A DNA stretch of 64,000 bases from NCBI RefSeq assembly GCF_024372725.1, contig NZ_VOUA01000015.1, positions 1 to 64,000 of the forward strand, in the 5' to 3' direction. The position numbers and the translations under genes are program-made. Positions within the stretch are counted from its first letter, which is position 1; each line of letters starts with the position of its first letter. The notes under the pieces are model-generated. The model saw only the letters and a list, made by a program, of their open reading frames with translations. It was not told the DNA's origin and ran no database searches. This stretch comes from Methanosarcina sp. KYL-1 (GTDB taxonomy: Archaea; Halobacteriota; Methanosarcinia; Methanosarcinales; Methanosarcinaceae). This document shows positions 1-64,000 of the stretch, in pieces.

Positions 1-260
1 ATTGATAACTATCACGTCTTACAAGGCAGAATGGGCTGGTAAACGTGTAGAGTTTGTCAATCCGTGTAATACGTCTCAAATGTGCTCAGGCTGTGGTCAA
101 ATAGTCAAAAAAGAACTATCAGAGAGAGTACACAGTTGTCCTTATTGTGGTCTTACTCTTGATAGAGATCATAATGCTGCTATGAATATTCTGAGATTGG
201 GATTACAATCTCTCCAGAATTCTGGTAGATGCCCGTCACTTCAGTGACGGGAGTAGTCAC
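1..260 (+). mobile_element. Right end of an IS200/IS605-family (IS1341/tnpB) element
   Basis: The window opens inside a tnpB-like gene. Its stop codon lies in a perfect 9-bp hairpin (232-240 with 243-251, loop TC), followed by GAGTAGTCAC to about 260. A subterminal palindrome overlapping the tnpB stop is the usual architecture of the right end of this family. The left end lies outside the window, so I cannot tell whether tnpA is present. The exact boundary at 260 is inferred from the family pattern of ending in TCAC. Confidence 0.75.
2..247 (+). CDS. tnpB: TnpB/OrfB-type RNA-guided nuclease, C-terminal fragment (5' partial)
   Basis: The visible 81 residues carry the C-terminal TnpB signature: a zinc ribbon with CSGC and CPYC pairs, followed by DRDHNAA, which holds the third RuvC acidic residue. 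Family proteins are about 350-420 aa, so at least three quarters of the gene lies left of the window. The TTG at position 2 is only the first start-like codon in view and not a true start. In IS605 elements TnpB is an RNA-guided nuclease that works with an RNA made from the 3' end of its own gene. Whether this copy is intact cannot be judged. Confidence 0.85.
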   Translation: MITITSYKAEWAGKRVEFVNPCNTSQMCSGCGQIVKKELSERVHSCPYCGLTLDRDHNAAMNILRLGLQSLQNSGRCPSLQ

Positions 261-436
261 AGATGATTCGGAATGAACATTCCTTGAAAAAGGATGTATT
301 TGAAGATAAATATATTCTGGAAATAATAGATGGATTCGGGAAATAATGTATGTGTTAGTCAGGTATGTAATTCCGGGTAAATTTCAGAAGGGCCTGGAAA
401 CTTTCTGGAAAAGCAGGTATACAAATTTTTCCGGGT

Positions 437-826
437 TCAGTTTTCCGGCATGATCTCCAGTTCTCTTAGCCTTCGGAGGGCATCCATTTTTTCCCTGTTG
501 TCTTTTAAAAATTCCTCTTCAAGGGTCTGCACGATTTGGGGGAACGGCACGATCAGCTGGTAATATTTTACAGGTCTTCCTTTTCCCTTGCTCTTTTTTT
601 CGGACCTTTCGTCCACCCAGCCCCTGTCCCTCAAAGGACGCATAGCTACGCTTACTTCCGGCTGCCTGAGCCCGGAAACAAGTTCGATGTGGAGGGACCT
701 GAGCTCCCTGCAGTCTTTCAGGCATACGATGGCCGTGGCTTCCGTCCTTGGGAGGCCCAGGCTCTGGAGCATGTCAATAACTGAATACTCTTTTTCGGAT
801 AAATTAACAGGAGAATCGTCGGTCAT
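437..826 (-). CDS. Winged-helix transcriptional regulator (ArsR/TrmB-like), 129 aa
   Basis: A small soluble protein with a helix-turn-helix region at about residues 15-85: a helical LSEKEYSVIDMLQSLGL start, a recognition-helix segment around LRQPEVSVAMRPLRDRGWV, and a basic wing (KKSKGKGRPVKYYQL). The C terminus is a predicted coiled helix (EEEFLKDNREKMDALRRLREL) suitable for dimerisation. It is transcribed divergently from enolase, with about 430 bp between them. A TATA-like sequence about 26 bp before the ATG implies a leaderless transcript. The target and ligand are unknown. Exact family membership is uncertain. Confidence 0.75.
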   Translation of the reverse strand: MTDDSPVNLSEKEYSVIDMLQSLGLPRTEATAIVCLKDCRELRSLHIELVSGLRQPEVSVAMRPLRDRGWVDERSEKKSKGKGRPVKYYQLIVPFPQIVQTLEEEFLKDNREKMDALRRLRELEIMPEN

Positions 827-845
827 CGAATGTGAATAATACTTT

Positions 846-858
846 CAGGTTTATATAA
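846..858 (-). promoter_or_regulatory. TATA box of the 437-826 regulator (leaderless)
   Basis: On the minus strand the AAATTATATAAAC stretch is centred about 26 bp before the ATG at 826. That places the transcription start at or next to the start codon. There is no Shine-Dalgarno sequence, consistent with a leaderless mRNA. Confidence 0.5.
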
Positions 859-1076
859 TTTATGTAGATAAAATTATTTTTTTAAATTAATTGAACCATG
901 TCCGGGGAAAAAACATATATCTACTTCTTTTCCAGACTGTTTTCCCTGACTTGAGGTATAAAAATCTTTAATAGTCTTAAAAATAGCTCTCCCGGAAAAA
1001 TCAGTTTTGTAAGCTGAACCAAAACCTTTAAACCCAGCATCTGCAGGTAGATAAAAGGTCATTTTGATGAAGTATA

Positions 1077-1118
1077 CCTTAACATCCTTAACATAAACCT
1101 TAACATCCGTAACATAAA
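1077..1118 (+). repeat. Two tandem 21-bp units upstream of enolase
   Basis: Two adjacent 21-bp copies (1077-1097 and 1098-1118) of CCTTAACATCC-T/G-TAACATAAA differ at one base. They lie about 145 bp before eno, ahead of an AT-rich TATA candidate near 1125. Otherwise I see no gene in 827-1260; the 62-codon reading frame there on the minus strand has no start signal or recognisable content. Confidence 0.6.
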
Positions 1119-1263
1119 AAAAAATTTAATATTATTGCAATAAAGAATTAAATACCATTCGTACATGTAAGTTCAGATCGGGGCAAAGGCCTGAAGTTAA
1201 AGGTCAAGCTTCAAATAACAGAATATATGTATAGATAGATCAGATATTAGAAAGGGTGAAATG

Positions 1264-2550
1264 ATGTCGTATATCGGTTTACAGCAGGATTCTGGAGATT
1301 ACAAAATACAAAAGATACACGCTCGGGAGATCCTGGATTCCAGGGGAAATCCCACCATTGAAGTTGATGTGTTTACACCTAAGGGGTTCGGAAGGGCAAG
1401 TGTACCTTCAGGGGCTTCCACGGGCACGAACGAAGCTCTCGAACTTCGGGATGGGGACCTGAACAGGTACGGTGGAAAAGGTGTCCTCACCGCGGTCAAG
1501 AACGTGAACACCATCATCCAGAAGGAGCTGCTGGGACTTGATGTGCGAAACCAGCGGGAAATCGATGAACTGATGATCGAGCTCGACGAAACCGAGAACA
1601 AGTCCAACCTCGGCGCCAATTCGGTCCTCGGCGTCTCGATGGCCGTTGCAAAAGCTGCAGCTGATGCCCTTAACATGCCTCTTTACCGCTATTTCGGAGG
1701 CTCAAACGCTTTTACCCTGCCTGTTCCGACCATGAACGTCCTGAACGGAGGCAAACACGCAGGCAATGAGCTTGCAATCCAGGAATTCATGATCCAGCCC
1801 AAAGGGGCAGAGACTTTCTACGAGGCTATGCAGATCGGGGCTGAGATCTACCACACCCTCGGAAAGTTCTTAGAACAGAAATACGGCCGCTCTTCGATTA
1901 ACGTGGGCTACGAAGGAGGATATGCCCCCAAGATGAGCGAGTCTGCAGAAGCCTTAGAAGCCCTCGTCCAGTCAATCGAAGAAGCAGGCTACACTGAAAC
2001 CGAAGTCACAATCGGGCTTGACTGTGCAGCTTCCGAGTTCTACGAAGACGAATTCTACACAATCGACGGAAAGAAACTGGCTGCTCCCGAGCTGCTGGAC
2101 TACTACGTCGAGCTTGTGAACACCTTCCCGATCCTCTCCATCGAAGACCCCTTCTACGAGGAATCCTTTGAAGACTTCGAGGCCCTCACAAGCGAACTCT
2201 GGGACACGATCATCGTGGGCGACGACCTCTTCGTAACAAACATTGAGAGGCTCTCCAAAGGCGTGGACATGGGAGCCGCAAACGCCCTCCTCCTCAAAGT
2301 CAACCAGATCGGGTCAATCTCCGAAGCCTTTGACGCTGCAAGCATGGCTTCCAGAAACGGTTACACCGTAATCGTAAGCCACCGCTCGGCCGAAACCGAA
2401 GACACCACCATCTCGGACCTCGCAGTCGGCATAGGGGCAGAAATGATCAAGACCGGAGCCCCTGCCCGCGGCGAAAGGACCGCAAAATACAACCAGCTCC
2501 TCAGGATCGAGGAAGACCTGGGCGAAGTTGCACACTACGTGCAGCTTTAA
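1264..2550 (+). CDS. eno: Enolase (phosphopyruvate hydratase)
   Basis: Cytoplasmic glycolytic/gluconeogenic enzyme interconverting 2-phosphoglycerate and phosphoenolpyruvate. The 428-aa product has the full family length and landmarks: the N-terminal AREILDSRGNPTIEVDV block, SGASTGTNEALELRD, the metal-site segments GLDCAASEFY, SIEDPF and VGDDLFVTN, the catalytic lysine region LLLKVNQIGS, and the C-terminal VSHRSAETEDTTI signature. Two ATGs are adjacent (1261 and 1264). The second is chosen because GGGTGA (1254-1259) is better spaced from it. It is monocistronic, followed by a noncoding stretch with hairpin elements. Confidence 0.98.
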   Translation: MSYIGLQQDSGDYKIQKIHAREILDSRGNPTIEVDVFTPKGFGRASVPSGASTGTNEALELRDGDLNRYGGKGVLTAVKNVNTIIQKELLGLDVRNQREIDELMIELDETENKSNLGANSVLGVSMAVAKAAADALNMPLYRYFGGSNAFTLPVPTMNVLNGGKHAGNELAIQEFMIQPKGAETFYEAMQIGAEIYHTLGKFLEQKYGRSSINVGYEGGYAPKMSESAEALEALVQSIEEAGYTETEVTIGLDCAASEFYEDEFYTIDGKKLAAPELLDYYVELVNTFPILSIEDPFYEESFEDFEALTSELWDTIIVGDDLFVTNIERLSKGVDMGAANALLLKVNQIGSISEAFDAASMASRNGYTVIVSHRSAETEDTTISDLAVGIGAEMIKTGAPARGERTAKYNQLLRIEEDLGEVAHYVQL

Positions 2551-2726
2551 CCCTCCCTTTTTTTCGATCTCTACTTTTCTTGTCCAAATCACTGTTTTTC
2601 TGCTTTTTTTCTTAAAGCCTCTGTATTTTCGACTCCGCAGGAATTCGGCTGCGTTGCCGGAAAAGCCGGATAGGGACCGATTCCAGACTCCGATTAAGTT
2701 AGGTCTTTATCTTCATCGCTCCCCTT

Positions 2727-2761
2727 GCTCTCACCGCCCGCCTCAGCGGGCGGCCTTTTCC
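2727..2761 (-). repeat. Dispersed hairpin element, copy 1 (left-type)
   Basis: An 8-bp GC stem (2734-2741 with 2746-2753, loop CTCA) is flanked by GCTCTCA on the left and GCCTTTTCC on the right. On the minus strand it reads GGAAAAGGC-hairpin-GGTGAGAGC. It is the first of eight copies in the window and pairs with the inverted copy at 3042-3086. It sits 180 bp after eno and could also terminate that transcript. Confidence 0.8.
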
Positions 2762-2856
2762 GAAGTCAATAAAAAAGTCACTTGCAAAATAAGCAGGTGA
2801 AAATAACTGATGAAGAGGATGCCTTTCACTCTGATTTTCCAGCCTGTCCAGCCTAC

Positions 2857-2898
2857 TTTTGAGATCATGCTTTTGAGATCATGCTTTTGAGATCATCA
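2857..2898 (+). repeat. 14-bp tandem repeat, about 3 copies
   Basis: CTTTTGAGATCATG recurs about three times at a 14-bp period, then decays, with a related GATATCATG just after. It lies in the 720-bp gap between eno and the permease. Apart from the two hairpin elements I see nothing else there that looks like a gene. Confidence 0.65.
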
Positions 2899-3041
2899 TT
2901 TTGATATCATGCCTTTCATTCATCTGGATGGTATTTACTCATAGTAAAATATTTTTCAGTCACTGAAATGACATCTTTAATTATTTTGTTCAAATTTTTG
3001 GACCAGTTTTCCAAATTTTCATTTATACAATGTAATTTCCA

Positions 3042-3086
3042 GAAAAGGCCGGTCGTCTGAGACGACCGGTGAGAGTGTCGGTACTG
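3042..3086 (+). repeat. Dispersed hairpin element, copy 2 (right-type)
   Basis: A 9-bp stem (3049-3057 with 3061-3069, loop TGA) lies in the frame GAAAAGG-hairpin-TGAGAGTGTCGGTACTG. It is inverted relative to copy 1. Similarity to copy 6 (16304-16346) continues well past the hairpin: AGCTGAACAG at 3117-3126 and GGTTTTCTGCAAAGCCA at 3210-3226 have counterparts at 16381-16390 and 16428-16444. Confidence 0.8.
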
Positions 3087-3385
3087 AAAAGAGGATTAAA
3101 AAAGGTTTTTGGGGGTAGCTGAACAGGGAAATTATACCTGCCTGTCCTGAACAGTCCGGGTTAAACCTTTTCCTGTGGTTTTATCAACTTTTTGCAGCTG
3201 GTTAAAAGAGGTTTTCTGCAAAGCCATTTTTTCACTCCCTGTTTTCTGCCGGGATCAGAAACTGATTTATAACCTTGAATCCCAAAATTGAGTATAAAAT
3301 TTCAGCCGTTTCAGGCAGCCTGAAAAAGCCCGTATATATCGTATATGCAGGCAGGTCATCCGAAAAGTCCCAGGAGTTTTATCCC

Positions 3386-4555
3386 GTGTATGAACTGAAA
3401 ATTGCTTTGAGGCAGGTTTTATCCAGGAGGAGGCAGACCGTATTTGCCATCATGGCTGTCGCTCTTGCAGTTGCGGTTATCACGGTGATGATGGCAATGC
3501 TTTCGGGTTTTCAGGGAGAGCTTGTAAAGGCGAGCATCGAGAACAATCCCCATATCGTGATCGGCCCGGCAGACGAAGAAGAGGAATTCATTCACCTGTA
3601 CAGGCACACCTCGTCCAGGGTTCTGGAAAAGGAAGGGGTTTTGGCCGTATCCCCCAAATACCTGGGCCAGGCGGCGCTGGAATACCGGGATAATACCGAA
3701 GGCGTCTCCCTGCAGGGCGTAGACCCCCTGGCCGAAGATGCGGTTATGAAGGTCAGCGAGGACGTTGTTGAGGGGGAATTCCTGGCCCTTGTCCATACCA
3801 GGTACGGGATCGTGCTCGGGGACAAGCTTGCCCAAAACCTTGAGGTTAAGGTAGGGGACCGGGTGAATGCAGTTTTTCCGGGTTCAAAGACAACTTCTTT
3901 TAAGGTGGTCGGCCTGGTCCACACCGGGACTGCGGCAGATGAGGTAACGGCATATGCAAGGCTGGATTCCCTTCAGGACTTTTTCAATGAGCCGGGAGTC
4001 GTAAGCAACATAGGAGTCCGGGTCTCGGACCCATACCAGGCAGAAACCCTTGCAAAAGAAATTGAGGATGAAACCGGGCTTGATGCAGTGAGCTGGGCTG
4101 AAGCAAACGCCGAGATCCTGAACCTCCTGGAAACCCAGATGGCCTTTGTAAATGTCTTCTATGCCCTGATCTACGGGATTGCAGGCTTCGGGATTGCAAA
4201 CACCCTGATCACCGTTGTTGCCCAGAGGACCAGCGAAATCGGAATCCTCAAGGCCATGGGGGCCTCGAAAAAGAGTATCACGATCGTTTTCCTTTTCCAG
4301 TCCGTATTTCTGGGGGCCATCGGCCTTGCGCTGGGCACTGTCCTTGGCTACATCACAACTGTCTATCTCCAGAACTACCAGATCGAAGTTCCCCAGGAGA
4401 TGTATTTCGGGCTGCAGACCCTCCCGCTTGAAGTCGAGCCCCTTAACTTCGTCTATGCTGCCTTTTTTGCCTTCATAATCAATGTGATCGCCGGAGTTTA
4501 CCCAGCCCTGAAGGCTGCAAAACTTGATCCCGTAGCGGCCATTGAAAGCGCCTGA
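3386..4555 (+). CDS. FtsX/LolE-type ABC transporter permease
   Basis: About 389 aa with the MacB/FtsX permease plan: an N-terminal membrane helix after a short cytoplasmic tail (TVFAIMAVALAVAVITVMMA), a large extracytoplasmic domain of roughly 200 residues, then three C-terminal helices with the FtsX landmark around RTSEIGILKAMGASKK and a closing YPALKAAKLDPVAAIES. GTG 3386 is chosen because GGAG sits 8 bp upstream and the product then begins VYELKIALRQ. A longer frame from ATG 3275 exists, but a TATA-like sequence near 3290 would place that ATG before the transcript. Its ATPase partner is not in the window. The substrate is unknown. Confidence 0.85.
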   Translation: MYELKIALRQVLSRRRQTVFAIMAVALAVAVITVMMAMLSGFQGELVKASIENNPHIVIGPADEEEEFIHLYRHTSSRVLEKEGVLAVSPKYLGQAALEYRDNTEGVSLQGVDPLAEDAVMKVSEDVVEGEFLALVHTRYGIVLGDKLAQNLEVKVGDRVNAVFPGSKTTSFKVVGLVHTGTAADEVTAYARLDSLQDFFNEPGVVSNIGVRVSDPYQAETLAKEIEDETGLDAVSWAEANAEILNLLETQMAFVNVFYALIYGIAGFGIANTLITVVAQRTSEIGILKAMGASKKSITIVFLFQSVFLGAIGLALGTVLGYITTVYLQNYQIEVPQEMYFGLQTLPLEVEPLNFVYAAFFAFIINVIAGVYPALKAAKLDPVAAIESA

Positions 4556-4654
4556 ATCATCGAAAATGCCTGAATCATCGAAAGTGCCTGAAACCTTTTT
4601 TCAGATTCTCTTTTCAGGTAGCCCTTTTTTCCCTTTCTTCTTCCTCTTAGTTTT

Positions 4655-5467
4655 TTAAAAGACCCCCATCATTTTCAGCCCTATGTAGACCATCAGGAAT
4701 ACAAAGAAGTGCTTGAGGTATTCCGGGTTTACCACATGGGCAATCTGGGCTCCTTTCCTTGCAGCCAGAACCCCGGGCCCTGCGAGCAAAAGCCAGTTCA
4801 GGAGGTTGACGTAGCCCAGGGAGTAAGGAGGAAGCCCGGGCTCTCCCCAGCCGTTAATTACGTACCCGAGCGCCCCCCCGAAAGACGTGAAGATCATAAC
4901 CGCAGCCGAAGTCCCGACGGCTTTTCTCATATCAAAATGCAGGAAAATAAGCATGATCGGGATGCCAAGTACCCCTCCGCCGATCCCTACAAGCCCTGAA
5001 AAAAACCCAATTACGATGCCGGCACCCACATAAAGGAGTGTGCTGGAACTTATCCCGTTCTCAGCCCTCACAGCCGGGGTCGTGTAGGTTTTGAGTGCTC
5101 CCAGAATGACTGTGACCCCGAAAATCTTGCTCAGGACTGCTGCCGGCAAATAAGAAGCCACAGCTGCCCCCCCGAAACTTGCAATCGACCCGGAGACCCC
5201 AATTAGCACCGCCTGCTTCCATAATACGGCCGAGTGCCGCTGGTGCTTCAAAGTCCCGCTGATGGCATTCGGGAGGATTACGAAGAGGCTTGTCCCGAAA
5301 GCGATCCGTAACGCAAGGTCAGGGGAAATTCCTGCCTCCTGAAAGAGCCAGTACTGGATAGGGGACATGATAAAGCCTCCTCCCACTCCGAGCAGCCCGG
5401 AGACCAGGCCCGTAAAAGCGCCTGTAAGAAAGAGGATGACAATGTAGAAAGGTTCTATAGGGTTCAT
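4655..5467 (-). CDS. TauE/SafE-family membrane exporter
   Basis: A 270-aa polytopic membrane protein with about eight hydrophobic helices and the two glycine-rich repeats of the family: GLVSGLLGVGGGFIMSPI near residue 20 and GFFSGLVGIGGGVLGIPIML about 135 residues later. Family members export sulfite or sulfoacetate-like organosulfur anions, or are uncharacterised. Substrate cannot be assigned here. It converges with the FtsX-like permease gene, so the two are not an operon. Starts at ATG 5467. Confidence 0.9.
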   Translation of the reverse strand: MNPIEPFYIVILFLTGAFTGLVSGLLGVGGGFIMSPIQYWLFQEAGISPDLALRIAFGTSLFVILPNAISGTLKHQRHSAVLWKQAVLIGVSGSIASFGGAAVASYLPAAVLSKIFGVTVILGALKTYTTPAVRAENGISSSTLLYVGAGIVIGFFSGLVGIGGGVLGIPIMLIFLHFDMRKAVGTSAAVMIFTSFGGALGYVINGWGEPGLPPYSLGYVNLLNWLLLAGPGVLAARKGAQIAHVVNPEYLKHFFVFLMVYIGLKMMGVF

Positions 5468-6134
5468 TTCTCAGGTTAATGGCTAATTTTCAAGCTTATA
5501 TCTAATATATCCGGGTAATGGCTAATTTTCAGGCCAGTAGCTGATTTTTAGGCCGGGGTTTATTTTTGCTTCTGGGTTATTTGGAGCTGATTGAAGTTAA
5601 TAATATCATATTTAAAATATACAATCTGGCTACTGGTGGTAATTCGAAAAAACCCGGTGTTTGCGGTTAAGTTGTACTTAAAAGGGTATATCATGCATTA
5701 AATGGCAGTAATTTTTTTCTTAAATAAGTTACCCCCGAAAAACCGGATTTTCTTTTCAAACTTAACGCGCGGATTTTTAAGAGTCTTTTCATAGTTTCCG
5801 GGGAGTTGAGCTTATTAATTCCTTTTCTTGTTTCTCCCTTCCTGTTTTTTCTTTTCTTCTTTTTTTATATAATAATGACAACGGTTATATGCAGAGGCTC
5901 CGATATAGAACAGGCACTTTTGAAAAATAATATTGAATCCATATCGGAAAGCTGCAGGGCTGGATGCAGAAAGGGCATTTTTGGGCACTTAAGGACACTT
6001 TAAGAGCACTTTAAGGGTTTTTACCTGAAATCCGGTTGCACTCCTTTCCCCTGCGAAATAAATATTAAAAATCGGCCATAATCATAGTTAATCATAGTTA
6101 TGCACTGTTATACACTGGCTCAAGAGGCGCTTTC
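5468..6134. other. Intergenic stretch, no supported gene
   Basis: AT-rich spacer. It contains local duplications: GGCTAATTTTCA occurs twice, near 5480 and 5519, and CACTTTAAG-type units repeat near 5985-6020. A 65-codon frame (5806-6003, TTG start) opens with a hydrophobic F-rich run, but it lacks a convincing ribosome-binding site and any family resemblance, so I do not call it. Confidence 0.5.
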
Positions 6135-6779
6135 ATGATCAAAATCGAGTTACACGGCACATACAACATTTACTACGCAATTCAAGGCATGAGGAATCCC
6201 CTGAACTCCTGGCACCTGATGGACAGCAGCCAGCCGGATGCAGCCGGAAACTGCGAGCTAGGGGAAAAGGACCTGAACCTGGCCCAGCGCCTGACCCTTG
6301 CAGGGACCGAGCACGGCAAATTCTTGAGGTTCATCCAGGTCTGCTTTGACCTCACAGCCCCCCTCTACTGGTGGAAGGAGTTTGACACTTATAAGTTCGT
6401 TGAAAAGAACTCCACCTCAACCATGCACAAACTGACCAGCCGTGACCTTGCCCCCCACGACTTTTCCTTTGACACCATGACCGAGTACAGGAACGCCCAT
6501 ATCCGGCACCTCAACGACCTGATCAAAGCCTACAAATCCAGGGCAGGGGACAGCGAAGAAGACACTGCATACCGGAAAGCCGTCTTCAGGGAACTCGTCC
6601 AGGACCTCCCGAGTGCCTACATGCAGAAGCGTACCGTGATTACCAACTACGCCGAACTCCGGAACATCTACTTCCAGCGCCGGCACCACAAACTGGACGA
6701 GTGGCTGGAGTTCTGCGACTGGATGAAAAAGGAACTCCCGTATTGTGAAGAACTGATCTGTGTTGAGAAGAAAGAGTAA
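6135..6779 (+). CDS. Hypothetical protein, possibly ThyX-fold (phage-type), 214 aa
   Basis: Soluble 214-aa protein. Features resembling phage and Firmicutes proteins distantly related to flavin-dependent thymidylate synthase are WWKEFDTYKF, NSTSTMHKL, LPSAYMQKRTVITNYAELRNIYFQRRHHKLDEW and a closing CDWMKKELPY. The canonical ThyX RHRxxS motif is not present as such, so thymidylate synthase activity should not be assumed. Starts at ATG 6135. It stands alone, about 670 bp after a convergent gene. The ThyX relation is an inference from motif shape only. Confidence 0.6.
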   Translation: MIKIELHGTYNIYYAIQGMRNPLNSWHLMDSSQPDAAGNCELGEKDLNLAQRLTLAGTEHGKFLRFIQVCFDLTAPLYWWKEFDTYKFVEKNSTSTMHKLTSRDLAPHDFSFDTMTEYRNAHIRHLNDLIKAYKSRAGDSEEDTAYRKAVFRELVQDLPSAYMQKRTVITNYAELRNIYFQRRHHKLDEWLEFCDWMKKELPYCEELICVEKKE

Positions 6780-6927
6780 AGCCGGGAATAGAAAAGGCTG
6801 AACAAAAAATACAGAATAAACTAATGAATATAAAAAAAATAGGATAAAAACGATGGAATTAAAAAGAATGAGGTCCAATATTAAAGGGATAACGTGGAGA
6901 ATGCTGTTCCTCCGTAATCCAGTCTAA

Positions 6928-6990
6928 CCGGGGTCTGATTGCTATCAGAACCCCGGGATCTCACCGGTCAGCTTGCTGACCGGCTTTTCC
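6928..6990 (-). repeat. Dispersed hairpin element, copy 3 (left-type), with an extra hairpin
   Basis: Core hairpin 6964-6972 with 6975-6983 (9 bp, loop TT), then CTTTTCC. Unlike other copies, an additional long stem lies outside it: CCGGGGTCTGAT (6928-6939) pairs with 6944-6956 with one bulged A. This copy has the same stem sequence as copy 4 (11393-11437), its inverted partner. Together they bracket the CHAT/NB-ARC/TPR cassette. Confidence 0.8.
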
Positions 6991-7161
6991 TTAATAATTA
7001 ATAGAAATCGTGGAAATTGGACTTATCTAACCCCCTTTGCCAGATAATAGCCCAAATTCACCGTGAAATGTGTTTAATCTCTTTTGCTTATTTGAACACC
7101 CTTTAAAAGCTGAGTTCTGCTTTCATTTACGGTTTTCAGGTCTTACTTATTATTTTTATCT

Positions 7162-7169
7162 TTATATAC
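7162..7169 (+). promoter_or_regulatory. TATA box of the CHAT/NB-ARC/TPR operon
   Basis: TTATATAC about 36 bp before ATG 7202. The predicted transcription start near 7190 leaves a leader of about a dozen bases with no Shine-Dalgarno site. This argues against the upstream ATG at 7070, which would lie outside the transcript. Confidence 0.5.
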
Positions 7170-7201
7170 TCCTTAAACTTATTAAGTATGATCCCCAAGT
7201 A

Positions 7202-10200
7202 ATGACTGGTGATTTTTTGGACTACTCTTCTCTCGATCTTCAGGTTGCCAGACCCCCCGAAGCCCCTCAGTATTTTTACCGCGCTTCGCTTCTGGAGGAT
7301 GGAAATGTCGTAGCAAGCAGCGATTTCGAACTCAGGCAGGACTATAAGTTCCGGGAGATGCTTGAAAAGATCGAAAAAAAAGTAACTGAAGTTCCCGATA
7401 AACTGAAGGAACAAAAGGAGAAAATAGAAAAACCGGAAGAAGAAGAGAAAGAGAAAGAAGAGCCGCACAAAGATTTCGGGAAAATGCTGTACAAAATAGT
7501 ATTCTCCGGGGAGCTTGGAGAGTACTTCAACAACTCCTTAAAGGCAGCTCAGGAAAATGGCAGTGGGATCAGGATTTCGCTCAGGTGTGATGAAGGAGTC
7601 CCGGAAATTGCAGCTCTTCCGTGGGAGTACCTGCATAACGGGAAGGAGTTTCTAATTACGAGAAAAAGTATTTTGATTTCCCGACTGCCTTCAGGAGCGG
7701 TTAAAAAAAAGTCCGAACCTCTGGAATCCATGTTGAGAATGCTCGTTATTATATCCGGGCCTGATGACCCGAGGGTTCCACCTTTGAATACAAAAAAAGA
7801 GCAGGAAATCATTCTGGAAGCCGTTGATGGTCTTTATCGGGAGAAGAAAATAAAGATTGATTTTACAGATGACGCTACTTTTGAAAATATCCAGGACTGC
7901 CTTACCGAGAATGATTACCATATAGTGCATTTCACAGGGCACGGTATTTTTGATGAAAAAAGTGAGAGAGGATACCTTCTTCTTGAAACTGAGAAAGGAA
8001 AACCCAGGTTAATAGATAACGAGAAAGTAGCTGAACTTTTCTCTGAAAGGGGAATAAGGCTTGTGGTGCTCAGTTCCTGCCAGACGGCAAAAGGCTCTAA
8101 CAGGAAATCATTTTCAGACCTGGCAAGTGTGCTTTCAATTCGTGGAATTCCCGCTGTTGTAGCAATGCAGTATTCTATCCTTGATAAAGTTGCCACGAAA
8201 TTTGCCCACACGTTTTACAGGACTATTGCCAACGGAAAACCAGTTGACCTGGCTCTGAAAGAAGCAAGAATAATGATCCGGAATTCGGAGAAAAGCAATG
8301 GAGTGGATTTTGCAACTCCTGTGCTGTACCTTTCGGATAAGGACTGTGTCCTGGCAGGTGAGCTTAAACCCGAACCCTCTATGTTCGTAAGCAAGCCAAT
8401 GATGTTGAAGGACTTGCAGGTAATGAAAACGGGATTCGTATCCAGAAGGAAAGAACTCCGGCTTATAAGAAAAGGATTTGAATCCGACATAAAACGTGCC
8501 GTCATCATCTACGGTTTCGGCGGATTGGGCAAGACCGTCCTTGCAACCCGGCTTGTGCTGGAAATGAACGATTATTTTGAAGGTTTTTTCGGAATGAAAA
8601 TGACCTCAAAGAGCAGGCCTGAAGATATTCTTGACAGGATCAACAACTTTGTCATGAGGAAAGGTTTTTTCCAGTTAAATGAAGTCATCAACCAGCCCGT
8701 ATCCCTTGAAGTTAAAACATCCGTGCTGGTCGACATACTTAACCAGGTGCGTTTTCTGGTAATCTTTGACAATTTTGAAGACTGCCTGAATGAAGATAGA
8801 GATGATATTGAAAGCCCTGAACTCAAAGAATTCATCCTGCATCTATTGAACAATACAATCAACGGTACAAAATTCATAATTACAACCCGTTACGATTTTG
8901 ACCCGCTTGAAGGCAGACTTACCGGAGATTTCGAACACATTTCTCTCCCCGAACTGCAGTTCCCACAGACCAACTGGCTTATGGACAACTATACTGAACT
9001 CGCTGACCTCGATATGGACATTAAGATGAGGATATACGACGTCATAGGCGGCCACCCCTGGACCATAGGCCAGTTCGCTGTACTTGCCTCCAATCAGGGG
9101 GTGGACGACCTTTTACTGGAACTTGAACCTCTCCAAAAAAAGCTTATCGAGTTCACCCTGCTGGACAGGTCCTATTCAAAACTGGACGCCGCCGCAAGAA
9201 AACTGCTCCTCTGCGCCTCAATCTACGAAGAAGCTGTTCCTGTCGAAGCCCTCTCCTGGATTGTCGGGGATGAAAAGGACGCAAGCCCGTCCGTTGGGGA
9301 ACCTCTGCAAAAGCTCCTCCAGTGGGGGCTTATCTCAAAAGAGCAGGAGTATGAAAAGACCGTCTACTCAGAACACACGATTGTAAAGGATTTCGCACGC
9401 AGGAAACTGGAAGAAGACGGGCTGGACGAAAAAGAGCTCCTCATAAGGGCTGCCAGATACTATGAGATTCTTGGCACCCAGTCCAGAAACCTCTGGGAAC
9501 ACCTGAAAGCGAGAGATTATTATTATCAGGCTGAAGAATGGGAAAGTGCCAGTAAAATTGTAGAACTTACTTCCGACTATCTGATCCGCTGGGGGCATAT
9601 CGAACTTGCAATGAATCTGTTGAACGAATCCATCAAAACAACATCAGGAGATACGAAAACAAATTCTGAATATGTTTTGGCAACAGTTTTCCAGCGTCTT
9701 GGTGACCTAGATCAAGCTTTAAAGATGTATAAAAAAGTTAAATCTGAGTATGAAGAGAGGGGCAAAATAAGAGGGGTTGCAGGAACATTACACATGCTTG
9801 GAACTATTTTTCAGGCCAGGGGAAACTACAAGGAAGCGTTTGATACGTATGACCAGTCTCTGAAAATAAAAGAAAAACTGGGAGACAAAAAAGGAGTTGC
9901 AGGAACACTGTACCAAATCGGAATTATTCATCAGAATCAGGGCAACTATGAGGAAGCGCTTGAGATGTATAATCAGTCCTTGAAAACGTTTGAAGAATTA
10001 GGGGACAAAAGTAGTGTTCCAGGAATACTGATTCAAGTCGGAATACTTCATCAAAATCAGGGCAACTACGAAGAGGCAGTCAAAAAATATGAAGACTCTC
10101 TGAAAATTGAGGAAGAACTGAGGAATAAAGGAGGGACTGCACTAGCGCTACACCAACTTGGAAATGTTCATTATCTGCGGGGTAATTACGAAGAAGCAGT

Positions 10201-10714
10201 CAAAAAGTATAATTTGGTTCTGAAAATTAGGGGGGAAATAGGGGACAAAAAGGGAATTGCAGAAACATTTGGACAGTTAGGACTTATTCATACGGACCAG
10301 GGAAATTACGAAGAAGCAGTCAAAAAATATAGCCAGGCGCTGAAAAAATTTGAAGAACTGGAAGATAAAGGAGGTACCGCACGAACACTGCACGCTATAG
10401 GAAATACTAATTACCGTCAGGGCAACTATGAGGAGGCAGCTAAAATGTATAACCAAGCGCTGAAAAAATTTAAAGAACTGGAGGACAAAGAAGGAATTGC
10501 TTCAACACTGGGGCAATTAGGGAAGATACATGTGGAAAAAGAGGTGTATCCACTTGCTATTCAGGCTTATTTAATTTCTTTTTTGATTTTCAAATCAATT
10601 AATTCCCCATATGTTCAACTGGCTGAAAGAGACCTGGCAGAGTTAAGAAATAAAATGGGAGAGGAAGAATTTGATGCTCAATTTGAAAAGCTGGTGAATA
10701 ATCATGGCGCTTGA
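7202..10714 (+). CDS. CHAT protease - NB-ARC ATPase - TPR protein
   Basis: About 1170 aa with NLR-like architecture. Residues about 100-365 form a CHAT (caspase-like) domain with HFTGHG (catalytic His about 247) and SSCQT (catalytic Cys about 293). Residues about 405-800 form a signalling P-loop ATPase of NB-ARC/STAND type with Walker A GFGGLGKT (438-445), a Walker B-like FLVIFDNFED, and a sensor-like TKFIITTR. The C terminus carries eight 40-residue TPR units with a GNYEEAVKKY core. An acidic/basic low-complexity linker (KEQKEKIEKPEEEEKEKEE) precedes CHAT. STAND ATPases usually oligomerise on ligand sensing through their repeats; the protease would be the output. ATG 7202 is chosen over 7070 because of TATA position. 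Its 3' end overlaps the next gene by 11 bp. Substrate and trigger are unknown. Confidence 0.9.
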   Translation: MTGDFLDYSSLDLQVARPPEAPQYFYRASLLEDGNVVASSDFELRQDYKFREMLEKIEKKVTEVPDKLKEQKEKIEKPEEEEKEKEEPHKDFGKMLYKIVFSGELGEYFNNSLKAAQENGSGIRISLRCDEGVPEIAALPWEYLHNGKEFLITRKSILISRLPSGAVKKKSEPLESMLRMLVIISGPDDPRVPPLNTKKEQEIILEAVDGLYREKKIKIDFTDDATFENIQDCLTENDYHIVHFTGHGIFDEKSERGYLLLETEKGKPRLIDNEKVAELFSERGIRLVVLSSCQTAKGSNRKSFSDLASVLSIRGIPAVVAMQYSILDKVATKFAHTFYRTIANGKPVDLALKEARIMIRNSEKSNGVDFATPVLYLSDKDCVLAGELKPEPSMFVSKPMMLKDLQVMKTGFVSRRKELRLIRKGFESDIKRAVIIYGFGGLGKTVLATRLVLEMNDYFEGFFGMKMTSKSRPEDILDRINNFVMRKGFFQLNEVINQPVSLEVKTSVLVDILNQVRFLVIFDNFEDCLNEDRDDIESPELKEFILHLLNNTINGTKFIITTRYDFDPLEGRLTGDFEHISLPELQFPQTNWLMDNYTELADLDMDIKMRIYDVIGGHPWTIGQFAVLASNQGVDDLLLELEPLQKKLIEFTLLDRSYSKLDAAARKLLLCASIYEEAVPVEALSWIVGDEKDASPSVGEPLQKLLQWGLISKEQEYEKTVYSEHTIVKDFARRKLEEDGLDEKELLIRAARYYEILGTQSRNLWEHLKARDYYYQAEEWESASKIVELTSDYLIRWGHIELAMNLLNESIKTTSGDTKTNSEYVLATVFQRLGDLDQALKMYKKVKSEYEERGKIRGVAGTLHMLGTIFQARGNYKEAFDTYDQSLKIKEKLGDKKGVAGTLYQIGIIHQNQGNYEEALEMYNQSLKTFEELGDKSSVPGILIQVGILHQNQGNYEEAVKKYEDSLKIEEELRNKGGTALALHQLGNVHYLRGNYEEAVKKYNLVLKIRGEIGDKKGIAETFGQLGLIHTDQGNYEEAVKKYSQALKKFEELEDKGGTARTLHAIGNTNYRQGNYEEAAKMYNQALKKFKELEDKEGIASTLGQLGKIHVEKEVYPLAIQAYLISFLIFKSINSPYVQLAERDLAELRNKMGEEEFDAQFEKLVNNHGA

Positions 10715-10895
10715 ACTCATAAAATGTCCTTTTTGTAAATTCAAGTTCCGTATGGATGTAGAAGAACTGGTTAAAGAGGGGGAAGCTCCGATATCCCGGG
10801 CTTTGTTTGACTTTTTGAAGAAAAAACCTGAAAAGAGCATGAAGATAGACATCAAATGCCCGAAATGCGGGAAAAACTTTCTGCACGAAGTGTAA
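10704..10895 (+). CDS. Small zinc-ribbon protein, 63 aa
   Basis: Two CxxC knuckles, CPFC at residues 8-11 and CPKC at about 52-55, separated by a helical acidic/basic middle, suggest a single zinc-binding fold. The ATG overlaps the last codons of the CHAT gene and the stop is 2 bp before the next ATG, so the three genes are almost certainly translationally coupled. The role is unknown. It could be an adaptor or the protease substrate. Confidence 0.75.
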   Translation: MALELIKCPFCKFKFRMDVEELVKEGEAPISRALFDFLKKKPEKSMKIDIKCPKCGKNFLHEV

Positions 10896-10897
10896 TC

Positions 10898-11362
10898 ATG
10901 CAAGAAGAAGGTACTGAAACCGACGTTCCGGATGAAGAGATTCCGGTTATTCCTGTTGAACCGAACCCTTTCTGGAAGCAAAATGCCGAAAAGCTTGTGG
11001 GGGAATCCATTTCCTCAATTGAAGATACGGCAAGGCAGTTTGTGGTTATTACCAGTTTACTTCAGGGCATCTACTTTCATGCCATCGCTTTTTCAGATTT
11101 GAGGGTCTGGTCTGAATACTCGGTGCTTATTTATGTGGCTCCGCTTTTTTTGTGGCTTTTGAGCCTGAGTTTTGCGGTTCTGGTCTTTTTCAGGCGAAAT
11201 TTTAAAACGAATATAAATTCAACTCAAATATCCAGGGAAACATTTGAAAAAATAGTAAAGGAGAAGTGCTGGCTTGTCCAGGTCTCAGGGGTTGCACTTA
11301 TTTTCAGCTTCGCGGCGCTTCTTGTTGCTTTTTTACATTATCTCGGCCTGCTCTTTGCGTAA
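10898..11362 (+). CDS. Two-TM membrane protein of the CHAT cassette, 154 aa
   Basis: An acidic, proline-containing N-terminal tail (about 30 residues), an amphipathic segment, then two hydrophobic stretches: YSVLIYVAPLFLWLLSLSFA, and a C-terminal one built around VSGVALIFSFAALLVAFLHY. It begins at ATG 10898, 2 bp after the zinc-ribbon stop; an in-frame ATG at 10856 inside the previous gene is less likely. Small two-TM proteins encoded next to CHAT/STAND genes are plausible membrane effectors or anchors, but this is inference; no family is recognised. Confidence 0.75.
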   Translation: MQEEGTETDVPDEEIPVIPVEPNPFWKQNAEKLVGESISSIEDTARQFVVITSLLQGIYFHAIAFSDLRVWSEYSVLIYVAPLFLWLLSLSFAVLVFFRRNFKTNINSTQISRETFEKIVKEKCWLVQVSGVALIFSFAALLVAFLHYLGLLFA

Positions 11363-11392
11363 TGGAACATCCTTTCTTTTTCATTTTTTTCA

Positions 11393-11437
11393 GGAAAGGG
11401 CCGGTCAGCAAGCTGACCGGTGAGAGCCCCGGTACTG
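11393..11437 (+). repeat. Dispersed hairpin element, copy 4 (right-type)
   Basis: GGAAAGGG, stem 11401-11409 with 11412-11420 (9 bp, loop AA), then TGAGAGCCCCGGTACTG. It is the inverted partner of copy 3, with an identical stem and loop. Just downstream, GGTACTGAAT recurs (11431-11440, and near 11466), suggesting a local duplication of the element's edge. Confidence 0.8.
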
Positions 11438-11529
11438 AATCAATTCTGAGGGCTTGCGGTTTTATGGTACTGAATTAACTCTGAGAGCTTACGGTTATTT
11501 GGAAAACTCTTTAAACATCGGGAGCAAAA

Positions 11530-12978
11530 ATGTTCCTTCATACCATCGACTTTCGTAAAAAGGACAGAACTACCATGCCAGCTCCCGGTCAAGCCCCACA
11601 TATGCACGAATACACGTCAGGGGAAATGAAATGTGTGCTCTTTGCAGCAACTCTTGCTTCTTTCCTGTCTCCTTACATTGCTTCTTCCGTCAATGTCGCC
11701 CTGCCCCTGATAGGGAGGGAGTTCGGGGCGGATGCGGTGCTGCTGGGGTGGATTCCGACTACTTATTTGCTGACTTCGGCGGTGCTCCTGATACCGTTCG
11801 GGAGGCTGGCTGACCTTTACGGGATGAAGAAGATTTTCACTTCCGGGATAATTGTTTATTCGCTTGCGGTCTTGCTTTGCGGGTTTTCGGTTTCGGTCCC
11901 GATGCTTATCGGGTGCGAGGTGCTGGCGGGGATCGGGGGGGCTATGATCTATGCGACGGCGATTGCGCTCGTGACAGCGGTTTTTCCGGGGAGTGAGAGG
12001 GGGAGGGTTCTCGGGATCAATGTTTCGGCGGTGTACATCGGGCTTTCGGCAGGGCCATTCCTGGGCGGGGTGCTTGCGGAGGCTTTCGGGTGGAGGAGCA
12101 TCTTTTTGTCCATCGTGCCCGTGGGGATTGCGGCGTTCCTGCTCTCTTTCAGGGTGAAGGTTGCAGGGGCGGGGGCAAAAAAGGAGAGGTTCGATTACAT
12201 CGGCACCGTAATTTACGGGTTCATGCTCTTTTCCCTGATCTACGGGCTCTCCAGGGTCCCTGAGAGGGCCGGGTTTGCGCTTCTTGCCGGGAGTTTCGTG
12301 GGGCTGCTGGTCTTTATCTCCTGGGAAATGAAAAACGAAAGCCCTGTCCTGAATTTGCGGCTTTTCCGGGACAACCTTACTTTTTCCCTCTCGAACCTGG
12401 CCGCCTTAATCAACTACAGTGCAACGGCTGCAGTTGCTTTTCTCCTCAGCCTCTTTCTCCAGTTCAATAAGGGGCTGACTCCTTTTGAGGCGGGCTCGGT
12501 GCTCGTAGCCCAGCCGGTGGTAATGGCTCTTTTCTCGCCTTTTGCAGGGAGGCTCTCGGACAAAGTCGAGCCCAGGATAGTGGCTTCCGCAGGGATGGGG
12601 CTTGCAGCTATTTGCCTCTTTGCTTTGAGTTTCCTGACGGGAGAGACCCCGCTCCGGAACATAACGGTTATCCTGATGGTCCTGGGTTTTGGCTTTGCAC
12701 TCTTTTCCTCCCCCAATACCAATGCGATCATGAGTTCCGTGGAAAAGCGTTATTATGGGATCGCCTCCGGGACCATGGGCACCATGCGCCTGATCGGGCA
12801 GATGCTGAGCATGGGCTTTTCCATGATGATCTTCTCGATCGTCATAGGCAGGGTGGAGATTACGGCAGAGTACCATGCCCGGCTCCTTACCAGCGTGCAT
12901 ATCGCCTTTACCCTCTTTGCCGGGCTCTGTTTCCTCGGGATTTTTGCTTCGCTCGGGCGGGGCAAAGTCAGGCGCTGA
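11530..12978 (+). CDS. MFS drug-efflux transporter (DHA2/EmrB type)
   Basis: 482 aa with about 14 hydrophobic helices, the length and topology of the 14-TM DHA2 group. Landmarks are the N-terminal SSVNVALPLIGREFG, the loop 2-3 motif GRLADLYGMKKIF, the motif-C-like SAGPFLGGVLAEAFGWRSIF, and the late loop LSDKVEPR. It likely exports hydrophobic or amphipathic compounds by proton antiport; substrate unknown. ATG 11530 is kept because GGGAG lies 5-6 bp before it; ATG 11575 is an alternative. It stands alone on the plus strand. Confidence 0.9.
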   Translation: MFLHTIDFRKKDRTTMPAPGQAPHMHEYTSGEMKCVLFAATLASFLSPYIASSVNVALPLIGREFGADAVLLGWIPTTYLLTSAVLLIPFGRLADLYGMKKIFTSGIIVYSLAVLLCGFSVSVPMLIGCEVLAGIGGAMIYATAIALVTAVFPGSERGRVLGINVSAVYIGLSAGPFLGGVLAEAFGWRSIFLSIVPVGIAAFLLSFRVKVAGAGAKKERFDYIGTVIYGFMLFSLIYGLSRVPERAGFALLAGSFVGLLVFISWEMKNESPVLNLRLFRDNLTFSLSNLAALINYSATAAVAFLLSLFLQFNKGLTPFEAGSVLVAQPVVMALFSPFAGRLSDKVEPRIVASAGMGLAAICLFALSFLTGETPLRNITVILMVLGFGFALFSSPNTNAIMSSVEKRYYGIASGTMGTMRLIGQMLSMGFSMMIFSIVIGRVEITAEYHARLLTSVHIAFTLFAGLCFLGIFASLGRGKVRR

Positions 12979-12980
12979 AG

Positions 12981-13031
12981 GCAGGCTTTAAAGTCAGGCT
13001 TTAAAGTCAGGCGTTAAAGTCAGGCTTTAAT
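12981..13031 (+). repeat. 13-bp tandem repeat, 4 copies
   Basis: GTCAGGCTTTAAA and close variants are repeated four times immediately after the MFS stop codon. The units are T/A-ended and lie in the 3' untranslated region. No hairpin is obvious. Confidence 0.7.
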
Positions 13032-13154
13032 CTGCAAGAGTGCAAAAAAACGCAAAGGTTATAGGGCTGAAAGGCATTTCACCTGCTTCTCATCTTTATT
13101 CCTATAATTTTTTATATTAACTATTATAATTATTTGAGTTAGAAGGGATGAAAA

Positions 13155-14483
13155 ATAACCGAACTTAAAAAAACAGTTACTTTAGGGCGCGGTGTGGTAC
13201 TGGCCATGTTGATGGTCATAGGTTCCGGGCTTCTGGGCCTGCCGGGCCTTGTGGCGGACGTAGGGACAGTTGAGGAAGTGGTCTACGGCTGGCTCCTGAT
13301 CATCCTCGCAACAATGCCCCTGATCCAGATCTGCGCCAGGCTCGGGGTGAAGTTCCCGTATTCGGGAGGCATTTCCCTTTATGCCAGGGAAGCTGTTGGA
13401 GAATGGGGAGGATATGCGGTAACAGCCCTCGTCTGCGGCTCTTTTATGCTTGGAGAGCCTATGGTCGCTCTTATCGGCGGGGAATACCTGCAGCACCTCT
13501 TTGACCTTACCCCCTCCGGGGTTTACCTGCTTGCAATTCTTATAGCCACAGCCATGACTCTCATCACGATGGCCGGAGTCAGGCTCGTCTCTATCTTCAA
13601 TTATGCAGCAGTAGTCGTGCTCCTCTTCCTGATTGCGGCTCTTACTTACTTTAACTTCGACTTCTTTGCCTCAGGAGCAGGTTTTTCCATGGAAGCCCTA
13701 TCCGAAGGCGTATCTGCAATTGTGGGAGGGAATTTTGAAACCCTTGACCCTTATAATGTCTGGAAAATCTCAGCCCTCCTTTTCTGGGCTTTCCTGGGCT
13801 GGGAAAACATGTCTTTCGGGCTTGGGGAGCTTCAGGACCCCAAAAAGAACGTGCCCCGGGTCTTCTGGCTGAGCTTTGTCCTGACAATTTTCATCTACCT
13901 CATGCTGGCAGTCACAAGCATCGGGGCGGATGCAAGCGGCGTCCCCCTGGGAGGGGCGTCCGGACTCGTGGAACTGGTCAAATTCACGCCTCCGGGAAAC
14001 CTGCTGATCTGGCTGATGGGAATCGTTATCGTGGCAAACGTGACCTGCTGGAACTTTGCCTCCAGCCGTCTCCTCTATGCCTCGGGAAAGGAAGGAATCC
14101 TGCCTGCATATCTGGGAAAGCTTTCGAAACGCGGGCAGCCCATGGCCTGCATCCTGAGCATGTACGCGGTCTTCGTGCTTGTGATCCTGGGAACCTGGAT
14201 CTTCAAGATCCCGATTTCTTCCCTGATCATGCTCGTAAACCAGAACTTCCTCTTCCTCTACGGCTTTATCCTGCTCTCCTACTGGAAGATCGAAACCGGA
14301 TGGAGGCGCTGGGTCTACTCGGCACTTTCTCTGGTCTCCCTGTCCTTCCTGGTCTCAGGCTTTACCTGGAAAATCCTATATTCCGTGGCCCTCACAGGGC
14401 TAGGGTATTATGGTTTTGTCCGGAAAAACAGACGGCGGAACCTTGAGAAGGAGATCCGTGAAGGGAAGAAATGTGTTGTTTAA
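13155..14483 (+). CDS. APC-family amino-acid transporter, paralogue 1 (apparent ATA start)
   Basis: About 442 aa, 12 hydrophobic helices, with the APC hallmark MVIGSGLLGLPGL in helix 1 and the unwound-helix motif FWAFLGWENMSFGLGEL. The family exchanges or symports amino acids, peptides or polyamines; substrate unknown. The first ATG/GTG/TTG in frame is GTG 13194, inside the conserved N terminus. Aligning with paralogue 2 (MTELGKTITIWRG) places the start at ATA 13155 (ATA-ACC-GAA-CTT), 7 bp after GGG. An ATG at 13148 is out of frame and ends after six codons. It is the first of three tandem paralogues. Confidence 0.85.
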   Translation: MTELKKTVTLGRGVVLAMLMVIGSGLLGLPGLVADVGTVEEVVYGWLLIILATMPLIQICARLGVKFPYSGGISLYAREAVGEWGGYAVTALVCGSFMLGEPMVALIGGEYLQHLFDLTPSGVYLLAILIATAMTLITMAGVRLVSIFNYAAVVVLLFLIAALTYFNFDFFASGAGFSMEALSEGVSAIVGGNFETLDPYNVWKISALLFWAFLGWENMSFGLGELQDPKKNVPRVFWLSFVLTIFIYLMLAVTSIGADASGVPLGGASGLVELVKFTPPGNLLIWLMGIVIVANVTCWNFASSRLLYASGKEGILPAYLGKLSKRGQPMACILSMYAVFVLVILGTWIFKIPISSLIMLVNQNFLFLYGFILLSYWKIETGWRRWVYSALSLVSLSFLVSGFTWKILYSVALTGLGYYGFVRKNRRRNLEKEIREGKKCVV

Positions 14484-14585
14484 TGTCCGGAGTAACACGT
14501 TGATGGATTTCCAGTGGAAGTAATGCCGGATTTCTGCCAGCCAAGCGATATATACTAAAATGCCGAATCTACGGCGACGAAAAAA

Positions 14586-15962
14586 ATGACAGAACTCGGA
14601 AAAACAATAACCATCTGGCGGGGCCTCGGGCTTGCAATCTGCATGCTTATAGGTACGGGAATCCTTGCACTCCCCGGCCTGGCCCTTGATGCCGGAAACG
14701 TCCACGAGGCAGTCCTCGGCTGGCTGCTGATCTCCCTTGTCGCCGTGCCCCTTATCCAGATCTGCGCCCGCCTGGGCCTGAAATTCCCCTCAACCGCCGG
14801 CCTTGCCCGCTACGCCGAAGAAGCCGTGGGTCCCTGGGGCGGGTATGCGGTTTCCTATCTTGTCGGAGGCTCTTTCCTCTTCGGGCTCCCCGCCGTTGCC
14901 CTTATCGGGGCCGAATACGTACAACAGCTAATACCCCTTACGGAGCCAGGTGTCGCCTTTTTTGCAGTCCTTCTCATAGTCCTGATGACCCTCTCAAACC
15001 TGGCAGGCATAAGGGCCGTTTCCCTGATTAACTATGCAGCTCTGGCCGTGCTCTTCCTTTTGCTTGGCCTGCTTGTCCTCTCCAACCTGAACTTTTTATC
15101 TTCCGGACTCGGGATTGCTCTGGAAGCCCTGAAAGTGAGCTTGAACTGGAGCCCGGGTGCAAATGCGGCTGTAGGTGCAGGTGCAGGTGTAAGCGTGAAC
15201 CCGAAAAACCTCTGGACCATTGCAGCCCTCCTTTTCTGGGCCTTCCTGGGCTGGGAGAACCTCTCCTTTTCCCTCGGGGAAATAAAGGACCCTGAGAAAA
15301 ACGTCCCCCTCCTCTACTGGTTGAGCTTTTTCCTGGTGACTTCTATCTACCTCCTCCTGGCCTTTATTAGTGCGGGAGCAAAAGCAGCCGGGGTCCCTCT
15401 TCAGGGTGCAGCCGGGCTCTCGGGCCTTGTCCGTTTCACCCCCGGAGGAGACCTTCTGGTCTGGTTCATGGTAATAGTGGTTGCAGCAAACGCCTGCTCC
15501 TGGAACTTTACCGCCAGCCGCCTGCTCTTATCCGGAGGCAGGACCGGGATCTTCCCGGCAAGCCTTGGGAAGCTTTCGGAGAGCAGCATTCCGGTGCCTG
15601 CCCTTGGAGTCCTTTTTGTCTCATCTTTAGCCCTGATCCTGGCCACTTATATTTTCAAAATCTCGGTCTCGGACCTTATCCTGCTGGTAAACCAGAACTT
15701 CGTCTTCCTCTATGCCTTCATCATCCTTGCCTACTGGAAGACCGAAACCGGATGGCGAAGATGGGTTTTTTCAGTGCTTTCCCTTGCTTCCCTTGCCTTT
15801 CTGGTCTCGGGCTTCACCTGGGAAATTATCTACCCGATCTGCCTGATAGGGCTCGGATATTACAGGTGGAGTGTTTCCAAAAAGGGGGAACTCCTGGAAA
15901 AAGAAAAGCAGTATGTGGTCAGCCCTGATGAAAGTGAGCTGCCTATTGGGTTTCAGCACTGA
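14586..15962 (+). CDS. APC-family amino-acid transporter, paralogue 2
   Basis: 458 aa, 12 hydrophobic helices, clearly homologous to its neighbours: MLIGTGILALPGL in helix 1, YAEEAVGPWGGYAVSYLVGG, FWAFLGWENLSFSLGEI and a C-terminal FVFLYAFIILAYWKTETGWR. It has an ordinary ATG start (14586), which serves as reference for the unusual starts of paralogues 1 and 3. A glycine/alanine/valine-rich insertion (around GANAAVGAGAGVSVN) lies in the middle extracytoplasmic loop and is absent from paralogue 3. Confidence 0.92.
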   Translation: MTELGKTITIWRGLGLAICMLIGTGILALPGLALDAGNVHEAVLGWLLISLVAVPLIQICARLGLKFPSTAGLARYAEEAVGPWGGYAVSYLVGGSFLFGLPAVALIGAEYVQQLIPLTEPGVAFFAVLLIVLMTLSNLAGIRAVSLINYAALAVLFLLLGLLVLSNLNFLSSGLGIALEALKVSLNWSPGANAAVGAGAGVSVNPKNLWTIAALLFWAFLGWENLSFSLGEIKDPEKNVPLLYWLSFFLVTSIYLLLAFISAGAKAAGVPLQGAAGLSGLVRFTPGGDLLVWFMVIVVAANACSWNFTASRLLLSGGRTGIFPASLGKLSESSIPVPALGVLFVSSLALILATYIFKISVSDLILLVNQNFVFLYAFIILAYWKTETGWRRWVFSVLSLASLAFLVSGFTWEIIYPICLIGLGYYRWSVSKKGELLEKEKQYVVSPDESELPIGFQH

Positions 15963-16103
15963 AAGCAACTGGCCGGAAAAGGCAACTTAAAAGCCAAACC
16001 CCGGCTCCTTGAAAATCCTGTTGTATTGCCCAAAATAGGCCTGGTTTGTGACATATCTTAACTTTAATTTCAAGTTAGGTCGGATCTTCCTATAGTACCC
16101 AGG

Positions 16104-16136
16104 GCTCTCCCCGCTTTCGAAGAAAGCGGCCTTTCC
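16104..16136 (-). repeat. Dispersed hairpin element, copy 5 (left-type)
   Basis: GCTCTCC, stem 16111-16118 with 16122-16129 (8 bp, loop GAA), then CCTTTCC. Upstream it shares AAGTTAGGTC with copy 1, and downstream TTGCAAAATAA also matches copy 1. It pairs with copy 6 about 170 bp away; the pair encloses no gene. Confidence 0.78.
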
Positions 16137-16303
16137 TGAAATATCTGAAAAGAAGCAATTGCAAAATAAACCGCAATTATTGGCTTTATTGGCTTTTCTT
16201 TTTATTCAACTTACTTCATGTCTGATTTTGATTTTTTGATCATCCCGACATTTTTTTGGTCACTCACTTACTTACTATTTTTATTCATTTTAATGTACTT
16301 CCT

Positions 16304-16346
16304 GGAAAAGCCGGTCGTCGAAGACGACCGGTGAGAATAACGGTAC
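16304..16346 (+). repeat. Dispersed hairpin element, copy 6 (right-type)
   Basis: GGAAAAG, stem 16311-16319 with 16323-16331 (9 bp, loop GAA), then TGAGAATAACGGTACC. Its stem matches copy 2, and similarity with copy 2 extends about 140 bp downstream. It lies about 200 bp before APC paralogue 3. Confidence 0.8.
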
Positions 16347-16547
16347 CTATAAAAGCAAGTCGAAAAAAGATTTTAGGAAAAGCTGAACAGCGGAGTTACA
16401 GCTACCCTATAATGGTTGATTCAGGTAGGTTTTCTACAAAGCCAGAGTTTCTACGAAGCCCAAACACCAGAACTTTAAGGCCTGAAAACAAACTCATTAT
16501 GCAAATCGGGAAAAGTAACATCGAGGACACATGGAGGAGGCCAAAAC

Positions 16548-17828
16548 ACGTCCGGTTCCGGGCTTGGAAAAGAAATTACACTCTGGAGAGGAGCTGCCCT
16601 TGCGGTTTCCATGGTCATAGGCTCCGGCCTCCTCGGGCTCCCGGGCCTGGTCCTGGAAATCGGAAACCCCTATGAGGCTGTCCTGGGCTGGATTTTGATT
16701 TCCCTCGCAGTCTTTCCTTTGATCCGGATCTTTGCGACCCTCGGCCTTAAATTCCCGACAAGTGCAGGCCTGGCCCGCTATGCCGAAGCAGCAGTTGGCC
16801 CCTGGGGCGGCTATGCCGTTGCCTACCTGGTCTTTGGCTCGGTTCCCGGGATCCCAGCTCTCACCCTTATCGGGGCTGAGTATGTTCAGCGCCTCTTTTC
16901 CCTGCCCTTTGATTACGTACCGTTTCTCGCCGTGCTCGTCGTAACCGCAATGACCCTTTTCAACCTTGCAGGCGTCCGGGCGGTTTCGCTCGTCAACTAC
17001 GCAGCCCTGGGGGTCCTGGTCCTTCTGCTCCTTGTCATTTCCATCTTTAACCTGGACTTTTTTGTCACGGGCCTCTCCCTCCTCCCACAGGCTCTTTCCG
17101 GAGAAGGCAGCGTGGAATTCGAAAGGCTCTGGACAATCGCAGCCCTCCTCTTCTGGGCTTTCCTGGGTTGGGGAAGCTTTTCCTTCTCCTTAGGTGAACT
17201 AGAGTCCCCGGAAAAAAACGTTCCCAGGGTCTACTGGCTGAGTTTTGCCGTGGTGGTCTTCATCTACCTCCTGCTCGCCTTTACAACAGCCGGCGCCGAA
17301 GTCAGCGGCGTTTCCTTAAAAGGGGCTTCCGGCCTTGCAGGCCTGGTCGAACTCACCCCGGGCGGGGACCTGCTGCTCCTGCTGATCGTAATAGTCCTTG
17401 TAGCAAACGCAAGCTCCTGGAACTTCACAGCCAGCCGTCTGCTCTACTCCGCAGCAAACGAGGGAATCTTCCCTGCATCCCTGGGCAAGCTCTCGGGAAG
17501 ATCGATCCCTGTCAAGGCTCTACTTGCTCTTTATGCAGTTTCTCTTCTCCTCATCGCTGCGACCTATGTCTTCAAAGTCCCGATTTCAGCCATGGTGCTC
17601 ATCGTGGACCAGAACTTTGTTTTCCTTTACGCTTTTGTGGTGCTTTCGTACTGGAAGCTCGAAACCGGGTGGAAGCGGTGGGTTTTTACGGGGCTCTCGC
17701 TTGTGTCGCTTTCGTTTCTGGTTTCGGGGTTCAGCTGGTGGGTGCTTTATCCGCTGCTGCTGGTGGGAGTGGGGTACTGGAGGAGTGTGAAGAAAAAGGG
17801 GAGTAAGGAGGAAAGCGGTGAAGTCTGA
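16548..17828 (+). CDS. APC-family amino-acid transporter, paralogue 3 (apparent ACG start)
   Basis: About 426 aa, 12 hydrophobic helices; closest to paralogues 1 and 2 (MVIGSGLLGLPGL, YAEAAVGPWGGYAVAYLVFG, FWAFLGWGSFSFSLGEL). The aromatic-rich core motif reads GWGSF instead of GWEN, so a polar residue found in the other two is lost. The first standard start in frame is ATG 16611, inside helix 1. The frame continues upstream through GLGKEITLWRGAALAVS, and GGAGGAGG (16533-16540) sits 7 bp before ACG 16548. ATG 16531 is in another frame, so a one-base indel is the alternative explanation. Confidence 0.83.
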   Translation, partial: TSGSGLGKEITLWRGAALAVSMVIGSGLLGLPGLVLEIGNPYEAVLGWILISLAVFPLIRIFATLGLKFPTSAGLARYAEAAVGPWGGYAVAYLVFGSVPGIPALTLIGAEYVQRLFSLPFDYVPFLAVLVVTAMTLFNLAGVRAVSLVNYAALGVLVLLLLVISIFNLDFFVTGLSLLPQALSGEGSVEFERLWTIAALLFWAFLGWGSFSFSLGELESPEKNVPRVYWLSFAVVVFIYLLLAFTTAGAEVSGVSLKGASGLAGLVELTPGGDLLLLLIVIVLVANASSWNFTASRLLYSAANEGIFPASLGKLSGRSIPVKALLALYAVSLLLIAATYVFKVPISAMVLIVDQNFVFLYAFVVLSYWKLETGWKRWVFTGLSLVSLSFLVSGFSWWVLYPLLLVGVGYWRSVKKKGSKEESGEV

Positions 17829-17900
17829 GCAAGGCCACTGAGTGAGTATCGAAAAGCAAGATCAAATGAACGAAGATTTTAATCGCTCTTTAACCTTTTT

Positions 17901-20900
17901 TTATACCCTGCTTTTCTTTTCTCTTGTTTTATATACTTCTGGTGGCTTCTCTTCTCCTTCTATTTTCTTGCCTATTTCCTCAGCTCTCTTCTTCTCTAAT
18001 TCAGTTGTATATTTTCCAGGTTTAATGTGTAACTCTTTTTCGTACATTTCTTCCGGTACCTTAGCCTCAGGTCTTAATTCTTCAAATTTGAATGGAGGCA
18101 TTGCTGGGTAAAACTCGAATGGAGGTGGTGAATGTTGCATTTCAATCTCAAGTTCCTTTCCCCGAATACGCTCGATACTGGGGGATAGTAAGAAAAAAAG
18201 CAAAAAAATCACAGGAATTGAAACTAATAGCAAATAATCTTGAAGACTAATATCTTTTTTAGCCAAAAGAGCATACAGGGGGCCTAAGAACGCACCAAAA
18301 AAGATCAGTAAAATAATGGCAAAAATTATTCTTTTAGTCCAACGTTTGGTGGGCGAAGATACCCACCATTCCCACCAGAAAGGCTTGATTTGAAAAGACC
18401 AGAGATTACCAATTAATTTTTTTGCAGTTCCCTCCATTGGGAACTTTGATTTCAAATTAATACATTGTTCCAATTTTTCGCTTGCTGTAAAGAAGTCTTT
18501 GATTTTGTAATAAAAACAACCTAAAAAATATAAGGTATATGCCCTTATTTCCCTATGTGACTTTTTCTCTTTACTCTCATAGCCTACCAGTTGCAGATTC
18601 AAGTTTGATAATTTGCTTCTTATGAATCCAGGATTTATTGATAGGTAGTTTAAAGCTTTTTGCACATCTCCCAGAATGCTTTTTTCCATTTTCAAGCGCT
18701 TATGGGTCAATTTTTTCTCGGTTTCATATTCCTCTGAAAAAATAGATACTTTCTCTAAATCTCTGATAATTGAAAGAAGCTCTTCCTGATATTTTGCCTT
18801 ACTGCGTAAAGAGAATTCCACATAGAGATACCTGGAATAAGTATGCCAGAGCAAAAACAATAAACACTCTGGATACAACTTTATTGCTTCTTCAAAACAA
18901 TTTTTGGCGTTATCATAATCTTCTCTTTCAATCTTGATTTGGCCTGCTAAACAATAAGCTTGGCTTCTTTCGTAATCTCTAACGTCATCCAAGCCCCGAA
19001 CGGCATTAACTTCTTTTTCAGCACCGTCAAGATTTCCAAGGTTTAAAAGAATCTTTCCTAAAATAATATGGGATACAATATTTTTTGAATTTTTCTGTGA
19101 GGAACTTATGAATGTTTTTATAGTTTCATGAGCTTTCTCATACTCTTTTTTTTCATAATAAGCAAGAGATTTGTAGTTCCATGGAAATGAAAATTCGGGT
19201 TTAAGCGTTATAGCTGCATCGAAAAATTCTATGGCTTCGTCATAATTTTCAGAATTGTAATGAATAAGCCCCCTATAGAATTGGCATGAAAATGAGGAAC
19301 TTCCACTTTCCTGGATCTCGTTGTCTACATTTGCCAAAGTTGAGATGTACGTGGAATATTTTTTATTGTCAACAATAATTTGACTTCTAATTATTTCGTC
19401 TATCCATTGTTGGTCAATATCTGAAAGCTTATCAAGCTCCTCTATTATTTTCTTCTCTACTTTTGAAAGCTTATCAAGTTCATCACAAGGTTCCTTGTCA
19501 ATTTCCTCTAATATTTTTTTACTTTCTACCGCTTCAGGAAAAATATTGCATATGGCTCTAAAAGCATCTTTGTTATTGGAGTCAATTTCAAGAACTTGAT
19601 CAAAGGCTTCTACTGCTTCTTCATATTTCTCTATTTTGCAAAAAAAGCGCCCTTTCTCCATGAGAGAATCTATGTTCTTTGAGTCAATCTCAAGAACTTG
19701 ATTGTAAAAAACGCACCCTTTCATCATGAGAGCATCTATGTTTTTCGAGTCAATTTCAAGAACTTGATCATAAGTTTTTAGCGCTTCCTCATATTCCCTT
19801 TTTTCGTAAAAAATGCGCCCTTTCTCCATGAGAGCATCTATGTTCTTGGAGTCAATTTCAAGAACTTGATCAAAGACTTTCAATGCTTCTTCATATTCCC
19901 TTTTTTCGTAAAAAATGCGCCCTTTCATCATGAGAGCATCTTTGTTCTTTGAGTCAATTTCAAGAACTTGATTGTAAAAAATGCGCCCTTTCTCCATGAG
20001 AGCATCTATGTTTTTCGAGTCAATTTCAAGAACCTTATCATAAGTTTTTAGCGCTTCCTCATATTCCCTTTTTTCGTGAAAGACACGCCCTTTCTCCATG
20101 AGAGCATCTATGTTTTTCGAGTCAATTTCAAGAACCTTATCATAAGTTTTTAGCGCTTCTTCACATTCCTGTTTTTCGTAAAAAATGCGCCCTTTCTCCA
20201 TGAGAGCATCTATGTTTTTCGAGTCAATTTCAAGAACTTGATTGTAAGTTATTAGCGCTTCTTTATATTCCCTTTTTTCGTGAAAGACGCGCCCTTTCTC
20301 CATGAGAGCATCTATGTACTTCGAATTAACTTCCAGTACGTGATCGAAAGCTTCTATTGCTTCACCGTACTTCCTCCACTTACGAAAAGCAAGGCCTATA
20401 TGGTACCAACAATCTACATTTAAATTTATATCTTGAGGAGCTAGTGATATTACTTCCCTAAAAGATTTTATCGCCTCTTCATAGTTTTTAAGTTCACTGA
20501 GAACAAGTCCTCTTAAATAAAAAGAACTGGCGTTCTTTGTGTCCAATTTAATAGCCTTGTCAATAGCTCTCAATGAATCTTGATATTTTTTGAGGTATAA
20601 GAGAACAGAGCTTTTACTTACCCATACATCAGGATTATCTGGCACCAAATCTGTGACTTTTTCATAAGCTTCCAGAGCTTCATTATACATTCCAAGATAT
20701 AATAATGAGTCTCCTTTTCCAGCCCAAGCAAAAATGTTCTCTTTTTCCAATTTAAAAACATGGCAATAGCTTTCTAAGGCCTTTTCGTACTCCTTCTGAT
20801 AAAGTAAAGAATCACTTCTGCCAAGCCAGGCAAAAATATAATCTTGGTTCAATTGAAGAACTTCTTCATATGTTACTAAAGCTTTATCGTATTGTTCAAG

Positions 20901-23430
20901 CATAAATAAAGACTCAGCTTTTCCGGTCAGAGCATCGATGTCTTCTGGATACCATTTAAGTACTCTCTTATAACTTTCTAAAGCTTCCTCATACCTTTTG
21001 AGTTGAAATAATGAATCGCCTTTACCAACCCAGGCTTCCAGATTCTCTGGATTGCAAGAAATTGCCGTTTCATATGCTTCCAAAGATTTTTTATGATTCC
21101 CCATGGATTTAAGAGCTTCACCTTTGGAGATGCAGGCTTTGATGTTATAAGGGTCCCGAGAAATTACTCTGTTATATACTTCCACAGCTTCCTCGTATTT
21201 TTCAAGAGTAATAAGAGTCTCGCCTTTGAAAATCCAGGCATCTATAATTCTAGAGTCCCTTTTAAAGGCTTCTTCATATGCTTCCAAAGCATCTTCATAT
21301 CTACCGAGACAGAAAAGAGTGATACCTTTTCCAATCCATGGATAAGGATCTCTTGGATTCTGTTTGATTTTTTGTCCATAGACAACTAAAGCATCTTCAT
21401 ATCTCTCTAAATAGTTAACAGCAAGACTAACATTAAGACCTATCATTGGGGGATTGAAAGATAAGTCACTTGCTTTTTGGTAATTTTGTAAGTACTCTTT
21501 ACACTCTCCTATATAATAATGGGCTTGACTTACATAGTAATAAATATCGGCAGCATTGTCAGGTTCTTTTTTAAGAGCTTCTTCAAAAAAACTTATTGCT
21601 TCGTCATAATTTTTAAGACAAAAATGTGTAAGCCCAATCCCTGATAATGAATATGGGTCTTCAGGATTATTTTCAATTGCTTTATAACACTTTTTCAAAG
21701 CTTTTTTATATATTTCTACGTCAAGTACAGGGGTTAAATAAGAAGGATCAGTAAAACCTAAATCAATTGCCCTCTGGTAGGATTGATAAGCATTTTTATA
21801 TTCTCCAAAAAGAAAGCACAATAGTCCCTTTAAATACCAGGCGACAGGGATATTGGATTCCATATCAAGAGCTTTTTTAAAAGAGATTCTAGCCCGATCA
21901 TAATTTTTAAAGCAAAAGTGAGCAAGACCTTCACTGGTCAACACAGCAGGATTTTTAGGATAAATTAAGAGGGTTTGATCATAGACATTCAAAGCTTTTT
22001 CGTATTTTCCAAGATATAATAATGAATCACCTTTGCCGATCAAAGCATAGAAGTTTTCTGGCTGCATTTCAAGTGTCTTTTCATAAGCCTCTAATGCTCT
22101 TCTAAATTCCCACCTATCAAATAAAAAATCAGCTTTCGCAATCCAAGAATCGATGTTTTCTGGCTGCAGTTCGAGTACCTTGTTATAAGCTTCTTCATAA
22201 ATTTCTGTAAGCTCTTCGAAATTGAGTAAAAACTCAGCTTTTGCAATCCACAGATATATATTATCTGGCTGTATTTCAATTGCTTTTTCATAAACTTCTA
22301 ACGCTTTTTGGAACTCTCCATAATCATATAATGAACTGGCTTTTGCAATCCACAGATATATATTATCTGGCTGTATTTTAAGTGCCTTGTCGTAAGCCTC
22401 TGATGCTCTTCGAAATTCTCCCAGATAAAATAATAACTTAGCTTTCAGAATCCAAGCATCGATGTTTTCTGGCTGTATTTCAATTGCTTTTTCATAAACT
22501 TCTAACGCTTTTTGGAATTCTTCGAGATTATATAATGAACTAGCTTTTGCAATCCACAGATATATATTATCTGGCTGTATTTCAAGTGCCTTTTCGTAAG
22601 CTTCTAATGCTCTTTGAAATTCTCCCAGATAAGAGAAAAAATCAGCTTTCGCAATCCAAACGTAGCTGTTTTTTGGCTGCAGTTTGATTATCTTGTTATA
22701 AGTTTTTTCATAAATTTCTGTAAGCTCTTCGAAATTGATTAAAAACTCAGCTTTTGCAATCCACAGATATATATTATCTGGCTGTATTTCAAGTGCCTTT
22801 TCGTAAGCCTCTAATGCTCTTTGAAATTCTCCCAGATAAGAGAAAAAATCAGCTTTCGCAATCCAATCATCGATGTTTTCTGGTTGGAATTCGAGTACCT
22901 TGTTATAAGCTTCGTCATAATCTTCTGTAGTTTCTCCGAGATTATATAATGAACGAGCTTTTGCAATCCACAGATTTACATTATCTGGCTGTATTTCAAG
23001 TGCCTTTTCGTAAGCCTCTGATGCTCTTTGAAATTCTCTCAGATAAGAGAAAAAAATCAGCTTTCGCAATCCAATCATCGATGTTTTCTGGCTGGAGTTC
23101 GAGTACCTTGATATAAGCTTCGTCATAATCGTCTGTAAGTTCTCCGAGATTATATAATAAACGAGCTTTTGCAATCCAAAAATAGATATTCTCCGGTTGG
23201 AGTTCGATTGCCTTCTTATAAGAATATAAGGCTTTAACACCGCCTTCAATGAACGTTATAATCTCGGCTTTGTAATACCAGGCTTCTGCATTTTTTTGAC
23301 TCATTTCATATAAAATATCTTCAAATGCATCCAATGCGTTCCTAAATGACTCCAGAGCTTCTTCTTCCCGCCCGCTATTTAAAAGAGCAAGACCTTTACT
23401 ATACCAGCCTTTGGCGTACAAAGAATGCAT
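17901..23430 (-). CDS. Giant TPR membrane protein, interrupted by a one-base frameshift
   Basis: Reading from ATG 23430, the protein (about 1842 aa if the frame is restored) is almost entirely 34-residue TPR units, followed by a C-terminal region with two hydrophobic helices (RIIFAIILLIFFGAFLGPLY and YLLLVSIPVIFLLFFLL) and a charged tail. Translation from 23430 leaves frame at an A7 tract (23050-23056) where sister repeats have A6; the rest continues in another frame, whose own ATG is 23249. TPR arrays act as protein-interaction scaffolds; the partner is unknown. Between about 19650 and 20330 the units are nearly identical at DNA level and some are internally deleted. GGGGTGATC lies just before ATG 23430. 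Whether this is a pseudogene, a phase-variable gene or a sequencing error is open. Confidence 0.85.
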
Positions 23431-23476
23431 AATCTTTGATCACCCCACCCTCAACATTGAATTATATGCACTCAAT

Positions 23477-23492
23477 ATTATATAAATAGTTG
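23477..23492 (-). promoter_or_regulatory. TATA box of the giant TPR gene
   Basis: On the minus strand CTATTTATATAATATT lies about 50-60 bp before ATG 23430. The leader carries a strong GGGTGATC Shine-Dalgarno about 8 bp before the ATG. This supports 23430 as the original start and the downstream frame as a continuation of the same gene. Confidence 0.55.
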
Positions 23493-23726
23493 ATAATTAT
23501 AGGTCCTTGTTGTATCCTGAAATGACTTAGGAGATTAAAAATCATTGAGCAGTTCAATAATAGAGAAAAGAATCTTTCTACCCAAGGGATTTAAGAAGGT
23601 AATTCGTCTTTTTTCCCATCCGGGTTGGGAACATGAAAGGGATAATGGGATAGATGCTTCTATAAAAGCTATAAGATAATAGAGTTGTATATTTAATTAG
23701 CTGGGGGAAAGGAAGGGGGACGTCCT

Positions 23727-26222
23727 ATAGCTATCTTTCTTATTGAAAATATCATTAGTGCGGATGAAGCAAAAGAAGCATCTGTAGCTGACCTCATGGA
23801 GAAACTCAAGTCAGGTGAAGGCGGACTTGGTGCTGCAGAGGCAAAAGAAAGGCTTCAAAAATACGGACCCAATGAAATCACGGAAAAGAAAACCAGTGAG
23901 CTTGTCAAGTTTTTAGGCTATTTCTGGGGTCCCATCCCCTGGATGATCGAAATTGCAGCAGTCCTGTCGGCAGTCCTGCAACGGTGGGATGATTTTGCAA
24001 TTATTCTTGCGCTGCTGCTGCTGAACGTCACGGTAGGCTTCTGGCAGGAGCACAAAGCCGATAATGCTATTGAATTATTGAAGCAGAAACTGGCTTTGAA
24101 AGCAAGGGTACTCCGCGACAGCAAATGGCTTGAAGTATCTGCCGGCGAAATAGTGCCCGGGGATGTGATTCGCCTCCGCCTGGGGGATATTTTCCCTGCG
24201 GATGTAAAACTCACGGCCGGGGATTACCTGCTGGTAGACGAGTCCGCATTAACCGGGGAATCTCTCCCTGTGGAAAAGCATGTGGCCGATGTTGCATACT
24301 CGGGCTCGGTTATCCGGCAGGGGGAAATGGATGCACTGGTGGTTGCAACCGGCATGAACACCTTCTTTGGCAGGACTGCAAAGCTGGTCGAAGAGGCTAA
24401 GACCCGGAGCCATTTCCAGAAGGCTGTCATCAAGATAGGGGATTACCTTATTGTTTTTGCCCTTATACTCGTTGCCTTTACTTTTCTTGTGGTGCTCTTC
24501 CGCCACGAAAGTTTGCTTGAATTTTTCCAGTTTGCGCTTGTCCTGCTTGTAGCAGCAATCCCGGCAGCTCTGCCTGCAGTTCTATCGGTGAGTATGGCAG
24601 TAGGTGCAATCACCCTGGCAGGAGACGGGGCTATCGTCAGTAAGCTTGCGGCTGTCGAGGAAATGGCGGGGATGGATATCCTGTGTTCGGATAAGACCGG
24701 GACCATTACCAAAAACGAGCTTGTCCTGACCGAAATAAACCCTTTTCAGGATTTTTCCGAAAACGATGTGCTTCTTTTTGCCAGCCTGGCTTCAAGGGAA
24801 GAGGACGGGGACCCGATTGATGATGCAATTCTTGCCGGAACAAAGACCCTGCAGGGTTTTTCCGGACTTGCCGGAAGCTACAGGGTACTTTCATTCAAGC
24901 CGTTTGACCCTGTTTCGAAAAGGACCGAAGCCACCGTCGAGGACTCTGCAGGCAACAGGTTTCTGGTAACAAAGGGGGCGCCCCAGGCAGTTTCGGCTCT
25001 CCTGGACGGTGAAGTTGCCACGGACAGTAAAGTTACTGTGGAAGGTGAGGATACACCCGAATCCCGGGTTGAGGAATTCGTTGACGAGTTTGCTTCCAGG
25101 GGGTACCGGGCTCTGGGGGTTGGAAAAACCGATGCCCGGGGGAACTGGCATTTTGCCGGGCTCCTTGCCCTCTACGACCCGCCCCGTGAGGATTCCGCAG
25201 AGACCATCAGGACTGCGCAGGCTATGGGCGTGGACGTAAAAATGATTACCGGAGACCACCTCGCGATTGCAAAGGAAATTTCCAGGCAGGTAAACTTAAA
25301 GCCGGACATCATGCTTGCAACGTCCTTTCTGGACCTGCCCGACCGAAAAGCAGAGGAAATAGTCGAAGCTGCGGACGGTTTTGCCCAGGTGTTCCCGGAG
25401 CATAAGTACCATATCGTGGAGTTGCTGCAGCACAGGGGCCACATCATAGGCATGACCGGAGACGGGGTCAATGACGCGCCAGCCCTGAAAAAAGCGGATG
25501 CAGGCATTGCTGTTGCAGGAGCCACGGATGCGGCCAGGTCCGCCGCTGACATCGTGCTGACAAAGCCCGGGCTTTCCGTCATCGTCAATGCGCTCAAGGA
25601 GAGCCGGAAGATCTTCCAGCGGATGAACAATTATGCCCTGTACCGCATTACCGAAACAAACCGGGTCCTGCTTTTCATAACGCTTTCAATCCTGGTGTTC
25701 AAGTTCTATCCCGTAACTTCCCTGATGATAGTTTTGCTGGCGCTTTTGAATGATGCCCCGATAATGACCATTGCTTATGATAATGTCAAATACTCCGACC
25801 TGCCGGAAAAATGGGACATGCGGACTTTGATGAGCATGGCAACCCTTCTCGGGGTTGTCGGGGTTATCAGTTCATTTGGAATCCTGTACATAGGCCTCCA
25901 CGTTTTCCAGCTTTCCCATGAAGTCCTCCAGTCTTTCATATACCTCAAACTTTCCGTGGCTGGCCACTTAACAATATTTGTGGCAAGGACAAAGGGCTAC
26001 TTCTGGTCGGTAAAGCCGGCCAAACCCTTATTTGCAGCAGTAATAGTTACACAGTTAATTGCCACGCTCATTACCGTGTATGGGTTCCTGCTTCCTGCAA
26101 TGGGCTGGAAACTTGCCCTTTTTGTCTGGGGATATTCGTTGACTGCCTTTGTTATAACGGATTTTATCAAAGTCCGGGCTTACAGTTTGCTGAACCACAC
26201 CGGGATAAAGTTTCATGTATAA
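23727..26222 (+). CDS. Plasma-membrane proton-efflux P-type ATPase (P3A)
   Basis: About 831 aa with all P-type ATPase landmarks: the actuator motif LTGES, the phosphorylation site DKTGT (Asp about 322), MITGDH and GDGVNDAPALKKADAGIA in the P domain, and about ten hydrophobic helices. The short N terminus, WGPIPWMIEIAAVLSAV and PAALPAVLSVSMAVGA match the P3A proton pump group. It would export protons at the cost of ATP. The first standard start, ATG 23796, has no Shine-Dalgarno and cuts into the N-terminal cation-ATPase domain. The open frame continues to ATA 23727, 6 bp after GGGGGA, which I take as the likely start. Confidence 0.92.
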   Translation: MAIFLIENIISADEAKEASVADLMEKLKSGEGGLGAAEAKERLQKYGPNEITEKKTSELVKFLGYFWGPIPWMIEIAAVLSAVLQRWDDFAIILALLLLNVTVGFWQEHKADNAIELLKQKLALKARVLRDSKWLEVSAGEIVPGDVIRLRLGDIFPADVKLTAGDYLLVDESALTGESLPVEKHVADVAYSGSVIRQGEMDALVVATGMNTFFGRTAKLVEEAKTRSHFQKAVIKIGDYLIVFALILVAFTFLVVLFRHESLLEFFQFALVLLVAAIPAALPAVLSVSMAVGAITLAGDGAIVSKLAAVEEMAGMDILCSDKTGTITKNELVLTEINPFQDFSENDVLLFASLASREEDGDPIDDAILAGTKTLQGFSGLAGSYRVLSFKPFDPVSKRTEATVEDSAGNRFLVTKGAPQAVSALLDGEVATDSKVTVEGEDTPESRVEEFVDEFASRGYRALGVGKTDARGNWHFAGLLALYDPPREDSAETIRTAQAMGVDVKMITGDHLAIAKEISRQVNLKPDIMLATSFLDLPDRKAEEIVEAADGFAQVFPEHKYHIVELLQHRGHIIGMTGDGVNDAPALKKADAGIAVAGATDAARSAADIVLTKPGLSVIVNALKESRKIFQRMNNYALYRITETNRVLLFITLSILVFKFYPVTSLMIVLLALLNDAPIMTIAYDNVKYSDLPEKWDMRTLMSMATLLGVVGVISSFGILYIGLHVFQLSHEVLQSFIYLKLSVAGHLTIFVARTKGYFWSVKPAKPLFAAVIVTQLIATLITVYGFLLPAMGWKLALFVWGYSLTAFVITDFIKVRAYSLLNHTGIKFHV

Positions 26223-26243
26223 GATGGGCTTCGGTTGCCCGTG

Positions 26244-26279
26244 AATCTCTCGAGAACCTTTCGGACGGAAATCTATAAG
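26244..26279 (+). repeat. 36-bp imperfect direct repeat, left copy
   Basis: It matches 30941-30976 at 31 of 36 positions, sharing GAGAACCTT and CGGACGGAAA. It lies 20 bp after the ATPase stop. Together the two copies bracket the AT-rich ubiquitin-like island. It contains a TATA-like CTATAAG. The rest of 26280-26640 is AT-rich and I see no gene in it. Confidence 0.75.
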
Positions 26280-26648
26280 TATGTTACGGCTAGCCTTCAG
26301 GTATACTTATTGCCTACAAATTTTTTGTGTGTTTCCGTGGGTCATTGCCTGAAAATCGTCTTATAAAAACACGATTGGTGAATGATTGTTCATTTACAAT
26401 TTTGCTGAAATCCAAAATGCTGGTTTAGCGGCTCTGTAGATATCTCCTATTTTTATGAAAATATACCTTGAAAGTATTTCAAGATTTTACTTGTTGTCAA
26501 AATGAGTATTTCCACAGAGCCAATATTTACCTATTATTTTATGGACACAGGTGGAAAATTCTAATAGTTTACAGTTGTAGATTTTTTATCCATTCCCATT
26601 TCTTTCTCAGTTAAGTTCAAATCCCCATATATCTTTTTTTACATTTTA

Positions 26649-27059
26649 TTATGTCCTAACAGCAATTTCTTCCTGATTTCTCATATATATGTCCTCTGTA
26701 AACAAGCTTTTGTTTTTTAAAATGGACATAGGCATTACTGAATAATTGTTAACAAAGTTGTTTACTTTTTTCATTAAATCAGTGTAGTCATTTTTTGCTG
26801 CCCATGAAAAAACTATTAAGTTTGTTTTTCCTCTGAATATAAATTCACATCCAAAAATTCCTTTATGATAAAGGATATTGAGCATCTTAGAGTAAGGTAG
26901 ATCTTGCATATAGTAGTTTCCAAATAAATTTTCAGAGAAAAACATCACTCTTTGATTTGTAAATACTAGGTATTTAGGCAAAATAGAGTATTTAGTTACT
27001 ACTTTCACAACAACTTCGTTTATATATAAATTATCTCTTATCTTTTTATTATCTATCAT
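26649..27059 (-). CDS. PH-domain-like protein at the end of the E1/E2/JAMM operon, 136 aa
   Basis: A small protein with a central beta-rich segment, YLVFTNQRVMFFSENLFGNYY, then LPYSKMLNILYHKGIFGCEF, a pattern typical of bacterial PH-like domains (bPH). Start ATG 27059, 17 bp after the E1-like gene's stop and on the same strand, so cotranscription is likely. The C-terminal 30 residues are outside the domain. Ligand or partner is unknown. The family assignment rests on pattern only. Confidence 0.6.
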   Translation of the reverse strand: MIDNKKIRDNLYINEVVVKVVTKYSILPKYLVFTNQRVMFFSENLFGNYYMQDLPYSKMLNILYHKGIFGCEFIFRGKTNLIVFSWAAKNDYTDLMKKVNNFVNNYSVMPMSILKNKSLFTEDIYMRNQEEIAVRT

Positions 27060-27075
27060 ATCATCTTGCCAAAAT

Positions 27076-28203
27076 TTATGTGTAAAACTTACCTCTTACT
27101 TTACAATGGTCACAATTTTCACGATGTTTTGTCACTATCGAACGTGTAATTTGTAGAGGATGATCAAAAATCATTGCCAGTTCCCCTCCCATTCGCTTAT
27201 CATTATTGTTGCAAACAAGCGTGAAATTTTTCAATGAATTAATCACTTTCGGTACATATTCGCTATCGTTTCTATTTAGTAAATCAACAATAATCTTCAA
27301 TCCTATTATAGTAATAAAGTTAATATCTAACGAGATACCTGGTTCATATGCTATTTTTGCTTCGTCTTCTTCAAATGAATAAACGTGTCTATTCACAGAC
27401 ACTCGATTGCTTAATATATTTCTTTCACCAAAAACACAATTGTAACAAGCTGTTAATCCTGGTAGGGAATAAAATATTTCTCCTGCAAAAGCTCTTTCCC
27501 AGAAACCAATACTTACAAAAGGGATGTCTAAAAGCTGTGATATCCTATTAGCATACAAGTCACTTTCTCGATTGTCGGTGGCTCCAATTATTAATTCTAT
27601 TCCTTTTTCACTGATATTTTTAAAGTCGTCTTCCGAAAGGCTTTGAATCCGAGATTTGAAAGTGGCAATTTTTGCAGACGAATTTATATTGTGGATAGCT
27701 TCTTCAACAGCGTTAACTTTGTATTTACCCACATCTTTAATCCCACATTGGTGACGACAAATATTGTGATAAGCTAAAATATCACTGTCGACTAATACGA
27801 AATTTCCAATACCCAATTTTGCCAGCTCAATTGCAATTAAACTCCCAACTGATCCACACCCTGCTATTAACACATTTTTTTTCAGGAATTTAGAACTTTC
27901 AATAATTCCTGTATTTCGAGAAAAAATATCATTAACAAGAGAATATGGTTCAATGTTGCAATCTTCATTAATACTAGTTTTGAATACTAGATCTCCATTT
28001 TCAGCATAAACACCATTTATTTGATGTGTTGTATTCACTGTAGTACTTTTTTCAATTGCACCTAAGTACTCTAGGCCATCTGTTTCAATACCTGTTATTA
28101 CATTATATGAATTTGTGGATTTATTGTAATATCCATATAAATCATATGAATTCCTTTGTTCTATATATTTCAGAGGTAAGTAAATCGTCGGTTTAGGAAG
28201 CAT
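27076..28203 (-). CDS. E1-like ubiquitin-activating-type enzyme (ThiF/MoeB fold)
   Basis: 375 aa. An unrecognised N-terminal region of about 105 residues precedes a ThiF/E1 adenylation domain: nucleotide loop AGCGSVGS (114-121), VDSD (138-141), NICRHQ with the E1 Asn/Arg/Gln set (147-152), Lys 160, and GATDNRESD (207-215). Two CxxC pairs (253/256 and 364/367) form the structural zinc site. E1-like enzymes adenylate the C terminus of a ubiquitin-like protein. I cannot identify a clear catalytic cysteine. The ATG abuts the JAMM gene stop, indicating coupling. Base composition is much richer in A+T than the flanking housekeeping genes. Confidence 0.88.
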   Translation of the reverse strand: MLPKPTIYLPLKYIEQRNSYDLYGYYNKSTNSYNVITGIETDGLEYLGAIEKSTTVNTTHQINGVYAENGDLVFKTSINEDCNIEPYSLVNDIFSRNTGIIESSKFLKKNVLIAGCGSVGSLIAIELAKLGIGNFVLVDSDILAYHNICRHQCGIKDVGKYKVNAVEEAIHNINSSAKIATFKSRIQSLSEDDFKNISEKGIELIIGATDNRESDLYANRISQLLDIPFVSIGFWERAFAGEIFYSLPGLTACYNCVFGERNILSNRVSVNRHVYSFEEDEAKIAYEPGISLDINFITIIGLKIIVDLLNRNDSEYVPKVINSLKNFTLVCNNNDKRMGGELAMIFDHPLQITRSIVTKHRENCDHCKVRGKFYT

Positions 28204-29325
28204 TTATATTCCACTCCTTTTAGAATGGTCACAATATAGTGATTCAAATTCATCTAGTGTAATTTCTTTTTCTGTCCATGATTCATAAGATTTTATCCAA
28301 TTAATTGCAAATGATAACGAATTCACGGCATTTTGAGAAACACTAAAATTATTTTCTTTGACATTTTTAACATCCTGCTGAATATAGAATTCGCCATTAT
28401 CATCTTTTCTCAGGTAAGGAATATTATCTGTACTAATTATTTTTTCTGAATTTACTATATATCCTCTTATAGGATGTTCTCCATTTTCTTTTTGAGGGTA
28501 AAAATCTTGGTAAATAATTGCTAGGAGCCAATTATTTTTTTTTGGAGATTTGACGGTGCCTAGCCACATCATTTTTCCATCTGGTAAAGTTTCAAGTTCA
28601 AATTGTGGGAACAATCTTTCCATAAGTCTTTTCTCATATTTCAGTAACTCTGGAAAATCTTGATACCATAGACTATGCTTTTGTACTAGAAGTCCATTAT
28701 TGCTTCTTTCTGTACATTTGGTTGGGAAAAATGAAAGGTTTACATCAATTGTTCTTGCAGCATAATTTTCATTTATTGTCTTATTATTCCCATTAATTGT
28801 TTCTAAAACTTCTTTGAGCGTAAATTCTTTTATATTAAACTTAGATAGCAATAATTCATGCTCCATTATTTCATAATTAATTTTACGATATTGATTATTT
28901 GCTTCAAAAAAGTACAGAGTAAACTTGAAATCAGGCATCATATTAACTAATGCAGAAATAATTCCTTCTGGAGAAATTTTTATGAAATTTGAAAACGTAG
29001 CTAAATCGGTGCCAGAAAAATCATTGAATGAATCTGGATGACGGTGCCACAAACCAAGTATTACAAGCGATCCGCCATATCTCCTTGCTATTTTGTTTGC
29101 TAAATGTGTTTGATATTCATGATCATATTCAAAATATGCTTGTGAAAAAAAAGATTTGGGTCCAGGATCAATAGTTTCAAGGACAATCCAGTAATTATTA
29201 ATCTTTTTTCCTATAAAAAGTCCACCCGTTTCTGTGGATATTCTTTCTTTTGTTTCCAGCAAGATATCTGTAAATGCTCTTTTTGAGAAAATAATGTGAT
29301 CTTCTCTCTTTTTTTTTAAATGCAT
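28204..29325 (-). CDS. JAMM/MPN isopeptidase fused to an E2-like (UBC) domain lacking the Cys
   Basis: 373 aa. The N-terminal JAMM zinc peptidase domain is complete: Glu32 in ETGGLFIG, then His94, His96-Pro97, Ser104 and Asp107 in GLWHRHPDSFNDFSGTD. Such enzymes process or remove ubiquitin-like modifiers. From about residue 225 there is a second domain homologous to the neighbouring E2-like protein (PQFELETLPDGKMMWLGTV ... AINWIKSYESW). Where the neighbour has YYLC this one has FYIQ, so the fused copy looks catalytically dead and may position the substrate. ATG 29325 is chosen because GAGGT lies 6 bp upstream; an overlapping ATG at 29394 is unlikely. Confidence 0.85.
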   Translation of the reverse strand: MHLKKKREDHIIFSKRAFTDILLETKERISTETGGLFIGKKINNYWIVLETIDPGPKSFFSQAYFEYDHEYQTHLANKIARRYGGSLVILGLWHRHPDSFNDFSGTDLATFSNFIKISPEGIISALVNMMPDFKFTLYFFEANNQYRKINYEIMEHELLLSKFNIKEFTLKEVLETINGNNKTINENYAARTIDVNLSFFPTKCTERSNNGLLVQKHSLWYQDFPELLKYEKRLMERLFPQFELETLPDGKMMWLGTVKSPKKNNWLLAIIYQDFYPQKENGEHPIRGYIVNSEKIISTDNIPYLRKDDNGEFYIQQDVKNVKENNFSVSQNAVNSLSFAINWIKSYESWTEKEITLDEFESLYCDHSKRSGI

Positions 29326-29335
29326 GTGGAAACCT

Positions 29336-29893
29336 CTAATAATCGTGAGATGCAAATTCTCTTTCCGATATATCTCCATGTATCCAAGATTCAAATAAGA
29401 ATATCCATTTGGATGCCCAACCTAATGCACTAACAGCAGTTGATGCTTCTAAAACCCTTCCTCTGTTGTCTCTTCTTGCAATAAAATTTTTTGGATCAAC
29501 AGTACACAAATAATATATTCCTTCACTATCCCTTACGGTATGTGGTATTGTGCCATATTGAGCGATTATTTGGTTTAAATCTGGTTTAATCGCGTACACT
29601 TTTATTGATCCCCCATAATCATCATTATTTGGGTGATTATTTTCGTAAATCGCAGCAAGGGTCCATAAGACTCCTCTATTCGATTTTAGTGTACCATGCC
29701 ACATAATTCTTCCATCTCCCACCTCTGCTAACTCAAACTGTGGAAAATTTCGAATCATTGCTTTTATTTCATAATCAAGCAATTGACGATTTGTGTCGTA
29801 CCAATAAAAAGCAGCGAGTTCCCCTTTAGGTACTACTATCATCTTTTCTTTATCTTTTCTGCTTTGAACATAGCATACGCTACTTTTTGTCAT
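29336..29893 (-). CDS. E2-like (UBC-fold) protein with candidate catalytic Cys130
   Basis: 185 aa. Core pattern PQFELAEVGDGRIMWHGTLK, then a beta strand WTLAAIYENNHPNN, and a C-terminal helical ASTAVSALGWASKWIFLFESW. This is the layout of E2-like proteins found next to E1-like and JAMM genes in bacterial conjugation operons (WxG strand, xxYPxxYP-like strand, Cys, W/YE-W helix). Cys130 (YYLC) falls at the position expected for the thioester cysteine. It would accept the modifier from the E1 and pass it to a target. GGGGATTC lies about 8 bp before ATG 29893. The 29336 stop is 10 bp before the JAMM gene. Confidence 0.72.
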   Translation of the reverse strand: MTKSSVCYVQSRKDKEKMIVVPKGELAAFYWYDTNRQLLDYEIKAMIRNFPQFELAEVGDGRIMWHGTLKSNRGVLWTLAAIYENNHPNNDDYGGSIKVYAIKPDLNQIIAQYGTIPHTVRDSEGIYYLCTVDPKNFIARRDNRGRVLEASTAVSALGWASKWIFLFESWIHGDISEREFASHDY

Positions 29894-29981
29894 ATTACTG
29901 AATCCCCTAATACCAATATTCTGAGATTTATGTATCTAAATACTGTACTAATTATGACCTTATTGCAAAAAATAAAAAAAT

Positions 29982-30125
29982 TTAGGCTAATTTACCTTCA
30001 GGTACTCTTATTCCTCTATCTCCTTCTTCAGCACTCCCAAGGCTCCCATCTGGCCTTGCAACTACATCTTCGCCATTTTTTAGATTTTCTCTTAGTTGCT
30101 TAAATCTATCAGTTACAACACTCAT
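29982..30125 (-). CDS. 47-aa protein at the head of the E1/E2/JAMM operon
   Basis: A short gene with a strong AGGTGAG Shine-Dalgarno 4 bp before ATG 30125. The product begins MSVVTDRFKQLRENLKNGED and ends RVPEGKLA. It is charged, hydrophilic, Gly/Asp-rich and probably partly disordered. It is too short for a full beta-grasp ubiquitin fold, yet it sits where the modifier gene stands in related operons. It may be a peptide modifier, a dedicated substrate, or a regulator. The 88-bp gap to the E2-like gene fits cotranscription. The region 30126-31045 upstream holds its promoter. Confidence 0.7.
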   Translation of the reverse strand: MSVVTDRFKQLRENLKNGEDVVARPDGSLGSAEEGDRGIRVPEGKLA

Positions 30126-30259
30126 TATCTCACCTAATATTCTTTATGATGCTATTTGGAAGATTGCCTAATGAGATCGTTCCCGTTGAACTATATAGTC
30201 ATTACCAACCTACTAACTCCAATGAAAGTAGGATTCAATCATACAAAAAGATTTTTAAT

Positions 30260-30478
30260 TTAATTTAATTTAATTATTAATTGTAATACACAAGTATTAT
30301 CAAATATCTTGTATATAGGCTCTTTAAAGTTAACAATATTTATATACAATTGACTAGATTTCGATTCAGAATCAAGAATCTCTTTTAACTCCCTGCTCAT
30401 CCTTACATATTTTTCGGCTCTTCGCTGTTTTGTATGGGTTGAAAATAATTGCTTAGTTATAAAGTAGCCAGACCAAAG
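30260..30478 (-). pseudogene. Possible gene remnant (about 70 codons, no proper start)
   Basis: An open stretch without an upstream ATG reads ...FITKQLFSTHTKQRRAEKYV, then MSRELKEILDSESKSS, ending at 30260. Residue composition looks protein-like (charged helix). An internal ATG at 30400 would give 46 aa, without a Shine-Dalgarno. It lies in the 920-bp gap upstream of the conjugation operon. I do not recognise it. Nothing else in 30126-31045 looks like a gene, apart from the 36-bp repeat. Confidence 0.3.
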
Positions 30479-30940
30479 TTATAAACATCAAGCAAGAATG
30501 TGATTTTCAACAGCACAAGTTTCTAAATCTTATACATGTTACTTCGATATCTGAAACACCGAAACCACCCCCAAAGCCGTCCATTCTGACCTTTTATTTG
30601 TGAAGTAGGATATCTGGTGTGTGTAGTGTGAGATGGTCTATTTTTCTCGTCCGTTTTGTTGACTTTTAAGCGTGAATGATGTATTACCCTTACCTTTGAC
30701 CTGATCGTGCGAAATTGGGCGGAAATTCTCAGTAGTGAAGTTGAAGCCTGGAAGCCTAGAAGCCCTTTTGCCCGGTTGCCTGTTGGATCATGTTGGGGTT
30801 TGCGTGGGTGTCGTGTGATAGCAACATAATACGAAAACGTTGCTGTTTTTGCTTCCTTGCCTTTCCAAAACGTCTATGATCTCTATATGGAATTAGTAAA
30901 AATAGCAACATTTTATGGTAAAAAGTTGTCTTCCATCGAC

Positions 30941-30976
30941 AATCTCCTGAGAACCTTGCGGACGGAAACCTATAAA
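30941..30976 (+). repeat. 36-bp imperfect direct repeat, right copy (also the SET-gene promoter region)
   Basis: It differs from 26244-26279 at five positions, four of them transitions. It ends in CCTATAAA, a TATA box about 70 bp before the SET gene, so it probably belongs to that gene's promoter. The left copy may then be a leftover duplicate made when the island inserted. Confidence 0.75.
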
Positions 30977-31045
30977 TCCTTAGCCTTTGCCACATAATGG
31001 AATAATTAACAGGCAACGCAGAAGAAGTTACAGGAGCCTGATCTC

Positions 31046-31432
31046 ATGTCACTGATAAGTGTTAAAGACGCACCCGGCAAAGGTAAAGGCGTATTTGCAC
31101 AGAAAAATTTCGAAAAAGGCGAAATCATAGAAACCTGTCCCGTCATAGTCCTTCCCCCGGAAGAAGTAGATATTCTGGAACACACAAAGCTCTTCAATTA
31201 CTACTTCGCCTGGGGTTCCGACTCAAGAGAAGCAGCGATTGCCCTGGGTTACGGGTCCTTATACAACCACTCGTACACCCCGAACGCAAAATACGAAAAA
31301 GACCTCAAAAACGGCCTTTTGAAATACGTCTGCATAAGAGACATCCAGCAAAATGAAGAAATCACAATAAACTACAACTGCGACCCGGAGGACAAAACAC
31401 CTGTCTGGTTTGATGTTGCGAGCCAGAACTGA
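31046..31432 (+). CDS. SET-domain protein lysine methyltransferase
   Basis: 128 aa, essentially a minimal SET domain: GKGVFAQKNFEKGEIIE at the N terminus, the YGSLYNHSYTPNA motif (NHS, cofactor binding), and EEITINYN with the catalytic Tyr region near residue 112. A homologous M. mazei SET protein is reported to methylate a lysine of the chromatin protein MC1, so a DNA-binding protein is a reasonable substrate guess. There is a TATA box at 30969-30976 and GGAG about 12 bp before the ATG. Monocistronic. Confidence 0.9.
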   Translation: MSLISVKDAPGKGKGVFAQKNFEKGEIIETCPVIVLPPEEVDILEHTKLFNYYFAWGSDSREAAIALGYGSLYNHSYTPNAKYEKDLKNGLLKYVCIRDIQQNEEITINYNCDPEDKTPVWFDVASQN

Positions 31433-31638
31433 TTTCCGGATCTTAATCAACCTTATAGTTTCCGTTTACCAGTTTCCTTTTGCCTTTATTTTTTTCTTTT
31501 TTCATAATCGGCTGGGTTTTTTTGCCGTGGGGAGAGTACTGCCCGCATCGGGGTTAATTTTAGTTACAAAAAGCCTCATTATAATTTAAGTCATAGATTC
31601 AGGTAAGGTTCCTGTTCATAATTCACTGGAGTTAAAAG

Positions 31639-32457
31639 TTGGAAAACACACTATTGACAATTCTGAAATTAAGCCTGTTCGAAACCTTCTACGTCACAGG
31701 CCTCCTGATCCTCATAGGCCTGGTCCTCGGCATTATCGGAAACAGGGCCAACTTCTACATCCAGAGGGTGTTCGGCTGGAAAGGCATCATGCTGACCGCC
31801 TGGATAGGCACCCCGGTCCACGAGCTCGGCCACCTGCTGATGTGTATTTTGTTCAGGCACAAGATCCAGGATTTCAAGCTGGTCGACCTGAAAGCCCGAA
31901 ACGGAGTCCTGGGTTCGGTCCAGCACACCTGGAACCGGAAAAGCCTTTACCAGAATATTGGGAACTTTTTCATAGGCATGGGCCCGATCTTCAGCGGCAC
32001 GGCTGCCCTGGTCCTGGGGATGTACCTGCTGCTTCCCGACTCTTTTGCCAGGTTTGGAAACTACCTTACTCTCGATACCGGCCAGCTTGATTCCGGCACA
32101 CTGGTAAATATTTTCGTACTGACTGGCGAGCTCTTTGCCAGCATATTTTCTGCGGAAAACGTGGCTTCCCTCAATTTCTGGATCTATTTTGCCCTGGCAA
32201 TCGGCATCTCCTCCCACATCGCTCTCAGCAAGGAGGACCTTAAAGGAGCTTCAAGGGGCCTGGTTACAATCTTCACCCTTATTTTCCTGATAAATCTGGT
32301 TGCCCTTGTCCTCAACGCCGACCTTTCCGGCTTCTTCATGGAGATCCTGGCCCTCAACGTTTACCTGCTGGCGTTCTCAATGGTTTCGATCGTTTTTTCT
32401 TCGATCAGGCTGGTTTTGAGCGCTTTTGCTTATTTTCTGGTCTACAAAGTCCCCTGA
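31639..32457 (+). CDS. Polytopic membrane protein with HExxH motif (M50-like)
   Basis: 272 aa with about six or seven hydrophobic helices. HELGHLLM near residue 61 (PVHELGHLLMCILF) is the zinc-binding motif of intramembrane M50-type peptidases, and the NFFIGMGPIFSGTAALVLG segment resembles their later conserved helix. Peptidase activity is plausible but not certain; many such HELGH membrane proteins are uncharacterised. It starts with TTG 31639, 8 bp after GGAG. About 100 bp separates it from the next membrane protein gene. Confidence 0.75.
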   Translation: MENTLLTILKLSLFETFYVTGLLILIGLVLGIIGNRANFYIQRVFGWKGIMLTAWIGTPVHELGHLLMCILFRHKIQDFKLVDLKARNGVLGSVQHTWNRKSLYQNIGNFFIGMGPIFSGTAALVLGMYLLLPDSFARFGNYLTLDTGQLDSGTLVNIFVLTGELFASIFSAENVASLNFWIYFALAIGISSHIALSKEDLKGASRGLVTIFTLIFLINLVALVLNADLSGFFMEILALNVYLLAFSMVSIVFSSIRLVLSAFAYFLVYKVP

Positions 32458-32559
32458 TGTACGGCAATTTTTCCCTGAAATTGTTCCGCACTATTCAGGG
32501 CAGAATTATAATTCGGATGCAGCAAAAAGTAGAAAAGGGAAGGGTGAGTAAAAAGAGAA

Positions 32560-32940
32560 TTGGGGGACATTATAGCGAGAAGGAAAACGCATCTGACCTT
32601 TGGAGTGCTGATTTCCTTAATTATCCTTTCGTACCTGATTTCAAAAGGCCTTGTCAGCAGTTTCTGGGTTCTAACGATTGCCCTGGCATCCTCGGCTGTC
32701 GGAGCCGTGCTGCCCGATGTGGTCGAGCGCCCGAAAAGCAGCCGCCACAGGAAGTTTTTCCATTCGGTCCTTTTCCTGGCGCTGGTATTGCTGTTCCTGG
32801 CTTACACCTACACAAGAATCCTGACTGCCGGCCTCGGGGATGAGGTCACTTTCGGTCTTTTCTTTGCAGGAGTGGGGTATGTTACTCACCTGCTGCTGGA
32901 TGCACTGACGCCGGCGAGGCTTCCGGTGGTGGGGTTGTGA
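32560..32940 (+). CDS. DUF457/YdjM-family membrane protein
   Basis: 126 aa with four hydrophobic helices and the family's histidine/aspartate pattern: THLTFG near the start, GAVLPDVVERPKSSRHRKFFHS, and THLLLDALTP at the end. Members are described as membrane-bound metal-dependent hydrolases of unknown substrate. A TTG start is inferred (32560) with GGTGAG 11 bp upstream. A longer out-of-frame reading (from 32457) overlaps it and is judged a shadow. Confidence 0.78.
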   Translation: MGDIIARRKTHLTFGVLISLIILSYLISKGLVSSFWVLTIALASSAVGAVLPDVVERPKSSRHRKFFHSVLFLALVLLFLAYTYTRILTAGLGDEVTFGLFFAGVGYVTHLLLDALTPARLPVVGL

Positions 32941-33075
32941 TTAATTACGGTTTTATGCAATTCTATGGTTGGGATGTGGTTGTAAACTTGACAAGGAAAT
33001 GTAAATACAAAGCTAGGTTTAGCAGGTTTGCAGACATGGAGGATTAAGATTCCAATTCTTCTTAATATTTATGGG

Positions 33076-34191
33076 TTATATAATTTGTTTAGACGATTCC
33101 AACCATTTTACTTTATATTCATAGAATTGTCTTGAGACAATGTTCCATATTTCTTTAAGAATACTTTGCTTATCACTTTCAGTTAAATGATCTGAGTCTA
33201 AATCATTGATGTCGCTTTTTGTAAGTACTTTTTCAAGAGTATCGGGCTCTTCATATTTTTTTACATCCCCCGATAATCCAATCTCAAATCTTCTCTTGTT
33301 ACTTTTAGACAGTAGTTGAACAACAAATAAGCGACTTGATCTGCGATCGTGAAGAATTATGTTTGCACCCTCAAGGAAAGCACTACGTTTTTTAAGGTTT
33401 TCCAATATTTCGTTTATATCCATACGTTTTACTTCTTGGCTTCCTTTTAGATGGTTATCTTCGAAGGAATCAGATGTGTTCAGGTCATCTGCTTTATTCC
33501 GATTATATTTAATTATTCCTAGAACTTCATACTCTTTATCTAATACCTTCATAAGTTCTCTGAAGAACTCATGTCTTTTATCAGTCGTGGGAATTATAGA
33601 CAAATCACTTTCAATAAGCTTCAATTTTAGATCTGAATCATTAGAAATAATGCTACTAAGGATGCCAAATACTACAGAATAGTCAGTATCACGATTCAGT
33701 ATTAATGTAGCTATGAATGTATTTCCGATTTTTGAAATCTCAAAATTTGCTTCTCTTTTTACAGTTTCAAATATATTATAGCTAGTTACTTCATCAATAA
33801 AATATTCAATGTCTATACTTAATTTGTTAGGCTCTGGAACAATGTGAGTAATTTTGCTTTCTTTTATATCTCCAAATTCGTTACCTATGTGAGTGCTTAG
33901 ATAATCATAGAGATTTTCCAGTGTAACATCAACGTCTGCTTCCAAAATGAATCCCGAAAGCTTTGGGAAAGCTTTTACACCTGTGTATTTCAATAAATTT
34001 TCTTGAGAATCAATGCCTATAAAAAAATTTGATGCAAGGCTGGCCATCGCGTCTTTTTCGTTTGCAAATGCAAAAACACCTCTCTCTTTAAAATACTCTT
34101 GAGCACTATGGAGCCTTATATGGTTGCTACTAAAGAAAAGCTGAAGAGTATGGTAGTCTTTAAATAAGCTATTTTCTTTAGTTCCACTCAT
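33076..34191 (-). CDS. Hypothetical protein C of an AT-rich three-gene operon, 371 aa
   Basis: Soluble 371-aa protein with no family I recognise. It is rich in Lys, Glu, Asp, Ser and Ile, with mixed alpha/beta character, a predicted helix around MDINEILENLKKRSAFLEG, and a C-terminal helical tail. Its ATG overlaps the last codons of the nuclease-like gene (34188-34191), so the two are translationally coupled. Last gene of the operon. Confidence 0.7.
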   Translation of the reverse strand: MSGTKENSLFKDYHTLQLFFSSNHIRLHSAQEYFKERGVFAFANEKDAMASLASNFFIGIDSQENLLKYTGVKAFPKLSGFILEADVDVTLENLYDYLSTHIGNEFGDIKESKITHIVPEPNKLSIDIEYFIDEVTSYNIFETVKREANFEISKIGNTFIATLILNRDTDYSVVFGILSSIISNDSDLKLKLIESDLSIIPTTDKRHEFFRELMKVLDKEYEVLGIIKYNRNKADDLNTSDSFEDNHLKGSQEVKRMDINEILENLKKRSAFLEGANIILHDRRSSRLFVVQLLSKSNKRRFEIGLSGDVKKYEEPDTLEKVLTKSDINDLDSDHLTESDKQSILKEIWNIVSRQFYEYKVKWLESSKQII

Positions 34192-35099
34192 TTAGTAAAA
34201 ACTCCTGATATATCTAAAGATAGATTCATGTTGCTATCCAAACAATTTAAATTAATTTCCTTTTCAGCTCTTTTTTCCCATTCTACTTTGTATTGTTCAT
34301 ACAGAGATTTTTGTCTATAATCACCCTTTGCTAACAAGACCTCGAAAATATTGTGATTATATCTCCCGCAAAAATTTTCAACCAATTCAAGTGATTTTAA
34401 AGAGGGTTTGTCAAAAGAGATTGCATACTTTTTATCATCCAATTCAAATGGAATTATATCTGAAAATAGGTAAAACAATGATAATCTTTCATCCAGCTTC
34501 ATCCATTGGTTGACATTATAATAAGGATAATAATATTTCAATGTAAGATTTTGAACATAGTCTCTTTTTAAATTTATAAAGGCACTTAATCTATCATTTG
34601 TTAGAATAAATATTGTTGGGAAATTATTCCCCTTTTTGGTCTCGATTATCTTATATTCTTTCAATACTTTTTGATATTTATCGAGATCAAACTCATGAAA
34701 CCGATAACAAAGAATCCCATACTTAAAATAATGAATGTTATTCTTCTTTATTTTTTCATCATCACGTAATTCTTTCGACTTACTCGCGTTCTGTATTTTT
34801 TGCTTTAATGAGTCAATGTCTTTGGAAAGCCTACTTTTATTAAATAGAGTTGGATTATCAATCTTTTTACTTTCGATAATTATACCATGATTTCCTGATT
34901 CAAATGGTTCATATAGTTCATAAATGAAATCAAATCCCCTATTTTCCTCTTTATCATCATCAATCTTTAACAAGGATTTGACATCTACATTTTTATAAAG
35001 TAAATTCCATTTTACAAATTTTGAAAAAAAAGACTCTATTTCATTTTCGGTAAAAGAACCAAGTATATTTTTTCCTTCAGGGCCTTCCAGATTAACCAT
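34188..35099 (-). CDS. PD-(D/E)XK nuclease-like protein B of the three-gene operon, 303 aa
   Basis: The N-terminal third has the order of a restriction-endonuclease-like fold: an acidic helix (FTENEIESFF), then GFDFIYELYE with Asp57, then a hydrophobic strand ending in the E-x-K motif HGIIIESKKI (Glu76, Lys78). The remainder is helical and unrecognised. ATG 35099 directly abuts the stop of the upstream gene and its 3' end overlaps the next gene by 4 bp. Nuclease function is inferred from the D...ExK pattern only. The operon's AT-richness and context suggest a defence or mobile module. Confidence 0.68.
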   Translation of the reverse strand: MVNLEGPEGKNILGSFTENEIESFFSKFVKWNLLYKNVDVKSLLKIDDDKEENRGFDFIYELYEPFESGNHGIIIESKKIDNPTLFNKSRLSKDIDSLKQKIQNASKSKELRDDEKIKKNNIHYFKYGILCYRFHEFDLDKYQKVLKEYKIIETKKGNNFPTIFILTNDRLSAFINLKRDYVQNLTLKYYYPYYNVNQWMKLDERLSLFYLFSDIIPFELDDKKYAISFDKPSLKSLELVENFCGRYNHNIFEVLLAKGDYRQKSLYEQYKVEWEKRAEKEINLNCLDSNMNLSLDISGVFTK

Positions 35100-35783
35100 T
35101 TATAGATCTCCTGAATCGATGTGGTGAACAAAATGGATGATAATGTCGATGTTATCTTTTCTGCAGTTTTTAAATAGAAAGGATCCATTTTTGTGAATTG
35201 TAATAGATGAAGTATTTCCATCGTAACTTTCTAAGGATAATTTTATCTTTTCCACTTTTTTTCCATATTTAGCTATAACACTTAGAAGGATTTCTTTGTC
35301 TTTTATATTAGCAATATATTTACCCACCATCAAATCGCCATAATTAAATCCATTGATAACTGCTTGTTCACTTCTCACAATAAACTTTGAATTAGTTAAC
35401 AAATTAAGTAATTTTTGAAAATCTATTTCCAGAACATAGAAAGATATTCCAAAGATATTCGAGAGCCTTTTCAAAAGAAAGTCACTTTGTTTTTTTCCTG
35501 AAAAAATAATCATCATTTTGTTTTCTAGGTCCAATTGGAAATTGGTTTCCCTAATTACTTTTTCTGTCCTTTTGCAGTATCCATTATTATATTCCCCATA
35601 GGTAATTGGAACTTCTCGTAAATATTGGAAACAAAATAACTTATCTGAATTGTTGCTTAATAACGAGAAACCTTCGTCTGAGATCAAAGGATTAAAGGGA
35701 CTGTTTATTATTTGATTGACATCATCTGTATTAATTGATGATGCAATTTTGCTAACAGATGCTGATCGAAATCTGTACTCCAT
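35100..35783 (-). CDS. Hypothetical protein A, first gene of the three-gene operon, 227 aa
   Basis: Unrecognised 227-aa soluble protein, alpha/beta in appearance, with alternating strands such as KMMIIFSGKKQSDFLLKRL and IFGISFYVLEIDFQKLL. Starts at ATG 35783 and ends exactly one base before the nuclease-like gene begins. Upstream (35784-36196) there are 410 bp of AT-rich DNA in which I see no gene. Confidence 0.68.
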   Translation of the reverse strand: MEYRFRSASVSKIASSINTDDVNQIINSPFNPLISDEGFSLLSNNSDKLFCFQYLREVPITYGEYNNGYCKRTEKVIRETNFQLDLENKMMIIFSGKKQSDFLLKRLSNIFGISFYVLEIDFQKLLNLLTNSKFIVRSEQAVINGFNYGDLMVGKYIANIKDKEILLSVIAKYGKKVEKIKLSLESYDGNTSSITIHKNGSFLFKNCRKDNIDIIIHFVHHIDSGDL

Positions 35784-36196
35784 ATGTTTTCCCCAAATTC
35801 CCTTAAATTTTCATAAATAATCATGGATTCTCTCTAACTGTATCTAAGTGTCGAAAGTCTAAATTCTAAATCAAAAATGGGTTTTCACTCATTTTGGTCA
35901 GATCTCAGATTTATTATATGTAAAAAGTTAGATGATTATAAATCTTTCTAAAATCTTGCATTGTATTATTAAATATAAATTTGTTATTCTATAATACCTC
36001 TTGACTCAATTTTTAATGAAACATTATTCTATATTTATAGGAAAGATGACTTTCAAATTGATGACTGATAGGAAATGAACAACAAGTTTGCATAACGTAG
36101 TCACAGTAAATATGAAGTTTATTCTGAAAGTGATAGTAAATGAGATTAATACCATTTTTTTGTAAAATTTTATCCGCCAATTAGCTTTTAGGTCAT

Positions 36197-36661
36197 TTAG
36201 AACCCATATTCCTTCCCTGTCATCCTTTCAATCTCAATCTTAATCACACACAGCCTCTTTACTTTCTCCTCCTCAAACTCAAACGGCCCCTCTTTTCCGT
36301 AATGCTCCGAAAGCACGGTAAGCCCCTCTACTTTTTCATCGTATCCTTCCAGAATCTGAGCCCTCCCGTACCCGATAACGCTCCTGTAGCGGACGTTGTA
36401 GTTGCAGGGGTCGTCGGAGGTGATCACTTCGGTTTCGATGTCGGCCTCGAAGCAGACTTTGTTGTTCTTCCTGATAATGTCGATTTTCTTGCCGCTGGCA
36501 GAACCGTGGAGGTAGATTGCGTTGTCCTCATAGCCAAAGGATAGGGGGATGAGGTAGGGGTTGCCGGTTTCAGGGTCTGAGAGGGCGAGGCGGATGAACT
36601 TTGCTTTTGCGAGGATGGCTTCGATTTGCTGGGGGTCCTGGATCATTTTCTTGCTTCCCAT
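36197..36661 (-). CDS. Pyridoxamine 5'-phosphate oxidase-family flavin-binding protein
   Basis: 154 aa with the split-barrel FMN-binding pattern of the PPOX family (NimA-like group): ILAKAKFIRLALSD, YLIPLSFGYEDNAIYLHGS, KNNKVCFEAD, and a CNYNVRYRSVIGYGRA strand. Usually FMN or F420 binding; substrate unknown. ATG 36661 is chosen because AGGTGA lies 5 bp before it; the longer frame from GTG 36670 would start inside this Shine-Dalgarno. Confidence 0.88.
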   Translation of the reverse strand: MGSKKMIQDPQQIEAILAKAKFIRLALSDPETGNPYLIPLSFGYEDNAIYLHGSASGKKIDIIRKNNKVCFEADIETEVITSDDPCNYNVRYRSVIGYGRAQILEGYDEKVEGLTVLSEHYGKEGPFEFEEEKVKRLCVIKIEIERMTGKEYGF

Positions 36662-36899
36662 GCTATTCACCTGGAAGAGATGGTTTGTGAATAAATTCTA
36701 TAAAATTTACCAAACTGATAACTCTTCATTTTTATTTAAAACATTACATGTAAAACAATGTCAGATAAGATGAAACTTGAAAAAAAGACAATTTAGCTTG
36801 TATGGGGATGTTTATAAATAGTTCTTTTGAAACCTGTTTTTAATGACTGGCCTCCACGATCCGATGCTGAATGAATATACCGAAAAACCCATAGCAACC

Positions 36900-36909
36900 C
36901 TTAAATAGA
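36900..36909 (+). promoter_or_regulatory. TATA-like box before the Val/Leu leader ORF
   Basis: CTTAAATAGA is centred about 27 bp before ATG 36932, so the transcript would begin at the leader ORF's start codon (leaderless). A second TATA-like TTATTATACT lies at 37057-37067, closer to the enzyme gene. Confidence 0.4.
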
Positions 36910-36931
36910 ACAATCTCCCTCCACTATTCTA

Positions 36932-37015
36932 ATGTTAAGTTCTACCACAAACTACACGGAATCCAATTTACCCTTATCTGTAGTAGTTGCATTAGTGGTA
37001 GTACTATTCGCTTGA
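36932..37015 (+). CDS. Val/Leu-rich 27-aa leader ORF upstream of the acetolactate-synthase-like gene
   Basis: The ORF reads MLSSTTNYTESN, then LPLSVVVALVVVLFA. It has six Val codons (four GTA) and five Leu codons (four TTA, one CTA), most in the last third. Its TGA stop lies within the left arm of a hairpin (37009-37017 with 37038-37046), followed by T5 at 37052. This resembles the Val-rich leader peptide of bacterial ilvB operons. Alternatively it may be a genuine single-TM microprotein. There is no Shine-Dalgarno, but leaderless initiation is possible. Confidence 0.4.
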   Translation: MLSSTTNYTESNLPLSVVVALVVVLFA

Positions 37016-37056
37016 GCAAGAAAAAGAAACTATTCTGGCTCAAGTGTGCTGTTTTT
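37009..37056 (+). terminator. Candidate attenuator hairpin before the acetolactate-synthase-like gene
   Basis: CGCTTGAGC (37009-37017) pairs with GCTCAAGTG (37038-37046, one G-U), with a 20-base A-rich loop, then GTTTTT at 37051-37056. The left arm overlaps the stop codon of the 27-aa leader ORF. It could end transcription before the enzyme gene. Confidence 0.4.
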
Positions 37057-37115
37057 GGTTATTATACTGAATAGTGCATCCTGTGCCAGTTTTGTTTCTT
37101 TCCGGGAGTTTTAAG

Positions 37116-38828
37116 ATGAAAGAAATGAATGGAGCAGAAGTCCTGGTTAAGTGTCTGGAGGACCTTGGGGTCAAACACATCTTTGGCTATACGGGAGCAG
37201 CAATACTTCCGGTATTCCACGCCCTCAGGCACAGTGACATTGAGATTATAGTTAATTCCAACGAGCAATCGGCAGCATTCAGCGCAGCAGGTTATTCACG
37301 GTCAAGCAACCGGGTAGGAGTGGCCATAGTCACATCCGGGCCTGCCATAACTAACACGCTCACCAGCGTTGCCGATGCATTTGGGGACAGCATTCCCCTG
37401 CTTGTATTTGCGGGACAGGTCCCTGAGCATAAGATAGGCACCGACTCCTTCCAGCATATTAACGTCAAAGGTATCTTCAGGGATGCAGCCAAAAAGGTCA
37501 TACAGCTCTCCAATGACGATGACATAGAAACCATAGTCAAGGATGCCTACTACTTTGCAAAGTCAGGAAAACCCGGGCCTGTAGTCATAGATTTCCCTCT
37601 TGATAAACAGATGAAAAACCATGATTACCATGGTATGGACGTCAAAAGGTTTGAGGGAAGTTATCACGATGACAGGCATCTGTCTGAAGAACAATGCCAA
37701 GCCTTTTTTAAGGTGTTGCTCAACTCCAGAAGACCTTTGCTCTATCTGGGAGGCGGCCTGAACTCGGAGGCCGGGAGCCAGGCTGTCAGGGAATTCAATG
37801 AGCTTTTCGGGATACCCTCTGTCAATACACTCATGGCAAAAGGCGTCGTTGACGAAAGGGATGAACTGAACCTGGGAATGCTGGGAATGTTCGGAACCCC
37901 TTATGCGAACATGCTCATACAAGAGAACGACTTCTTCTTCGCTATCGGGGTAAGGTGGGATGACCGGGTTGCGGAAAAGGTCGGGTTTGCAATAGGCACT
38001 GACATAGCTTACATTGATATCAATCCCGAGAAAATGCATCAGATAAAAATCGAGCGCAGTCCGAAATTCACATTCATAGGGGATGCCGCCACAGCGCTCT
38101 GCGACCTGCTGGACTATGCCAGGAAGCATGACATCCGTCTGGATATTCGGGAGTGGCAGATGCGTGCAAGAGGCCTGAAAAGGTCGTGGCCCCTGGATTA
38201 CAACCGGACATCCGAATACATACAGGCTGCCGAGGTCATTTCAATGCTTGCAAGCTACGTTGACGGAAGCACAAAGATAAGCACCGGTGTGGGCAACCAC
38301 CAGATGCTCGCAGCACAGTACCTGCCAATGCAGGGCCCTAAATCTTTCATGACTTCCGGTTCCTTCGGCACAATGGGCTTTTCCATGCCCACAGCAATCG
38401 GTGTCCATTATGCGAACCCGCATTCAGGAGTCATAGCAATCGATGGCGACGGCAGCCTGAGGATGAACCTGGGAGAACTGCATACCATCGCCTCGCTGGA
38501 CCTTCCGATCAAGATACTCATGCTGAACAACAGAAGCGACGGTATGGTCCAGAACCTGCAGGATGCAGCTTATGAAGGAATACGTACAGGGACACAAAGG
38601 CCAAAAGATGTGCATTTTGCAGAGATTGCAAGGTCATTTGGCTTCAGTTATGCAGAGAGGGTAAGCAGCAGAAATGATTTGAAAGAGAAAATGGAAGCAT
38701 TTATGAATGCAGACGGACCCTGCTTCCTGGAAGCTTGCACGGACAGGGAAGAGATCCTGTATCCGAAGGTTCCGGCAGGGGGATCTTATAAAGATATGAT
38801 CCTGGGACCATACATTAAACAAATTTGA
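37116..38828 (+). CDS. Acetolactate-synthase-like thiamine-diphosphate enzyme
   Basis: 570 aa, full length for the TPP enzyme family. It has the N-terminal Pyr domain with the catalytic glutamate (SNEQSAAFSAAGYSR), the FAD/middle domain, and the C-terminal PP domain with GDGSLRMNLGELHTIASLDL and a downstream NN that binds Mg-TPP. Closest in character to acetolactate synthase large subunits, which condense pyruvate for Val/Leu/Ile synthesis, but no regulatory subunit gene (ilvN) is adjacent, so related decarboxylases remain possible. ATG 37116 has GGGAG 7 bp upstream. The 27-aa Val/Leu leader ORF supports a branched-chain role. Confidence 0.85.
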   Translation: MKEMNGAEVLVKCLEDLGVKHIFGYTGAAILPVFHALRHSDIEIIVNSNEQSAAFSAAGYSRSSNRVGVAIVTSGPAITNTLTSVADAFGDSIPLLVFAGQVPEHKIGTDSFQHINVKGIFRDAAKKVIQLSNDDDIETIVKDAYYFAKSGKPGPVVIDFPLDKQMKNHDYHGMDVKRFEGSYHDDRHLSEEQCQAFFKVLLNSRRPLLYLGGGLNSEAGSQAVREFNELFGIPSVNTLMAKGVVDERDELNLGMLGMFGTPYANMLIQENDFFFAIGVRWDDRVAEKVGFAIGTDIAYIDINPEKMHQIKIERSPKFTFIGDAATALCDLLDYARKHDIRLDIREWQMRARGLKRSWPLDYNRTSEYIQAAEVISMLASYVDGSTKISTGVGNHQMLAAQYLPMQGPKSFMTSGSFGTMGFSMPTAIGVHYANPHSGVIAIDGDGSLRMNLGELHTIASLDLPIKILMLNNRSDGMVQNLQDAAYEGIRTGTQRPKDVHFAEIARSFGFSYAERVSSRNDLKEKMEAFMNADGPCFLEACTDREEILYPKVPAGGSYKDMILGPYIKQI

Positions 38829-38842
38829 GTATCTCAAGAACT

Positions 38843-38876
38843 ATGTTGTGGAATCGCAGATGTTGTGGAATCGCAG
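38843..38876 (+). repeat. 17-bp tandem duplication
   Basis: ATGTTGTGGAATCGCAG occurs twice in direct succession, just after the TPP-enzyme stop. A second small duplication (GGGAAACCTGG) lies near 38955-38980. Neither codes for anything I can support. Confidence 0.7.
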
Positions 38877-39044
38877 GGAAACCGAAAGCAGAGTTTCAAT
38901 CCCGTACATTAAGGAAATCCGGGCAACGGCAACTCGAAGCCTTCCGAATCCCCGGGAAACCTGGCCCCCGGGAAACCTGGTGTGCTGCCCGGAAGAATCA
39001 TTTTTTATAGGTAGTGGAACTTAAAATAAGAATGGAGTGATAAC

Positions 39045-39143
39045 ATGAACGCAAAGAAACTGATCAGTGCGGTCCTGTCCATTCTTATCGTTTTGCTGGC
39101 AATATACTTCTTGATAACGTACTTGCAGAATCCCTTCCGGTGA
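39045..39143 (+). CDS. 32-aa single-TM small protein
   Basis: A tiny gene with GGAGTGAT before the ATG (spacing about 5-8). Product: a short basic start MNAKK, one hydrophobic helix LISAVLSILIVLLAIYFLIT, and a polar tail YLQNPFR. It is the size of the small membrane proteins common in archaea. Partner and role are unknown. It sits alone between the TPP enzyme and the RelBE pair. Confidence 0.6.
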   Translation: MNAKKLISAVLSILIVLLAIYFLITYLQNPFR

Positions 39144-39224
39144 ATGCTTCTCAGTGGCCGTTTTTGCAGTTTTCCTTAAACAGTTTTCTCTTTAAAGCAG
39201 GCATATTCAGGCAAAAATAGAATT

Positions 39225-39491
39225 TCACAATTCTCGATAGACAGACCGTCGATGTCTAATGTAGAAAATTGTTATGCACTTTGTTTCGTGGAGGACTTCA
39301 TATACTATCCTGTAATCGCCAGCACGAATTCGATACAGGTGTTCAGAGCCGGTTAATTTTTTTGCGTCGTGAGGAATCGGCGTATCGGCTAGTTCCGCAA
39401 TCTTTTCGAGTATCTGAGGAATTCTTTCCTCAGGTAATTTCTTTAAGTCTTTCTCTACGCTCTTCCTGAAAACTACGCTGTAGGCAGCCAT
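39225..39491 (-). CDS. RelE/ParE-family toxin
   Basis: 88 aa with the RelE pattern: VVFRKSVEKDLKKLPEERIPQILEKI at the start, LTGSEHLYRIRAGDYRIVYEV in the middle, and a C-terminal IRHRRSVYREL. RelE toxins cleave mRNA at the ribosome; ParE relatives poison gyrase, and the basic C-terminal RHR favours the mRNase-like group. The gene begins 10 bp after the antitoxin stop, the usual order for RelBE. Confidence 0.88.
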   Translation of the reverse strand: MAAYSVVFRKSVEKDLKKLPEERIPQILEKIAELADTPIPHDAKKLTGSEHLYRIRAGDYRIVYEVLHETKCITIFYIRHRRSVYREL

Positions 39492-39501
39492 TGTTCCAAT
39501 G

Positions 39502-39681
39502 TTACAATTTCAATCTCTTTTTCATATCTTCAAGACTAAGGGTCTCCTCATCACGTCTTTCTGCAACGATGGCGAGGTCGTGGAGATCCTCCTTCATTTT
39601 TTCGTATTCATCAAGGGGAATAATAACTGCGATTTTATTTCCCTTTTCGTCAACCACATACTGTTCCTGTGAAGCGCCCAT
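39502..39681 (-). CDS. RelB/Phd-type antitoxin, 59 aa
   Basis: A 59-aa protein beginning MGASQEQYVVDEKGNKIAVI, with a beta-strand N terminus (IAVIIPLDEYEKMKEDL), then a helical charged C-terminal tail. This is the shape of Phd/YefM/RelB antitoxins, which bind DNA through the N terminus and wrap the toxin with the tail. It precedes the toxin gene and would repress the operon. Confidence 0.82.
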   Translation of the reverse strand: MGASQEQYVVDEKGNKIAVIIPLDEYEKMKEDLHDLAIVAERRDEETLSLEDMKKRLKL

Positions 39682-39780
39682 TTAAACACCGCGATAAAAG
39701 ATTGTAGCCTTTTAAGTATAATACGGCTTTTAAGTATAATCCGTTTTTGTTCAGGAAATCCAACTCCACTAACTCCACAA

Positions 39781-41202
39781 TTACTTAAGCTTAAAAGACT
39801 TCAGAGTTAAGCGTCCCGTATCTTTTCCGGGTATATTCAACTTTTCAGGTACAATTCCCTTATCCGGTACAGCTACTCTCTCCGGTGCAGTCACCTTCCC
39901 AGGTTCAGCTGCCCGGGTTTGGTTTTCCCCGGCTGCCTGCCGGATCCTGAGGATTACAAACTCAGCGGGTTTCACAGGGGCAAAACCCACCAGAATATTG
40001 ACGGTTCCACTGTCTATGTCGGCCTGGGTAGTTGTTTCCCTGTCACATTTAATAAAATAGGAATCATCAGGTTTCGTTCCGGGAAAAGCGCCCTTACTGA
40101 ATAGTTCGTACATGAAAGAGTCGGTGTTCAGGCGGAGCTGCGCCCAGAGGGTCTCGTTATTGAGTTCAAAAACAGCCCATTCTGTACCCCTGAAAACACT
40201 TTCTTCAATAAAGAGGGCAAAGCGGCGGACGGGGATGTATTTCCATTCACTGGAAGGGGCACCAGCTCCCTCAAGGGTACGGGCCCCCCAGATAACACAG
40301 CCTCTTGCCGGAAATATACGCAGGCAGTTGATCCCCAGCCTGTTCAGGTCTGCGTATTCGGCATCGTTAAGGGTGTAGCTGAACTGGATTACACCCGCCA
40401 GTTTTGCATCAAGGCCTGATGGCGCTTTCCAGACCCCGCGCTGCATGTCAGTTCTGGCAAAGACGCCTGCCACGGCTCCGCAGGGCGCAAACTCCTCTAC
40501 AAGGTTATTTTTAAGGGGGTTTGCCAGCTTGATGCGCGGGAAAAAAAGCGCTGCATTCTTTTTGGAGGATGCCGGAATTGCAGGCTGCAGTTTATCCTCC
40601 AGATAGTCCTTTATCGATTCAGGGTCTCCGGCTTCTGCAGGAGGGTCTATAATAAGCATAGCCCTGCGTTTTTCGCAATAGGCTGCTGCCCTTGCAAAAG
40701 TCTCGGGATCGATGTCTTTCCCGAAACTCAGGGGAGGCAGGCAGAGCAGGTTGAAGATGTCGGTTTTTTCAAGGGTATAGATCCCTTTCCGGATATCCGG
40801 GCCGGGCGGCACCAGGTCTTCGTCGCGGAGGTCACCACCGTCATTTTCGGAACTGTCGCTTTCGAATTCGCTATTGCTTTCGGAAATGTCGCTTTCAGGC
40901 TCTCCTTTCCCAGGATAGGAAATCTCAGCAGTCCCTGTTCCTTTCACACGCACGATAACTGCTTCGTTTCCGCCATTGAGGAAATACTGCCATACTGCAA
41001 AACTCATCGTGCTCTTTTCCCAGAGCCCTCCGAAGATCTCTTCAAAGTCCCCGAAGCTGTGAATAAGAAGCGGTTCATCCGCAGGCCCTTTCCGGGCCCT
41101 GCCGACAAAAGCCGCAGTTGAGGTACTGACTCCTGTAATCGGGCGGGCACGCGCGGAAATTTCCTCTACATATACCCCCGGTTGCCTAATCGTAAATGGC
41201 AT
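39781..41202 (-). CDS. Phage-tail-sheath-like protein of a contractile injection apparatus
   Basis: About 473 aa. It begins MPFTIRQPGVYVEEISARAR, the canonical sheath N terminus, with TGVSTSTAAFVGRARKGP, and ends in the conserved sheath C-terminal domain (RRFALFIEESVFRGTEWAVFE, LWAQLRLNTDSFMYELFSKGAF, ILVGFAPVKPAEFVILRI). A Ser/Asp/Glu-rich insert lies near residues 100-130 and there is a Pro-rich tail. Sheaths contract to drive a tube through a membrane. ATG 41202 is favoured since the protein then starts like its family; ATG 41235 is also preceded by a G-rich site. No tube, wedge or other baseplate genes are in view. Confidence 0.88.
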   Translation of the reverse strand: MPFTIRQPGVYVEEISARARPITGVSTSTAAFVGRARKGPADEPLLIHSFGDFEEIFGGLWEKSTMSFAVWQYFLNGGNEAVIVRVKGTGTAEISYPGKGEPESDISESNSEFESDSSENDGGDLRDEDLVPPGPDIRKGIYTLEKTDIFNLLCLPPLSFGKDIDPETFARAAAYCEKRRAMLIIDPPAEAGDPESIKDYLEDKLQPAIPASSKKNAALFFPRIKLANPLKNNLVEEFAPCGAVAGVFARTDMQRGVWKAPSGLDAKLAGVIQFSYTLNDAEYADLNRLGINCLRIFPARGCVIWGARTLEGAGAPSSEWKYIPVRRFALFIEESVFRGTEWAVFELNNETLWAQLRLNTDSFMYELFSKGAFPGTKPDDSYFIKCDRETTTQADIDSGTVNILVGFAPVKPAEFVILRIRQAAGENQTRAAEPGKVTAPERVAVPDKGIVPEKLNIPGKDTGRLTLKSFKLK

Positions 41203-41262
41203 TACGTATCCCCTTTTTGGAATATTTATCCTCATTATGTGTCCCCCGTTGAAAACCGGACA

Positions 41263-41889
41263 TCAGATTCCATCCAGCACCCTGCCATTGACAGAAACTT
41301 TCTTTCCTTCCAGCCTGATGCTGCCTTCTCCGCTGGAAAGCTCTATTCCGGCCGGGCTGAGCACGATTTTCACGCCTTCTGAAGTTTCGAGGGTAATTCC
41401 CCCTCTCCCGGACGTATCTTCAAGGGTGATTGCGGTTTCAGTGGTCCTGAAAACCTTCTTTTCAGGCCTGGAGTCCGGAACTTCTCCTTCTTCCCAGAAA
41501 CAGCCGCACCAGATGGGGCGATTGGGGTTCCCCTCTTCAAATTCAACCCAGACATTTGCACCGATGGGCGGAAGGGCAAAAAACCCGACATCTGCTCCCG
41601 CATAAGGCACACATGGCATTGCCCAGTTCCTGCGGCTTTCTTCAGGAATTGCGGGAACAGTTACAAGGAGCCTGCCAATTCCCAGAGGATCCAGATGGTC
41701 CAGGACTTTTCCCCGGTATTTTCCTAAAAAAAGATCAACTGGTTTATCGATTAATTTATCAACTGATTTATCAACTGATTTATCAACTGATTTATCAACT
41801 GATTTATCAACTGATTTATCAACCGGTGTATCTGTTTTTCTTTTTCCAGATGGTGCCGGTAATATTTTTGCTTTAATCTGAGAAACCAT
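41263..41889 (-). CDS. Baseplate spike protein (gpV/gp5/VgrG-like OB-fold)
   Basis: 208 aa. After an N-terminal linker containing DKSV-type tandem repeats (about residues 22-47) comes the gpV/VgrG OB-fold: YRGKVLDHLDPLGIGRLLVTVP, CVPYAGADVGFFALPPIGANVWVEFEEGNPNRPIWCGCFW. The C-terminal part (GGITLETSEGVKIVLSPAGIELSSG) is a beta-helix-like spike region. It would form the spike at the tip of a contractile tail. It lies 60 bp from the sheath gene on the same strand. Confidence 0.87.
   Translation of the reverse strand: MVSQIKAKILPAPSGKRKTDTPVDKSVDKSVDKSVDKSVDKSVDKLIDKPVDLFLGKYRGKVLDHLDPLGIGRLLVTVPAIPEESRRNWAMPCVPYAGADVGFFALPPIGANVWVEFEEGNPNRPIWCGCFWEEGEVPDSRPEKKVFRTTETAITLEDTSGRGGITLETSEGVKIVLSPAGIELSSGEGSIRLEGKKVSVNGRVLDGI
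41761..41820 (-). repeat. 12-bp tandem repeat inside the spike gene, 5 exact copies
   Basis: AACTGATTTATC five times in a row (plus degenerate flanking copies from about 41736 to 41832). It encodes DKSV units in the N-terminal linker. The unit is a multiple of three, so copy-number change keeps the frame. Confidence 0.9.
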
Positions 41890-41999
41890 AACTATTTACA
41901 GCATCTTTAAGTTTAACAAGTTTTCCGGAATACGGTATGCTACAGCATGTGCATTCGGCTTACCTTATGGGGTTTCTTGCTTTATTTTATGTAAAAAGT

Positions 42000-42257
42000 T
42001 CAGAGCTCGGGATATTCAGTAAATTCCCTGGGCTTGCGGTCCGCTGAGCTGTAAACCACATGGATGACTTTGCCGTCCAGAGTCCGATTGGTCTGTTCAA
42101 TGCAGTAGCTTTCCACGTTCCCGATATAAATACCTCCGATAACCACATTTTCTCCGACAGTCATGGCAACCCGGCTGTCCTCGATGCCTGCAACCTTTCC
42201 CCTGTAGTTGCTGATGGGAGCTGTTTCTTCGGTATAAGAAAGGCCTGTCCGGAATAT
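42000..42257 (-). pseudogene. Short ORF of the sheath/spike region without a normal start
   Basis: A protein-like frame runs to TGA at 42000-42002: SYTEETAPISNYRGKVAGIE, then TVGENVVIGGIYIGNVESY, ending REFTEYPEL. It has no in-frame ATG before its middle; ATA at 42255-42257 or a frameshift from an overlapping frame (ATG HIPDRPF) would be needed. I do not recognise the family; it may be the degraded end of a gene. Nothing else in 41890-42325 looks coding. Confidence 0.35.
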
Positions 42258-42325
42258 GCATGGAATGGAAATTAATGATTAAATTCCGGAGAAAGTGATA
42301 TGGAAAAAGCACTTTTAAGCAATAT

Positions 42326-43948
42326 TCACCTAATTTCCGGCTCATCATCCTTAGTTTTCACTTCAACCAGCCTCACAACCCCGCCTCCTCCTTCCCTCCC
42401 CATTTCCATCTCTACAAGGTAGGTGTAATCCGAAATTCCTTCAAGCCCTCCGGCCCCCGAAGCTCCCACTATCAGCGAATAGATCTTTGCGTTGTATTTT
42501 TTCTTTGCCTCCTCCCAGCGGGCAAGCACAAGTTCGTCGGAGACTTCGGACTTTCCGTCCGTGATAAAGAGCAGATCTGCGCCCCGAAAGTCTTTTTCTT
42601 TCAGGGACTTCAACCCGGAAGCAAGCGCCGTGTTAAAGTCTGTCCCGCCCCCGAAGGTGTAGAGGAGGAAGTTCAGGAACTTTTCCGACATCCGCTTCCT
42701 GCTGCTGAGTTCGATTTCCAGGTGCTGGGTCGTGGAGGCGAAGAGGATGATTTTCATATCCCGTTTCTGGGTGAGCATCCTTTTTGCTATCGCAAGGACC
42801 GCGGACTTGGCAAGGGTCTGGGGGGCTCCGTGCATGGAACCCGAGGTATCCACCAGGGCGATAAGGGGCCCTTTCGGCTTTATGCGGGGCGGGCCTGTAA
42901 AGTGCTTGCCAAGCAGCTGGTAGCTGAGGAGCCTTCCTTCCAGCATGTCTGCGTAGAACTTCCGTTTCAGGGTCGGGTTCAGGAGTTTTGCGGCTTCCAT
43001 GGGGAGAAGGTTGTTCAGGGAATTCGAGAAGCGGACGGTCTGGATCCGGTTTTTCCCGAAGGGAGAGTAGCGTATGCGGTCTGCAGGGGGGTCAAACTCC
43101 CTTCTTCCGATGAAGTCCACGATTCGTCTCAGGTCAGGGTTTTCTTCGAAAAAAGTTGAGAAGCGCCTTACCATTTTCAGGTGGACGTAGAAAGGCTCTT
43201 TTTTAAGCTCCTTTAAGGAATAGCTCCAGTTCCTGCCCGGAAAGAGGAGGGCAAGGAGGTCGAAAAGGTCCAGGTTTTCTTCCATTTCCGAGATGAATTC
43301 GTCCATCCTGCGGTAGAGCCCTTCCAGCATCCCGTCCAGGAAAGCCTGGTATCCGTCCATCTGCATAAAGTTCAGGACAGCTTCGCAAAGAGCCATCCGT
43401 TCAGAATTCGCCGGCTGAAGAGGCTGGCCAGCCCCTCCCTCAAGTCCTTCCTGGGGGCGATTTCCCCAGTGGAGGAGGGTTTCTTTAAGGATCTTTTCGA
43501 ATTCCAGGAGGACAGCTTCCATTTCAGCCCCGATTTCCCGGGTAGAAGAATCAGATGATGCCGAAAAACGTTCCATCACATCGTATACCGGGGGGAGGAG
43601 CAGCTTCAGGCAGGCAACCCCGGCCCCGGGACTTTTTTTCGCGATTTTTCGGAGTTTCGGCCAGGGTTTTGAGTTTTTAAGGGTCAGGAAAACAGGGTAA
43701 AATGCCCCGAAATGCCCGACGAATTTCCCAGGGTCTTTTATTTCGTAAGGCTGCCCGAAGAGGATTTCCTGGGTGATTACTTCAGCAATCTTTTCCCTCA
43801 GGGAGCGGGGAATAGTCCTCGGAAATGCAACCGTGCTCCTGAGTTCGCCTTCCAGCAGGGACGTGGTCTGCTTACGGACGGTAAGGGAGCCGTGCCAGGG
43901 CCTGTTCCTGGAAAAAAAAGAGTAGACCTCCGGAGAGGTGCTGTCCAT
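42326..43948 (-). CDS. VWA-domain (CoxE/ViaA-like) protein
   Basis: 540 aa. The N-terminal two thirds are helical. A von Willebrand A domain follows with the metal-ion site DTSGSMHG (LIALVDTSGSMHG, about residue 365), a conserved Thr in GGGTDFNTAL, and Asp in LFITDGKSEV. The layout matches ViaA-type partners of MoxR ATPases. Together they probably form a chaperone-like complex that remodels or inserts cofactors into protein complexes. It follows the MoxR gene by about 107 bp on the same strand. Confidence 0.87.
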   Translation of the reverse strand: MDSTSPEVYSFFSRNRPWHGSLTVRKQTTSLLEGELRSTVAFPRTIPRSLREKIAEVITQEILFGQPYEIKDPGKFVGHFGAFYPVFLTLKNSKPWPKLRKIAKKSPGAGVACLKLLLPPVYDVMERFSASSDSSTREIGAEMEAVLLEFEKILKETLLHWGNRPQEGLEGGAGQPLQPANSERMALCEAVLNFMQMDGYQAFLDGMLEGLYRRMDEFISEMEENLDLFDLLALLFPGRNWSYSLKELKKEPFYVHLKMVRRFSTFFEENPDLRRIVDFIGRREFDPPADRIRYSPFGKNRIQTVRFSNSLNNLLPMEAAKLLNPTLKRKFYADMLEGRLLSYQLLGKHFTGPPRIKPKGPLIALVDTSGSMHGAPQTLAKSAVLAIAKRMLTQKRDMKIILFASTTQHLEIELSSRKRMSEKFLNFLLYTFGGGTDFNTALASGLKSLKEKDFRGADLLFITDGKSEVSDELVLARWEEAKKKYNAKIYSLIVGASGAGGLEGISDYTYLVEMEMGREGGGGVVRLVEVKTKDDEPEIR

Positions 43949-44055
43949 ATTGTTCAGGGAACCGGCCGAATCTTCCGTATCAACACCTCACTTTCATACT
44001 GTGTTATCTATTAGGCTGTGGTTATTCTACTATTTGCGGTTCATTTTGCTCTGAT

Positions 44056-45600
44056 TCACCTGAGCTTGAACCTGGACCCCAGCCCTTTCATAAAACCGCT
44101 GCCATTGCTGCCCGAATCCTGAACCGGGATCTTTGCTTCCTCTTTTCCGGGCCGTGGGGTTCCGGACTGCGGCGGCTGGTCCTGCATCCCCGAAACAGGT
44201 ATCCCTAACAGGGCCCGGATTTCTCCTGTAAGGGCCTCGATTTCGGAAACCTCTGCAGTCCGGGTATCGTGCAGGAGGAGGGCCTCGTTCCTGTCAAGGG
44301 TAGAAAGCCAGATATTTGCCTCCATCAGGTCCCTGAGAAGTTCCCTTTCTTCATCCAGCCGCTGTTTTACCTGCCTTACCCGGCTTTCAAGGGACCGGAA
44401 TTCCGTTCCGAAAACGTCCCTCTGGGCTGGAGGGAGTGTGTTTTTCCTGCCCGAAGCTGCCTGGAGGGAGTCAATTTCCCTGACAAGGTTCTCATACGGG
44501 TAGATTCTGGAGTCCCCTTCCCTTTTGAGGGTATAACTGTGGTTTGGGTACGTGTTGTGGTGCGCTTCGATTTCCTGCCTGAGCCGGAATTCTTCCCCGC
44601 AGCTGTCGCAGGCGGCTCCGAGGGGGAGTTCGTTTTTCAGGGCGATGCTTAAGGCAGCCTTGAGGTCCTCTGCGTCCTGGCGGAGCTTTTCCGGGCTGAC
44701 CCCGCCCGAGACCACAAGTTCGAAAACCGTTTTCCGGATGGTTTCCCTCTCCTCCGGCAGGTTCCAGAGCATGTGCTGGAGCAGCAGAGCCATCGTTCGG
44801 TCCACAGCCGGGCACCCGCTGCTGCAGGCTGCAACTTTCAGGACCCCGACGACCCTTTTCCAGCGCCTGTCCGAAATTTCGATTTCCTGCAGCTGGAGGT
44901 TCCTCCGGAGTTCGGTTATGATCAGCTCGACGTCCGGGTCAACAGGCACTGACCTTGCGGCCTCCCTGAGTTTTTCGATTTCGGACACCGGGACCTGTAC
45001 TTCCGGCGTGAAGTCTTCTGGAGTGCGGAAAAGGAGGTTCCTGAAGTTTTCGTCGTCCTGGATGTAGGCAAGCCTGTACCTGAAGAGGAAGCGGTCATAA
45101 AGGGCTTCAAGGCTTTCATCTTCTTCCGGAAGCTCATTGGATGCCCCGAATACCGAGAGCAGGGGCACTTCCACAATTTCCCTGCCATTATGGTATTTGC
45201 GCTCGTTAAGGATGGTCAGGAGACTGTTGAGAATCGCGCTGCTGGCCTTGAAGATCTCGTCCAGCAAAGCGACGTGGGCGGTCGGGAGGCAGCCGTCGAT
45301 TCTCCTCCTGAATTCGTCTTCTTCCAGGGCTTTTAGGGAGAGGGGGCCGAAGATCTCTTCAGGGGTGGAAAAGCTGGTCAGGAGGTAATTGAAGAAATTC
45401 CCGCCCTCAATCGACTGGCAGATGTTTTTGGCAAGCTGGGTCTTTGCAGTCCCGGGGGGCCCCAGGAAGAGCAGGTTTTCCCCTGAAAGAACGGCAAGAA
45501 GGGAGCCGTTTATTTCGGCTTCACGCTCTTTGAAGTATTCCGTGAATGCGGATTTGATTTCGAGAAGAGTTTCTTTCAGGTTTTTGCCTCCCGGATGCAA
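44056..45600 (-). CDS. MoxR-family AAA+ ATPase (RavA-like)
   Basis: 514 aa. AAA+ core with Walker A GPPGTAKT (47-54), Walker B ALLDE (111-115), sensor 1 in FGASNELP, and the arginine-finger region YDRFLFRYRL. About residue 335 there is a C2H2-like cluster, CDSCGEEF followed by AHHNTYPNH, unusual for MoxR. A coiled region follows, then a Pro/Gly-rich tail. It resembles E. coli RavA in size and partner. Start ATG 45600. Confidence 0.87.
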   Translation of the reverse strand: MHPGGKNLKETLLEIKSAFTEYFKEREAEINGSLLAVLSGENLLFLGPPGTAKTQLAKNICQSIEGGNFFNYLLTSFSTPEEIFGPLSLKALEEDEFRRRIDGCLPTAHVALLDEIFKASSAILNSLLTILNERKYHNGREIVEVPLLSVFGASNELPEEDESLEALYDRFLFRYRLAYIQDDENFRNLLFRTPEDFTPEVQVPVSEIEKLREAARSVPVDPDVELIITELRRNLQLQEIEISDRRWKRVVGVLKVAACSSGCPAVDRTMALLLQHMLWNLPEERETIRKTVFELVVSGGVSPEKLRQDAEDLKAALSIALKNELPLGAACDSCGEEFRLRQEIEAHHNTYPNHSYTLKREGDSRIYPYENLVREIDSLQAASGRKNTLPPAQRDVFGTEFRSLESRVRQVKQRLDEERELLRDLMEANIWLSTLDRNEALLLHDTRTAEVSEIEALTGEIRALLGIPVSGMQDQPPQSGTPRPGKEEAKIPVQDSGSNGSGFMKGLGSRFKLR

Positions 45601-45817
45601 GCCATTTGTAAACTAAAATTAATTTTTCGCGGCAATTTTTCTAAAGTCTTTAGCATGATTCTATTTTAAACCTTCCAATTCTGTTTTTCGTTTCGGGAAA
45701 TTATTGCCCCTGCAACCGTACCTCGTTAGTTCTCTTCGTTTTTACATGGTTATTTACATGTCATTTTTTATTCAGTTGAGCAAAAAACCTTTTTCGATTT
45801 GCGTTTCAGGTAACGAC

Positions 45818-45852
45818 GCTCTCACCGGTTAGCTTACTGACCGGCCTTTTCC
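45818..45852 (-). repeat. Dispersed hairpin element, copy 7 (left-type)
   Basis: GCTCTCA, stem 45825-45833 with 45836-45844 (9 bp with one wobble and an end mismatch, loop TT), then CCTTTTCC. It lies between the divergent MoxR and NosD-like genes and pairs with copy 8 across the NosD-like gene. Confidence 0.78.
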
Positions 45853-45940
45853 ATAAAATGCATATGTGTAAGCAAAAGAGTAGCAAAATTACTGAAAAGT
45901 GTAGTGTGAGAACTGAATAAGTATACTGAGGGCTTAAAGA

Positions 45941-46041
45941 GGGCATTGCGATGACCTAATAGGGCATTGTGGTGACTGTGAAGGACATTTCGATGACCTA
46001 AAAGGGCATTGGGATGACTGTGAAGGGCATTGAGATGATGG
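45941..46041 (+). repeat. 21-bp repeat, 5 copies with exact period
   Basis: Units begin at 45941, 45962, 45983, 46004 and 46025 with the pattern GGGCATTGNGATGACCTAA / GGGCATTGNGATGACTGTGAA. The alternation of two unit types suggests a 42-bp higher-order unit. It sits in the 800-bp gap between the MoxR and NosD-like genes. I see no gene in that gap. Confidence 0.85.
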
Positions 46042-46151
46042 AATTAATATTTCCGAAAAAACAGGGAATAAATTTGAAATTAGTGCTCCAATCCTCAAAA
46101 ACCGGGAAATATTCTTTTTAAGATCTCTTTTCATTTCTTTTTGGGCAGGCG

Positions 46152-46176
46152 CCGCCAGGCAAGTTGGCGGAGTTTT
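46152..46176 (+). terminator. Hairpin followed by T5 upstream of the NosD-like gene
   Basis: CCGCCA (46152-46157) pairs with TGGCGG (46165-46170), then AGTTTTTCC. It is shaped like the left-type dispersed element but lacks its GCTCTC flank, so it may be a decayed copy or a simple terminator. Confidence 0.4.
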
Positions 46177-46507
46177 TCCTCTTACACCTGGACTGAAAAA
46201 CGGTTTCCGGGGTCAAAGGAAGTATTATTTGTCAGGGCAGGTTTCGGGAGTAATATTAACCGAGAATAATGGACCACCAAGGGTAAAATGACCAATAAAA
46301 GTAGATGGAAAGTTTTTTCTTAACATCCAGAGTAAATTACCCTTTGTTGACTATATTTTAACAAACGTGTCTATAATATGAAAAAACTTAAGTACAATGC
46401 TCCGGTATTTTCTAATGTCTACAATCTTAAAGAAATTACTATTGTATCAATTTAAAATTGCGTTAAATGGAAATCGTGCATCTGCAGGTTTTAGTTTCAT
46501 TAAAGTA

Positions 46508-48103
46508 ATGGGGATTGGTATTTTGGAGACATTCCGTAAAATTATTCTGGCAACAATTACACTGGCTGTCATGGCACTGGCATGCGGGACTGCATCTGCC
46601 GGCACTTTAACGGTGGATGCTAACGGGGAAGCGGATTTTACTACAATACAGGAAGCAGTTGACTTCGCAAAAGAAGGAGACACAATCCTTGTAATGCCCG
46701 GGAAGTATGTTGAAAACGTGCATATCGGCAAGCCTTTGAGTATTATTTCGGAGGCAGGAGCTCCGGAAGGAACGGTTGTTGAGGCTGCAGACAGAAGGGA
46801 CCACGTTTTTCATATAAGCGCTGATAACGTCAACATTAGTGGCTTTACCCTTCAGGGCGCGAAAAATGAAGATGACCTAATAGCCGGGATTTACATGGAC
46901 AACGTCGAGAAAAATACAATCCGGGGCAATATCCTTTCAGGCAACTATTACGGGATTTACCTTAAGAAGTCTCGTCAAAATTCATTAAGTGAAAATCTTG
47001 CTTCCAATAACAAATACGGGCTTATTCTTTGTGTTTCAAGCGGTGAAAACGTTCTTAGCAGGAACAGGATTTCGGACAATTCCTACGGGGTTTACCTGGA
47101 AACTGCTTGCAATAACAATGTCCTTACCGGAAATACCGTCTGTTCAAACAGGGAAGCCGGAGTCCTGGTGGTCTCTTCCAGCTGTACCGACCTGAACAGC
47201 AATAACATTTCCTCAAATCCAAAGGTAGGAATTGAATTAGATAGTTCAAGGGGGAACAATATATCCAATAATTCCGTCTCTGGAAACGAAAAGGGGATCT
47301 TAATCTCTCTTTCCGGCGATAACCGGATAACCGGAAATTCCGTGAACTCAAACAGCGTGTGCGGCCTGCAGCTTGGAGGCAGCGCGGAGCGCAATACCAT
47401 AGAAGATAATAGTTTTTACGAAAATAAGGATGGTATTTTCATAGCTTATTTCGCCAGGTATAATACGGTTACCAGTAACATTGTGTTGAACAACGACAGG
47501 GGCATTTACCTGACCGGGCACAGCGATTACAATGAGGTACTGGAAAACACCGTATCTTCAAATTCTTTTGGTTTCTATGTGGAATACTGCAAAGAAAACG
47601 TGCTGAAAGGCAACATGGTAACCAGTAACACAGATCGCGGGATCCTGCTCACTGAGAGTTTTGACAACGTCATCTATAACAATTATTTCAACAACACAAA
47701 GAATGCGGCAGAGGACAAAAGCAACATCTGGAACACCACAAAAACCGCAGGTACGAACATAGCAGGGGGTTCATACCTGGGAGGAAATTGCTGGGCATCT
47801 CCTGAGAGAAATGGTTTTTCACAGGCCTGTGAGGATGTGGATGGAGACGGCATTTGTGACTTCCCTTATATGGTTGAGGATACTGATTCCGACGCTGATG
47901 AACTTGCACTCGTTTACAGCCCTAACATCGATTCACTGATTCAAGAAAAGGTGATTATTCCAGAAGTTGCAGAAAACGAGAGTGAAGCAAAGGGAGCCAG
48001 TGAGGAAAAGGAAGAGGCGGAAAAAGCACCTCTGGGCCCTGCTTATCCCTTAGGAGTTTTGTTGATAGCTTTCTTCTTTTCGGACAGAAAGAGAAACAGA
48101 TGA
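46508..48103 (+). CDS. NosD-like beta-helix surface protein
   Basis: About 531 aa. The signal peptide (FRKIILATITLAVMALACGTASA) is followed by TIQEAVDFAKEGDTILVMPGKY, the entry of the PbH1/NosD right-handed beta-helix. Many short parallel-helix coils follow (NTIRGNILSGNYYGIYL, NNDRGIYLTGHSDYN and so on). The C-terminal part has a DxDxDG calcium-like loop (DVDGDGICD), an acidic stretch, and a hydrophobic anchor with a basic tail (PLGVLLIAFFFSDRKRNR). It is probably a cell-surface protein binding or processing polysaccharide. ATG 46508 is chosen; TTG 46523 would give a tighter signal peptide, and ATG 46397 a longer one. Confidence 0.85.
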   Translation: MGIGILETFRKIILATITLAVMALACGTASAGTLTVDANGEADFTTIQEAVDFAKEGDTILVMPGKYVENVHIGKPLSIISEAGAPEGTVVEAADRRDHVFHISADNVNISGFTLQGAKNEDDLIAGIYMDNVEKNTIRGNILSGNYYGIYLKKSRQNSLSENLASNNKYGLILCVSSGENVLSRNRISDNSYGVYLETACNNNVLTGNTVCSNREAGVLVVSSSCTDLNSNNISSNPKVGIELDSSRGNNISNNSVSGNEKGILISLSGDNRITGNSVNSNSVCGLQLGGSAERNTIEDNSFYENKDGIFIAYFARYNTVTSNIVLNNDRGIYLTGHSDYNEVLENTVSSNSFGFYVEYCKENVLKGNMVTSNTDRGILLTESFDNVIYNNYFNNTKNAAEDKSNIWNTTKTAGTNIAGGSYLGGNCWASPERNGFSQACEDVDGDGICDFPYMVEDTDSDADELALVYSPNIDSLIQEKVIIPEVAENESEAKGASEEKEEAEKAPLGPAYPLGVLLIAFFFSDRKRNR

Positions 48104-48350
48104 ATCGTTAACTGATTATGAAAATAAGGAATGGAAGTAAAAATATGGCCTGAAAAGGTTAAGAATTTTTAAGCACAAACATGCTAAAATTTTGATCAAC
48201 TCAATACCCCTCTTTTTTTTTATTTCCCGTAGTTGATAAGTCAAATTTGGATTCATGTGAGTCCCTACATTGGGCCAGGTTTGAGTGCTTGCTACATGGA
48301 AAACGAAGATTTTCGGTAATATTTCTACTTTTTTGCCTGTTAATTTTTAG

Positions 48351-48396
48351 GGAAAGGCCGGCCGACTTTGCGGCCGGTGAGAGCTCGGGGTTCTGC
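48351..48396 (+). repeat. Dispersed hairpin element, copy 8 (right-type)
   Basis: GGAAAGG, stem 48358-48364 with 48371-48377 (7 bp, loop ACTTTG), then TGAGAGCTCGGGGTTCTGC. It is inverted relative to copy 7; the two bracket the NosD-like gene and its flanks (inner distance about 2.5 kb). Confidence 0.8.
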
Positions 48397-48507
48397 AAAC
48401 CAATGGTTCCAGGGGGGGCCGGTTGATTGACTCAAAAATAAGATACATGGGAACCCGGTGCAGAGCGAAGATTGCGGCTTCTTTTCCAGAGAGCCTATGT
48501 GTAAAGT

Positions 48508-48541
48508 TTTTATACTAAAAGCACTAATGACTGATTAGTCA
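48508..48541 (+). promoter_or_regulatory. tetR promoter with TetR-type operator
   Basis: TATA-like TTTATACTA (48508-48516) followed by TGACT-GATT-AGTCA (48528-48541), an inverted repeat covering the expected transcription start. The same operator recurs at six other positions up to 53853, so the regulator probably represses itself and the cluster. Confidence 0.65.
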
Positions 48542-48563
48542 ATCTTATATTGAGAGTTCAAAC

Positions 48564-49139
48564 ATGGATCAGCAGGTCAAGGACAAAAAAACTGCAATCA
48601 TGGACGCGGCCCTGAAGCTCTTTACGGAAAGGGGTTTTCACGGCACATCCACCGCCCAGATTTCAAAGGAGGCGGGGGTTGCCACAGGCACCCTTTTCAA
48701 CTACTTCCCAACCAAGGAAGACCTGATAAACAGCCTGTATTTCGAAGTGAAAGGAAAACTAAGCCGCCGCATGGGGAAAGATATCCAGGCACAGAGTGCG
48801 TTCCAGGATAAATTAAAGAAATTATGGTATAATTTGATCGAATGGGGATTGAACAATCAGGACGATTTTCTTTTTGTCGGGCAGTTCTGTTCTTCCCCTT
48901 ACATATCGAACTATACGCGTGAAGAAGTAATGAAAGAGTACGTCTTCCTTCATGACCTTGTGGAGGAAGGAATAGCAAGTGGCGAGATCAGAGATTATTC
49001 CGGAGGACTGATCATTGGAATGTTCTATGAGTCCAGCAGGACGGTAGTGAACTTTATCCTTTCATCAGGTCCAGAGGACAAAAATAAGGTTATAGAGGAT
49101 GGATTCCGGATTATCTGGAGGGGTCTGGCCAAAAATTAA
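48564..49139 (+). CDS. TetR-family transcriptional regulator
   Basis: 191 aa. The TetR helix-turn-helix at residues 9-55 is textbook: KKTAIMDAALKLFTERGFHG, TSTAQISKEAGVATGTLFNYF, PTKEDLINSLY. The rest is the helical ligand/dimer domain (C-terminal motif RTVVNFIL). Likely a repressor released by a small lipophilic or reactive compound. The operator spans its own promoter. Downstream genes carry the same operator, indicating a local regulon of redox and detoxification enzymes. Confidence 0.93.
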   Translation: MDQQVKDKKTAIMDAALKLFTERGFHGTSTAQISKEAGVATGTLFNYFPTKEDLINSLYFEVKGKLSRRMGKDIQAQSAFQDKLKKLWYNLIEWGLNNQDDFLFVGQFCSSPYISNYTREEVMKEYVFLHDLVEEGIASGEIRDYSGGLIIGMFYESSRTVVNFILSSGPEDKNKVIEDGFRIIWRGLAKN

Positions 49140-49157
49140 TTTTTTTCATCTCAGAGT

Positions 49158-49203
49158 GAGTGAGTAGTCACTCATTACGGTTTTAGGGTAGTGAGTAGTC
49201 ACT
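49158..49203 (+). promoter_or_regulatory. Two TetR-type operators after tetR
   Basis: GAGTGA-GTAG-TCACTC (49158-49173) and AGTGA-GTAG-TCACT (49190-49203), perfect inverted repeats with the same 4-bp spacer as the other sites. They precede the permease fragment and the metallo-hydrolase. Confidence 0.6.
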
Positions 49204-49215
49204 CTTTGGTGTTTT

Positions 49216-49284
49216 AAGAGCTTTGCCCACTTCCCGGATAAGCAGGAGATCAAAGACAACATTGAGGCCCTTCTTGACGATTAA
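49216..49284 (+). pseudogene. Possible C-terminal remnant of a protein
   Basis: An in-frame stretch without a start reads KSFAHFPDKQEIKDNIEALL and ends at TAA 49284. It resembles a protein C terminus and may be what is left of a deleted gene just after the operators. Not recognised. Confidence 0.3.
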
Positions 49285-49309
49285 ACATAATTAGTAACTT
49301 TAGATAGGT

Positions 49310-49540
49310 GTGCCCTTATACGTATGTGGCGGAGGAACCATTCCTTTGCTGCTGGAATGGTTGCGGCATGGCATGAGTATGGGTGCAGCAGCAGCGTTTA
49401 TGATAACCGGGCCAGCAACAAAGATCACGAATCTTGGTGCTGTGAAAATTGTTCTTGGTTCTCGGCAATTCAGTATCTACCTGTTATTCACAATTCTGTT
49501 TGCAATTACAACAGGGCTTATTATAGATCTTTCTCTGTAA
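49310..49540 (+). pseudogene. Truncated UPF0718/YraQ-type permease (C-terminal part only)
   Basis: 76 residues: PLYVCGGGTIPLLLEWLRHG, then AAAAFMITGPATKITNLGAV, and a final hydrophobic helix. This is the conserved second half of the UPF0718 permease family, whose full members are about 300 aa. The first half is absent and GTG 49310 has no convincing Shine-Dalgarno. So this is probably a remnant, left between two operators and the next gene. Confidence 0.7.
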
Positions 49541-49562
49541 TATCTTGTTATTGGAGCTATAC

Positions 49563-50735
49563 ATGCTGTTTAGAAAAATTGGTGTTCTTGTGGTTGAAAG
49601 AGCAAAAAAGATCAAACTCAAAAAGATCGTATTACATTTATTCTTCTTTTTGATTCTATTTTGTGCAGGTCTTATATTATTCATGAATATAGACCCGGCT
49701 TTCGGTGGGAATCCAACGACAGAACAAAAAGAAACGTATCAACAATCAAGTAATTATGTTGATGGACATTTTATAAATGAAGTGCCTACAAGGGTATTCG
49801 TTGATGCATCAGATAATCCATCAGCAAATGATCCTTCTACTTATGAGGTCACGGACCGTGAGCCTGCGGGTCCAATCCCTGTTTCTGCGATCGACTGGAA
49901 TCAAATAGAAAGCGAGAATGATAGTTTGACCTGGTTAGGTCATTCTGCTTTTCTGCTTAGCACTGATAACAAAAAATTATTGCTTGATCCTATGCTGAGT
50001 CCTGTTGCCTCTCCGGTTTCATTTGTGGGAATTGAAAGATACGAATATAGTGAGGATATCATGCTGAATCTCATTGATGAAATGCCGCTTATTGATGCAG
50101 TTTTTATTACACATGACCATTACGACCACTTAGATTACCAATCCATTGTAAGGCTAAACAGTAAAGTATCGCATTTCTTTGTTCCTCTCGGGTGCAGTGC
50201 CCATCTGATCCGATGGGGTATTCCGGAAGAGAAGATCACGGAACTCAACTGGTGGGAAGAAACGGAGTATCAGGGCTTGACCGTTGCTTTGGCACCATCC
50301 AGACATGGTTCCGGAAGAGATCCATTCAGTATTGATACCACATTATGGGGTGGATGGGTCATCCTGGGAAATAAAACTCGAATATATACCAGTGGAGACG
50401 GTGGATACGGTCCGCATTTTAAGGAGATCGGGAACCAATACGGACCTTTTGATATAACCTTAATCGAAGGTGCCCAATACGATCGTAACTGGCCGGATAT
50501 CCATATGGTACCGGAACAATCAGTGCAGGCTAATCTGGATGTAAATGGGGAGACCATGATGCTGATGCATTGGGGAGCATTTACATTAGCTAATCACGGT
50601 TGGAATGAACCAATAGAAAGGGCGTTGGAAGAAGCAAACGAAAGAGACGTAAACATAATTGCCCCGAAAATCGGTGAAACTGTTCTATTAGATTCAGACC
50701 TGCACATGCCTCCAACTCCTTGGTGGGATTTTTGA
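49563..50735 (+). CDS. Membrane-anchored metallo-beta-lactamase-fold hydrolase (NAPE-PLD/UlaG-like)
   Basis: 390 aa. An N-terminal basic segment plus one hydrophobic helix (IVLHLFFFLILFCAGLILFM) anchors the protein outside the cell membrane. The metallo-beta-lactamase domain follows with LTWLGHSAFLL, the metal motif THDHYDHLD, and late metal ligands in SGDGGYG and LMHWGAF. It resembles N-acyl-phosphatidylethanolamine phospholipase D-type hydrolases; a phosphodiester or lactone substrate is likely but unproven. ATG 49563 has GGAG at good distance. It sits downstream of two TetR operators. Confidence 0.86.
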   Translation: MLFRKIGVLVVERAKKIKLKKIVLHLFFFLILFCAGLILFMNIDPAFGGNPTTEQKETYQQSSNYVDGHFINEVPTRVFVDASDNPSANDPSTYEVTDREPAGPIPVSAIDWNQIESENDSLTWLGHSAFLLSTDNKKLLLDPMLSPVASPVSFVGIERYEYSEDIMLNLIDEMPLIDAVFITHDHYDHLDYQSIVRLNSKVSHFFVPLGCSAHLIRWGIPEEKITELNWWEETEYQGLTVALAPSRHGSGRDPFSIDTTLWGGWVILGNKTRIYTSGDGGYGPHFKEIGNQYGPFDITLIEGAQYDRNWPDIHMVPEQSVQANLDVNGETMMLMHWGAFTLANHGWNEPIERALEEANERDVNIIAPKIGETVLLDSDLHMPPTPWWDF

Positions 50736-50831
50736 AAGAGCATTATCTATGGAGATGGTGCCTGGAATGTGGGAGATATTAGAGGAAGCAGAGTAATGAA
50801 ACCGGGATATGAATTCGAAAAGCGGTTTGAT
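50736..50831 (+). pseudogene. Relic of the 3' end of an FMN-reductase gene
   Basis: In frame right after the metallo-hydrolase stop, KSIIYGDGAWNVGDIRGSRV can be aligned with KGIIYGTGAWNIGDIKGSKA at the C terminus of the 52016-52555 reductase. Only this tail is present. So a second copy of the reductase gene once stood here, or a piece was duplicated. Confidence 0.7.
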
Positions 50832-50907
50832 AGAAGGAGAAGAATCCAGGCATGTTGGAAAATTACTTTTCAATTTTTTACATTCTGCCTTTCTTTGTAT
50901 GGCTTAC

Positions 50908-50948
50908 TTTTATATATCATTAAATCTTATATAATGACTGATCAGTCA
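50908..50948 (+). promoter_or_regulatory. Promoter and perfect TetR-type operator of the cupin operon
   Basis: TATA-like TTTATATATCA (50908-50918), then TGACTGATCAGTCA (50935-50948), a perfect 14-bp palindrome centred on the expected transcription start. It controls cupin, flavodoxin and probably the FMN reductase. Confidence 0.7.
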
Positions 50949-50984
50949 CTCATAGCAGTCGATCGAGATAAGGAGGACAAAAAT

Positions 50985-51431
50985 ATGGACAAATCAAACG
51001 ATTTAAGTGAAAGCGTGATCTTCCCGAAAGGAGAAGAACTTCCTGAATTTTTAAGCAAATATTTTACAGGTAAAGTATGGGTTAGCATGCTGGTTGGAAG
51101 GGATAATGAATTTAATTGCCCCATCGGCAATGTAACATTCGAACCCGGATGCATAAATAACTGGCATAAGCATCCGGGAGGTCAGATTCTGTTAGTAACA
51201 GGCGGACGCGGTTACTATCAGGAGGAAGGAAAGCCTGCAAGGGAACTTAAACCTGGCGATGTAGTGACAATAGCACCGGATGTAAAGCACTGGCATGGAG
51301 CAGCACATGACAGCTGGTTCGTACACCTTTCCGTTGAGACAAATGCAAACGCAGGCCCGGCAGAATGGCTGGAACCCGTAACTGATGAAGAATATCTCGC
51401 TTTGAAAGATAACGGTAACAACAATTTATGA
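50985..51431 (+). CDS. Cupin-domain protein
   Basis: 148 aa with one cupin barrel: GCINNWHKHPGGQILLVTGGRG (metal-binding HxH) and LKPGDVVTIAPDVKHWHGA. The family includes small dioxygenase, isomerase and binding proteins; here it resembles the cupins encoded with flavodoxins and AhpD-like proteins. ATG 50985 is chosen since GGAGG precedes it by about 8 bp and the operator/TATA lie upstream. A longer frame from 50769 runs through the promoter and is not used. Coupled (ATGA-type overlap region) to the next gene. Confidence 0.85.
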   Translation: MDKSNDLSESVIFPKGEELPEFLSKYFTGKVWVSMLVGRDNEFNCPIGNVTFEPGCINNWHKHPGGQILLVTGGRGYYQEEGKPARELKPGDVVTIAPDVKHWHGAAHDSWFVHLSVETNANAGPAEWLEPVTDEEYLALKDNGNNNL

Positions 51432-51448
51432 AAGGCGAGGGGCAAGAA

Positions 51449-51988
51449 ATGACGAATTTGAAAGAAGAAAAATGTCTGGTAGCCTATTTTTCACGTGAGG
51501 GGAATAACTACGTTAGTGGAAAGATCGTGAATTTGCCAGTAGGTAACACAAAAGTAGTAGCCGACATGATCCGGGAAATAACAGGAAGCGATGTTTTCCG
51601 TATTGATACAGTAAGGTCTTACCCCAAGGATTATACTGCAACCACCAACGTGGCAAAAAAGGAATTGAATGAAAATGCCAGACCTGAACTTTCCAGCCAT
51701 GTGGAAAACATGGACTCTTATAACGTGATATTCCTGGGTTATCCTAACTGGTGGGGAACGATGCCGATGCCGGTGTTTACATTTCTGGAAGAATATGATT
51801 TTTCGGGAAAAACTATTGTTCCATTTTGTACACATGAAGGAAGCGGAATAGGCCGCAGTGAAAAAGATATTGCAAAACTTTGTCCGAAAGCAACACTTTT
51901 GGAAGGGCTCTCTGTCCATGGCTCTCGTGTAAGTGATGCAAAAAAGGATGTTGCAGATTGGTTAAATAAAACTGGTATAATTTCGTAA
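51449..51988 (+). CDS. Flavodoxin-family protein
   Basis: 179 aa with the flavodoxin fold: CLVAYFSREGNNYVSGKIV at the N terminus (FMN phosphate loop), the YNVIFLGYPNWWGTMPMPVF strand-loop, and the FCTHEGSGIGRSEKDI isoalloxazine loop. FMN-dependent electron carrier or quinone reductase-like. ATG 51449 with GAGGGG is preferred; ATG 51428 overlaps the cupin stop. Confidence 0.9.
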   Translation: MTNLKEEKCLVAYFSREGNNYVSGKIVNLPVGNTKVVADMIREITGSDVFRIDTVRSYPKDYTATTNVAKKELNENARPELSSHVENMDSYNVIFLGYPNWWGTMPMPVFTFLEEYDFSGKTIVPFCTHEGSGIGRSEKDIAKLCPKATLLEGLSVHGSRVSDAKKDVADWLNKTGIIS

Positions 51989-52015
51989 ACTGCCCTGTGT
52001 ATGGAGATAATTTCA

Positions 52016-52555
52016 ATGAGTAAGAAAGTATTGATACTGTCCGCCAGTCCGAGGAAAGGCGGAAACTCCGATCTGTTGTGCGATCAATTTATGCTTGGAG
52101 CAAAAGAAGCAGATAATCAGACGGAAAAAATCTTTTTGAGAAACAAAACGATCAATTACTGCACAGGATGCGGAACCTGTTTTAATATGGAAGAAAGCTG
52201 CCCCCAAAAAGACGACATGGCTGAAGTCCTTGAGAAAATGATTGAGGCAGACGTGATCGTAATGGCTACGCCGGTGTACTTCTACACAATGAATGGTCAA
52301 ATGAAGACTCTAATTGACCGCACCTGTTCCCGTTACACAGAAATCAGCGATAAGGATTTTTATTTTATTGCGACGGCAGCCGATGATAGTAAGCAGGCAA
52401 TGGAGAGAACTTTTGAAGGATTCCGTGGATTTACTTCCTGCCTTGAAGGAGCAAAGGAAAAGGGTATTATCTATGGAACTGGCGCCTGGAACATCGGAGA
52501 CATCAAAGGAAGCAAAGCAATGGAACAGGCATATGAAATGGGGAAAGCGATTTGA
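52016..52555 (+). CDS. NADPH-dependent FMN reductase / iron-sulfur flavoprotein-like protein
   Basis: 179 aa: VLILSASPRKGGNSDLLCDQ is the FMN-binding start. CTGCGTCFNMEESCPQKDDM is a compact cysteine motif, CxxCxxC with a further Cys, as in iron-sulfur flavoproteins (Isf) of Methanosarcina. VIVMATPVYFYTMNGQMKTL closes the flavin site. It may move electrons from ferredoxin to oxidants. ATG 52016 follows GGAG. It shares a transcription unit with the cupin and flavodoxin genes. Confidence 0.87.
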   Translation: MSKKVLILSASPRKGGNSDLLCDQFMLGAKEADNQTEKIFLRNKTINYCTGCGTCFNMEESCPQKDDMAEVLEKMIEADVIVMATPVYFYTMNGQMKTLIDRTCSRYTEISDKDFYFIATAADDSKQAMERTFEGFRGFTSCLEGAKEKGIIYGTGAWNIGDIKGSKAMEQAYEMGKAI

Positions 52556-52571
52556 TTTGGAAGAAGGAACA

Positions 52572-52631
52572 ATGAGCAGAGCAGGATTATGTGAACAGAG
52601 ATTTGAAGAATTATCTGAGAGGTCTAACTAA
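52572..52631 (+). CDS. 19-aa ORF, member of a duplicated spacer module
   Basis: MSRAGLCEQRFEELSERSN begins 16 bp after the reductase stop. It closely resembles the start of the 28-aa ORF at 53756 (MSRTVFYKPKFEQLSGADRR). Both stand just before a TGAGTGATTAGTCA operator. Whether either is translated is unknown. Confidence 0.3.
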   Translation: MSRAGLCEQRFEELSERSN

Positions 52632-52655
52632 AATCAAATTTTTTCACTCATTCCA

Positions 52656-52720
52656 TGAGTGATTAGTCAATCAAAGAAGATATATACTAGAAATTCCATC
52701 TCATATTGACTGTTCAGTCA
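52656..52720 (+). promoter_or_regulatory. Promoter with two TetR-type operators before the hydrolase
   Basis: Upstream operator TGAGTGATTAGTCA (52656-52669), TATA-like GATATATACTA near 52678-52688, then TGACTGTTCAGTCA (52707-52720) at the expected transcription start. The two sites flank the TATA box. Confidence 0.65.
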
Positions 52721-52769
52721 GTCATCAACCGTGCTATTGATATAATTCTAATATTCAGGAGAACTAAAA

Positions 52770-53759
52770 ATGTCAGAAATTATAGAAAATAAAAAAGAAG
52801 CTAGTGGAAAAACTTTTGAACTCAGTGAAAAGGTAACTGTAGAAAAAGTATCCTATAAAAACAGGTATGGAATTACCGTTGCAGCAGACATGTACCTGTC
52901 AAAGGACATAGATAAGTCTGAAAAATACCCGGCAATTGTCATAGGAACGCCTTATGGTGGTGTAAAAGAGCAAGGTGCTGGTATTTATGCACAGAATATG
53001 GCAGAAAGGGGATTTGTTGCCATTGCGTTCGATGAATCTTTTAATGGCGAAAGCAGTGGTGAACCAGGACATACCTCTTCTCCGGATATATTTGTTGAAG
53101 ATTTTAGCGCAGGAGTAGACTTTTTGGGAACACGTCCTTTTGTGGACAGAAACAGGATCGGTGCTATCGGTATCTGTGGAAGTGGAGCTTTTTCAATTAC
53201 TGCAGCTCAGGTTGACCCACGTATCAAAGCGATTGCCACTGCAAGCATGTATGACATGAGCAGATTCCATAGATTTGGTTGGGAAGATACCATGACTGAT
53301 GAACAGCGTGCTCAAACTCTAGTTCAACTTGCTGAGCAACGTTGGAAAGACTTTGAGAATGGTACTCCTGAAGTACCTATGGGTTTCCCAGGTGAACCAG
53401 CTGATTCTATACCGGAAGGATTGGATCCGATTTCAAGTGAATTTTTTGAATACTATGGAATGGAACGTGGGCATCATCCTAATGCAGGAGCCGCATTCAC
53501 TATTACAAGTAGCATGTCATTCATGAACTTCCCTTTGATGAACTATATTGAGACCATTTCACCACGACCAATTTTGTTCGTCATCGGTGAAAATGCTCAC
53601 TCCAGATACTTTAGTGAAGATGCCTATGAAAGGGCTGCTGAACCCAAAGAACTCTACATTGTTCCGGGAGCAAGGCATATTGATCTGTACGACAGGACTG
53701 ACATGATTCCGTTTGACAAATTAGAATCGTTCTTTGCAAAATATCTAGGTAAAAAATGA
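52770..53759 (+). CDS. Alpha/beta hydrolase of the YcjY/dienelactone-hydrolase type
   Basis: 329 aa. The AVI/GTPYGG oxyanion region and NRIGAIGICGSGAFSITAAQ mark an alpha/beta hydrolase whose nucleophile is probably the cysteine of GICGSG rather than serine. The C-terminal His lies in VPGARHIDLYD and the Asp/Glu in the FVIGENAHS strand. It likely hydrolyses esters or lactones; substrate unknown. AGGAG before ATG. Its stop overlaps a 28-aa ORF by ATGA. Confidence 0.87.
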   Translation: MSEIIENKKEASGKTFELSEKVTVEKVSYKNRYGITVAADMYLSKDIDKSEKYPAIVIGTPYGGVKEQGAGIYAQNMAERGFVAIAFDESFNGESSGEPGHTSSPDIFVEDFSAGVDFLGTRPFVDRNRIGAIGICGSGAFSITAAQVDPRIKAIATASMYDMSRFHRFGWEDTMTDEQRAQTLVQLAEQRWKDFENGTPEVPMGFPGEPADSIPEGLDPISSEFFEYYGMERGHHPNAGAAFTITSSMSFMNFPLMNYIETISPRPILFVIGENAHSRYFSEDAYERAAEPKELYIVPGARHIDLYDRTDMIPFDKLESFFAKYLGKK

Positions 53760-53842
53760 GCAGAACAGTGTTCTACAAACCGAAATTTGAACAATTATCT
53801 GGAGCTGACAGGCGGGAGACTTATTTTTGGCCTCGCCTGTGA
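53756..53842 (+). CDS. 28-aa ORF overlapping the hydrolase stop
   Basis: The ATG overlaps the hydrolase TGA and the ORF ends within the operator at 53840. The product begins MSRTVFYKPKFEQLSGADRR. It pairs with the 52572 ORF as part of a duplicated spacer; translation is unproven. Confidence 0.3.
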   Translation: MSRTVFYKPKFEQLSGADRRETYFWPRL

Positions 53843-53853
53843 GTGATTAGTCA
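53840..53853 (+). promoter_or_regulatory. TetR-type operator before the aldo/keto reductase
   Basis: TGAGTGATTAGTCA, identical to 52656-52669, about 45 bp before ATG 53898. CTTATTTTT at 53819-53827 may be its TATA box. Confidence 0.6.
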
Positions 53854-53897
53854 ATCATGATGCCGCTAAACAATTCAATAATTCAGGAGGATAAAAA

Positions 53898-55100
53898 ATG
53901 CTGTACAGACAAATGCCAAAGAATGAAGACGAGCTTTCAATACTTGGATTCGGCTGTATGCGCCTTCCGGTAAAAGAAGACGGGACAATCGATGAAGAAA
54001 GGGCCAGAAACCAGGTCCGCTACGCAATCGACAACGGGGTAAACTACGTGGATACAGCCTGGCCCTACCACATGAGTGCGAGCGAACCTTTCCTGGGGCG
54101 TGCCCTTGCCGACGGCTACCGGGAAAAGGTCAAGCTTGCAACAAAGCTCCCCTCCTGGCTTTTGGAGAGCCGGGAAGATATGGATAAATTCCTGAATGCC
54201 CAGCTTGAGAGGCTTAAAACGGATCACATTGATTATTACCTGGTCCACGGCCTTGCAGGAAAAGTATGGGACAAACTGGAAGCTCTTGGTGTGACCGATT
54301 TCCTCGATAAGGCAAAAGCTGACGGCCGGATTGTCAATGCCGGTTTCTCTTTCCACGGGTCGATTGAAGATTTTAAGCGGATCGTGGATGCATATCCCTG
54401 GACTTTCTGCCAGATCCAGTACAATTTCATGGACGAAAAGCATCAGGCTGGAACCGAAGGGCTTGAATATGCAGCTTCTAAGGGCATGGGTGTTATTATC
54501 ATGGAACCTCTTCTCGGAGGCAACCTGGCCAGTCCGGTACCTGCTGAAGTGGAGGATATCTGGAATGAAGCAGCAGTGAAACGCACACCCGCAGAATGGG
54601 CTTTCCGCTGGGTGTGGAACCATCCTGAGGTCACGGTTGTACTTTCGGGAATGAATAAAGAGTCGCAGGTTGAAGAGAACCTGAAAATAGCAGACGAAGC
54701 CTACCCGAATTCCCTCACTGAAGCCGAAATACAGCTCATAAGCAGGGTTGAGAAAAAATACTGTCAGCTCATGAAGATTGGCTGTACAGGCTGTGAGTAC
54801 TGCATGCCCTGCCCTTCGGGAGTTAATATCCCTGAATGCTTCAGCATCTACAATGACCTGCATATGTTCGGTAATCTGGAAGGGTCCAGATTCACGTATG
54901 CAGTCAGCATGAGCGGAGTATTCACAAATACCAAACCCGGAGGATTTGCTTCTCAGTGCATTGAGTGCGGCCAGTGTATGGAAAAATGCCCCCAGGGCCT
55001 GAAAATACCTGACCTGCTTAAAGAGGTGGCAGAGGAGCTGGAGGGGCCTGACCTGGAACAAAGGTTAGCTATGGCAAAACAACTGTTCGCAAATAAATAA
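53898..55100 (+). CDS. Aldo/keto reductase with C-terminal 4Fe-4S centres
   Basis: 400 aa. The AKR barrel has GFGCMRLP, NGVNYVDTAWPYH (catalytic Asp and Tyr) and the HIDYYLVHGL catalytic strand. The C-terminal 100 residues hold two cysteine clusters, GCTGCEYCMPCPSGVNIP and CIECGQCMEKCPQGLKIP, typical of the ferredoxin-linked AKR group. Probably reduces aldehydes or ketones with ferredoxin or NAD(P)H. Strong AGGAGG before ATG 53898, and a TetR operator upstream. Confidence 0.93.
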   Translation: MLYRQMPKNEDELSILGFGCMRLPVKEDGTIDEERARNQVRYAIDNGVNYVDTAWPYHMSASEPFLGRALADGYREKVKLATKLPSWLLESREDMDKFLNAQLERLKTDHIDYYLVHGLAGKVWDKLEALGVTDFLDKAKADGRIVNAGFSFHGSIEDFKRIVDAYPWTFCQIQYNFMDEKHQAGTEGLEYAASKGMGVIIMEPLLGGNLASPVPAEVEDIWNEAAVKRTPAEWAFRWVWNHPEVTVVLSGMNKESQVEENLKIADEAYPNSLTEAEIQLISRVEKKYCQLMKIGCTGCEYCMPCPSGVNIPECFSIYNDLHMFGNLEGSRFTYAVSMSGVFTNTKPGGFASQCIECGQCMEKCPQGLKIPDLLKEVAEELEGPDLEQRLAMAKQLFANK

Positions 55101-55380
55101 CCGGAAGTGTGATAGTCAAAAGAGCGAAATTTTTAAAAGAGCCCGGGTTTTACGCTCAACTTCAGCATAACTTTTTATCGCATTTTTTTCCGGGGCACTC
55201 CTTTTTTTAAAGACTCTGAAACCTCAGACGTGTAGTATTCTTTATGTCGGTACCCTTGAGTCGTATTCTGAATGGCAACAAATTTTATTGTAAAGTTATT
55301 CCCCTTACATAATGAAATTTATGGATACCTTTAAATACTATTCTGTCCTTTCGATGATAAATCATCAATTGATTTTACAT

Positions 55381-55515
55381 CGATCTGTTTACTAACTATC
55401 TGTTTACTAACTATCTGTTTACTAACTATCTGTATACTAACTATCTGTATACTAACTATCTGTATACTAACTATCTGTATACTAACTATCTGTATACTAA
55501 CTATCTGTATACTAA
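55381..55515 (+). repeat. 15-bp tandem repeat, 9 copies, before marR
   Basis: Units CTATCTG-T/A-TTACTAA type: three with TTTACTAA (the first starts CGATC) and six with TATACTAA, all in exact 15-bp register. Each A-type unit contains the palindrome GTATAC. The array ends about 60 bp before the marR ATG. The remainder of 55101-55577 contains no gene I can support; a minus-strand frame through the array (IVSIQ repeats) is an artefact of the repeat. Confidence 0.9.
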
Positions 55516-55577
55516 CTATTGTAATTTCATCTGCTGAAATCCCAGCTATTATAGCCCCATAGACCCCTGGAGGAAAC

Positions 55578-56063
55578 ATGGACCCTGAATGCATTAAGAA
55601 AGTGAGGTTAATGGACCTTGAATTCAAGGCGCTTCACAGTAAATTGTTTGAAGATCGGTTTTTCCAAAAAGTAGCTGCATCTGAAAACGCCGAACTCAAG
55701 GAACTTAACAAAAACCAGCCTCTCGTTATCACGATAATAGGTATGGTAAAGGAAATCATGCCCTCTACCATCGGGACATACGTGGGTATGGACCGGAGCA
55801 GCCTTTCAAGGATGGTGGATTCCCTGGAGGAAAAAGGTTTTGTACTGAGAAAAAACGACCCTGAGGACCGGAGAAAAGTCCTTATTTCCCTTACTGAAAA
55901 AGGGGAAAGGTGCTATGAGTTCCTCAACGAAATAGCTGAGGAGATGGCTGCCGAGCTCCTCGGGTTAACCGATCAGCAGGATTTAAAGGATTTTGAGCAG
56001 AGCCTTGAAACAATGCTGCGAGTCCTGAGGAAAATCGATTCGGCAATGGAAAGTGGAAAATAA
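55578..56063 (+). CDS. MarR-family transcriptional regulator
   Basis: 161 aa. Winged helix at about residues 45-115: LVITIIGMVKEIMPSTIGTY, GMDRSSLSRMVDSLEEKGFV, and the wing DPEDRRKVLISLTEKG, which is the classic MarR DPxDRR motif. It likely responds to small aromatic or redox ligands and may control the RND exporter downstream. Ribosome-binding site GGAGG before ATG 55578. Followed within 17 bp by a TrmB-like gene. Confidence 0.92.
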   Translation: MDPECIKKVRLMDLEFKALHSKLFEDRFFQKVAASENAELKELNKNQPLVITIIGMVKEIMPSTIGTYVGMDRSSLSRMVDSLEEKGFVLRKNDPEDRRKVLISLTEKGERCYEFLNEIAEEMAAELLGLTDQQDLKDFEQSLETMLRVLRKIDSAMESGK

Positions 56064-56079
56064 GCCCGGAGGAAAAAGC

Positions 56080-56439
56080 ATGACCCTGAAACTTATAAAC
56101 AACCTGCAGAAACTCGGCTTTACGGAAAACGAGGCCAAGATATATGCCTCCCTTGTCTGTTTGAAAACGGCAACTGCAAGGGAAATCTATGAAACTAGCG
56201 GGGTCCCCAGGCCCAAGGTATACAAAGTCCTGAGGGGAATGGCAGAGAAGGGGTATGTACAGATAACCGAAGGGGAACCGACCCATTTCAGCTGCATCCG
56301 TCCGGAGGAACTGATCTCGAGGATCAGGGCTGACTTTATGCTCTCTCTGAATGAGACCTTCTATGGGCTCCATGCCTTAAGCCTTGAAGATGAAGCCCCA
56401 TCTTCTGGGAAATCTGCAGAACTCGGAATCAGGTGTTAA
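56080..56439 (+). CDS. TrmB-like winged-helix protein, DNA-binding part only, 119 aa
   Basis: TrmB-type winged helix: LINNLQKLGFTENEAKIYAS, TAREIYETSGVPRPKVYKVL, then GMAEKGYVQITEGEPTHFSC. Typical TrmB regulators add a sugar-binding domain to about 250-350 aa; here it ends shortly after the winged helix, so it is a natural short form or a truncation. ATG 56080 follows GGAGG by 7 bp. Cotranscribed with marR. Confidence 0.85.
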   Translation: MTLKLINNLQKLGFTENEAKIYASLVCLKTATAREIYETSGVPRPKVYKVLRGMAEKGYVQITEGEPTHFSCIRPEELISRIRADFMLSLNETFYGLHALSLEDEAPSSGKSAELGIRC

Positions 56440-56627
56440 AAAGAATTCAGGGTAGGGTTTCGAATTCTGCTACAGGCTGTTTTTCAATAAAATCAATGCC
56501 TGTGAGCTGTTGATGAGGAAATATTTATTCAGGGCCTATCCGGAACAATATAAAACGAACTGGCTTAAAAACGAACTGGCGTAAAATCTAATTTGACTAA
56601 AAACAAGTCTCCTGAGGGGGATTTTCT

Positions 56628-59069
56628 ATAAAAAACATCTTTGAAAAACTGGGTATTTTTATCCAGAACAACCGTGCAGCCATACTGGCTGTCGTATTTA
56701 TGCTGGTCCTGCTCTCCTTCCAGGGCTCCCAATATATTGAAATGGCATCCGGGACCGAGACCCAGGTGTCGAAGGATTCGCAGCTGTACAAGGACTATGA
56801 CCACCTCTTCCTGAACACCTTCAGTACTGAGAGTGTTGTTGTGATGGTAGAGGGAAACGATGTTAAAAACGCAGCCCTCATGAAGGCCGCCGACCGGCTG
56901 GAACAGCAGGCCCTGCTAGTCCCGGGGGTTACTGCGGTCTCAAGCCCTGCGTCCGTCATCAAGCAAATAAATTATGCGGAGTCCGGAAGGTCAAAGGTTC
57001 CCGATTCCGACCGGGAAGTCCGGGAGATGATGGAGCGTTACCCCGAGTATTTCGAGGCCCTCGTGATTGATGAGACCCACATGCTCATAGCTATCGAAAT
57101 AGAAGGGAGCAGTACGGACCAGCAGCAGGAAGACATTATCAATAATATAGAAATCGCCTCAAAGGAAGCCGTTTTTCCTCCCGGCTACAACATGATTATT
57201 ACAGGCGGGCCTTCTCTGATGCTTGACATTAACAGTGAGATGGGAAAGAGTATGGGCGTGCTGCTCGGAATCGCCGGGTTCCTGATGGTAGTCGTGCTCT
57301 TCCTTGTGTTCAGGCATGTCAGGTGGGGGCTTTTACCGCTTCCGGTAGTACTGCTCGGGATAGTCTTTACTTTCGGGTTCATGGGGTATGCCGGGGTGCC
57401 CATGACAATGGTCTCCATGTCGGCTTTTCCGGTACTGATCGGGATCGGGATCGACTATGCTATCCAGTTCCACAACCGGATGGAAGAGGAAATCCGGGGA
57501 GGCAAAACTTCCTCGCAGGCCCTTGTCTTTACGGTCAAACACACAGCACCCGCCGTACTGATTGCCCTTGCAATGACCGCGCTCGGTTTTGTCTCGCTAT
57601 TTACCTCCGTTGTCCCCATGATCCAGGACTTCGGAAAACTCCTGCTCATCGGAGTAATCATGTGTTACCTTGCCTCGCTCTTTTTCGGGCTGGTTATCCT
57701 CTACAGTTTTGACTGGATCGCACAGAAAAACCCTCTTGGAATGTTTAAGAAGAAAGGGGGTGAAGAGGGCGAAAATGGCAAAAGTAGCGAAAATGGCAAA
57801 AGTAGCGAAAATGGCAAAAGTAGCGAAAATGGCAAAAGTAGCGAATATGGTGAAAATGCTTCCATCTCCGGCCCCGCCGGGCCTGAACCCGGAGCAATTG
57901 AAAAATCCCTGAAAAAACTCACCGGTTTTACCCTCAAATACTCCACGGTGATACTTGTAATTGCCCTTCTGACCTGCTGCGCCGGGCTTTACGCCGACCG
58001 GTCAATTCCCATCCAGACCGATACAAACACCTTCATTCCCCAGGACATGCCCTCCCTGATCAACTATAAGCACATGCAGAGCATCATGCCGGGGTCCGGA
58101 GACCACCTTAACATCATCCTGAAAGTCGAGGATGCAAGTGACCCTGAACTGCTGGAGTGGATGGATGAGTTTTCCCGGCACGAAGTTGCAAACAGGGGGC
58201 ATATTTACAGTGCCTCAAGCATAGTGGACCTGGTAAAGGAACGAAACGGGGGGACAATTCCCGGGACCTCAGAGGAAATACAGGCAATATATGAAGAAAT
58301 CCCGGAAAGCCAGAAACAGAAATACATCGAAGGAGGCCAGCTGCTTCATATCGACCTGGACATCGGGACCGCTATGGCCGACCTTGAAATTATGGGAATC
58401 GAAGAGCTTCGGGACGTTGTCCTGGAAGATATCCGATGGATGCAGCCGCCTCCGGGAGTCGCTGTTACGATTACTGGCAACTCGGTGGTTGTTATCGACA
58501 TGATTGACGGGCTTACAAATGGCCGGAGCCAGATGACCCTGTTAGGGGTTTTGCTGGTACTTGTGGGACTGCTGGTGGTCTACAGGGACCTCGTAAAAGC
58601 CCTCTCCCCAATTATCCCCATGCTGGTAGTTATCGGCTGGTCCGGCCTTGTGATGGCCGGCATGGGCATTGCATACAACCCCATGACTGCAGTTATGGGT
58701 GCCCTGATCCTCGGGGTCGGGTCCGAGTATTCGATCCTGATGATGGAGCGCTACTTTGAGGAAAGGGATGCCGGAATGGGCCCCGTTGATGCCATCTACC
58801 AGGCAGTGTCTACCACGGGCACAGCCCTGATCGCTTCCGGAGCCACAACCGTATTTGGCTTTTCAGCCCTGATCGCTTCGCCGTTTCCGATGGTCAGCAG
58901 TTTCGGGCTTGTAACGGTCATAGATGTTCTCCTGGCAATGCTTGTAACCTTCGTGATCTTTCCGCCCCTGATCGTCCTGATGGACAGCCACCGGGGGAAA
59001 AAGCTGGGGATTTTTGAGAAATTACAGGGTTTCAGGAAAAGACGTCCATCCGGGATTCCGGATCTCTGA
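56628..59069 (+). CDS. RND/MMPL-family exporter (HAE3-like), apparent ATA start
   Basis: About 813 aa with the duplicated RND plan: two halves, each with one helix, a large extracytoplasmic domain and five helices. Landmarks are GVLLGIAGFLMVVVLFLVF, FPVLIGIGIDYAIQFHNR in the first half and ILGVGSEYSILMMERYFE in the second. It exports lipids or hydrophobic compounds. No ATG/GTG/TTG precedes ATG 56700 back to an in-frame stop at 56613, and 56700 falls inside helix 1. GAGGGGGA (56614-56621) sits 6-7 bp before ATA 56628, giving I/M-KNIFEKLGIFIQNNR. ENGKSS repeats occur in the central loop. Confidence 0.9.
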   Translation: MKNIFEKLGIFIQNNRAAILAVVFMLVLLSFQGSQYIEMASGTETQVSKDSQLYKDYDHLFLNTFSTESVVVMVEGNDVKNAALMKAADRLEQQALLVPGVTAVSSPASVIKQINYAESGRSKVPDSDREVREMMERYPEYFEALVIDETHMLIAIEIEGSSTDQQQEDIINNIEIASKEAVFPPGYNMIITGGPSLMLDINSEMGKSMGVLLGIAGFLMVVVLFLVFRHVRWGLLPLPVVLLGIVFTFGFMGYAGVPMTMVSMSAFPVLIGIGIDYAIQFHNRMEEEIRGGKTSSQALVFTVKHTAPAVLIALAMTALGFVSLFTSVVPMIQDFGKLLLIGVIMCYLASLFFGLVILYSFDWIAQKNPLGMFKKKGGEEGENGKSSENGKSSENGKSSENGKSSEYGENASISGPAGPEPGAIEKSLKKLTGFTLKYSTVILVIALLTCCAGLYADRSIPIQTDTNTFIPQDMPSLINYKHMQSIMPGSGDHLNIILKVEDASDPELLEWMDEFSRHEVANRGHIYSASSIVDLVKERNGGTIPGTSEEIQAIYEEIPESQKQKYIEGGQLLHIDLDIGTAMADLEIMGIEELRDVVLEDIRWMQPPPGVAVTITGNSVVVIDMIDGLTNGRSQMTLLGVLLVLVGLLVVYRDLVKALSPIIPMLVVIGWSGLVMAGMGIAYNPMTAVMGALILGVGSEYSILMMERYFEERDAGMGPVDAIYQAVSTTGTALIASGATTVFGFSALIASPFPMVSSFGLVTVIDVLLAMLVTFVIFPPLIVLMDSHRGKKLGIFEKLQGFRKRRPSGIPDL
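57771..57842 (+). repeat. 18-bp tandem repeat inside the exporter gene, 4 exact copies
   Basis: GAAAATGGCAAAAGTAGC four times, encoding ENGKSS units in the loop between the two RND halves. Multiples of three keep the frame. Confidence 0.92.
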
Positions 59070-59073
59070 TAAA

Positions 59074-59093
59074 GAGGGCTTAAAGCCCTCATT
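59074..59093 (+). terminator. Terminator hairpin after the RND exporter
   Basis: GAGGGCT (59074-59080) pairs with AGCCCTC (59084-59090), loop TAA, followed by ATTT. It begins 4 bp after the stop codon. Confidence 0.6.
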
Positions 59094-59194
59094 TAATCAG
59101 AAGGTTCAGAGGATTTAAGGCCGGAGAAAATTGGAAGGTTCAGAGGAGATCAGAAAATTTAAAGGATTAATAAGGCATGGAGAGGGAAAAGAGC

Positions 59195-60151
59195 ATGAAA
59201 TCAAAGTTACTCGATACCATATTCTTTTCGGAAAAAAGGAAGGACCTGCTTTTGTTTCTTGCAGACGGCCCGAAAAGTACTGCGGAAATCAAAGAAGCCT
59301 TTGATTTTCCCTGGAAGTCCATGATCCCCCAGATAAAGCAGCTCCTGAAAACCGGGCTGCTTGAAAAAGAAGGCGACATGTACCGGCTTTCTGGTATGGG
59401 GCCTGTGGTGGTTGCTAATATGAAGCATTTGCTTGGAGCTCTGGAGCTTTACGAAGAGGACATGGATTACTGGAAAAACCATGACCTCAGCTCTCTTCCC
59501 TCTTCCCTGGGTGCCAGGCTTGGGGAACTGGGCAATTGCAGTTTCGTCCCCCTTAAAAATGAAGGCATACTGCACCAGGCCGGGTTCCTGAATGAAGTCC
59601 TGGCTTCCTCCAGGGTTCTGTTCTTTGCTTCAGCCTTTTATTCCGAGCTGCCTTTTATTTACTCCGAACTCACGGGGAGAGGCATAAAAACCAGTATCAT
59701 AATCAGTGAAACTGTTTTTAAGGACATGAAAGAAGAGCTGTTTGAAGACAAAAATCCCATGGACCTGAAAAACCCCGTTTTCGGGATGCTTTTTGAGGAG
59801 TACAGGAAAGAGGCAGGCAGGCTCCTGGACAGGAAAAATCCTGACGTTTTTGTTTACGGAGGGAGCAGGGTGCCTGCAGCGGTCCTGCTCACGGACAAGC
59901 TCCTTATGGTCGTGCTCTATGGGAAACCCGGGGTCCTGCCAAACAGGTGCCTTCTCAGCAAGGAGCCAGGAGCCCTGAAATGGGGTGAGGAACTGTTTAT
60001 TTACTACATGAAAGAGTCAAGGCATATCAGCAGCTGTCAAACTCACTCTCAGGTTTCCACACATGAAGATCCGGAGCCTCGAAGAACAGATAAGACTCCT
60101 CCACAGGAAATCTCCGGCATGCAGGCCTTTCCCGGGCTTCATCGATCCTGA
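59195..60151 (+). CDS. Winged-helix regulator with FilR1 (DUF1724) domain
   Basis: About 318 aa. The N-terminal winged helix (SEKRKDLLLFLADGPKSTAE, then PWKSMIPQIKQLLKTGLLEK) is followed by a methanogen-specific FilR1/DUF1724 domain of about 200 residues (NHDLSSLPSSLGARLGELG, then FPFIYSEL-type helices). Several such regulators control methanogenesis or filament genes in methanogens. ATG 59195 is preferred over 59177 because GGAGAGG precedes it. Target unknown; it follows the RND exporter on the same strand. Confidence 0.88.
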   Translation: MKSKLLDTIFFSEKRKDLLLFLADGPKSTAEIKEAFDFPWKSMIPQIKQLLKTGLLEKEGDMYRLSGMGPVVVANMKHLLGALELYEEDMDYWKNHDLSSLPSSLGARLGELGNCSFVPLKNEGILHQAGFLNEVLASSRVLFFASAFYSELPFIYSELTGRGIKTSIIISETVFKDMKEELFEDKNPMDLKNPVFGMLFEEYRKEAGRLLDRKNPDVFVYGGSRVPAAVLLTDKLLMVVLYGKPGVLPNRCLLSKEPGALKWGEELFIYYMKESRHISSCQTHSQVSTHEDPEPRRTDKTPPQEISGMQAFPGLHRS

Positions 60152-60304
60152 GCCACGGTTTTTTCCTGAACTTCGATAAGCCTGAGCAATAGTTTTTCCC
60201 TGAACTTCAACGAGCCAGAACCTTAATTCTTCCGGGTTGCAATACTCTCTCAAAAGGCAGGTTAGAAATTGAGCATACAGGGAATCCTGAGGCTTCAGGC
60301 TTAT

Positions 60305-60318
60305 GTTTATATATAATT
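60305..60318 (+). promoter_or_regulatory. TATA box of the AI-2E-family gene
   Basis: GTTTATATATAATT about 75 bp before ATG 60387. The remainder of 60152-60386 holds no gene I can see. Confidence 0.5.
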
Positions 60319-60386
60319 TTGAAGTTTATACAGTTAGAGTGAAAATTTAAAAAGATAAGAGTTTAAAAAGATAAGGGCCGAAAAAA

Positions 60387-61439
60387 ATGGTACTGAGCGC
60401 GAACCGGAATGTCTGGAGATTTCTGCTAGCAATCTCCGTGTTTTTTGCAGGTTTCTTTGGAATCCTGTTTTATTTCCAGGATATTTTCATAATCCTTATT
60501 CTGGGAGCTGTCCTGCTCCTTATAAGTGAAAAATTGCTCTCCTATTTCAACAGGGTGATGGATAGGTTTCCTAACCTGAACAGGAAAGTGGTAGGAGCCG
60601 CTCTGATCGCCTTTGCCTTCCTTTCCTTCTTTTACCTGGTCAGCAGCCAGATGCACTGGATAGTGGCCCTGGTTGCGGAAGCTGCAACAGTACAGCAGGA
60701 CTATTTGAGCGGGTCTTCCGCGCTTTTCGGGAGTGATTCCGAGTTTGCAAGGCTTACGGATTCAGGGGTTATCAGGCCCGAAGACCTGCAGGCGGTTGGC
60801 AACGCCATCTTTACCGAGCTTACCGGGACTATTTCTAAAGTTTCATACTATCTTTTCTCTGGGGTCCTCATAATTCCCCTGATGTTCAGCCTGTATTTCA
60901 GGCGCCGCAATAACCTGGACAGCTACATCTACGGACACGCCCATCCGAAACATGCCGAAGTGGTCCTCAGGGCCTTAAAAAGCATTGGAAAGGAGCTTGA
61001 AGATTTCTTCAGCGCAAAGATGCTGGAAAGCGCTGTCGTGGGCTTGATCTGCTGCATAGGCTTTTATCTTGCAGGAGTTGACGGCTGGTTTTTCCTTGGG
61101 GTCCTTGCAGGTTTCCTGAACATCATCCCCTACATCGGCCCGATTATAGGGGCCATACCCCCCATTATAGTAGGCTACTTCAACAGCCCGGAAACCGCTA
61201 TCCTCGCAGCAGCCACGGTCCTGGTTGCCCAGCTTGTGGACAACTTTTACCTTATCCCTTTCATGATTTCCGAAAAGGTAAACATCAACCCCCTCCTGAG
61301 TGTGGTCCTGACTCTGGCTGCCTCCAAGCTGCTCGGGCCCCTCGGGATGATATTTGCAATCCCGATTTTCATCATATATAAGATAATAATTATCGAATCC
61401 TACAAAGCCCTGGTGAAGATTTATCCCGATGAGGACTGA
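60387..61439 (+). CDS. AI-2E/PerM-family membrane permease
   Basis: 350 aa with about eight hydrophobic helices and the family signatures GVLAGFLNIIPYIGPIIGAI and NINPLLSVVLTLAASKLLG near the C terminus. Related proteins are AI-2 exporters or Na+/H+ antiporters; the function here is open. The gene has its own TATA box upstream and is followed by the ABC genes. Confidence 0.9.
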   Translation: MVLSANRNVWRFLLAISVFFAGFFGILFYFQDIFIILILGAVLLLISEKLLSYFNRVMDRFPNLNRKVVGAALIAFAFLSFFYLVSSQMHWIVALVAEAATVQQDYLSGSSALFGSDSEFARLTDSGVIRPEDLQAVGNAIFTELTGTISKVSYYLFSGVLIIPLMFSLYFRRRNNLDSYIYGHAHPKHAEVVLRALKSIGKELEDFFSAKMLESAVVGLICCIGFYLAGVDGWFFLGVLAGFLNIIPYIGPIIGAIPPIIVGYFNSPETAILAAATVLVAQLVDNFYLIPFMISEKVNINPLLSVVLTLAASKLLGPLGMIFAIPIFIIYKIIIIESYKALVKIYPDED

Positions 61440-61526
61440 AGAAATGTAAAAGGAATATTACAGGGACTGAAGAAATGTAAAAGGAATATTACAGGGACTG
61501 AAGAAATGTAAAAGGAATATTACAGG
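61433..61526 (+). repeat. 31-bp tandem repeat, 3 copies, between the permease and ABC genes
   Basis: The unit GGACTGAAGAAATGTAAAAG plus GAATATTACAG recurs exactly at a 31-bp period (copies around 61433, 61464 and 61495). The first copy overlaps the AI-2E gene's stop, and the last ends at the ribosome-binding region of the ATPase gene. It probably arose by recent duplication of this intergenic piece. Confidence 0.9.
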
Positions 61527-61535
61527 AGCCAGGGA

Positions 61536-62297
61536 ATGATTGAAGTAAAAGGTCTCTCAAAATCTTTCGGAAATGTAAAAGCAGTTGACGGTGTGGCCCT
61601 CTCCGTGGGTAAAGGGGAACTCTTCGGCCTCCTGGGCCCTAACGGCTCCGGAAAAACGACTATGATTAAAATGCTCACAGGCCAGATAAAACCCGGCTTC
61701 GGCTCCCTGAGGGTGCATGGTGTGGACGTCCTCAAAGACCCCCTCAGGGTCCGGGAACTTGTGGGGATAATCCCGGAGCAGGAAACCCCTCCCAGCTTCC
61801 TCACCGCAGAAGAGTACCTTCATTTTGTTGCAAAGATCAGGAAACTCGAAAGGTATGAGGAAACCTGTGAAAAGTGGTTTGACTTCTTCAATTTCGGGGA
61901 CCAGAAAAACGTGCTCTGCAAAGACCTCTCCCGGGGCACAAGGCAGAAGCTGATGTTTGCCCAGGCTTTCCTGCACGAGCCCGAACTTGCCATCATTGAC
62001 GAGCCCCTGATCAACCTGGACCCCGTGATGCAGCGGAAGGTAAAGGATTTCCTCCGGGGATACGTGAAAAACGATGGTACGGTCTTTATTTCCACCCACA
62101 TACTTGAAATTGCAAGAGAGATCTGCACAAGCATCGGGATCATCTATAAGGGGAAACTGGTCTACACCGGGCGTATGGACGAACTTGGTCTGGAAGGCAG
62201 GAACCTGGAAGGGTTCTTCCTGGAACTGGTGGGGCAGCCAGGGGAAAAACAGGCGAATTATGAGACGGGAATTACCGGGATGATTGCCCGGGAATGA
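61536..62297 (+). CDS. ABC transporter ATP-binding protein
   Basis: 253 aa: Walker A GPNGSGKTTMIK (about residue 34), the ABC signature LSRGTRQKLM (normally LSGGQ), Walker B LAIIDEPLINLDP (with LID-type Glu in DEP) and the switch His in STHILEIA. It belongs to the ABC-2-like group with a short C-terminal region. The partner permease follows 60 bp downstream. The substrate is unknown. Confidence 0.93.
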   Translation: MIEVKGLSKSFGNVKAVDGVALSVGKGELFGLLGPNGSGKTTMIKMLTGQIKPGFGSLRVHGVDVLKDPLRVRELVGIIPEQETPPSFLTAEEYLHFVAKIRKLERYEETCEKWFDFFNFGDQKNVLCKDLSRGTRQKLMFAQAFLHEPELAIIDEPLINLDPVMQRKVKDFLRGYVKNDGTVFISTHILEIAREICTSIGIIYKGKLVYTGRMDELGLEGRNLEGFFLELVGQPGEKQANYETGITGMIARE

Positions 62298-62358
62298 AGG
62301 AATAGAAAACGAACAGGTAGAATCTCAAGCAGAAACGATTACATGGGAATGATTACCT

Positions 62359-63774
62359 ATGTTTGACATTTTTAAAAGCATGATGAAAGAAGAGTGGCGG
62401 ATGCACTCAAGTCTCTTCGGGCATAGCGGCTTTGCCCTCTTTCCGGGTTTCATCTTCCTCTTCACGTTTCTTGTGTGCCTGGTGCTCCCTGTCTTCAGGG
62501 AAATCGTCAGCGATGCGGGGATTGCTCTCGGGATGCACTACTTCTTCCTGCTGGTAGGTGGCATGGTGGGGGCTTTCGGGCTCATGGGGAGAGAGTTCAT
62601 GAACCGGCGTTTCGGGCAGGCAAGCCTGATTGCGTATTCCTCAAGGACGCTTCCGGTTTCCGAGAGGGTCATTTTCCTGAACTTCCTGGTAAAAGATGTC
62701 GTGTACTATTTTTTCCTCTACATCCTGCCCTTCATTGCAGGCTTTGCCCTGGCGGTAAAACTCGTACTTCCCTCAGCCGCCGGGAGCTTCAAGTTCTCTC
62801 TTCTCACCCTCACGCTCTTCCTTTCCTTCATGATCGGGCTTTCCGTTGTGTTTTTCCTTTCTACGGTCTATGCCCATTCGGGAAAAACCGTGATTGCCGG
62901 TTTATTGCTGGCGTTTCCGGTACTGGTTTTTGCCTCCGGGAATTTCAATGGGGAAACCCTCTACGCCCATCCGGGGCTTGCCTTTTACTTGGCCCCTTCC
63001 GAAACCCGGTACCTTCTGGCCCCGGCTTTCCTGATACTCGTCCCTTCCGCTCTTTCCCTTATCTTCCTGAAGGTGGACTATCCCCAGGTCCAGAAGAGTT
63101 TCTCCAACTCCTTTTCCGGGCTTTCTTCCCGACTTGGCTCCTACCGCTACGCATCCTTTGTTGCAAAGGACTTCCTTGACCTGAAAAGAAGTGAAGGCGG
63201 GCTCGGGAAAATCATCTTCTCCTTCCTGCTCCCGGCAACACTGGTGTGGGTGCTGCTTTCTGCCCTTGGAAACGTGATCCCTGCTCTCGACTCCCTGCTA
63301 CTCTTTTCCCTGGTCCTGGGGGTGCTTTCTTCCTCGATGTACAACTGGCTTACGGAATTCGACCTGTTTGCTTCCTACGCTTTCCTCCCCCTGAAAGTCT
63401 CGGACGTTATAAAGAGCAAACTCGACATCTACGCCTTACTCAATGTAGTCCCCTTCGTTTTCCTTTTAGGCCTCGGCTTGAGGACTGAACCTTACACCCT
63501 TGGCCCCTCTTTGCTGGTCTTCCTCTCCATATCTTTCTACATGGTGACAGTGCTTGTCTACCTGACAGGGCTTTACCCTTCAGTGAACCTCTACAATGGA
63601 AAGACCTTCGCCCTCTATGCCCTCTCAATAGTCCCGGTCCTGATCCTCAACATAGTTTTGTCGATACTGGGCCCCTACTATTTGCTTGCGGACCTGGCGC
63701 TGCTGCCTGTAGCCGTTTACCTGCTAGGAAGGAGCTTCAGGAAATGGGACGGGGTGGAAAACCCGCAGTTTTGA
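62359..63774 (+). CDS. ABC transporter membrane protein, partner of the ATPase
   Basis: 471 aa with about ten hydrophobic helices, and cytoplasmic segments such as MGREFMNRRFGQASLIAYSS and VKDFLDLKRSEGG-like loops. It does not match a specific ABC permease family I can name, but its position and polytopic nature fit a partner of the preceding ATPase. Starts at ATG 62359. Confidence 0.78.
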   Translation: MFDIFKSMMKEEWRMHSSLFGHSGFALFPGFIFLFTFLVCLVLPVFREIVSDAGIALGMHYFFLLVGGMVGAFGLMGREFMNRRFGQASLIAYSSRTLPVSERVIFLNFLVKDVVYYFFLYILPFIAGFALAVKLVLPSAAGSFKFSLLTLTLFLSFMIGLSVVFFLSTVYAHSGKTVIAGLLLAFPVLVFASGNFNGETLYAHPGLAFYLAPSETRYLLAPAFLILVPSALSLIFLKVDYPQVQKSFSNSFSGLSSRLGSYRYASFVAKDFLDLKRSEGGLGKIIFSFLLPATLVWVLLSALGNVIPALDSLLLFSLVLGVLSSSMYNWLTEFDLFASYAFLPLKVSDVIKSKLDIYALLNVVPFVFLLGLGLRTEPYTLGPSLLVFLSISFYMVTVLVYLTGLYPSVNLYNGKTFALYALSIVPVLILNIVLSILGPYYLLADLALLPVAVYLLGRSFRKWDGVENPQF

Positions 63775-63814
63775 GGAGTTCGGGGCTATTGCTTGAGGTA
63801 CATTGTCAGCGATT

Positions 63815-63950
63815 ATGATAATTTAGAGTTAATGGGGATCTGAAGTTGATGATAATTCATGCTCGATGAAGATTCGGGGTTGATGACAATTCGGAGTTGA
63901 TGAGGTTTTACTCGATGGAGACTCGGAGTTGATGAGGATTTGTACCTGAT
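63815..63950 (+). repeat. Degenerate GATGA/TTCGG repeats after the ABC operon
   Basis: Short imperfect units built on GTTGATGANRATTCGGRGTTGATGAGG occur several times between 63815 and 63950. No gene or hairpin seen. Confidence 0.5.
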
Positions 63951-63974
63951 TTCAAAGCTAAGGAGAAAGAAACT

Positions 63975-64000
63975 ATGCTTCCTTACTTAATTGCACTGGC
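63975..64000 (+). CDS. Start of a gene running off the window (3' partial)
   Basis: GGAG (63962-63965) 9 bp before ATG 63975, then MLPYLIAL and the window ends. Hydrophobic start, perhaps another membrane component of the ABC system. Only the start codon region is visible. Confidence 0.5.

Follow-up and report, generated by a model that had tools for sequence, protein, structure and literature searches.

Which protein does the E1/E2/JAMM gene set of Methanosarcina sp. KYL-1 attach to its targets? E1-E2 cascades are generally regarded as machinery for beta-grasp proteins, and the cyclases of CBASS are the one clear documented exception. In the window (the whole 64,000-nucleotide stretch of contig NZ_VOUA01000015.1 that was analysed) five minus-strand open reading frames follow one another at positions 26649-30125, coding for a 47-aa protein, an E2, a JAMM peptidase with an E2-like domain, an E1 and a PH-like protein (Table 1). 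Neither the island nor its near neighbours contain a CD-NTase, an effector match or a match to a beta-grasp ubiquitin-like (Ubl) family. Judging from the sequence comparisons described below, the 47-aa protein is probably itself the modifier.

Table 1. Features of the island and its borders (window coordinates).
Feature	Position	Strand	Basis
47-aa candidate peptide modifier, end ...VPEGKLA	29982..30125	-	profile match to other operons' modules, E=4.2e-9
E2 (UBC-fold) enzyme, putative catalytic Cys130	29336..29893	-	PADLOC E2, 6.6e-12
JAMM isopeptidase (N-terminal) + Cys-less E2/UEV-like C-terminal domain	28204..29325	-	Prok-JAB, 7.6e-7
E1/ThiF-like adenylating enzyme	27076..28203	-	ThiF, 2e-29
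Bacterial PH-domain (bPH_3) protein	26649..27059	-	bPH_3, 9.2e-11
Left copy, 35-nt imperfect direct repeat	26244..26278	.	89% identical to 30941-30975
Right copy, 35-nt direct repeat	30941..30975	.	89% identical to 26244-26278
AT-rich island between repeats	26279..30940	.	two sister genomes lack it between their ATPase and SET genes

The enzyme genes look like a complete ubiquitin-type conjugation set, with the E1 nucleotide loop, a UBC-type E2 carrying a cysteine and the JAMM E-HxH-S-D residues all present. The original prediction had proposed such a set in this place and order, with a nucleotide loop and CxxC pairs in the E1, the JAMM residues Glu32, His94, His96, Ser104 and Asp107, and two homologous E2-like domains of which one lacks the cysteine; each of these points was borne out. 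All five JAMM residues are invariant across the aligned relatives. The reading frame of this protein starts with ATG at 29325, and a TTG at 29394 offers an alternative start upstream. The E2 has no Pfam family match and is recognised by the PADLOC CBASS E2 models. An alignment of seven stand-alone E2s shows its Cys130 as the only invariant cysteine; this residue corresponds to the cysteine of a CD-NTase-fused CBASS-like E2. Foldseek matches of a homologous E2-family model were UBC/UEV folds, each weak alone (E about 0.06), in agreement with the predicted UBC fold. The domain fused to the JAMM is 38% identical to the E2 and lacks the equivalent cysteine. Since the AlphaFold model of the fusion protein (373 aa, 7 sequences) is too poor, with a mean confidence of 49.7 and meaningless fold matches, its description as a dead E2 rests on homology.

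In the E1 the nucleotide loop GCGSVGS (GxGxxG), Arg150, Lys162 and Asp210 are conserved, and about 90 extra residues precede the core at the N-terminus. Both CxxC pairs are present; as two relatives have lost them, they look structural. Cys149, at the adenylation site, is the only invariant cysteine, so that conservation singles out no thioester cysteine, if the enzyme has one. The best solved-structure match of the E1 family profile was MccB (2.5e-17), followed by UBA5, Cap2 and MoeB; similarity to BubCD is weak (2.2e-6). MccB, of the microcin C7 pathway, acts on a short peptide, whose C-terminus it adenylates. It works without an E2 or JAMM and yields an antibiotic, whereas the island E1 comes with both enzymes. 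The PH-domain protein was not recognised in the other operons.

The original prediction had listed the 47-aa protein in the gene order and missed that it belongs to a conserved module family. It has no Pfam, NCBIfam, PADLOC or PHROG match. When scanned with a module profile from which the window copy had been left out, it was the sole significant match among the 537 ORFs of the window and scored 31.6 bits, against at most 9.9 bits in 2000 shuffles. Every complete related operon that was found has this module, about 47-65 aa long. In the window and in two viral-collection contigs (L023 and L061) it has a gene of its own, and it is fused to the N-terminus of E2 in four Bacteroidota genomes, as a single copy in G342 and G666 and as two tandem copies in G238 and G239. 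All complete copies end in an invariant GKLA. The separate copies stop exactly at its alanine (3/3), which amounts to about two independent cases because L023 and L061 are close relatives (E2s 82% identical). Several modules also start with a tail-like motif (VPAGRFA, IPAGKFA).

Elsewhere in the window's genome, the pattern P[E/K]GK[L/F]A occurs at control level, its one other match not lying at a protein end. Apart from designed proteins and helix matches without a common function, searching the PDB with the module profile returned nothing. The AlphaFold model of the double-module E2 of locus L008 has moderate confidence over the E2 core and stays below 60 over the modules, whose fold is left without a clear model. 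A truncated beta-grasp domain seems unlikely, as the ORF is too short and lacks any family match, an objection at the level of sequence. By its length, the candidate tag is too short for ubiquitin, and catalogued families do not include it.

We regard the module as the probable modifier because it is found in every complete operon, ends invariably in GKLA and, as a separate protein, stops at the alanine, with no beta-grasp Ubl present and with type II CBASS cyclases known to be activated via a C-terminal Gly or Ala. The same reading is favoured by an E1 whose best solved match handles peptide C-termini, by the invariance of Cys130 and of the JAMM residues, and by the E2-adjacent and tandem layout, which follows the same logic as polyubiquitin and the type 6e polyUbl-E2 fusions described by Iyer et al. 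Against it weigh the small number of operons, the low model confidence over the modules, the tail-like motifs at the start of several of them and the lack of an invariant candidate for an E1 thioester cysteine. In four genomes, moreover, the module lies within the E2 polypeptide and could be a regulatory extension of E2. It would then act in trans in the window, for instance by docking E1 or JAMM, and the true conjugated species would be encoded elsewhere, e.g., as a MoaD/ThiS/SAMP-like Ubl. The N-terminus of the window E2 indeed keeps a module-tail-like stretch, VVPKGELA (profile match only E=0.078). Tandem duplication and exact C-terminal stops at GKLA are not expected of a docking element, and a mobile gene set crossing domains would rarely need a host Ubl, so that we find this explanation unlikely.

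If the module is the modifier and hence what the E1 activates, the steps from activation to target and the point of JAMM cleavage can be inferred as follows. The E1 would adenylate the C-terminal alanine of the 47-aa protein, and the activated peptide would pass to Cys130 of the E2, which would link it to an amine of its target, either a protein or a lipid. Removal would fall to the JAMM enzyme, which in relatives may also free the module by cutting module-E2 and module-module-E2 precursors behind GKLA. The domain without a cysteine on the JAMM could serve, UEV-like, to bind the charged modifier or the E2 and so position the protease. The whole set would constitute a compact, self-contained and reversible protein tagging system, possibly serving defence or the regulation of a membrane or secretion process.

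In the L008 operon, a membrane protein begins with the tail-like motif IPAGKFAGE, and a partial module lies inside a dead-E2 protein of that operon. Such occurrences would suit a role of the GKLA module as a substrate or localisation motif, whose bearers are modified or cleaved. We consider this very unlikely, given that no second complete module was found in the window's genome and that a C-terminal alanine suits an activated carboxylate better than an acceptor.

Among the closest known systems is type II CBASS. Its cyclase is not a beta-grasp protein, yet Cap2 forms a thioester with the Gly or Ala conserved at the cyclase C terminus, and when two cyclases are fused in tandem, Cap3 cuts at that terminus (PMC10097602). 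The island shares with Cap2/Cap3 (PMC10097602, PMC11153139) the E2 sequence family, JAMM, E1 and, as a candidate, a non-beta-grasp cargo with a C-terminal Gly or Ala, but it differs in its 47-65-aa candidate cargo and in a JAMM joined to a Cys-less E2. Assignment to type II CBASS failed on the missing CD-NTase gene and on the E1 and E2, which are separate genes and not a Cap2-style E2-E1 polypeptide. Placing the island with CBASS or Bil, which the original prediction had named as known defence systems, is not supported, for these reasons together with the lack of an effector match and of a beta-grasp Ubl. A diverged CBASS or Bil-like antiviral system, with an unlinked or unrecognised effector or CD-NTase, would concern purpose and is compatible with the modifier reading. 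It agrees with the matches of E2, JAB and E1 to PADLOC CBASS models, with the reach of the E2 profile to a CD-NTase-E2 fusion in G798 and with the mobile context. Since the operons, module included, make up a conserved gene set of their own, and since EssC-type secretion genes are the partners at several loci instead, we find this distinctly unlikely. A defence role of the island is possible, though unsupported.

Pup resembles the proposed modifier in being a short peptide modifier without a beta-grasp fold. It has a Gly-Gly-Gln/Glu end, and its ligase PafA is unrelated to E1/E2, whereas the island shows none of the Pup/PafA features and its candidate ends in GKLA, not GGQ/GGE. The Bil and Bub operons likewise combine E1, E2 and JAB, separate or partly fused, with a small modifier, which is ubiquitin-like. 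Bil, Bub and Iyer types 6d and 6e were all set aside, as no island protein matches a beta-grasp modifier family and the candidate modifier has 47 aa. Type 6e comprises polyUbl, an inactive E2 and a JAB-E1, with modifiers of 70-75-aa beta-grasp domains (Iyer et al. 2006, PMC1779556). It is similar in its tandem modifier units, in a modifier fused to an E2-fold domain and in a catalytically dead E2, but the module is shorter and has no assigned fold, the E2 fused to it keeps its cysteine, and the island JAMM is fused to an E2-like domain, not to E1.

We tentatively propose, at slightly less than even weight, a new class of E1/E2-conjugated modifiers: non-beta-grasp peptides of about 47-65 residues ending in GKLA. 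These would be produced either on their own or in one polyprotein with their E2; an MccB-like E1 would activate them and JAMM would remove them. Mobile elements would have carried such modifiers through Bacteroidota, probable Bacillota and Actinomycetota and into one archaeon of the Methanosarcina class, often near type VII secretion-like genes. If so, an E1-E2-JAMM cascade can evolve around a minimal, 47-residue tag, and peptide conjugation bridges the ubiquitin and Pup styles of tagging. With separate genes for E1, E2, JAMM and modifier, this is a small testable system, whose archaeal copy lies in a genetically tractable group.

The gene set is kept in other genomes, namely the four Bacteroidota and the two viral-collection contigs, which seem to be Actinomycetota- and Bacillota-like. 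Only about seven operons were found, G238 and G239 being close relatives, as are L023 and L061. When 238 genomes were searched across the class and 295 in a sample of the phylum, the window's genome was the only one with the system; plasmid searches for the E2 and a phage search for the JAMM gave no matches. The original prediction, right about the conjugation genes, missed that they form a clean insertion. The island (4.7 kb) has 31% GC, compared to about 52% in the ATPase gene on its left and 46-50% on its right. The same-genus genomes used for comparison have the same flanking genes, and the empty site of the two sister genomes holds the 35-nt repeat as a single copy. Rfam and tRNA searches of the island and the window, respectively, gave no matches. 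That just one genome in the class sample has the island might suggest a recent but non-functional gain, with the dead E2 and the short ORF as decay products. This is extremely unlikely, as all ORFs are intact, catalytic residues are invariant, other phyla share the conserved 47-aa ORF, and each of the first four starts has a ribosome-binding-like sequence before it (aggtga for the 47-aa protein, then agggga, gagg and ggagtg).

In keeping with the original prediction, the gene set is conserved in other genomes; the prediction missed that related loci are linked to type VII secretion. In the window's genome no EssC match was found, and the type VII secretion accessory assignment does not apply there. 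ThiF, JAB and Mov34 components go unmentioned in a 2024 survey of T7SS variants (PMC11217815). A WXG100-like protein at a related locus was assigned by eye, the L023 candidate having no Pfam match. An EssC-type gene adjoins the related genes in G238, G239, L023 and L027, and this repeated neighbourhood raises the question of whether some bacteria use peptide conjugation to regulate type VII secretion.

The original prediction of an E1/E2/JAMM ubiquitin-like conjugation island is upheld, with all five minus-strand genes in place, and can be extended by a candidate peptide modifier. Pfam matches within the island are Prok-JAB (7.6e-7), ThiF (2e-29) and bPH_3 (9.2e-11), while the stand-alone E2 has no Pfam family assigned and matches the CBASS E2 models of PADLOC at 6.6e-12. 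The JAMM gene likely starts with the ATG at 29325, directly after the E2 stop; the proposed JAMM residues (E32, H94, H96, S104, D107) fit this numbering and are invariant in relatives. The closest solved relative of the E1 is MccB, followed by UBA5, Cap2 and MoeB. Among the cysteines of the E1, Cys149 alone is invariant in seven relatives; it lies in an N-x-C-R-H-Q motif at the adenylation site. A stand-alone JAMM sharing about 40% identity with the N-terminal part of the window JAMM is encoded on two Gloeothece conjugative plasmids (L005, L006); a WD40 protein adjoins this JAMM, and neither E1 nor E2 was seen alongside.

Coordinates of the island, its flanks and features of other loci
Feature	Sequence	Position	Remark
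47-aa protein	window	30125-29982	minus strand
E2	window	29893-29336	minus strand
JAMM + E2-like	window	29325-28204	minus strand
E1/ThiF	window	28203-27076	minus strand
PH-like	window	27059-26649	minus strand
Direct repeats	window	26244-26278 and 30941-30975	35 nt, 89% identical, flank island; single copy at empty site
Three consecutive genes	window	33076-35783	minus strand, 28-31% GC, no Pfam match
1782-aa protein	window	17901-23249	mainly tetratricopeptide repeats, ~35% GC
Stand-alone JAMM	L005	4977-5522	
Stand-alone JAMM	L006	4974-5519	
CD-NTase-like/E2 fusion	L035 (G798)	6449-7927	
Membrane protein	L008	5105-5665	
EssC-like ATPase stretch	G238, contig C9	3438-3929	

The gene set is conserved in other genomes. 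When 84,980 genomes were scanned with both window E2s, two loci emerged, L007 and L008, each from Bacteroidales; order and phylum searches added the Bacteroidota genomes G342 and G666, and a viral collection added L023 and L061, which by eye only look actinobacterial and clostridial, respectively. All six have related operons. The same E1 is present in L027, a fecal clone labelled 'Bacteriophage sp.'. Two more searches among relatives yielded no additional loci, and outside the window's genome the system was found in none of 238 genomes of the class or 295 of the phylum. Between lineages, E1s are 39-49% and E2s 39-51% identical.

In L007 and L008 the E2 N-terminus consists of two tandem repeats of ~48-53 residues with the pattern (A)GEDAAAKKRRELRERL.KGETVKI...EATVEVGKGKLA. 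A single copy of this module is fused to E2 in G342 and G666; in L023 and L061 it has a gene of its own (63 or 65 aa) immediately 5' of E2 (gap of about ten bases), ending in APEGKLA before the stop. A profile built without the window copy matched the 47-aa ORF at E=4.2e-9, the sole significant hit among 537 window ORFs (31.6 bits vs at most 9.9 in 2000 shuffles), so by sequence the 47-aa protein is a member of the family. L, G, V, G and the terminal GKLA are invariant across copies, and searches of Pfam, NCBIfam, PADLOC and PHROGs returned no match to the module. The N-terminus of the window E2 carries the stretch ...VVPKGELA-AFYW (module profile E=0.078, weak), perhaps a remnant of an earlier module-E2 fusion. 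A membrane protein of the L008 operon starts with MNQSFNIPAGKFAGE, a tail-like motif also opening the module-E2 proteins; comparable N-termini are found in L061 (VPAGRFA) and L034 (IPTGYLY).

Ubiquitin-type modifiers are encoded as tandem or fused units with a fixed C-terminal end, or free. The module likewise occurs as a tandem short unit with a fixed end before E2, or as a free protein stopping at that end. In CBASS, Cap2 activates the cyclase via a conserved C-terminal Gly or Ala, at which Cap3 cleaves a tandem cyclase fusion (PMC10097602); in B. cereus the cyclase's last Ala is joined to PspA lysines (PMC11153139). Since no beta-grasp protein was recognised in the island or related operons, and given this ubiquitin-like encoding, the Cap2/Cap3 precedent and an E1 nearest to MccB, the module family is by analogy probably the modifier of the acquired system, a new short peptide family. 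If the peptide is indeed activated, it would be categorically new as a modifier.

The predicted pair of homologous E2-like domains, one Cys-bearing and one Cys-less, is also seen: the JAMM-borne domain shares 38% identity with the stand-alone E2 and has no equivalent of Cys130, the sole Cys common to all seven stand-alone E2s. Cys130 aligns with the Cys of a protein in G798 that fuses a CD-NTase-like domain to an E2 of the related family; a patatin-like fragment adjoins that fusion by eye, and the locus is CBASS-like. L008 likewise encodes an additional E2-like protein that lacks the Cys and bears a partial module, so such a pairing of active and dead E2 also occurs outside the window. An AlphaFold model of the double-module E2 of L008 reached moderate quality, its PDB matches being mostly UBC/UEV domains (UbcH10, UBE2S, Ubc13, TSG101; best E 0.06, probability 0.87). 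The model of the JAMM-E2 protein was of too low quality for use.

In the sister genomes G151 and G161 the site is empty: the window match runs to 26230/26271 and resumes directly at 30941/30945. Island GC is 31% vs ~52% in the ATPase gene. Gain with target duplication would leave such flanking repeats and such an empty site; alternatively, the 35-nt repeat may be part of a promoter region. The low-GC genes at 33076-35783 are possibly another acquired island.

An EssC/FtsK-type ATPase adjoins the conjugation genes in G238 and G239 (the genomes of L007 and L008), L023 and L027, with small WXG100-like proteins seen by eye in the first three. As EssC has no match anywhere in the window's genome and only weak ones, away from the operon, in G342 and G666, the cassette can exist on its own. 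In L023, L027, L034 and L061 there are recombinase genes close to the cassette. G238 has a second EssC-like ATPase stretch, on a contig other than that of the L007 conjugation locus.
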